This document shows positions 1-25,379 of a stretch of DNA of 25,379 nt, piece after piece. The translations under genes and the position numbers were made by a program. The stretch is taken from positions 1-25,379 of the IMG/VR virus record IMGVR_UViG_3300032291_002325. The stretch is one strand, 5' to 3'. Origin of the DNA: a virus. Below the pieces are notes generated by a model. The model had not been told where the DNA came from. It did not search any database and saw only the letters and a program-made list of their open reading frames with translations. How positions within the stretch are numbered: the stretch's first letter is position 1; each line of letters opens with the position of its first letter.

Positions 1-1410
1 CTCGTTCTCGCCAGCCAGCTCGGCGGTGGCCTTGACCAGCGGGGTGATCTGAGCGAGTTCATCACCAATACCGCGACCCTGCTGGATGCCTTGGGCGTAC
101 TTCGTCCAGAAGCCCTTGGTCTCATCCACCCGACGCTTGGCGGTCGGGTCAGCCCCGAAGGCAACGGGGGCGGTGCGGGTCGTCTCCACATCCGTCGCGC
201 GCAACAAGGGCTCCATCAGCGCCGTGTTGATGAAGGCGGGGGTCAGCGCGCCGATGCTACGCAGCGTGGCCCCCAGGGGAGTCTCGACTATGCCCTGTCC
301 CTGAACGCGTTGGGTCAGCACGTTCTTGAGTGCCGACTTGGCTTCAGGCGAAGCGTCACTCTGCTCCAGCGCGAAGGCGAGCGCATCGGACTCACTCATC
401 ACGGGCTGACGCGCGAGCGCTTCCACAAGCTCCTGCCCGGTGGTCGGAAGGCTGTACTTGCCAGTGGTTGGGTCGCGGTAGGCGCGGACGGTGCCCGTGA
501 CCGGCTCACCCTGCTCGGACGTGGCGAAGGGGTCCGACTCGCCCAGCCGGTTCGTCACGTCCTCTACGGGTTCGGGGACGAGCAGCGCAGCCGGCACCTC
601 CTGAATCCGAGTGGGGCGGAGGATGGGGAGAAGTGGGCCCTGCGGGGGACCACCCTCAACGATGCCCCCCGCGCTGACAGTGCGTGCCCGGCGCTCTGCC
701 TCTTGGCGGCGCTCCTGCTCAATCAGGGCGGCGGTCTCGCTAACAGGCAAGCCCCTCCGCTCGGCGATGCCCCGTGCCCGCTCCTCGGCGGCCCGCTGCA
801 CGTCGAGCTGCTGCCCGAGAGAGCCGGGAACCGGGATGAGGGCCAGCTCGGCCTCGGGAAGAGCCAAGGGGATCGGGGCGGGGGTGTCAGTCTCACGCGC
901 GGTGATGTTAGCCTTCGCAGCGGTCTCGCGACCTACAGCCAGGGCTTCTTGTGCAGCCGCGTCGCGGGCTTCAGTCGCGGCCACGCGCTTCTCACGCTCG
1001 CGCATGGCGTCGATCTGCCGCTCGACCAGAATCGCCTTGTCGTTCTCCCCAGCCAACCGCAGGGCAGCGGCCCGCTGAGCAAGCGTTGCCACAGTCGCCT
1101 GAGGGCGCGCCTCCTGCGGAGGGGGAACTACAGTGGCGGGGGCAGGGGCAGCCGGTGCAACGGTCACTGCGCTGGGGAGACGTTCCCGGGGTGCACTCGG
1201 AAGGGCGGGCTGGCCCCTCGGAGCCGCTTTGGACCTCGGCTGGACAGCCGGTGCGGCCACAGTGGCAGGAGCCAACGGAAGGGCCTTCCCGCCTCCTTGG
1301 GGCACGGCGGGAGGAGGGTACAGCCTGCGAAGAGCTGCCTTGATGTCCTCATCGCTCATGTCATCAGGGAACTCGATCTCATCGGAGCCTACCTGTACTA
1401 CCTTCGGCAT
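1..1410 (-). CDS. Internal virion / DNA-ejection protein, N-terminal part (cut by window edge)
   Basis: The reading frame is open from the ATG at 1410 to the window edge, giving 470 codons; the C-terminus lies outside. The N-terminus (residues 5-28) reads QVGSDEIEFPDDMSDEDIKA. This 'FPD-x-MSD-x-x-I' motif is common at the start of large virion proteins of short-tailed phages (family knowledge). Residues 33-110 are Pro/Ala-rich and probably disordered. Long Ala/Glu/Arg helices follow (about 110-260), then a more globular part. The start ATGA overlaps the stop of the preceding 627-residue gene by three bases, so translation is probably coupled. Being last of three Ala-rich genes after the tail genes, it most likely corresponds to the large ejection proteins packed inside the capsid. 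The specific function is inferred from position and composition; no catalytic motif was seen in the visible part. Confidence 0.75.
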   Translation of the reverse strand, partial: MPKVVQVGSDEIEFPDDMSDEDIKAALRRLYPPPAVPQGGGKALPLAPATVAAPAVQPRSKAAPRGQPALPSAPRERLPSAVTVAPAAPAPATVVPPPQEARPQATVATLAQRAAALRLAGENDKAILVERQIDAMREREKRVAATEARDAAAQEALAVGRETAAKANITARETDTPAPIPLALPEAELALIPVPGSLGQQLDVQRAAEERARGIAERRGLPVSETAALIEQERRQEAERRARTVSAGGIVEGGPPQGPLLPILRPTRIQEVPAALLVPEPVEDVTNRLGESDPFATSEQGEPVTGTVRAYRDPTTGKYSLPTTGQELVEALARQPVMSESDALAFALEQSDASPEAKSALKNVLTQRVQGQGIVETPLGATLRSIGALTPAFINTALMEPLLRATDVETTRTAPVAFGADPTAKRRVDETKGFWTKYAQGIQQGRGIGDELAQITPLVKATAELAGENE

Positions 1411-3293
1411 CACTTCACCTCGATGAGTTCGATCTCGCCAGTGGCCGGGTTGTACACCCTCCGGTAGACCTTCTCAGGCTCAGGAGCAGGGGCGGGAACA
1501 GGGCCCGCAGGGGCAGGTTCCGCAAGGTCCACCGGGGTGAACGCCCTGCCTGCGGGGGTCGCCGGAAGGTCCATGGGGACGGGGGAAGCCCTGCCATCCT
1601 CTTGCTCCTGGAGCCGCATCCGCTCGAAGTCCATCCGGGGCTCTTCCGAGATGTTCGCCAGGAGCTGCTCGCGGGTCAAGCCCATCCCTTGTCCCGAAGC
1701 TTGGCGACGACGGAACTCCTCGACGGCGGCGACCTGTTCGGGGGTCTCCAGCGTGTCCGCGTCGGCCGCCCGGAGGCGGTCGGCCCGCTCGGTGGTGATG
1801 CGCTCCACCTCGGCAGCGTCCGCCGCTCGCGCATCGGGGCTGAGCGCCCCCATCAGGACCTCCCGCTGCGCGAGCAGCGGGGGACGCCCCGCAGGGCCCG
1901 TGTCGGGGCTGACGATGCCGCCGAAGCCGGACCTGCGGCCCTCGGCCAGGGAAGCGTCGATCTCCCGGAGGCGCTTCTGAAGACGAGACTCGGTGCGGGC
2001 AAGCTCCGCCTCCTGGGCACGGCGGTCTTCAGTCTGGATCTTCTCGATCTCAGGAAGGGGAGTACCAGGGGCAACCTTCATCTGCGTGGAAGCGATGGCG
2101 TCGCGGGAGGCCAAGGCACCCATGACCGACCTGCGCTCCTCGGGGGACAGAGCCTGAAGGTTGTCCATGATGTCCTGGGCACGCATCCCAGAAGCCGCCA
2201 TGGCAGAGGCCGCCGAGAAGCCCTTGGCCTCACGGTCGGTCAGCTTGGACTTCAGGTAGGACTCGGGGTCGGTCTTCGGGTCAGAAGAGAGAGCAGCCGT
2301 GTAGCCGTCCAGGTACCTCTTCATCTCGGGCTCAAGGGACCTGAGCAGAGGAGGAATGGAGGCTCTCTCTGCAGCCCCCGTGTACAGCTCCTCAGCGAAG
2401 GTCTCCTTGGTCTTACCAGCAAGGCGGGCCTCGTCCTTCTTGAGAGCGGTCTCCTTCGCAGCCAAGTCCCTCAGGAGGCCGAGGTTGTACTCGTCGTACG
2501 CACCCTTGTCCTGAAGCCGGTAGGCGCCCTTGGCCTGAATCTGCTTGTGCAGCTTCTCGGCTTCCTCGCGCCGACCCTCGGGGATCTCGTCGGGCGTGAC
2601 CTCCCCGTCGTCGAGCAGGGCCGATGCGTAGACGCGGGCGAGTTCCTGCTGGTCGTCGGTCAGGTTCTCGAAGAACTGACGAGCCTTGGTGCCGCCCTGG
2701 AAGGCGCGGTCACCGAGGCTGTCCGCGAGGTCGACCAGGGCTTGCTGAGAACCAACGAGCCGGATGTACTCTGCCGCTGCCGCTGCGTCCCCTTTTAGCG
2801 CCTCCTTCTCGATTGCCTTCTCACTCAGAGTCTCGGCAGGGATCACGAGGGCGCCCTTGTAGCCCCTGGCCCTGGCCAGGTCAATCACCCGCTGCTTCTG
2901 CTCAACAGACTCGGCCTCCTTGAGGGTGGACTTCACCAAGAGGTCGTCGGCATCCCCGGTCCTGAACGCCGTGCCCTCGGCAGGCAGAGCCCTGATGTTC
3001 TTGATTCCAGCTTCGTAGGCTGGCGAAGGACCGCCGCCGTCACCCTTGGTGGGACGTGGAATCGTCACCAGGCCCGACAGGGCCTGGAACATGAATGCGT
3101 CGGCGCCGCCCTCACGGGTTCGGATGTTCTCGGCGTACTGCTGCCGACGTAGACGAACTTCCGCGACCGCCTTGCGCTGCTCGGCCAGGGCGTCGAACTG
3201 CGCGCCGGCCACAGCCTTGGCAGATTCCCAACGAAGCTTCGCCGCCTGAGCAGGCAGGTAGGTCTCAGTCAAGACCTTAGCGTAGGATGGCAT
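1410..3293 (-). CDS. Internal virion protein (ejection-type), 627 aa
   Basis: This 627-residue protein is highly charged and helical, with long Ala/Glu/Arg/Gln stretches, and appears to lack signal peptide or membrane segment. Residues 1-70 look like a coiled coil. A Pro/Ala-rich linker lies near the C-terminus (about 575-610), followed by a short ordered tail ending GEIELIEVK. The start ATG at 3293 follows AGGTGACCA; the TGA in that string is the stop of the upstream gene. Its stop overlaps the start of the next gene (ATGA at 1409-1412). Position between a gp14-like protein and another large Ala-rich protein suggests it is a component delivered into the cell with the DNA, like T7 gp15/gp16. 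That is inferred from synteny and composition, and no sequence motif proves it. Confidence 0.75.
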   Translation of the reverse strand: MPSYAKVLTETYLPAQAAKLRWESAKAVAGAQFDALAEQRKAVAEVRLRRQQYAENIRTREGGADAFMFQALSGLVTIPRPTKGDGGGPSPAYEAGIKNIRALPAEGTAFRTGDADDLLVKSTLKEAESVEQKQRVIDLARARGYKGALVIPAETLSEKAIEKEALKGDAAAAAEYIRLVGSQQALVDLADSLGDRAFQGGTKARQFFENLTDDQQELARVYASALLDDGEVTPDEIPEGRREEAEKLHKQIQAKGAYRLQDKGAYDEYNLGLLRDLAAKETALKKDEARLAGKTKETFAEELYTGAAERASIPPLLRSLEPEMKRYLDGYTAALSSDPKTDPESYLKSKLTDREAKGFSAASAMAASGMRAQDIMDNLQALSPEERRSVMGALASRDAIASTQMKVAPGTPLPEIEKIQTEDRRAQEAELARTESRLQKRLREIDASLAEGRRSGFGGIVSPDTGPAGRPPLLAQREVLMGALSPDARAADAAEVERITTERADRLRAADADTLETPEQVAAVEEFRRRQASGQGMGLTREQLLANISEEPRMDFERMRLQEQEDGRASPVPMDLPATPAGRAFTPVDLAEPAPAGPVPAPAPEPEKVYRRVYNPATGEIELIEVK

Positions 3294-3296
3294 TGG

Positions 3297-3974
3297 TCAC
3301 CTGAACGTGGGAGAGGGGTCCATCAGGAATCCAGAATAGGTGCCGAGGGCTCCAGTTGCGATGGGGGCTTGCTGACCCATCGTAGAACGAAGCTGCCTGG
3401 CGATATCCAATTCCGCTTGCACGGCTGCCTTCTCCGCTGCCGCCTTCTGCGCGAGGTCTTCCTTGCGGAGAGCTTGGGCGGTGACGGCTTCCCCACCCAC
3501 CTGGGCGACGCCACCAAGGGCGCTGAAGAAGGCGGCCTTGCGTGCAGCTTCTGAACGAGCCTTGGTGCCGGCAAGGGCGCTGATCTCTTCCCGCTGGGCC
3601 TGGGCGGCCTCCACATCCATCTGAGAGATGTCACGAGCAGAGGCCTGCCGGGCTTCCATGAGCGCGTTCTGCGTTCCCAAGGCGCCCAAGAAGGCTTCCC
3701 GGTTGCCGGGAGCCACCGAGACGGGCATCGCCTGTAGGTCACGCAGGGCGGCCCCACGCTGGACCTGAGCGGCAGCCTCGGCCATACCCCTCTGGTTCTC
3801 GGTCAAGCCGAGGTCACCCTGGGCGCGACGGCGCCGTAGGGCTTCAAGCCTCCGGGCGTCCTCGTCCGAGAACATCCCCTTGGCCTGCCGAGCAGCCCCG
3901 ATTCCTCCAGCGATCTTGCCTGCGGCACTGAGCCCTGCGCCAACAAGGAGCGCTGTTGTAAGTCCAATGGGCAT
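3297..3974 (-). CDS. Internal virion protein, T7 gp14-like (small ejection protein)
   Basis: This 225-residue protein opens with a small-residue hydrophobic stretch (residues 4-27, LTTALLVGAGLSAAGKIAGG) suited to membrane insertion, followed by long Ala/Gln/Glu helices (about 35-210). That layout and the gene order, after the fibre genes and before two large Ala-rich proteins, match the small ejection protein of short-tailed phages (T7 gp14 type), which forms part of the channel through the outer membrane. The start is ATG at 3974 with a clean AGGAG five bases upstream (AGGAGCTACCATG). The 26-nt gap before it carries the motif GAGGGTTACAATC, also found just before the portal gene. Function is inferred from layout and position. 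Confidence 0.7.
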   Translation of the reverse strand: MPIGLTTALLVGAGLSAAGKIAGGIGAARQAKGMFSDEDARRLEALRRRRAQGDLGLTENQRGMAEAAAQVQRGAALRDLQAMPVSVAPGNREAFLGALGTQNALMEARQASARDISQMDVEAAQAQREEISALAGTKARSEAARKAAFFSALGGVAQVGGEAVTAQALRKEDLAQKAAAEKAAVQAELDIARQLRSTMGQQAPIATGALGTYSGFLMDPSPTFR

Positions 3975-3989
3975 GGTAGCTCCTCGTTA

Positions 3990-4002
3990 GATTGTAACCC
4001 TC
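3990..4002 (-). promoter_or_regulatory. GAGGGTTACAATC motif before the gp14-like gene
   Basis: This minus-strand 13-mer GAGGGTTACAATC spans the stop of the 232-residue gene and the gap before the gp14-like start. The same 13-mer is found before the portal gene. It contains TACAAT, a fair -10 hexamer, but the distance to the start (about 13 nt) would leave a very short leader. Confidence 0.4.
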
Positions 4003-4699
4003 AGGTGTAGGACTCAATGGTCACACCGAAGTTGAGTACCGCGACGCGGCGGATGGTGCCGAAGGCGGACAAACCGCAGGTGATGGGCGCCACCACGTTG
4101 TCCGACCACTTGTAGAGCACCGCTGAACCTTCAGCGTCGTGCCACCCACTGAGCTCCCAGGGCAAGTCAGGTGCGACCTCGTAAGGGGACGCAGCCTCGA
4201 ACCCGTGCACGTTGGTGGGATGCAGGCTGGACCTCGACTTCTCGGTGAAGTCAGGGTTCTGCGCCCAGAAGGAGATCCAAGAAGTCCTGATGGGCTGGAC
4301 ACCCGAGAACGGTCGGTCATCAGGACCTGAGATGCACTCAGCCCACCAGTTCAGGATCACGTCGCTGCGTCGCCGCACCTCAATCCGCAAGCTCATCAAT
4401 GGGATAGGCGCCCAGTTCCCATCGTTGCCCCCGTTGATTCCCTGGCTCGTGAAGGTCAACCGGGTCAGGCTGGACGTGCTCACAAGCCCGCCCTGGTGCC
4501 CTGTGACTCCGTGTTGCACCCCAGAGGTCGGGTCATAGAGCGGGGGGCCAACAATGTGCCGGGTGTCGAATCCGTCCACAGCGGCTATGTCGGTCGTGGG
4601 GATGCCCTCGTGCAGGTACACCCGAATCGCGTCGGAGTTCCCAGAGAATTGCGAAGCGACCAGCTTGGTCGTGAAGGTGTTGGGAATCGCTACAGGCAT
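4001..4699 (-). CDS. Virion fibre/spike-type protein, 232 aa
   Basis: This 232-residue protein is rich in Trp, Ser, Thr, Gly and beta-branched residues, with few long helices, as expected for a beta-sandwich virion surface protein. The N-terminal third includes the phrase IAAVDGFDTRHIVGP (about residues 38-52). The C-terminus (RRVAVLNFGVTIESYT) resembles the closing strands of trimeric fibre or knob domains. No catalytic residues can be recognised. The start ATG at 4699 has AAGGAGG nine bases upstream. It is the third of three consecutive proteins of this kind (216, 311 and 232 residues) after the nozzle gene, so the three may assemble into one receptor-binding appendage. Family membership is not recognised; the role is inferred from composition and position. 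Confidence 0.65.
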   Translation of the reverse strand: MPVAIPNTFTTKLVASQFSGNSDAIRVYLHEGIPTTDIAAVDGFDTRHIVGPPLYDPTSGVQHGVTGHQGGLVSTSSLTRLTFTSQGINGGNDGNWAPIPLMSLRIEVRRRSDVILNWWAECISGPDDRPFSGVQPIRTSWISFWAQNPDFTEKSRSSLHPTNVHGFEAASPYEVAPDLPWELSGWHDAEGSAVLYKWSDNVVAPITCGLSAFGTIRRVAVLNFGVTIESYT

Positions 4700-4714
4700 G
4701 GTCTGCTCGCCTCC

Positions 4715-5650
4715 TTAGCCGAGTCGTTGAACGATGGCGGTGATGAAGCCGGACTGCGTGTAGAGCGTGCAACCCGTAGAAGCAACCCCGTCATAGACCA
4801 TGAACGCCTTGCCCGTGACGAGCTGAGTGGCGGGGTGGTACAGCGCAGGCAGGTAGACCACCCGGATGCCGTAGCAGGTCACGCCCAAGGGCGGGGTGTA
4901 CAACCAACTTCCCCGAACCGTGCGCCAGCCTCGGGCGTAAATGGCGTCCCCCGTAGCCTTACCGTCGCTGACACCGACCCCTCGTGCGACCCAAGCGGGG
5001 AAGAAGGTCGCCGCAGAGCACTCTTCAATCTTGCCACCCGTGACGCCACCAGCAGGGATGTTGATGGCGGTCTGGAAGGTGGTCTGCCCCGGAACCGCAA
5101 CCCAGTTGGCCAGGGCGTTGGAAGTGATGTCCCATTGAAGGTAGAAGGGGACCGCGTGCATCCCGTCAGTCACGGTGATGGTGGCAGGGGCGAAGTTCGA
5201 GATGTCGAACTGACCCAAGGCCCCTGCCGTGTCATACGGCGTCCCAACGAAGAAGAGGTTGGCCTTCAAGGACCAACTCACCCTCAGCACGTCAACCAGG
5301 GTGATGGTCCTCCCAGCGAGCCCGAAGTTGATGATGCTCGCATTGGCAAGCGTGGAGTCAACCACAGGGTTGGGAGTGGCCGGAGGAGGTGAAGGGGTTG
5401 CGGTTAGAACCGTGGTCACGATGTTGGTGACGGTGTCCCAATCATCGCACCCCAAGGTCTCGGTGAAGGCGCCATCCGATCTGACGATCTGTTGGGCGGC
5501 GTACTGGGGGAGGTCTACTGCCCCGTCACGCAGGTTGTTCGCGTCGATGGAGGTCGAAGCTGAGGTGAAGTCGGTGAACCGCGCGTTGATCTCAGAAGCG
5601 TCAATGACAGCTTCATCCGACAGGGGCGGGCGTGAAGTCAGTTGGCTCAC
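4715..5650 (-). CDS. Virion fibre-type protein, 311 aa
   Basis: This 311-residue protein has an N-terminal segment (residues 1-60) with the look of a virion-attachment region: DASEINARFTDF, then ANNLRDGAVDLPQ, a pattern often seen where phage fibre proteins set out what they attach to. A Thr/Pro linker (about residues 79-95, TATPSPPPATPNP) separates it from a beta-rich domain. The start is GTG at 5650, overlapping the stop of the upstream gene (GTGA), with GGGAGG upstream; this overlap is why I prefer it. It lies between two other beta-rich virion proteins. I infer a receptor-binding or fibre role. No enzymatic motif is visible and no specific family is recognised. Confidence 0.65.
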   Translation of the reverse strand: MSQLTSRPPLSDEAVIDASEINARFTDFTSASTSIDANNLRDGAVDLPQYAAQQIVRSDGAFTETLGCDDWDTVTNIVTTVLTATPSPPPATPNPVVDSTLANASIINFGLAGRTITLVDVLRVSWSLKANLFFVGTPYDTAGALGQFDISNFAPATITVTDGMHAVPFYLQWDITSNALANWVAVPGQTTFQTAINIPAGGVTGGKIEECSAATFFPAWVARGVGVSDGKATGDAIYARGWRTVRGSWLYTPPLGVTCYGIRVVYLPALYHPATQLVTGKAFMVYDGVASTGCTLYTQSGFITAIVQRLG

Positions 5651-6297
5651 CGGAACCTCCCTATCGCGAAGAACTTGGAACCAAACAGGTGGGCCCGCAT
5701 CAGATTGGCCCCGTTGGTCACATCGTCGAAGATATCGTCAGGACCGTTCGGAGTGACTGACCAGTAGAGGCTGCACACTGGGTCGCCTGCGGGCACCTGG
5801 GCAGACCCAGTGAGCTGGAAGCTGTCGTGTGGCTGGCAAGGGCCGATGCGTTCTGCAACGGTCAGTCCGCCAATCACGATCTTCAGGCCTATGTGGTTCG
5901 GGTTCCTGGCGCTGGTCTGGTTGACCGTGAAACCCATCCACTGGGAGACCAACACGTTGGCCGACCAGTTGACCATTATGTTCCCGCCCTTGTGACCGGA
6001 CAGGGTGACCTGCTGGTGGAGCATAGGGCCGACAAGGCTGCTGTTCCCAGTGAAGGACCTCCAAGAGGTGTCCCCATCCACGTTCGTGTCCACCACGTTG
6101 TCTTGTTCGGCCTTGAAGGCAGTCCAGATGTGGTGCTTGGCGTACTGCGCGAACTGAAGCTCCCCGAAGCTATCCGCTGGGAGCTGAGTCCGGTCCAGTC
6201 CACCGAATGAAGACCGAAGCGAGGTCAGCTCCTGGTCCATGCCACCAGGGAGCACGGCATGCTCAGCCCTGGTCTCGTGAGTCACCCAAGTCTTCAT
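5647..6297 (-). CDS. Virion fibre-type protein, 216 aa
   Basis: This 216-residue protein starts with a short helical segment (residues 1-55, including HAVLPGGMDQELTSLRSSFG), then becomes beta-rich with several Trp (VNWSANVLVSQWMGF at about 108-122). It ends in LFGSKFFAIGRFR, a C-terminus typical of phage appendage proteins. The ATG at 6297 is preceded by a full AAGGAGG and overlaps the stop of the nozzle gene (ATGA). Direct coupling to the nozzle gene suggests it attaches near the tail tip or collar. The function is an inference from context; I do not recognise a named family. Confidence 0.65.
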   Translation of the reverse strand: MKTWVTHETRAEHAVLPGGMDQELTSLRSSFGGLDRTQLPADSFGELQFAQYAKHHIWTAFKAEQDNVVDTNVDGDTSWRSFTGNSSLVGPMLHQQVTLSGHKGGNIMVNWSANVLVSQWMGFTVNQTSARNPNHIGLKIVIGGLTVAERIGPCQPHDSFQLTGSAQVPAGDPVCSLYWSVTPNGPDDIFDDVTNGANLMRAHLFGSKFFAIGRFR

Positions 6298-8519
6298 CTC
6301 TGACCTCCTTGGCCGCGCATGGCATCAGGGGCCACGTTGCCTTCGATTGAGAAGCCCAGGAACACCACATCATCGGTCGTCTGGAATTGGAAGCTGAAGG
6401 TGTTGCAGCGGCGTTCACCGACCGAGAATCGAATCGGTATCGCCATCCCCATGGCAGAGTTGTAATCGTCGAGCAGAACCTGGGTCAAGGGAAGATTGGC
6501 CCCTACCGTGTCTGTCAGCGAATCTGCGAAGACGGGAAGGATTGGTCCGGGTGCGGGCTGCGCCTTGTACGGCTTGCTCGCGGTGTAAGGCCCAGTGCCG
6601 TTGATGGCTGACTCCAGGGCGATCTCCACGTTGCCAGTGCTGACCACATAGACCGTGACGTAGCTGATGGTCTTCAGCTGGGCGGGGTCGCCGAAGTCGA
6701 AGTACAGACTGCGATAGACCGACTTCGGGGCAGGAGCGCGCTTGTAGGTCTCCTGCTCGAAGTTCAAGCCCATCGCCCGGCGGGAAGAAGCCACGAACAG
6801 ACCGGCGGGCTGCGGAGTCTGACCGAACGCCCCGGTGTGGTGCCCGAAGATGACTTCCCCGTTGGGCAGGGAAGCGAAGCATCCAACAGGCCAGCCCTTG
6901 CGGAGGGTGAAGGAGTGACCACCTTCTTGAGACGCAGCCAGCGGGTGCCAAACGACCCCAAGGTCGAGCTTGGCAGACCCATTGGAAGGGACCTGGAGCC
7001 AGTACTCCTGCCTGCGGGTGTCCCAAACCGCCGTGGACCGAGCCATGGCAGCCCCGTTGGGGGCTATGGCCCGCTCCCAGACTTCACTGATGGAGGCCCC
7101 ATCGGATATCTTGCTCACTGAGGTGATGGCGCCACCGACCGTTCCACCTTCCACAAGATAGAGGCCGTCACGGGCCGCCATCACGACCCCGTATGGGGTT
7201 CCAACTGCGGAGTGCGGGGCAAGGCATTCCAGACCGGCAAGCAGCGTGGTGGCCGTGAACCCCGTGGCGGTCCCGGGTCCGATGATGTCGAGGCTCCGCT
7301 CCCTAAGCACCAAGAGGCTCGTGTAGTGCGCCACAAGCCCGGTGATGGCCCCTCCGTCGGCAGGCAGGGTCACTTGGTCACCCGCGGAGAACCACTCTGG
7401 CAGGCCCACCTTCGAGAAGAAGACCGTGAAGGGGTCATCAGTCGAACCCGCGATGAACAGGCGACCCAAGAAGGTCGTGGCGAACATTGGGGTCTGGATC
7501 GGGAGCTCGATGCGGTCACCGGGCAACGGCTCCAAGGCACCGAGACCGTTCGGTGGGGTCGGGTCGAACACAAGCTCGTCGATGTTGTTGGGCACCGTCA
7601 AGCTCAAGTATATGGCGTCGTCTCCCTCGGAAGGAGACTCCTCAGCCCAATTCTGGCTGCGCCACAGTCGGCGTGCCACGGTCCCAGCTGGCCCCAGCGG
7701 AATGCGGACGGCGGGGACGTGCCGCGCCTTGTTCTTCTGGTTCTGCGGGCTCTCCCAGCTAAGCACCGTGGCATCCGACAGTGGGGACTCGCCACCAAGG
7801 TCAGAGACGAACGAGACCTTGTAGGTGTAGGCGTTGGCCCGCACTTCAGAAGCGGGGGTGGTGCTGTATCCGATGCCCGCCCGGTTCGGATAGCCAAGGG
7901 CGCTGCCCGAAGTGCTCCACCAGATCTGAACGGAGTCGCCCGTGGTGTCCGTGATGGTTGAAGTCGGGGACCCTGAGGTCGCATCGACCTGGGTGACGCT
8001 AAGCGGGGATACCGGGCTCGGAGTCCTCATCCCGAAGGGGCGGACAATCTGCGGGACCACGCCCGGGGCAACAGTGATGCCGGGCAGAGGCCAGGGCTGG
8101 ACCAGCAGGGGGGTGTCCTGACCATTGGTCACGAGCACACCGTCCGCAATCGGGGTGTACTGCGTCACGGGGGTCAGGCGCGTCGGGATGAATCTGCCAG
8201 TGGCGAGTGCAAGGATGCTTGGGGTGTTGCCCCCGAAGTCGTGCAGCAGGTACAAGATCCCGCCCGACTCGAAGAGGATGTAGTAAGTCGAGGGAGTGTT
8301 GCCACCAACATAGAGCGAGTCAATCGGCCCAAGGGCAGCGAAGGGTGCGTAGCCACTGGTGATGTTCGGGAAGAACGGCTCGTACCCGAGACGAGTGCTC
8401 CACCCACCACCACCCGGGCCTGCAGTTGAACCCCGGAAGCTGGTGGACCAGAACAGGTTCTCACCGCGCAACATCCCAGCAGATGAGGCGTTGACGGCGA
8501 GCTGCAGACCGGTCTTCAT
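6294..8519 (-). CDS. Tail nozzle / tubular tail protein B-like (P22 gp10/T7 gp12 type)
   Basis: This 741-residue protein is beta-rich and resembles the large tail-hub or nozzle proteins of short-tailed phages. Near the N-terminus it has GMLRGENLFWSTSFRG (about residues 15-30), in which a short 'list of inputs' helix precedes a first beta-propeller-like domain. There are repeated segments of the type GPIDSLYVGG, GGILYLLHD and DGLYLVEGG, consistent with propeller blades. The central part (about 300-480) contains TPMFATTFLGRLFIAGSTDD and further blade-like repeats. The start ATG at 8519 overlaps the stop of the connector gene (TAATG) and has AAGGTGG upstream. Order connector then nozzle matches podovirus tails. 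The architecture is inferred by eye; the order and size support it well. Confidence 0.8.
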   Translation of the reverse strand: MKTGLQLAVNASSAGMLRGENLFWSTSFRGSTAGPGGGGWSTRLGYEPFFPNITSGYAPFAALGPIDSLYVGGNTPSTYYILFESGGILYLLHDFGGNTPSILALATGRFIPTRLTPVTQYTPIADGVLVTNGQDTPLLVQPWPLPGITVAPGVVPQIVRPFGMRTPSPVSPLSVTQVDATSGSPTSTITDTTGDSVQIWWSTSGSALGYPNRAGIGYSTTPASEVRANAYTYKVSFVSDLGGESPLSDATVLSWESPQNQKNKARHVPAVRIPLGPAGTVARRLWRSQNWAEESPSEGDDAIYLSLTVPNNIDELVFDPTPPNGLGALEPLPGDRIELPIQTPMFATTFLGRLFIAGSTDDPFTVFFSKVGLPEWFSAGDQVTLPADGGAITGLVAHYTSLLVLRERSLDIIGPGTATGFTATTLLAGLECLAPHSAVGTPYGVVMAARDGLYLVEGGTVGGAITSVSKISDGASISEVWERAIAPNGAAMARSTAVWDTRRQEYWLQVPSNGSAKLDLGVVWHPLAASQEGGHSFTLRKGWPVGCFASLPNGEVIFGHHTGAFGQTPQPAGLFVASSRRAMGLNFEQETYKRAPAPKSVYRSLYFDFGDPAQLKTISYVTVYVVSTGNVEIALESAINGTGPYTASKPYKAQPAPGPILPVFADSLTDTVGANLPLTQVLLDDYNSAMGMAIPIRFSVGERRCNTFSFQFQTTDDVVFLGFSIEGNVAPDAMRGQGGQR

Positions 8520-9808
8520 TATGGCACCACCTTGTAAGGACCAAGGCTAATCGGTCCCTTGGTTGCACCCGCTGTCCCCATCATCACAAGAGGAGCAGTG
8601 GACTGCATCAGATAGGTCTGGCTCATCTGCCGGTAAGCACCGTCTCTCAAGTCACGGTACATCTTGCCGAGACTCGGGTTGTCCAGACGAATCGCATTGG
8701 TGCTGGTGGCCTCGTACTCTATCACCTGAGCAGCGTCCGGTGGAATCAGAGGAGCGTCCCCGTCCTCTATCATCGGCTGCGGGAGAACCTGGATGCGAGC
8801 CTGATACTCAGTAATGACCGCTGGCATTGGCCACAGATTGAACCGCTGGTACTGCCCAAGAGCCATGTACGGGATCGTGGTCGTCAGGTAGTCCTCAGAG
8901 CCAATGGTCGCGAGGCTGAGGTCAGGTGCAAGGGTTGTACCCCCCAACGGGTCAACACCTTCAGGGACCGAGGTGTCCACGAGCACGGGGCGCTTGATTC
9001 CTACCTGGGGGCAGGAGAAGTAGAACTTGCGGTACAGGCCCGTGCTCGGCTGAATAGCGGGCGGGGTGAAGGTCAGGGTCTGCAGGTCGGTGAGCTTGTA
9101 CTCGACCGGGGCGGACAGGGCAGACTCTCGACCGGCAAGGCTGAAGGTCTGGTATACGAACAGGGTGCGAACACCCTGGGCCACCCCAGCTACCGTGGCC
9201 ACACCCGACACCGCCCTTGGGGTCGGGGTCCGGACGCTCGTGCTCGGGATGAAGTAGAGACTGCGCCCGGTCGTCTGAGGGTCAAGCCTGATGACGTCAC
9301 GGTTCAGCTTGGTCATCGCCCGCTGGGGCTCGGGGATCCCAACGCTCAAGTCGAGCAGGCCTTCCACACTCGCCGTGTCACCCGGAAGGGCGATCTCCCT
9401 ATATTGCACGGTCACCGTGTAGGTTCCGGTGGCCTGGGTGATGGGGCTGGTGAGGTAGACCCTGATGCCCGCGAGGTCGGCGAAGCTGACGTTGTAGGTC
9501 TGGCTCTGGACTCCAGTGGAAGAAGTCAGGAACAGAGTGTGCCCGTCAATCGCCCTACGGGCTTGCGAGGAGATCAGGGACAAGTCAACGAAGTCCTGGC
9601 CGAGAATGACCGGGATGCCAGCCTCGGTGTAGTCGGGGAACACCGTGATTATGGTCTCGCGCTGTGCGAAGGACCAGCGGTGCGAACCCAGCACCTTGAC
9701 CTGCGCTGCATTGATCTTGCGGTCAAGGTCTAACTCGTAAGAGTCATTAGCTGGGTCGTAGTTGAGGTTGGCGGCAACTGCGGCCCTAAGATCAGCAAGA
9801 GTGGTCAT
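8519..9808 (-). CDS. Head-to-tail connector / tubular tail protein A-like
   Basis: This 429-residue protein has the N-terminal helical signature of podovirus connectors (residues 1-50): LADLRAAVAANLNYDP, then LDRKINAAQVKVLGSHRWSF, as in the gp11/tail tubular A family, where helices dock on the portal ring. The middle is beta-rich. The C-terminal part returns to helix (IPPDAAQVIEYEATSTNAI, then GKMYRDLRDGAYRQM), also typical. It joins the portal to the nozzle encoded next. The start ATG at 9808 is unusual: its ribosome site (AGGGGG) lies within the 3' arm of a 14-bp hairpin at 9814-9849, so translation may be held down relative to the capsid genes upstream. Family assignment is by recognisable pattern and order. 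Confidence 0.8.
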   Translation of the reverse strand: MTTLADLRAAVAANLNYDPANDSYELDLDRKINAAQVKVLGSHRWSFAQRETIITVFPDYTEAGIPVILGQDFVDLSLISSQARRAIDGHTLFLTSSTGVQSQTYNVSFADLAGIRVYLTSPITQATGTYTVTVQYREIALPGDTASVEGLLDLSVGIPEPQRAMTKLNRDVIRLDPQTTGRSLYFIPSTSVRTPTPRAVSGVATVAGVAQGVRTLFVYQTFSLAGRESALSAPVEYKLTDLQTLTFTPPAIQPSTGLYRKFYFSCPQVGIKRPVLVDTSVPEGVDPLGGTTLAPDLSLATIGSEDYLTTTIPYMALGQYQRFNLWPMPAVITEYQARIQVLPQPMIEDGDAPLIPPDAAQVIEYEATSTNAIRLDNPSLGKMYRDLRDGAYRQMSQTYLMQSTAPLVMMGTAGATKGPISLGPYKVVP

Positions 9809-9813
9809 GACGA

Positions 9814-9849
9814 AGGCCCCCTGTAGGCATTGTAACCTACAGGGGGCCT
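9814..9849 (-). promoter_or_regulatory. Strong hairpin covering the connector ribosome site
   Basis: On the minus strand the arm GGCCCCCTGTAGG is followed by the loop TTACAATG and the arm CCTACAGGGGGCC, a perfect 13-bp stem plus one flanking A-T pair. No U-run follows, so it does not look like a standard intrinsic terminator. The 3' arm contains the only plausible ribosome site (AGGGGG) of the connector gene starting at 9808. It separates the highly expressed capsid/decoration genes from the tail genes, so it may limit tail protein translation, process the mRNA, or cause partial termination. Confidence 0.7.
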
Positions 9850-9870
9850 AAGTCCTTGTCGGGGGAAGAC

Positions 9871-10569
9871 TTAGCCCGCGATGCGGCCGAACAGGAACAC
9901 GTCACACTTGTTCCCAGACTCGTTCGTCATCGCCACGCCCATCGCCCCGTTGCCACCCGCGCCAAGCTGCTTGGTCGAGGTTGCGAAGCGGAGCGCCACG
10001 ACCCGGAAGGTCTTGGCCCCGCTGGTCACGGTGACGATGGCGTTCGTGCTGGTGTGGGTGCCGTAGGTGACGACGAACTGACCCGTGGTGGCCGGGCTCA
10101 CGTCCTCGGAGATGACGAAGACGAGGTCGGGCACGACGCCGAGGCCGTGGGCGATGCTCTGGGCGGAGCCAGTGGCAGTCTGGGAGGTCGAGAGGAACGC
10201 TGCCTGGGTGGAGGTAGCAGCGTTCTGCAGGCCCGCAAGGCGACCAGCGGTAGTACCAACGAACACGCCCTGACCGGCGACAACGCCGGTCTCACAGTCG
10301 GCGTTGGCAACGTAGCCAGAGATGGCAACGGGGACGGTCTGACCGGCGACGACCGCGGCCTGGGCGATGCCGATGGCGAGGGCACCAGCGTTGGCCGGAG
10401 CCTCGACCACGACAGCGGCGCGGTTCGCGGCGGTCTGGGTCAGGTCGAAGGCCACGGCGTCACCGGCGGCGATGGTACCACCGGCGAGCATCGTGAAGTT
10501 CCTGGCATCGAGGGCCGGGGAGATGCCGCCCTCAGCAGTCAGCAAGGGAAGGTTGTACATTGGATTCAC
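9871..10569 (-). CDS. Capsid decoration (cement) protein with extra C-terminal beta domain
   Basis: This 232-residue protein appears to have two domains. Residues about 20-115 carry the pattern of small cement proteins (DUF2190-like): GGTIAAGDAVAFD, ALAIGIAQAAVVAGQTVPVA, then GQGVFVGTTAGRLAG. Residues about 130-232 begin SAQSIAHGLGVVPDLVFV and continue as a beta-sandwich (VTVTSGAKTFRVVALRF). That 'HGLG-x-x-P' phrase occurs in surface-exposed virion domains. The start ATG at 10569 has GAGGTG upstream. It directly follows the major capsid gene, as cement genes usually do. The cement family is normally about half this length, so the C-terminal domain is probably displayed on the capsid surface. 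Assignment is by pattern, without a search. Confidence 0.7.
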   Translation of the reverse strand: MNPMYNLPLLTAEGGISPALDARNFTMLAGGTIAAGDAVAFDLTQTAANRAAVVVEAPANAGALAIGIAQAAVVAGQTVPVAISGYVANADCETGVVAGQGVFVGTTAGRLAGLQNAATSTQAAFLSTSQTATGSAQSIAHGLGVVPDLVFVISEDVSPATTGQFVVTYGTHTSTNAIVTVTSGAKTFRVVALRFATSTKQLGAGGNGAMGVAMTNESGNKCDVFLFGRIAG

Positions 10570-10596
10570 CTCAATCAGGAGTTGGAAGTTGTCTGC

Positions 10597-11685
10597 TCAG
10601 GCGTTGGTGAGAACGCCATGGGCGTTGAGGCGGGAGGTGGTCAGCTGGAGCTTGGCGCTCACGGTGGCCACGTAGACCGGGGCGCGCGGGTCACGAACGA
10701 ACTCGCTCACCGAGATCAGGGCCGGGCCGTTGTTCACGCCGAGCTTCTTGCGGGCCGCAGCGACACCACCACCCTGGAAGGTCGCCACGTTCACACGCAG
10801 GTACTTCGAGGAGAGCATGTAGGCGTCGATGAAGTCGGTGCCGACGCCACCCGCGTCCGCATCGAAGCCCATGCGGGCGTCCACGAACAGCGCCATGCCG
10901 TTGTAGACCGGGATCTCCTGTTGCAGGGTGCCGAAGCCCAGCTTCTCCAGGCTCAGGTACTGGATCTTGGTGTCCACCAGACCAGCGAGCTTGTTGAAGA
11001 ACTCCTCGGAGCAGATGCAGACATCGGGGTTCATGCCGCTCTGCGCCCGGATGCCGGTCATTACGTTGCGGACGTCAGCCTCGGTCAGGGTGCCACCAGC
11101 GGAGTCGAACTGGGAGAACCAGCCGAAGTCACGGAAGGCGGTCTGGCTCAGGCCGAGCACCGTGTTGGTCTGGGAGGCGCGGGCGACGCCCTGGAACCAG
11201 CCGGTGGTCGAGCCGATGCCGTTCAGGCTCTCCAGGGAGGTGAACCGGCGGGCGGAGGGAGCCGCGGCGCCCTGGAGCACGCTCAGGGAGATGCGGTCGC
11301 TCATGTCCTCAACCACGTTGACCACGCGGTCCTGGAGGAAGTCCACGGCGCCCTCGGAGCTCATGGCGTTGAGCTCGCTCTCGGAGATCCGGATCGGCTG
11401 GAAGAACTCGGCGTAGTCCGCGGTCGCCTTCTTCTCGATCAGACCCACGGTGGTGTCGAGGTCGGCGTAGGCATCGGCACCGGTCAGGATCTCGGTGGCC
11501 TGGGAGTGGTAGCCGAGGGACACCGGCTGGATGATGGACTCACCACCACCCTTGATGACCTTGATGCTGTTCGGGGCGGCACCGAAGGCCCTGAGCACGT
11601 TGTTGGCAGCGAAGGTGGAATCCTCGGCCTGCGCGATGAGCAGGGGGAGGACACGGTTGGCGATCGAAGAGATCGGCGTGGGCAT
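10597..11685 (-). CDS. Major capsid protein (HK97-fold type)
   Basis: This 362-residue protein has the sequence style of HK97-fold capsid proteins of short-tailed phages: KGGGESIIQPVSLGYHSQA (about 45-63), ADLDTTVGLIEKKATADYAEF (E-loop/P-domain region), and a long spine-like helix around EGAVDFLQDRVVNVVEDMSD (about 108-128). Its position, after scaffold and before cement protein, is the standard one. The start ATG at 11685 is preceded by GAGGTG (TTGAGGTGCTACCATG). A 312-nt untranslated region lies upstream, with a candidate -10 box and repeated hairpins, the longest non-coding stretch in the window. This fits separate, strong control of capsid synthesis. No protease gene is seen between portal and capsid. 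Confidence 0.88.
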   Translation of the reverse strand: MPTPISSIANRVLPLLIAQAEDSTFAANNVLRAFGAAPNSIKVIKGGGESIIQPVSLGYHSQATEILTGADAYADLDTTVGLIEKKATADYAEFFQPIRISESELNAMSSEGAVDFLQDRVVNVVEDMSDRISLSVLQGAAAPSARRFTSLESLNGIGSTTGWFQGVARASQTNTVLGLSQTAFRDFGWFSQFDSAGGTLTEADVRNVMTGIRAQSGMNPDVCICSEEFFNKLAGLVDTKIQYLSLEKLGFGTLQQEIPVYNGMALFVDARMGFDADAGGVGTDFIDAYMLSSKYLRVNVATFQGGGVAAARKKLGVNNGPALISVSEFVRDPRAPVYVATVSAKLQLTTSRLNAHGVLTNA

Positions 11686-11742
11686 GGTAGCACCTCAAAT
11701 GGGTTGAGAACACGAACGATTGACTGTCTTCGGCGGGTTCCC

Positions 11743-11780
11743 AGTGCCACTTGCTGGCGGGAGTGCCACTTATCGGCGGG
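11743..11780. repeat. 19-nt tandem direct repeat in the capsid leader
   Basis: Two abutting 19-nt units occur: AGTGCCACTTGCTGGCGGG (11743-11761) and AGTGCCACTTATCGGCGGG (11762-11780), differing at three positions. Each starts with the near-palindrome AGTGCCACT. GGCGGG followed by (A)TTCCC flanks the array on both sides (11732-11742 and 11775-11786). It lies between the candidate -10 box and the capsid start, so it would be transcribed in the 5' leader. It may be a pair of protein-binding sites or an RNA structure. Confidence 0.7.
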
Positions 11781-11808
11781 ATTCCCATTGGGAGGCGCCT
11801 CTACCATA

Positions 11809-11814
11809 ATTATA
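11809..11814 (-). promoter_or_regulatory. Candidate -10 box for the capsid transcription unit
   Basis: TATAAT on the minus strand in the context GGTTATAATTATGG is a perfect match to a sigma-70 -10 hexamer in an otherwise GC-rich region, about 125 nt before the capsid ATG. No convincing -35 hexamer precedes it. A similar GGTTA[CT]AAT motif occurs upstream of other genes in the window. Confidence 0.45.
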
Positions 11815-11853
11815 ACCAGACTTAATGGGCTGACCCCCTGGGGTGCAATTGGG

Positions 11854-11911
11854 TGTGTTAGCTCACACATGATAACTCGAATCTCCTTATAAGAAGAGAC
11901 CCGAGTTATCA
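11854..11911. repeat. Hairpin-plus-palindrome element, copy 1
   Basis: On the plus strand a 16-bp near-palindrome, TGTGTTAGCTCACACA (11854-11869), is followed directly by a 42-nt stem-loop (11870-11911): arm TGATAACTCGAATCTC, loop CTTATAAGAA, arm GAGACCCGAGTTATCA. The two arm mismatches (AA opposite CC on the plus strand) become G-U pairs in the minus-strand RNA, which is the sense of the capsid operon. The stem is therefore intact in that transcript. Confidence 0.9.
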
Positions 11912-11939
11912 TTAACTGCTCCGCGCCACAGCCTCTATA

Positions 11940-11997
11940 TGTGTTAGCTCACACATGATAACTCGAATCTCCGTAGAAGAAGAGACCCGAGTTATCA
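11940..11997. repeat. Hairpin-plus-palindrome element, copy 2
   Basis: This copy has the same 16-bp near-palindrome TGTGTTAGCTCACACA (11940-11955) and a 42-nt stem-loop (11956-11997) with arms TGATAACTCGAATCTC and GAGACCCGAGTTATCA and loop CGTAGAAGAA. It begins, on the minus strand, immediately after the scaffold stop codon, giving stops TGA TGA TAA. It differs from copy 1 only in two loop bases (plus the spacer between them) and stands 28 nt from it. Confidence 0.9.
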
Positions 11998-12903
11998 TCA
12001 GCTCTTGGCGATGGCCATTATTTCAGCTGCCGACAGGGACCCTACGGGCTTGCGGGGGTGCGCAGAGGAGGGCGCACTGTTGCCCTTGGCTGCCGCTTGG
12101 GTCTTGCTAACAGCTGCCACCTTCGCAGCATTCCTGGCCCTGGCTTCGGCCTGCAGGCGTTCAGTCTCCGCCTTCGAGCGCCGGGCCACGACGACGGTGT
12201 ACGCATCGTCAAGGTGGATGAACCTCCCCTTGGCCTGCGTGCCCTGGATGAGGTCAGCCACTTCAGCCTGCATGGTCTCATCGGAAGCGAAGTCAGGGTG
12301 GGCTTCGATCCAAGAGTCCAGCTCGGCCTCCTTGCGGGCAACAGCCTGGGCCTTGGATTCAGCCTCGCGGGCGGCCTTCAAGGGGGCGAGCTCAGCTTCC
12401 AGGAGGGCGCGGGCCTCCCTCTGGGCCATTGCCCTCAGAGCATCAGCGTCCCAGGGGTCAATGGGCCCCGCAGGGTCAGGCACCTTGGCGGGCCCCGCGG
12501 GGTGCCCCGCAGGGAGCGCAGCTGCAGCAGCACGCAGGGCCTTGGCCTCGGCCAGCATCGCTGCGGCCTCCTGTCGCGCCTGTGCGGCCTCCTGGGCCTT
12601 GCGGGTGGCGTCGGCCTGGATCCGCTTGGCATGAGCGGCAAGCTCGCCCTGACCAGCGTCTTCCAGAGCCTTCAGGGATGCAGCCCAACCGAGCTTGGTG
12701 CTCGGCACAGGCCCCACAGGGGGTGAAGGCTCGGCGGGGGCCACCGCTTCGCGGGGTTCAGGCTCGGACCCTACGGACTCTTCGGACTCCACCTGCTCCG
12801 CACCCCCTTCGGGGGGGGCTTCGGGAACAGAAGTGTCTTCAGAGGTCGCGGGTTCGGGCATGTCTGCCGCGAGGGCGAGGATATCGGGTCCGGTGCGGAA
12901 CAT
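11998..12903 (-). CDS. Capsid scaffolding protein
   Basis: This 301-residue protein is acidic at the N-terminus (residues 15-60, Glu/Pro/Ser-rich) and then forms long Ala/Glu/Arg/Gln helices (about 75-130 and 150-205) with coiled-coil character. It ends in a basic tail (AKGNSAPSSAHPRKPVGSL, about 273-291). An acidic front, helical rod and basic C-terminal capsid-binding tail are the classic scaffold layout. It sits directly before the major capsid gene. The start ATG at 12903 abuts the stop of the upstream gene (TGAATG). The region HPDFASDETMQAEVADLIQG (about 203-222) is a globular insert also seen in phage scaffolds. The stop runs directly into repeat copy 2. Confidence 0.85.
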   Translation of the reverse strand: MFRTGPDILALAADMPEPATSEDTSVPEAPPEGGAEQVESEESVGSEPEPREAVAPAEPSPPVGPVPSTKLGWAASLKALEDAGQGELAAHAKRIQADATRKAQEAAQARQEAAAMLAEAKALRAAAAALPAGHPAGPAKVPDPAGPIDPWDADALRAMAQREARALLEAELAPLKAAREAESKAQAVARKEAELDSWIEAHPDFASDETMQAEVADLIQGTQAKGRFIHLDDAYTVVVARRSKAETERLQAEARARNAAKVAAVSKTQAAAKGNSAPSSAHPRKPVGSLSAAEIMAIAKS

Positions 12904-13365
12904 TCAGATGGCTCCCATGAGGGTTGAACGGCGGTTCATCATCGACTTGGCGGGCTCGACTATCTCATCTTCATCTTCAAGAGGCAGACCTTCGCCCCTC
13001 ATGATCAGCTCCTGGGTGTCCTCATCCTCGGGGAGCTCGACTTCACCGGAGATGAACTCCATGAAGTCCTCATCGCGGATCAGCTCTTCGAGCATCGAGA
13101 CGAGCATCATCGGGTTGGTGGACTCCGGGTCAATCGGAGACTCGCCCTTGGACTCTCTGAAGGCGTTCATGGCAGTCAGGGCAACGGCGAAGGCCTGCAT
13201 AGCCTGACCACGAGCGATGGCCTCACCAACGATCTTGGACGCCAGGGCAAGCGAGGCGGCTTCGACAGCCTTGCGCTCCGTGGGACGCATCCCATCCATC
13301 ACGGGGCCGAGCTTCTCCATGAGGTCCATCTCGACCTCAACCTCGGCTTCCTTGGCCGCTTCCAT
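12904..13365 (-). CDS. Small acidic protein between portal and scaffold
   Basis: This 153-residue protein is Met/Glu/Asp-rich and mostly helical, with a central segment MRPTERKAVEAASLALASKI and an acidic C-terminal half (EFISGEVELPEDEDTQEL, then LPLEDEDEIVEP). The frame stays open further upstream (to 13515), but that part overlaps the portal gene and has poor composition, so I start at the ATG just after the portal stop (13365). That ATG has no clear ribosome site. An alternative is ATG at 13329, preceded by GAGGTCGAG. It occupies the slot often taken by a second scaffold or head-completion protein. I do not recognise its family and assign no function. Confidence 0.65.
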   Translation of the reverse strand: MEAAKEAEVEVEMDLMEKLGPVMDGMRPTERKAVEAASLALASKIVGEAIARGQAMQAFAVALTAMNAFRESKGESPIDPESTNPMMLVSMLEELIRDEDFMEFISGEVELPEDEDTQELIMRGEGLPLEDEDEIVEPAKSMMNRRSTLMGAI

Positions 13366-13369
13366 GAGC

Positions 13370-14974
13370 TTAGGCGGGGGTGAGTTCTTGGGGCTCGATA
13401 TCAAGGGGCACCTCTTCAGTGGGGACGGGCGTGGGGCGGGCGGGGAGGGCCAAGAAGGCTTCTGGGAGGTTGTAGGCCCGAACCATGGCTTCGAGAATCG
13501 CAGCGGGCGGGACACCGAGCTGGGCCAGGGTCGGGGTCAGCCGCTCAAGATCCTGGCGCTGCTGGAAGATAGAAGCGGGGGTGTTGGCCCCGTCCACCGC
13601 CACGAAGCTGTAGTCACCTTCGAGGTCCTTGGCAGACAAGAGCTTCGGGCCAAGCGGGCGAGGGAGGGACACAGCCTCCACGTCGTCCCCAAGCATGACC
13701 CGAAGCAGGGCTACGGCACACTCAGCGGCCTGGGCCACCGCCTGTGCCAGGGTGCTGGCCATCTTGCCGAGCTTGGTGTCTGCGTAGGCCGCGAGCTGGT
13801 TGACCTCAGTCGCGGTGGCCTTGGATGCCTGACCGAGCGTGAAGCCGGGCATCATGCTGGCCTTCTCAAGATCCTGAAGCAGCGACGCCTTGTAGTTAGG
13901 CACGTCCGCCGGGACAGGCAGAAGCGGGAGCGGGACAAGCGTCTCACCCAGCGGCACGTCACCCATTGTCTGCGGCGTGATGACCGTAGAATCCTCGCCG
14001 CCTTCGAGCGCAAGCCTGCTCGCTTCATCGAGAGTGTCCGGGCTGCACATGTAGAGACGACGGGCCTTCTTCGCCATCAGGTCCTGGGCGGAACTGACGT
14101 CGTTCAGACTCTGAAGCTGAGGGCGGTTCACCCCTATGAAGCTCAGGCTCGCTTGGGGATCGAGGGGGTCGGGGTTGAAGTTGAGCGGGATGACTGGAAC
14201 CAGGGGGCTGCCAGAGGAGGAATAGAGCATCCCGTCGATGCGTTCCACAAGAGCCGCGTTCTGCTCTTCCTGGTCCTCCACCCTGCCACCGACCTGAATC
14301 TCTTCACCTTCGTAGACCCACTTGTCCCCGTTGAAGTCGGGCGACCATACGACCTGCCGTCCCTCCAGGGGCAGCCACACATCGACCACGGTGACGTACT
14401 TCTCACCGGCCGGGGAGAGCCCATTGGAGGACACGTCCCAAGTCTCAGTCTTGGGGTGCGGCATCCAGTCCCCAATGCTGGTCCCGCTGTAGTCCGCGAG
14501 GGCTTGGTCAAGCGGGATCTCGGTCAACAGACCTATGTAACGGCTGGACCCCCAATCAAGCGCGTCAGCATCCCGGATGACCCTCCAAGCATGGGCAGGG
14601 AGAACCCGAACCCGGTCCATGGGGTTGCGGGCCTTGACCGGAACGACAACGAGATAGGCGCCTGGGAACACCAAGGCGCTCTTCACCGCGTTCTCGATGG
14701 AAGCGTTGGACTTCCGCAGGATCTCGTTGGCGCACGCAGCGGCAAGCTCTGGGCTGCCCTCACCGTAGACGCCTGGGACTCCGATGACCGACGGGGACCG
14801 GAGAAACAGGGAGCCGACCAGGGACTCGACCATCTGGAAGGCCACCGGCACCGGGGTGCCTTCTCCACCGTTGCGGTAGAGATTCAGGTCATTCTGCAGC
14901 TCATCGGTGCGAGAAGACCAGTGTTCCCGGTGCGCATCGTAGATGGGCTTGAAGGATTGTGGGGTCATGGGCAT
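13370..14974 (-). CDS. Portal protein
   Basis: This 534-residue protein immediately follows the large terminase and has portal-like features. These are an N-terminal helical segment (FKPIYDAHREHWSSRTDELQ, about 8-27), a wing region with VPVAFQMVESLVGSLFLRSP (about 46-65), and a long C-terminal helical stem/crown region (SKATATEVNQLAAYADTKLG, about 383-402) followed by many Ala/Gln helices. The portal forms the dodecameric ring through which DNA is packaged and ejected. Start: ATG at 14974 with GAGGG upstream; a second Met two codons later is possible. The motif GAGGGTTACAATC lies 20-33 nt before the start, inside the end of the terminase gene. The C-terminus is Pro-rich (PARPTPVPTEEVPLDIEP). 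Confidence 0.85.
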   Translation of the reverse strand: MPMTPQSFKPIYDAHREHWSSRTDELQNDLNLYRNGGEGTPVPVAFQMVESLVGSLFLRSPSVIGVPGVYGEGSPELAAACANEILRKSNASIENAVKSALVFPGAYLVVVPVKARNPMDRVRVLPAHAWRVIRDADALDWGSSRYIGLLTEIPLDQALADYSGTSIGDWMPHPKTETWDVSSNGLSPAGEKYVTVVDVWLPLEGRQVVWSPDFNGDKWVYEGEEIQVGGRVEDQEEQNAALVERIDGMLYSSSGSPLVPVIPLNFNPDPLDPQASLSFIGVNRPQLQSLNDVSSAQDLMAKKARRLYMCSPDTLDEASRLALEGGEDSTVITPQTMGDVPLGETLVPLPLLPVPADVPNYKASLLQDLEKASMMPGFTLGQASKATATEVNQLAAYADTKLGKMASTLAQAVAQAAECAVALLRVMLGDDVEAVSLPRPLGPKLLSAKDLEGDYSFVAVDGANTPASIFQQRQDLERLTPTLAQLGVPPAAILEAMVRAYNLPEAFLALPARPTPVPTEEVPLDIEPQELTPA

Positions 14975-14987
14975 GGGCTATATTCCC

Positions 14988-16529
14988 TCACTTGGATTGT
15001 AACCCTCGCAGAGCGCGGACTCGGACGGCACGTTGGTGCGGGGTCAGGGTGACACGGCGATGAGAGGGTGGGGCGTCCCTTAGCGCTACGGCACCCAAGG
15101 CGTGGGCCATAGCCAAGTCATCGTGCATCCCGGCTGGTGCCTCTGGGTTCTTCTTGCCTTCTGGCACACAGAGCGCGGCCAATTCCATGTAGCTTGCTTG
15201 GCACGTCGCCACGAGCAGATTGTTGGCTATCAGTGACCTCAGGGCAGCGTGGGCCTCTTGTTTCGAGTCCGCAGTGGTCGTCCAGGGTTTGTAGTCACGG
15301 TGCCACAGTGCTCTGTACCCGACCTCCTTCAGGCGATCTATAACCGGCCCGCCGAAGCTGTTGGACTCAACAAGCACGAAGGCCCCGTTGTACATGCCTC
15401 CTATCTCGGCTACCTTGCGGGCGAAATCCAGGGGCTTAATCTGGTTGGACCGGAAGGTGGCCACGACAGTCTGCAGGGTCACTGAGTACACAACGATGGT
15501 CGAGTAATCGTTGCGGACGCCTCCCCCGATGTCCACCCCCATGACGTAGCCCTCGTGCTCCTTGGGCTGTTCGAGCTGGCAGAGTCTGTTGGGGGAAGAC
15601 GCAACGCGGGCAGTGACCTGGCCAATCTCGTCTGGTTCGTACCATGAACCGGTTCTGGCCAGGAAGCATTCACTCGGCTTGGCTGGATAGTCCACCCTGA
15701 ACCGGAAGTTGCCGGGCTCTCCAGCTTCAGTGAATTCGGCTATCTTGGCCCTGCGCCAATTCAGCTGTTCATTGTCGAGGCCAAGCTCCTGTGCGAGTTC
15801 CTCTTCCTCGGAGGTCGGCTCCCAACCTTGTGGGACAGTTAGGCGGTGCGCGGGTGAAGAGTGCCACCAGACGTCAACTATGCACCACTCTCCGGGTTCG
15901 GGTGGGTCTGCTGGGTCCCAGGTCTTGGCCTTGCTGCACAGCTCGTGGAACTTATCGAATGGCCGGTTCGGGGTGGACTCAATGAGAACCCGACCTCTCA
16001 GACCGCCAAGGGCCATCAACATCCCGACCGGGTCTTGATAGTAGGCAATCTCAGACAGGTGGGCGCCACGGAACACCATGCCCCTGACCCCATCGGCGTG
16101 CCCAGCTGTGGCAGATATGGAAGAGGCCCCGGTGTCTTGGAGCTCTGTGCGCCCTATGCTGGACTTCTTCAGCTTCCGTCGCAGAAGTGGATTCAGCTTA
16201 GACAGGTGGTCTATCCACATGGCGTCGAGCTTCCTAAGCTCCGCCGAGACTGCAGCCACGTGGGCAACGCACACATAAGTGTGTGGGTTCTGGGTGCGGA
16301 GGAATTCCCTCAGGAAGTAGGCCCGGCCTGCGGTAGAAGCCCCAATCTGTCGAGCCTTCCTGACGATGACCTTGGCCTCTGGTGAATGGTCCAGAGCATC
16401 GAAGATCATCTGCTGTTCAAGGCTGGGCCGGAATGGGACAAGCTCTCCGCTGGTCTTGTCCACAATCTTCAGTAGCCCAGCGAACTTGCGCATGGGGACA
16501 AGGTCCCAGATACCGACTGGCGCGTTCAA
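14988..16529 (-). CDS. terL: Terminase large subunit (ATPase and nuclease)
   Basis: This 513-residue packaging motor protein has a Walker A-type loop VRKARQIGASTAGRA (residues 56-70), in which R-Q-x-G-x-S/T is the terminase form. Its Walker B is MVFRGAHLSEIAYY (151-164), with the acidic E160. A coupling motif is seen at VLIESTPN (181-188). The RNase H-like nuclease has acidic residues in YVMGVDIGGGVRNDYST (D333), VLVESNSFGG (E388) and GMHDDLAMAHALG (D470/D471). The length is normal and both domains are complete. It starts with TTG at 16529, overlapping the stop of the sigma-like gene (TTGA), as two other genes in the window do. It cuts concatemers and drives DNA into the capsid through the portal encoded next. 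Confidence 0.93.
   Translation of the reverse strand: MNAPVGIWDLVPMRKFAGLLKIVDKTSGELVPFRPSLEQQMIFDALDHSPEAKVIVRKARQIGASTAGRAYFLREFLRTQNPHTYVCVAHVAAVSAELRKLDAMWIDHLSKLNPLLRRKLKKSSIGRTELQDTGASSISATAGHADGVRGMVFRGAHLSEIAYYQDPVGMLMALGGLRGRVLIESTPNRPFDKFHELCSKAKTWDPADPPEPGEWCIVDVWWHSSPAHRLTVPQGWEPTSEEEELAQELGLDNEQLNWRRAKIAEFTEAGEPGNFRFRVDYPAKPSECFLARTGSWYEPDEIGQVTARVASSPNRLCQLEQPKEHEGYVMGVDIGGGVRNDYSTIVVYSVTLQTVVATFRSNQIKPLDFARKVAEIGGMYNGAFVLVESNSFGGPVIDRLKEVGYRALWHRDYKPWTTTADSKQEAHAALRSLIANNLLVATCQASYMELAALCVPEGKKNPEAPAGMHDDLAMAHALGAVALRDAPPSHRRVTLTPHQRAVRVRALRGLQSK
14995..15007 (-). promoter_or_regulatory. GAGGGTTACAATC motif before the portal gene
   Basis: The minus-strand 13-mer is identical to that at 3990-4002, here inside the last codons of the terminase gene and 20 nt before the portal ATG. 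A candidate promoter -10 box or other operon-boundary signal; no -35 hexamer is evident. Confidence 0.4.
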
Positions 16530-17023
16530 TTCTTCTTGCCCTTCCCTGCCGCTGCGGGTGCGCGACCTCGCCGGGGGGCCAGCAGGGCCTCTATCCCCAT
16601 CACCTCTGCTGCAGCGACCTGTTTGGCCTGAAGAAGAGACTCGGGGTTGCCACTCGCCTTATCTTCGGGGTCAATAATTCCCCCTCCTTCGGGGGATTCA
16701 GGGTCTGCCCCTGCTGGGCCAGGAGGTAGAGGCTGGGTTGGCTCTGGTTGGCGACGACCGAGCTTGCTGACCCAGCCAGTGGTGACCATGGTGACCCAAG
16801 TGCTGAACTTGGACCTCGTTGGGTCGAATCCACTGTTGGTGTTCTGCTGCAGATGCAGAATGTAGGCCGTCAACTCCTGGGTCACGTCCTCATAGGACCA
16901 CTCAGGTCTGTACTTCTTCGCGCTGGCAATCAACCCCGCCTTGTAGGCTATCCTGGTGATCTCATTGTTGAGGATGGCCACCTGGAGCCTGTAATCGGAA
17001 TCCTTGCCATGGCGTGAGTTCAA
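16526..17023 (-). CDS. Sigma-70 region 2-like protein
   Basis: In this 165-residue protein, residues about 43-91 read YEDVTQELTAYILHL, then GFDPTRSKFSTWVTMVTTGW, then VSKLGRR. This closely follows sigma-70 region 2 (DL-x-QE, then FDP-x-x-x-x-FSTW/Y, then a basic helix), which binds the RNA polymerase clamp and the -10 element. The C-terminal half (about 92-165) is Pro/Gly-rich, then helical, and ends in a basic tail; no region 4 is visible. Start: TTG at 17023 with AGGTGG seven bases upstream, overlapping the stop of the upstream gene (TTGA). It could be a phage sigma subunit that pairs with a separate region 4 partner, or an anti-host factor using the same fold. Its place next to terL suggests control of late genes. 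Confidence 0.7.
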   Translation of the reverse strand: MNSRHGKDSDYRLQVAILNNEITRIAYKAGLIASAKKYRPEWSYEDVTQELTAYILHLQQNTNSGFDPTRSKFSTWVTMVTTGWVSKLGRRQPEPTQPLPPGPAGADPESPEGGGIIDPEDKASGNPESLLQAKQVAAAEVMGIEALLAPRRGRAPAAAGKGKKN

Positions 17024-17505
17024 GATTCCACCTGATCCATGAGGAGTTGTGCGAGTTGGGCCACTGCTGGGTCAACGGGTTTGACTCCAGTCTTATTGGC
17101 GGCCTCTGCCAGTGCCCTTCTGTGAGCCCTTCGGTCTTCCACCACGTACTTGGCGACTTCCACCCGGGCTCTGCTTGGGTCCTTGTCCTTCAAGCTGTCT
17201 CTGAGAGCCTGCATGGCGGGCGCGAGCAGGTCCTCCATCTGGTGCTCTATATCAGTCAGTGGCACGTTGAGTGCCTGGGCCAGCGGGTTGGTGGATGGAG
17301 CTGGAGGAGGAGGAGGTGACTTGGGCTCAATGCCAGCGGTCAGAGAGGTGAACGCGGTCGAGTGAATCTCGTGGGTCCGCCATGTGTGGCCACATTCCGG
17401 TTCAGTGCACTTGCGGATTCGGTGCACCGTCCCATCAGTGAACTTGTCCGCCGCGTATGTGGCGTGAGTTCGGTGGCTGTAGGTTCCGCACTTGGGACAC
17501 TGCAT
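17020..17505 (-). CDS. Zinc-ribbon protein (Ogr/NrdR-like N-terminus) with small-terminase-like C-terminus
   Basis: This is a 161-residue protein. Residues 1-48 form a four-Cys ribbon: CPKC (C3, C6) and CTEPECGHTWRTHE (C33, C38), with THATY and VHRIRKC between. The layout CPxC, then R-x-x-x-C, then C-x-x-T-x-x-T-x-E is shared by Ogr/Delta late activators and NrdR repressors. A Pro/Ser linker (62-75) leads to a helical C-terminus (80-161). Its phrase LLAPAMQALRDSLKDKDPSRARVEVAKY resembles the 'A-x-x-x-L-x-x-x-L-x-D-x-D' helices of some terminase small subunits. It is first in the late operon, two genes before terL, where a small terminase might be expected. Both readings are inference: DNA-binding late regulator, small terminase, or both. 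Confidence 0.6.
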   Translation of the reverse strand: MQCPKCGTYSHRTHATYAADKFTDGTVHRIRKCTEPECGHTWRTHEIHSTAFTSLTAGIEPKSPPPPPAPSTNPLAQALNVPLTDIEHQMEDLLAPAMQALRDSLKDKDPSRARVEVAKYVVEDRRAHRRALAEAANKTGVKPVDPAVAQLAQLLMDQVES

Positions 17506-17565
17506 TGGCTACTATCCGTTATAATGGTTGGGGATAACCTACCTCATAACCTTAGGATATCATAA
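17506..17565. promoter_or_regulatory. Divergent control region between late operon and plus-strand genes
   Basis: This 60-nt gap separates two outward-facing regulator-like genes. On the plus strand it contains TATAAT at 17519-17524 (context CCGTTATAATGG), about 42 nt before the GTG start. On the minus strand it contains TATGAT near 17564-17559 and two direct AGGTTAT repeats (AAGGTTATGAGG and TAGGTTATCCCC) 12 nt apart, which could be an operator. No -35 boxes are convincing. Confidence 0.5.
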
Positions 17566-18156
17566 GTGTCTGACTCTCGCCACTGCTACGCGTGGACAGA
17601 TGAAGACACTAAGGCCTATTGGTCAGAAGTCGAGAGAGAGAAGGAATTCGACCGCAGGGGCGGGAGGGCTTCCATATACGAGCCCCACTGGGACAAGATC
17701 CCTGACTGCTGCTCCGCACATGAGGGGCAGCTGTCCTGCTCCAGACACTTACCAGAGCTCGTGTACTTCAGGTCAGTGGTCATCCGGAGAGCCTTGGGCT
17801 GCCTTCCCTTGCGTGACAAGGAGACCCTCGGCGTTGCTATGTCCAAGAGAGGAGGACGCAACGGAGACGGCAAGGACTGCGCCCGGCTGGTCGGGGTCGG
17901 GCAGACCACTTGGGTGGAGCGCATGAACGTTGCTGAGCGCCGACTCAAGATAGTGATTGGGATGATGGACGAGTTGGGCGTCCGAAGCAGGAAGTCTGTC
18001 GTCAACTCAAGCAAGTGGCCACAATCTGTGTCTGCCTATCTTGACTGTTGGAGCACTGCAGGCGCTGCGAACATTCTTGGGATGAGACAGTCAACCGTCT
18101 ACTATCACCTGAAGAAGACCCCGGCTATCTTGTACATCCTGAATCGCTGGAGGTGA
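17566..18156 (+). CDS. Helix-turn-helix transcription regulator (sigma region 4 / ArpU-RinA-like)
   Basis: In this 196-residue protein, residues 79-130 (CLPLRDKETLGVAMSKRGG, then GDGKDCARLVGVGQTTWVERM, then AERRLK) follow the form of sigma region 4 and ArpU/RinA-type regulators: a 'LP-x-R-[DE]-x-E-x-L' helix, then a helix-turn-helix with V-G-V-G-Q-T-T at the turn. A second candidate helix-turn-helix is at 163-185 (STAGAANILGMRQSTVYYHLKK). The N-terminal part has Cys/His residues (C7, C48, C49, H52, C58, H61) that could bind a metal. The GTG start at 17566 has AGGA eight bases upstream. It faces away from the sigma-region-2-like operon. A role in late or middle transcription is inferred; target and partner are unknown. 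Confidence 0.65.
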   Translation: MSDSRHCYAWTDEDTKAYWSEVEREKEFDRRGGRASIYEPHWDKIPDCCSAHEGQLSCSRHLPELVYFRSVVIRRALGCLPLRDKETLGVAMSKRGGRNGDGKDCARLVGVGQTTWVERMNVAERRLKIVIGMMDELGVRSRKSVVNSSKWPQSVSAYLDCWSTAGAANILGMRQSTVYYHLKKTPAILYILNRWR

Positions 18157-18284
18157 GGGCTTGTCGTTAGGTCTTCTATAGAATTGCGTTAGTTACGAGA
18201 GCGAGTTATTAGTCCCACATATGAATGAGTCCCGCGCGCTGCAACGCCGGGACTCTGGCCGAACCCCCCTACACGAGGTCTGAC
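18157..18284 (+). promoter_or_regulatory. Leader with hairpin before the 682-residue gene
   Basis: This 128-nt gap holds a stem-loop at 18228-18254: AGTCCCG pairs with CGGGACT, plus an inner 3-bp extension after a bulge. It is followed by the ribosome site GAGG and ATG at 18285. No U-tract follows, so it is not a clear terminator. An AT-rich stretch (18175-18225) could hold a promoter but no hexamer pair is convincing. Confidence 0.45.
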
Positions 18285-20333
18285 ATGAACAACATAGCCC
18301 ATCCGGCCCCTTCTGTCAATAGTCCTTACGATCCGGACCTCAACAGATTCGGGCTCAATCAGCACAGCCTGATAGGGTTCCGAGACGGAAGCGGCCCGGT
18401 TCAGTTGGTCAGTGTCGAGGACATTGTCCAGAACCCGGACAGATACGAGTGCAACGGTGAATGGAAGACCCTGAAGTCTGGGTGCCCGTTCCACCGTCAC
18501 GGCTACAACTCCAAGAACGGTTCTCTTCAGTTCACGGTGGACGCCGAGTCTGGAAGGTTCACCTACATATGTAGGGACCCCAACCACGAGCACCCCGGTG
18601 CTAAGGACAGGAGGGACTCGTTCGGCAACCCCTACTGGATGTACCACGTTCACTGCTCTCGCCACTCCTCCGGCCGCGGCGAAGCAGTGGTTGACCGTGG
18701 GTGCTTCGCATACATAGAGGTCAAGTCCTGGGACAATGAAGCTCAGATAGTTCTGTCCAACTGGATGAACCAGTCTGGTGTGCAACAAGCCTCGGTGTAC
18801 GTGGACGCGAAGCGCACCGTCAACCGTGTCTACTTCCGCAAGGCCAAGGATGGAGAGTACGCGGACGGTTATCTGAACGCTGACGAGAGTTCAGGGGTCA
18901 GGTTCGTAGCCTCCACCAATAAGGTCAAGCTCCCCGACGAGTCTGGTTGGCGCAAGAGTGGTGGCTGCCCCGAGTACACGTCTGCAGGTGTGCTGCCTTC
19001 ATCCCTGTGGAACAAGTCCATCGTCCCTTGTGTGGGCGAGAAGCTGAGCAGCAAGGACGGCCAGCCCAAGAAGCCCAAGCAGCAGTCGAGTGTTGAGGGA
19101 TTCCGCCGCAACTACACCGACAGGATGGAATCTGTTGGTGAGCGCGAGGCTCGCTCTTCCTTCAAGAAGGGTGACGGTCACTCCCGTCTGCTGGATGGGA
19201 TTGAAGGTTTCGAGCCTTCCCCTGAAGACAGCAGGTCTGAGGCGGAACAGCTGGCCCGAGCCATCCACGAGTACAAGGACCGCGTGTGGAGTGTTAGGTG
19301 CAAGCGAGCCCCGACCCTCCTTACTACGTGGAACAAGGGCGGGGTTGGCAGTAGCAGTCACACTAAGCTGACCTGTTGGCAGGCTTCCTGTGAAGACTGC
19401 AGACCCTTCGTCCTTGGGTCACTGGCGAGTGCTGTTGAGGTTCACCTTCTGTCTCTCTTCCGTGCTGGGGCAACAATCTCAATGTACAGGGCGCCCCTGG
19501 AAGTCCACACCAATGGATATACTAAGCTCTCCCTGAATAGGTGGTCGAATGATTCTAAGACCGATGATAATGGGGGGTGTGTCAGCTCACACATGATAAC
19601 TCGGGTCTCTTCTTCTACGGAGACCCGAGTTATCATCGGAAATGACTGGATAGGCCTGAAGGCCCACGGAGAGGTAGTATATTTCTTCTGCCGCAACCCC
19701 GATGCGGGAGGCAACAAGAACCTCGTCCCCACTGTTATCGCTAAGAATGGGGTTCCCCATCTTGGTGGGACCGTTAGGAATGAGGCCGACATTCTCGCCA
19801 CCGTGTCAGTGATCTTGGACGCGAAGCACATGCAGACCGCAACTGCAGAAGAGTTGAACGGCGACCTGCTGTTTGGGCCCAGGTCCACTGTCTCCAAGAT
19901 CAACAAGCTCCGTCAGTCCATCACCGGCCGGGGTTCTTCTTCTGCCCCGCAGGGTGCGCAGCAGCAGCAGAAGAAGGAGCGTCGTGAGAAGGAAGGGGTC
20001 GAGGACTTCCAGTCTATCCCGGTGTATGGCATCGGAGGGTTCTTGGAGGAGCTCTCCGACACCGTGGAGACCACCATAACTATGGAAGACCCTACTGGTG
20101 GTGGCCTGTTCACCAAGAACAACAGGGGTGGTGTCCACATGCCGGGGGTCAACACCACCTTCGTCGCCAATAGCGCCGTGGACAAGGGCAGGCTGAAGAA
20201 GGGAACCCCCGGTCACAAGAGGGGCGGAAGCAAGAAGCATCAGGAAGAGGTGACGGAGCTCCAAACGAGCATAGACTCGGCTCTGGATGGTGGTCACAGC
20301 GTCAAATACTTCACCCCCGGGAGTGTTGGTTGA
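18285..20333 (+). CDS. Cys/His-containing protein of unknown function, carrying repeat copy 3 in frame
   Basis: This 682-residue protein starts at ATG 18285 (GAGG six bases upstream); an ATG 20 codons earlier has no ribosome site and lies within the hairpin region. Residues 67-103 contain CPFHRHG and, 20-odd residues later, YICRDPNHEH, a C-x2-H/C-x4-H arrangement reminiscent of CHC2-type primase zinc fingers but not a match to a classic primase. A second cluster (339-372) has VRCKRAPTL, LTCWQASC and CEDCRPF, reminiscent of replication initiators. Residues 560-585 are Gln/Lys/Glu-rich and the C-terminus is Gly/Lys-rich. Residues about 432-451 are encoded by the repeat element. The codon use looks alike before and after it. 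A nucleic-acid role is possible; I do not recognise the family. Confidence 0.75.
   Translation: MNNIAHPAPSVNSPYDPDLNRFGLNQHSLIGFRDGSGPVQLVSVEDIVQNPDRYECNGEWKTLKSGCPFHRHGYNSKNGSLQFTVDAESGRFTYICRDPNHEHPGAKDRRDSFGNPYWMYHVHCSRHSSGRGEAVVDRGCFAYIEVKSWDNEAQIVLSNWMNQSGVQQASVYVDAKRTVNRVYFRKAKDGEYADGYLNADESSGVRFVASTNKVKLPDESGWRKSGGCPEYTSAGVLPSSLWNKSIVPCVGEKLSSKDGQPKKPKQQSSVEGFRRNYTDRMESVGEREARSSFKKGDGHSRLLDGIEGFEPSPEDSRSEAEQLARAIHEYKDRVWSVRCKRAPTLLTTWNKGGVGSSSHTKLTCWQASCEDCRPFVLGSLASAVEVHLLSLFRAGATISMYRAPLEVHTNGYTKLSLNRWSNDSKTDDNGGCVSSHMITRVSSSTETRVIIGNDWIGLKAHGEVVYFFCRNPDAGGNKNLVPTVIAKNGVPHLGGTVRNEADILATVSVILDAKHMQTATAEELNGDLLFGPRSTVSKINKLRQSITGRGSSSAPQGAQQQQKKERREKEGVEDFQSIPVYGIGGFLEELSDTVETTITMEDPTGGGLFTKNNRGGVHMPGVNTTFVANSAVDKGRLKKGTPGHKRGGSKKHQEEVTELQTSIDSALDGGHSVKYFTPGSVG
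19578..19635. repeat. Hairpin-plus-palindrome element, copy 3, inside a coding sequence
   Basis: The near-palindrome TGTGTCAGCTCACACA (19578-19593) is followed by a 42-nt stem-loop (19594-19635): arm TGATAACTCGGGTCTC, loop TTCTTCTACG, arm GAGACCCGAGTTATCA, a perfect 16-bp stem. Compared with copy 2 the loop is the exact reverse complement relative to the palindrome, yet both read TTCTTCTACG along their own transcript. The coding frame passes through as CVSSHMITRVSSSTETRVI, avoiding the TGA TAA present in another frame. Confidence 0.92.
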
Positions 20334-20364
20334 GCAGATAGGCTCAATCTCAATAGATCGCCTA

Positions 20365-20394
20365 TAGCACCTCCTTAAATATAAGGAGGTGCTA
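20365..20394 (+). promoter_or_regulatory. Hairpin that buries a perfect ribosome site behind an anti-Shine-Dalgarno mimic
   Basis: The arm TAGCACCTCCTTA (20365-20377), loop AATA and arm TAAGGAGGTGCTA (20382-20394) form a perfect 13-bp stem. The 3' arm is the ribosome site of the gene at 20397 (AAGGAGG, seven bases from ATG). The 5' arm includes CACCTCCTTA, the sequence of the 3' end of bacterial 16S rRNA. Translation should be blocked while the stem is folded. No U-run follows, so a terminator role is less likely. Confidence 0.85.
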
Positions 20395-20396
20395 CA

Positions 20397-20774
20397 ATGT
20401 CGCACTCAAGAGCAGTGGTTCAACAGACTCTGGCCAGCTACAGTGGGGCCAAATGGCGTGAGGTCAAGGGGGACAAGGAGGGACTGAGGTTTGGAGAGTT
20501 CAGGAGTCAGACCTATCCTTCAGGACCCGTTGAACACATAGCGATGCTCCACGTCGGTCTTCTCTCCGAAGATGAAGTGGGCAGAGAAGCTTACGACCAA
20601 CAGTTCACCGCCCAGTTGACGGTTGTATGGGACCGGTCCACCAAGCAGATGGAAGTCCGTTCCGAGCCCCGTCGGTCGGGAATTACGGGCAAGAGGCTCT
20701 CACCCTCGGGCGAGCTCTCTTATCTGACCAGAGAATTCGCACGCCGCTTCGAAGCCAAGATGAGGAGCTAAGAT
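20397..20774 (+). CDS. Hypothetical protein, 124-125 aa, under hairpin control
   Basis: This protein of about 124 residues has no recognised family. It is a mix of charged helix and strand: KWREVKGDKEGLRFGEF (19-35), QFTAQLTVVWDRSTKQMEV (69-87), and a basic C-terminal helix SYLTREFARRFEAKMRS. There is no membrane segment and no Cys. The coding frame ends at the stop at 20769-20771; the few bases after it lead directly into the next start. Its start has a full AAGGAGG, entirely hidden in a 13-bp hairpin, so it is probably made only under certain conditions or when the upstream mRNA is opened by a ribosome or helper. Soluble and basic; function unknown. Confidence 0.7.
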
Positions 20775-20775
20775 A

Positions 20776-21051
20776 ATGAACCGCTCTGGACTCGTTCTTC
20801 TCGCCCGCGCCCTCACCCTCCCGGCTGATACGGAGCTTCCCGATGACCCCCTCGACCTACTCAGTGCAGATGAGCGATTCTCACTCCGTCTCTGCGAGGC
20901 ACTCGCACGAGTGCCCAGAGGCGCCAGAGGGGTCAACCATCCGCACAGCGGCGTTGTCGGTACCCCTGGTGGCGTTCCTGCTGGTGGCGCTCAATCTGGT
21001 GCTACTTCTGGCGGCTCTGACAGTAGAAGTGCTTCTCGCGTACTCAAGTAG
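20776..21051 (+). CDS. Hypothetical protein, 91 aa, overlapping a membrane-protein gene
   Basis: This is a 91-residue frame starting four bases after the preceding stop, with GAGGAG about ten bases upstream. The first half (ARALTLPADTELPDDPLDLL, then SADERFSLRLCEALARV) has normal GC-rich codon use and looks like a soluble small protein. The second half is Gly/Ser-rich and low in complexity, as expected where a different frame (20843-21061) takes over as the constrained one. Its stop TAG is part of the ribosome site for the 49-residue gene. It may be a real short protein with an unstructured tail. No family is recognised. Confidence 0.5.
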   Translation: MNRSGLVLLARALTLPADTELPDDPLDLLSADERFSLRLCEALARVPRGARGVNHPHSGVVGTPGGVPAGGAQSGATSGGSDSRSASRVLK

Positions 21052-21061
21052 GAGATTCTAA
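20843..21061 (+). CDS. Small membrane protein, 72 aa, nested in another frame
   Basis: This 72-residue frame is shifted by one base relative to the 91-residue gene it overlaps. ATG at 20843 has GGAG seven bases upstream (GGAGCTTCCCGATG). Residues 1-34 are polar. Residues 36-66 form one strongly hydrophobic segment (AALSVPLVAFLLVALNLVLL, continuing LAALTVEVLLAY), and the protein ends SSRRF, so the basic end is likely cytoplasmic. GC at third positions is high across the frame. The stop TAA shares its last base with the ATG of the next membrane gene (TAATG), indicating translational coupling. It could be a holin, an antiholin or other small membrane protein; position beside further mini membrane proteins supports a membrane function. 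Confidence 0.6.
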   Translation: MTPSTYSVQMSDSHSVSARHSHECPEAPEGSTIRTAALSVPLVAFLLVALNLVLLLAALTVEVLLAYSSRRF

Positions 21062-21210
21062 TGGAAACCGTTATCCAGATCTATGCGGCATTCTTCTACG
21101 CTGTGCATATTGCATTGTACGGAGGGCTGGTGCTCTTCGTGGTCCTCGGGATCCCGTACGTGTGCTTGAAGACGTTGCTGAGGGCGTTGTTTAGCAACTC
21201 CCGGAGTTGA
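21061..21210 (+). CDS. Small membrane protein, 49 aa
   Basis: This is a 49-residue protein starting at ATG 21061 with TAGGAG seven bases upstream; the ATG overlaps the stop of the 72-residue gene by one base. Residues 4-38 are hydrophobic (IQIYAAFFYAVHIALYGGLV, then LFVVLGIPYVC), followed by a basic tail KTLLRALFSNSRS. It has one long or two short membrane segments. It is the second in a coupled chain of tiny membrane proteins. No family is recognised; holin-like or envelope-modifying roles are possible. Confidence 0.65.
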   Translation: METVIQIYAAFFYAVHIALYGGLVLFVVLGIPYVCLKTLLRALFSNSRS

Positions 21211-21227
21211 GCTGTCACACTGTTCTA

Positions 21228-21243
21228 ACCCCCATATGGGGGT
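21228..21243 (+). promoter_or_regulatory. Short GC hairpin directly before a microgene ribosome site
   Basis: ACCCCCATATGGGGGT is a perfect 16-nt palindrome (6-bp stem, AUAU loop in RNA). The ribosome site GGAGGTG (21244-21250) begins at the next base, and a GTG start follows at 21255. It resembles the other hairpins that sit on or beside ribosome sites in this window. Confidence 0.6.
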
Positions 21244-21254
21244 GGAGGTGCTAA

Positions 21255-21347
21255 GTGAATGCACTCTGGCTCAGTGACGCTCCAGTCGTCCTCTTCTTCA
21301 TTGCTTGCATCGCTTACGCAGTTTACACCATCAGGAGCCAATCATGA
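21255..21347 (+). CDS. Micro membrane protein, 30 aa (W-L-SDAP paralogue 1)
   Basis: This is a 30-residue protein starting GTG at 21255 with GGAGGTG five bases upstream. It reads NALWLSDAPVVLFFIACIAY in its first part and ends AVYTIRSQS, so one membrane segment (about 10-24) is preceded by a short WLSDAP motif. Its stop TGA overlaps the ATG of the next microgene (ATGA). The next protein has the same WxSDAPxVL motif at the same place relative to its membrane segment, so the two probably arose by duplication. Function unknown. Confidence 0.6.
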   Translation: MNALWLSDAPVVLFFIACIAYAVYTIRSQS

Positions 21348-21463
21348 CACAATGGCTCGCTGAATCTTGGGGCGCATTCTGGGTATCAGACGCGCCTCTT
21401 GTCCTTGCGGTACTTCTCTTCGCAGCAAGCCTCGCCATCACAGAGTTCAGGGGCAGACCATAA
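21344..21463 (+). CDS. Micro membrane protein, 39 aa (W-V-SDAP paralogue 2)
   Basis: This is a 39-residue protein starting at ATG 21344, overlapping the previous stop (ATGA) with AGGAG six bases upstream. It reads TQWLAESWGAFWVSDAPLVL, then AVLLFAASLAITEFRGRP. It has the motif FWVSDAPLVL, matching LWLSDAPVVL of its neighbour, then one membrane segment and a short basic end. It is the last plus-strand gene; the next gene is convergent, 23 nt away, with no obvious terminator hairpin between them. Confidence 0.65.
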   Translation: MTQWLAESWGAFWVSDAPLVLAVLLFAASLAITEFRGRP

Positions 21464-21486
21464 CCCCTGAGGTCCCAACGACTCGT

Positions 21487-21894
21487 TTAGTCCAGTTGCC
21501 AGTGAGGGCCGTCACGGAACTTCCAGTCCCCGCCCCAGGACAGCTTGGTCCCCGCAGGGACCAGCCCTTCCTCCTCCATCTTGCCCCATTCGTCCTTCAC
21601 GAGTGGGGCAACCTTGTTGTACAGATCCCAGTCCCAGCTGGCATAAGCACCCAGCATGGGGGCCACATCGACCGCCATGCTGGGCACAGAGTTGTGCTTC
21701 GAGCGGGGCCACTTCAACTTCGAGTTACCGCTCGCAAACGCGGCGTCCTGCTCCTTCTGGTTCCTGTGCCCACACAGGACGGTCAGGTCACATGGAAGGT
21801 CCTTCCGCTTGATGACCCTCTTCATCAGGGACAGAAGCAGAGGATGGCACGTGTTGAGCCGGGACAGACTCCTCTCACCCCACGCGAAACTCAT
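21487..21894 (-). CDS. Endolysin: L-alanyl-D-glutamate endopeptidase (M15 family)
   Basis: This 135-residue protein matches the T5-type endolysin/VanY-like M15 peptidase in length and motifs: SRLNTCHPLL (11-20), VLCGHRNQKEQD (39-50), SKHNSVPSMAVDVAP (65-79), and SWGGDWKFRDGPHW (119-132). The zinc ligands are H67, D76 and H131 by family knowledge, with D123 as probable catalytic/structural acid. It cuts the peptide cross-links of the cell wall at the end of infection. There is no signal peptide, so release needs a holin; the 105-residue membrane protein at 23158 is the best candidate. The start ATG at 21894 has GGAGG eight bases upstream and overlaps the end of the preceding gene by 20 bases. 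Confidence 0.92.
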   Translation of the reverse strand: MSFAWGERSLSRLNTCHPLLLSLMKRVIKRKDLPCDLTVLCGHRNQKEQDAAFASGNSKLKWPRSKHNSVPSMAVDVAPMLGAYASWDWDLYNKVAPLVKDEWGKMEEEGLVPAGTKLSWGGDWKFRDGPHWQLD

Positions 21895-22276
21895 CTGCGG
21901 TCCTCCAATCCATGGCGGGTTCTAACCTCGCGCCCACAACTCCGTGGCGCCTGCGCGCGGCGGCTTCGAGGGCGGCGGCTTCAAGGACGGTGGTGAGCGC
22001 TTCGACCGCCGACGCACCCTGCGCCACCACCGTGGGCGTGGCCATGTTGCCGCGAGACAGGTAGCAGGACCCCTCGGCGTATCCAAACCATAGCACACCG
22101 TGCGGCAGGCCCACCGCAGCCTCAACCTGCGCAGCGACGCGCGAGAGTTGGGTCTGGTACGCGTCATACGCGGGCTTCGAGCATATGATTTCGACCGTGA
22201 GCGGCCCACCGAAGTCAGGGACGGGGTCGATGTCCAGCGCGGCGCAAGCGAGGCGGTAGCGGCCGGAAGCGGTCAT
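21875..22276 (-). CDS. Hypothetical protein, 133 aa, upstream of endolysin
   Basis: This is a 133-residue protein starting ATG 22276 with GGAGGA upstream; the start ATGA overlaps the stop of the 61-residue gene. It reads as a small alpha/beta protein: GGPLTVEIICSKPAYDAY (23-40), VLWFGYAEGSCYLSRGN (61-77), and a long Ala-rich helix ALTTVLEAAALEAAARRR (92-109). No known motif is seen. Its C-terminal end overlaps the start of the endolysin by 20 nt. The ribosome site and first codons (GGAGGACCGCAGATGA) are identical to those of the endolysin, as if duplicated. Function unknown. Confidence 0.7.
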   Translation of the reverse strand: MTASGRYRLACAALDIDPVPDFGGPLTVEIICSKPAYDAYQTQLSRVAAQVEAAVGLPHGVLWFGYAEGSCYLSRGNMATPTVVAQGASAVEALTTVLEAAALEAAARRRHGVVGARLEPAMDWRTADEFRVG

Positions 22277-22289
22277 CTGCGGTCCTCCA
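21891..22289 (-). repeat. Duplicated 17-nt ribosome-site/start sequence
   Basis: The minus-strand 17-mer TGGAGGACCGCAGATGA occurs at 21907-21891 (endolysin start) and at 22289-22273 (133-residue gene start), identical in both. It covers ribosome site, spacer, start codon and the next base. In the second copy it also forms the ATGA overlap with the previous gene. Confidence 0.8.
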
Positions 22290-22458
22290 GCTCGTTACGG
22301 TCGCGAATCTCGCGCAGCTCGTCCAGCAGCTTGTAGACCTCGGCTTCGTCGAGCTGAGCCTTGCGGACGGAATGCGTCCCAATGAAGCGAGTCTCCTGGA
22401 ATCCGTCGAGGAGGAGGTTGCGGAGGGCGTCATGGAGGAGCTGGAGGTCTGCCTTCAC
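22273..22458 (-). CDS. Small hypothetical protein, 61 aa
   Basis: This is a 61-residue, mostly helical, charged protein: [20 protein letters not shown] (5-24), then [20 protein letters not shown] (33-52). The start is GTG at 22458, overlapping the stop of the preceding microgene (GTGA); its stop overlaps the start of the next (ATGA). Genes on both sides are coupled in the same way, so it is likely real. It looks like small phage helical-hairpin proteins but I do not recognise a family. Confidence 0.65.
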
Positions 22459-22601
22459 TTCTTCCCCTTCGGGCCCTTCGGGGCCTTGCCGGCCTTGTTC
22501 AGAGCTATGGCTATGGCCTGCTTCTGAGGCTTGCCAGCCCTGACCTCGCGAGATATGTTCTCGCTGATTGTCTTCTTGGAAGAGCCTGACTTGAGCGGCA
22601 T
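22455..22601 (-). CDS. Conserved small basic phage protein, 48 aa (MPLKSG... family)
   Basis: This is a 48-residue protein beginning [20 protein letters not shown], then [19 protein letters not shown], and ending PKGPKGKK. The pattern 'MPLKSG-S-x-K-x-x-x-x-NI-x-x-x-x-x-x-G-x-PQKQA-x-A-I-A' is a widespread small phage protein of unknown function (family knowledge). The start ATG at 22601 has GGAGGGGAAG upstream. It shares its tail (PKGPKG) with the next protein through an identical 20-nt stretch. The GTG start of the following gene overlaps its stop. Confidence 0.85.
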
Positions 22602-22645
22602 GTTACTTCCCCTCCTTCATTTGGACCCCTTCGGGCCCTTCGGGG
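22464..22645. repeat. Identical 20-nt GC palindromic stretch in the tails of two microgenes
   Basis: CCCCTTCGGGCCCTTCGGGG occurs at 22464-22483 and at 22626-22645. On the minus strand it encodes the PKGPKG tails of the 48- and 34-residue proteins. Identity at 20 of 20 bases, including third codon positions, suggests recent duplication or gene conversion. Confidence 0.75.
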
Positions 22646-22721
22646 TGCCCTTCCCCTTCGGCTTGGGCTTGGTCTTGCCGCCCATGGTCAGCTTGGACGA
22701 GTACCCGATTCCCTTCGGCAT
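22617..22721 (-). CDS. Small Lys/Gly-rich phage protein, 34 aa
   Basis: This is a 34-residue basic protein that begins MPKGIGYSSKLTMGGKTKPK and ends GKGTPKGPKGSK. Nearly a third of the residues are Lys and about a quarter Gly, so it is probably a nucleic-acid-associated or unstructured peptide. Start ATG 22721 has only a weak ribosome site; a 6-bp hairpin (ACAACT/AGTTGT) precedes it. It resembles short Lys/Gly-rich proteins next to the MPLKSG family in other phages. Function unknown. Confidence 0.7.
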   Translation of the reverse strand: MPKGIGYSSKLTMGGKTKPKPKGKGTPKGPKGSK

Positions 22722-22746
22722 AATACAACTCACATGGTTAGTTGTT

Positions 22747-23004
22747 CTACTTGGCAATCTCACTGACGGGCTTCTTCGACCACATCCTGCAACTGTGATA
22801 TCGGGCCTTGTTGGGGGGGCCTGGGTCGTCGCACGAGTGGCGGGAGCGGAAATTCGCTCGGGCTTCGGGGTTGTCCCGGCGGATCTCCATGTTCGCGTCC
22901 CCGAACCTCACGGTGTACTTCTCACCCTGATAAGTTCCGGTGGCCACGAACTTCTTGTCGCCATACCCCGGTTCACCCTTGCGGATTCTTCGTACGCTCG
23001 CCAT
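22747..23004 (-). CDS. Conserved phage protein with RHSC...ARYHSCRMW signature, 85 aa
   Basis: This 85-residue protein starts at the internal ATG (23004), where the conserved MASVRRIRKGEPGYG begins; the frame is open upstream but with poor, Arg-rich composition overlapping another gene. The middle reads YTVRFGDANMEIRRDNPEAR (30-49) and then FRSRHSCDDPGPPNKARYHS, CRMW (51-74). 'FGD-x-NM-x-I-x-x-x-x-P-x-R-x-x-F-x-x-RH-x-C-...-ARY-x-SC-x-x-W' is a strongly conserved signature of small phage structural-type proteins, with two Cys and two His possibly binding metal. Upstream AAGGAG is 11 bases from the ATG. Exact role not established. Confidence 0.82.
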   Translation of the reverse strand: MASVRRIRKGEPGYGDKKFVATGTYQGEKYTVRFGDANMEIRRDNPEARANFRSRHSCDDPGPPNKARYHSCRMWSKKPVSEIAK

Positions 23005-23161
23005 TGTGCCTACGCTCCTTGCGCTCCTTGCGCGTTCCCTTAGCGATCTCAGGAGGTTGTCCCCGCTCAATCCGTTCGCGTTCAGCGAGCGCACTTGCGA
23101 GCGCGACCTGCGGAGCCATCCCACTGTGGAGATTTCGCTGAAGCACCTCGAAGAGCGTCAA
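22973..23161 (-). CDS. Small hypothetical protein, 62 aa
   Basis: This is a 62-residue helical, strongly basic protein: TLFEVLQRNLHSGMAPQVAL, then ASALAERERIERGQPPEIAK and a Lys/Arg-rich end. The start is TTG at 23161, overlapping the stop of the holin-like gene (TTGA); ATG at 23119 is an alternative. It overlaps the next gene by 32 nt. An 8-bp GC hairpin (23168-23186) sits directly before the TTG and holds the G-rich stretch. Function unknown. Confidence 0.55.
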   Translation of the reverse strand: MTLFEVLQRNLHSGMAPQVALASALAERERIERGQPPEIAKGTRKERKERRHNGERTKNPQG

Positions 23162-23475
23162 ACCTGTGCCCCCCCATTGGGGGGGCAGCCCACGTCAGTC
23201 GCCCCTTCGAGCCTCGCGAGCCTGCGATCCACCGCCCCGAGACTCTTCTCTATTGCGGTGAGGGCCTTGCTGACCGCCTTACCCTCGTCTCTCTGGGTCT
23301 CTATCATCTTGTCTATCTGTGCCAAATGCCTGTCGCCGAGACGGGAAGCCAACGGCATGACGTGCTTGACTACCAGAACGTAGAGACCATAGAGCACGAC
23401 CATCAACACTATGACGGCGGCACCGGGACCAGCGAGGTAGGGGGCGAGAGAGGTGGGGTCAACTTGGCCTATCAT
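23158..23475 (-). CDS. Holin-like membrane protein with coiled coil, 105 aa
   Basis: This is a 105-residue protein starting ATG 23475 with GGAGAAGAAG upstream; a longer reading from TTG 23556 is possible but poorer. Residues about 14-44 contain one membrane segment (PGAAVIVLMVVLYGLYVLVV), followed by KHVMPLASRLGDRHLAQIDK and a charged helical tail that looks like a coiled coil (KALTAIEKSLGAVDRRLARL). One membrane span plus a coiled-coil tail is a common class of phage holin or spanin-like protein. Its place in the same operon as the endolysin supports a role in lysis. No holin motif beyond topology is visible. Confidence 0.65.
   Translation of the reverse strand: MIGQVDPTSLAPYLAGPGAAVIVLMVVLYGLYVLVVKHVMPLASRLGDRHLAQIDKMIETQRDEGKAVSKALTAIEKSLGAVDRRLARLEGATDVGCPPNGGAQV
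23168..23186 (-). promoter_or_regulatory. Eight-base-pair GC hairpin before the 62-residue gene
   Basis: The plus-strand sequence is GCCCCCCC, then ATT, then GGGGGGGC, a perfect 8-bp stem. It lies in the last codons of the holin-like gene (coding CPPNGG), seven bases before the TTG start. It could slow translation into the next gene, or protect or process the mRNA. Confidence 0.6.
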
Positions 23476-23650
23476 CTTCTTCTCCACGTGGACACTTGGA
23501 AGGGAGAGGGGTAACCCGGCACTGGGGTCCTGAATGTCCTTACATCCAGGTACCAACCTCTTCCTGGGTATGCTGACACTTGAGTAATCTGGAGCGCGGG
23601 ATGATAGACCGGTGATCTCGCTCGGCGAGTTAAGGCCCTCACGGGAGGCC
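23476..23650. other. Non-coding stretch between 74-residue and holin-like genes
   Basis: This is a 175-nt gap. Near 23631-23653, TAAGGCC and GGCCTTA form a short terminator-like hairpin at the end of the 74-residue gene (AAGGCC, an 8-9-nt loop, GGCCTT), without a clear U-run. The remainder shows no tRNA, no convincing promoter hexamers and no gene; a poor extension of the holin-like frame crosses part of it. Confidence 0.4.
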
Positions 23651-23875
23651 TTACTGGGGGCGGGAGGCTGTCACTGCGTCAAGTATTGCCCTAACTATTG
23701 GTCTGGCGTCGGCAACAGAGGGAGAAGTGCTGGAATTCGGGTCGTAGGCAGCAAGCAGCCGGTCAAGCTCTGCCTTCTCGATCCAAACCGCCATGCTCAA
23801 CCCCTCAACCGGGATTCCTCCAGGGGTCAAATCGCGCCACTCAGCGCCCCCAACCTGCACCTTGAACTCATTCAT
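23651..23875 (-). CDS. Small hypothetical protein, 74 aa
   Basis: This is a 74-residue protein starting ATG 23875, overlapping the stop of the 471-residue virion gene (ATGA). It reads MNEFKVQVGGAEWRDLTPGG, IPVEGLSMAVWIEKAELDRL and ends in a helix (RPIVRAILDAVTAS). It is acidic-neutral, with no membrane segment and no Cys. Being coupled to a fibre-type gene, it could be a chaperone or small structural partner, but that is only positional. No family is recognised. Confidence 0.6.
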   Translation of the reverse strand: MNEFKVQVGGAEWRDLTPGGIPVEGLSMAVWIEKAELDRLLAAYDPNSSTSPSVADARPIVRAILDAVTASRPQ

Positions 23876-25287
23876 GGCAGAGTCCTCCTGAAGACTTCGA
23901 TGGTGTGCATCTCACTGAATTGAGCGCCAAGACCGTTGGCCACGCCGTTGCTGGTGTAATGCTGGACGTAAGCAACGCTCTTGCCACCCCAGATTCCGGG
24001 GCGGACTGAGTTGCTGGCCGGCGTGGTGCCAACCTGACCAAGGTCAGCCGAAGGACCAGGGACACCAGCTTCACTCATGTAGACAATTCCCCTCGTACTT
24101 CTGCGGGGATAGAAGATCGTCATCGTGATGACGGTGCTACCATCCTGCCAATCCAGAGGACAGGGCGGGGTGGAGGTCTGGCTTATGATTGCGCCTGAAG
24201 AGCCACCAGCACGAAGGTATAGGGCGGTGTTCGCGCCGCTCTTGAGGATCCGCATGCCCTGAACTGGTCCTGCATCCTCGCTGGTGTCGTCACTTGACGA
24301 CACCTGGAAGTAGAAGCTGTTGGCACTGACTGCGTTGTTCGCCTTGCCGGTGATCACGATCTGCACGTCGTCATCGGCGCCCAAGGTCACCCCGAGCGGG
24401 ATCGCCATTTTGGACCTCAGGAAGGTCCCAGTCGAAGTGCTGGCGAAGGTGCGGCGCCATCCGGTCGCCGCAGAGAGCCCGTCGGGGCAGGTCGTGTAAG
24501 AACCGGACCCCATTGAGATGACTACCGACACCCCCGAGAACACCCTCCCATCGTCAGCGGTCAAGGTGATGGAATTCGCCCCGGAGGCGAAGGAGACGGT
24601 CCCCTGCGCCTTGAGGTTGTATCCTACGACCTTCTGCCACACAAGCGGGGAAGAGGCCTCAGCTGCCACGCTGACCAGGGCGAAGGCGTCTGCGGTCTTG
24701 GGGGTCACCGGGGTCGAGTCAGTCGCCCGCATCCTGACCAGGGTGTCCCCACCAGGAACCAGACCCGTCAGGGCAGCCTCCTTGACGATATTGGAGACAG
24801 ACCCTGGCCCACTGATGATGCTTGCGACATAGGTTACGGGGGCGAGGAAGACGCCCTGAACGTCGTTGAAGGTGATTGACGCGGTCGTCTCGTCGCTCGC
24901 AAGAGACTGAGAAGCAGGGAAGGTGCCAGGAGTCATCGTGCCCGCAGCAGCGGAAGCAACGAGCACCGCACACTCCACTGAGACCACGGCTCCAACAGCA
25001 TCCTCGACAGTCGCAGTCACGGTCAAGAGTTGCCCGTTCGACAACCCCGCAAGACTGATATCCTCGTCAACGACGGAGACGATGTAAGCAGTGTAAGCCC
25101 CGGTCGAATCGGAGCTAATCACCGCAGAATAGGAGTAGGGGGCCGTGCCCCCAGAGGCGACAGGCAGGGTGATGGTGCCCGTGGTCGTGCCGGCCGGAAC
25201 TGACAGGGGCGCGGGGGCAGACCAGGAGAGCGGAAGAACCGTGGGGGCCGTTGAGCCCCCAGAGGGGAAGACAGGAACAATGGGCAT
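23872..25287 (-). CDS. Virion surface / fibre-type protein with Ig-like repeats, 471 aa
   Basis: This 471-residue protein has Ser/Thr/Ala/Gly-rich beta sequence throughout. Residues about 20-200 look like two Ig-like or FnIII-like repeats: VPAGTTTGTITLPVASGGTA, followed by LLTVTATVEDAVGAVVSVEC, then VTYVASIISGPGSVSN. Residues about 215-470 look like a lectin/jelly-roll domain (WQKVVGYNLKAQGTVSFASG at 218 onward, with LYLRAGGSSGAIISQT, VITMTIFYPRRSTRGIVYMS). This later part resembles the carbohydrate-binding fold of phage and bacterial lectins by composition only. Start ATG 25287 has GGAG within the end of the upstream gene. A receptor-binding or head-fibre role is inferred. Not related in an obvious way to the three fibre-type proteins at 4001-6297. 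Confidence 0.7.
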   Translation of the reverse strand: MPIVPVFPSGGSTAPTVLPLSWSAPAPLSVPAGTTTGTITLPVASGGTAPYSYSAVISSDSTGAYTAYIVSVVDEDISLAGLSNGQLLTVTATVEDAVGAVVSVECAVLVASAAAGTMTPGTFPASQSLASDETTASITFNDVQGVFLAPVTYVASIISGPGSVSNIVKEAALTGLVPGGDTLVRMRATDSTPVTPKTADAFALVSVAAEASSPLVWQKVVGYNLKAQGTVSFASGANSITLTADDGRVFSGVSVVISMGSGSYTTCPDGLSAATGWRRTFASTSTGTFLRSKMAIPLGVTLGADDDVQIVITGKANNAVSANSFYFQVSSSDDTSEDAGPVQGMRILKSGANTALYLRAGGSSGAIISQTSTPPCPLDWQDGSTVITMTIFYPRRSTRGIVYMSEAGVPGPSADLGQVGTTPASNSVRPGIWGGKSVAYVQHYTSNGVANGLGAQFSEMHTIEVFRRTLP

Positions 25288-25290
25288 AGT

Positions 25291-25379
25291 TCACTCGCTC
25301 CAGGTGATGCAGGACTGGGCGAGCGTCACAGTTCCAGCGTCGGTCTTGACCCAGAGGTAGAACTTGCTGTCGCTGTTGA
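25291..25379 (-). CDS. C-terminal end of an upstream gene (cut by window edge)
   Basis: The last 28 codons of a minus-strand gene read NSDSKFYLWVKTDAGTVTLA, then QSCITWSE and a TGA stop at 25291-25293. This is a common C-terminal form of phage virion or tail-associated proteins. It lies 3 nt before the 471-residue gene and supplies its ribosome site. The rest is outside the window. Confidence 0.7.
   Translation of the reverse strand, partial: NSDSKFYLWVKTDAGTVTLAQSCITWSE

Follow-up and report, generated by a model that had tools for sequence, protein, structure and literature searches.

The phage genome analysed here was found to carry three copies of a 59-nt unit, composed of a near-palindrome joined to a hairpin, which we read, with about an even chance of being right, as a short, dispersed, non-autonomous palindromic repeat (MITE/REP-like) that may have spread recently within the phage lineage. 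Repeats of this kind are well known in bacterial chromosomes and rare in compact phage genomes. The time of insertion of this one is bracketed, as two sister phages have it and the capsid leaders of six close relatives lack it. With copies beside the capsid promoter and another in frame within a gene, it offers a small, testable case of the origin, movement, tolerance or co-option of such an element.

The window (the whole stretch of DNA analysed, 25,379 bases of IMGVR_UViG_3300032291_002325) belongs to a small tailed phage whose minus strand carries the terminase, portal, capsid and tail genes, with a few genes of early type on the plus strand. The record closest to it, IMGVR_UViG_3300043394_000375 (28,471 bases), hereafter termed the sister phage, shares 95-97% identity with the window over the longer aligned blocks, with shorter blocks ranging from 76% to 99%. 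This record is probably a nearly complete, circularly permuted genome, because its two ends overlap by approximately 148 bases at 96% identity. Six further relatives (L009-L014) were identified to possess capsid proteins that are 93-99% identical, and no prophage with the capsid gene was found in a collection of approximately 85,000 species genomes. The features concerned are the following:

10597-11685, minus strand: gene for the major capsid protein (phrog_9953, E 2e-10); copies 1 and 2 lie upstream of it.
11809-11817, minus strand: late-promoter-like motif of the capsid gene, GGTTATAAT.
11854-11869, minus strand: near-palindrome of copy 1, reading TGTGTGAGCTAACACA on that strand.
11869-11912, minus strand: hairpin of copy 1, 44 nt, with 17-nt arms, loop TTCTTATAAG and two G-U pairs on minus-strand RNA.
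11940-11955, minus strand: near-palindrome of copy 2.
11955-11998, minus strand: hairpin of copy 2, 44 nt, directly after the scaffold stop codon (TGA TGA TAA), loop TTCTTCTACG.
11998-12903, minus strand: gene preceding the capsid gene, scaffold-like from its position, without a family match.
18225-20333, plus strand: 702-codon gene holding copy 3, under purifying selection.
19562-19571 (approximate), plus strand: CCGATGATAA, which repeats the right end of copy 3 (TTATCATCGG) in inverted orientation.
19578-19593, plus strand: near-palindrome of copy 3, TGTGTCAGCTCACACA.
19593-19636, plus strand: hairpin of copy 3, 44 nt, with a perfect 17-bp stem and a 10-nt loop; core inverted with respect to copies 1 and 2; in-frame reading MITRVSSSTETRVI.

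Each unit (11854-11912, 11940-11998 and 19578-19636) consists of a 16-bp near-palindrome (TGTGTnAGCTnACACA) and a 44-nt hairpin (17-nt arms, 10-nt loop), with one A common to both, and on the minus strand every unit reads as ATGATAACTCGGGTCTC, a 10-nt core, GAGACCCGAGTTATCAT and GTGTGAGCTnACACA. Copies 1 and 2 share 97% identity across the 59 nt (self-comparison, E about 1e-21), differ in their loop sequences (TTCTTATAAG and TTCTTCTACG, respectively) and both have TT replacing CC in the 3' arm of the hairpin (minus-strand reading). In copy 3 the hairpin core was found to run the opposite way with respect to the palindrome (on one strand, CGTAGAAGAA instead of TTCTTCTACG), although the palindrome stays on the same side of the hairpin. 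A covariance model (cmsearch) identified exactly three places in the window and three in the sister phage, with zero matches among the other relatives. Comparison of flanks by eye and by local alignment revealed no target-site duplication or terminal repeat common to all copies. A first-pass annotation of the window had described a three-copy palindrome-plus-hairpin element at these places, and all three copies were recovered by cmsearch. The hairpin arms, given there as 16 nt, are 17 nt, and the stem-loop is perfect in copy 3 and imperfect on the plus strand in copies 1 and 2. Furthermore, the fixed pairing of palindrome with hairpin that it proposed overlooks the inverted core of copy 3, and its description of the repeats as non-coding is wrong for one of the three, copy 3 being coding sequence.

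Copies 1 and 2 are situated 86 nt apart, between the scaffold-like gene and the capsid gene. In the six relatives, a conserved TGGTTA and the rest of the leader follow no more than approximately 20 nt after the upstream gene's stop codon, with the two units and about 60 further nt being absent. As the site is empty in six relatives so similar in their capsid proteins, the leader units are taken to be an insertion. Tandem duplication of an 86-nt leader segment was considered and rejected, the similarity between the spacer and the scaffold tail not being above that of shuffles. Between the two phages the leader units differ once, by a double change (CC/TT) in copy 2, which is too few for a claim of selection. 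Two tandem differences of the CC/TT type were noted between the sister phages, at 19561-19562 and 11966-11967, both beside or within the repeat.

For the gene at 18225-20333, comparison of the window with the sister phage gave dN 0.007 and dS 0.060 (dN/dS about 0.12), with 29 of the 46 substitutions at third codon positions. Given this third-position bias and a dN far below dS, the gene is considered real and copy 3 is thus predicted to be translated, as HMITRVSSSTETRVI. With the core in either orientation, the hairpin's sense strand stays open in the frame of the gene. Copy 3 is identical in the two phages. No relative of this gene was found besides that of the sister phage, and hence copy 3 has no version lacking the insert for comparison. 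The searches revealed no initiator motif or family match for the gene product, and AlphaFold2 on two sequences returned a mean pLDDT of 28, the fold being unusable. A 10-nt inverted repeat (CCGATGATAA and TTATCATCGG) extends past the unit at copy 3 only, with a match like it being seen at about 4e-5 of window positions. A frameshift signal at the GGGGGG before copy 3 was also considered and discarded, as the alternative frames yield no long product.

All three copies lie at orthologous sites in the sister phage, about 4% different, and because they recur at the same places there they are judged not to be an assembly artefact, which the first-pass annotation had named as one way in which it could be wrong. 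Nor was the unit matched to any known element, such as the host element that it had also allowed for. Its further concern, absence from related phages, applies in part, with the unit missing from all but the closest relative and present in that one. The search it proposed of phage genomes and the rest of this genome likewise returned the window and sister-phage copies and no others. No other copy was found in IMG/VR viral contigs (five exact patterns) or in GenBank phages, plasmids or E. coli genomes, and TGTGTNAGCTNACACATGATAA had zero matches in about 85,000 species genomes (one exact pattern); these outside searches were mostly by exact pattern and BLAST, which diverged copies may escape. 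The palindrome was found in 42 other viral stretches with TGTGTNAGCTNACACA, none of which had a hairpin directly attached, and L036, L037 and L059 have separate hairpins near the palindrome, within an unrelated repeat region. Matches to the hairpin arms elsewhere were to single arms, four of them apparently in one shared coding sequence, and none were accompanied by the palindrome; the same was true of unrelated hairpins with TGATAACTC arms. A ten-letter match (TAATAACTCG) at 18202 was at chance level.

The dispersed-repeat reading is preferred because it would account for the inserted leader units, the intragenic copy, the core inversion and the absence of a shared functional context, the three sites being after a stop codon, upstream of a promoter and in the middle of a gene. 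The unit would have arrived or arisen in the common ancestor of the window phage and the sister phage and then dispersed to three sites: a pair in the capsid leader and a third, in frame, within a replication-side gene. Copying may have involved a fold-back or template-switch step, which would explain the inversion of the core, the 10-nt inverted repeat at copy 3 and the missing target duplication. As a secondary consequence, the leader hairpin may now influence how the mRNA is processed or how stable it is, or may insulate the capsid promoter. Against this reading are the low number of copies (only three), the lack of a transposase or RAYT partner among the window proteins searched, the lack of a target duplication or terminal repeat shared by all copies, and the preservation of the leader stems through G-U pairs on the transcript. 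A more specific proposal, to which we attach little weight, is that of a phage-confined miniature hairpin element able to copy itself by fold-back template switching, without a transposase, and to land in frame; the core inversion and the 10-nt inverted repeat beside copy 3 would then be traces of that switching. Of the two functions suggested in the first-pass annotation, a mobile palindromic element fits better, because of the empty leader site, the in-frame copy and the core inverted between copies, while a regulator site combined with an RNA structure was weakened by the promoters and the regulator gene described below.

The motif GGTTAYAAT was identified at four positions in the window (15004, 11817, 9837 and 3999), all on the minus strand and each upstream of a gene, compared to an expected mean of 0.025 in Markov-sampled sequence. 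It is conserved in the relatives and is very likely, judging from sequence, to be the late promoter core of this phage group. The unit lies upstream of only the capsid motif, with those at 15004, 9837 and 3999 having no palindrome, which argues against the unit being a general late-gene operator. A candidate late activator is the zinc-ribbon protein encoded at 17020-17505, with a CX2CX26CX4C pattern read from its sequence and matches to Ogr_Delta (PF04606, E 5.6e-5, below the curated cut-off) and to a transcriptional regulator family (phrog_603, E 4e-9). A helix-turn-helix (HTH) protein encoded at 17566-18156 has only 40% identity to its sister-phage counterpart, compared to 95-97% over most of the genome; as this allele differs while the units are nearly unchanged, the protein is an unlikely partner of a conserved site. 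The HTH gene is a swapped allele, possibly immunity-related.

These observations bear on whether the unit is regulatory, its palindrome serving as an operator or activator site that acts on the capsid promoter from about -60 and is bound by the zinc-ribbon protein or by a host CRP-like protein (TGTG-N8-CACA), with the hairpin adding termination or RNA processing. The centre of palindrome 1 was counted to lie approximately 60 nt upstream of the inferred capsid transcription start, near the usual position of an activator site, and the zinc-ribbon protein is 99% identical in the sister phage and 30-43% identical in relatives without the unit. Late promoters of phage P2 have TGT-N12-ACA sites and depend on Ogr (PMC3931495), but the spacing here is TGT-N10-ACA. 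Moreover, the three other promoter motifs have no palindrome, the relatives keep the capsid motif without the unit, copy 3 lies within a gene, away from any known promoter or gene start, and the HTH gene is poorly conserved between two phages that share the units. A regulatory role is therefore viewed as possible but unlikely, one at the capsid promoter alone being still conceivable. A role at the RNA level is considered doubtful. Here a protein would bind the sense-strand hairpin (for example the 18225-20333 product, whose own message has a copy), or RNase III would cut it, and the replication-side and capsid messages would thereby be co-controlled. The leader hairpins fold strongly on minus-strand RNA, that is, the capsid transcript (-31.5 and -29.8 kcal/mol for copies 1 and 2, versus -24.6 and -20.8 on the plus strand; z about -8 and -6, respectively), and the CC-to-TT change in these copies gives G-U pairs on the capsid transcript and mismatches on the plus strand. 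In all three transcripts the loop also has the sense orientation. Stem preservation by G-U pairing hints at selection on the RNA, each of these signs resting on one or two independent events; loop orientation amounts to at most two such events and could be due to chance, and the loop of copy 1 differs. Against an RNA role, Rfam gave no match above the gathering score, only miRNA-type and other chance matches far below threshold, and family searches assigned no function to the gene at 18225-20333.

A replication or packaging signal appears very improbable; in this reading copy 3 would be an origin-type hairpin within the gene of a replication initiator, with the leader copies as accessory sites. 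Origins inside initiator genes are known, the gene runs opposite in direction to the structural genes, and relative G002 was observed to have a different gene, primase-like by eye and without a family match (L025:11124-12566), roughly at the place of 18225-20333. However, the gene lacks the features of an initiator in our searches, rolling-circle origins in direct repeat at a distance of 86 nt would be unstable, and relatives do without the unit. Least credible is an ordinary host repeat picked up by the phage; phages do carry such repeats, but the species genomes (one exact pattern), plasmids and E. coli genomes searched were all negative. Relative G002 was also noted to carry two HNH endonuclease genes.

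Returning to the dispersed repeat, the unit was compared with the closest named systems and is filed only under the broad kind of short dispersed palindromic repeat, because it departs from each of them in a defining property. Rickettsia palindromic elements are inserted in frame inside genes (PMC2229807) and, like the unit, occur both between genes and within protein genes; the gene that contains copy 3 in frame is under purifying selection, with no insert-free version found. These elements are 105-146 bp long with many copies on Rickettsia chromosomes, whereas the unit is 59 nt, has three copies in a phage and bears no known sequence relation to them. REP/BIME elements and MITEs (ERIC, NEMIS, RUP) are also short, non-autonomous hairpin repeats within one genome that are able to act in mRNA. 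The unit shares with MITEs an empty site in relatives (at the capsid leader) and differs in having no common terminal inverted repeats or target-site duplication, the 10-nt inverted repeat being limited to copy 3; it differs from REP/BIME elements, with their many extragenic copies and RAYT transposase, in having very few copies, one of them intragenic, and no such partner. PeSL cassettes of T4-like phages are short phage-borne stem-loop units in intergenic places that contain an early promoter followed by the stem-loop (PMC4503421), whereas the unit has no sigma-70-like promoter inside it, its promoter lies outside and one copy is within a gene. SAS/ESAS of Cluster K mycobacteriophages are repeated sequences specific to phages, whose 17-bp inverted repeats are separated by 4-13 nt (PMC3203893); according to that description, ESAS lie with a 13-bp SAS just upstream of the start codons of many non-structural genes, while none of the three units is at a start codon. 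The P2 Ogr and P4 Delta sites resemble the unit in having a TGT...ACA dyad upstream of a late promoter, and the window encodes a candidate Ogr-like zinc protein, but the unit has a spacing of 10 rather than 12, occurs at one of the four promoter motifs, has a hairpin attached and has one copy in mid-gene.

Two other hairpins of the window were noted. A strong hairpin at 9814-9849 (AGGCCCCCTGTAGG...CCTACAGGGGGCCT) has a promoter-like GGTTACAATG in its loop, is conserved in L009 and L014, and is possibly a terminator and promoter in one structure. A perfect 13-bp hairpin at 20365-20394 (TAGCACCTCCTTA-AATA-TAAGGAGGTGCTA) is kept in the sister phage. The gene that starts at 20397 has its ribosome-binding site within this hairpin, whose 5' arm resembles the 3' end of 16S rRNA.
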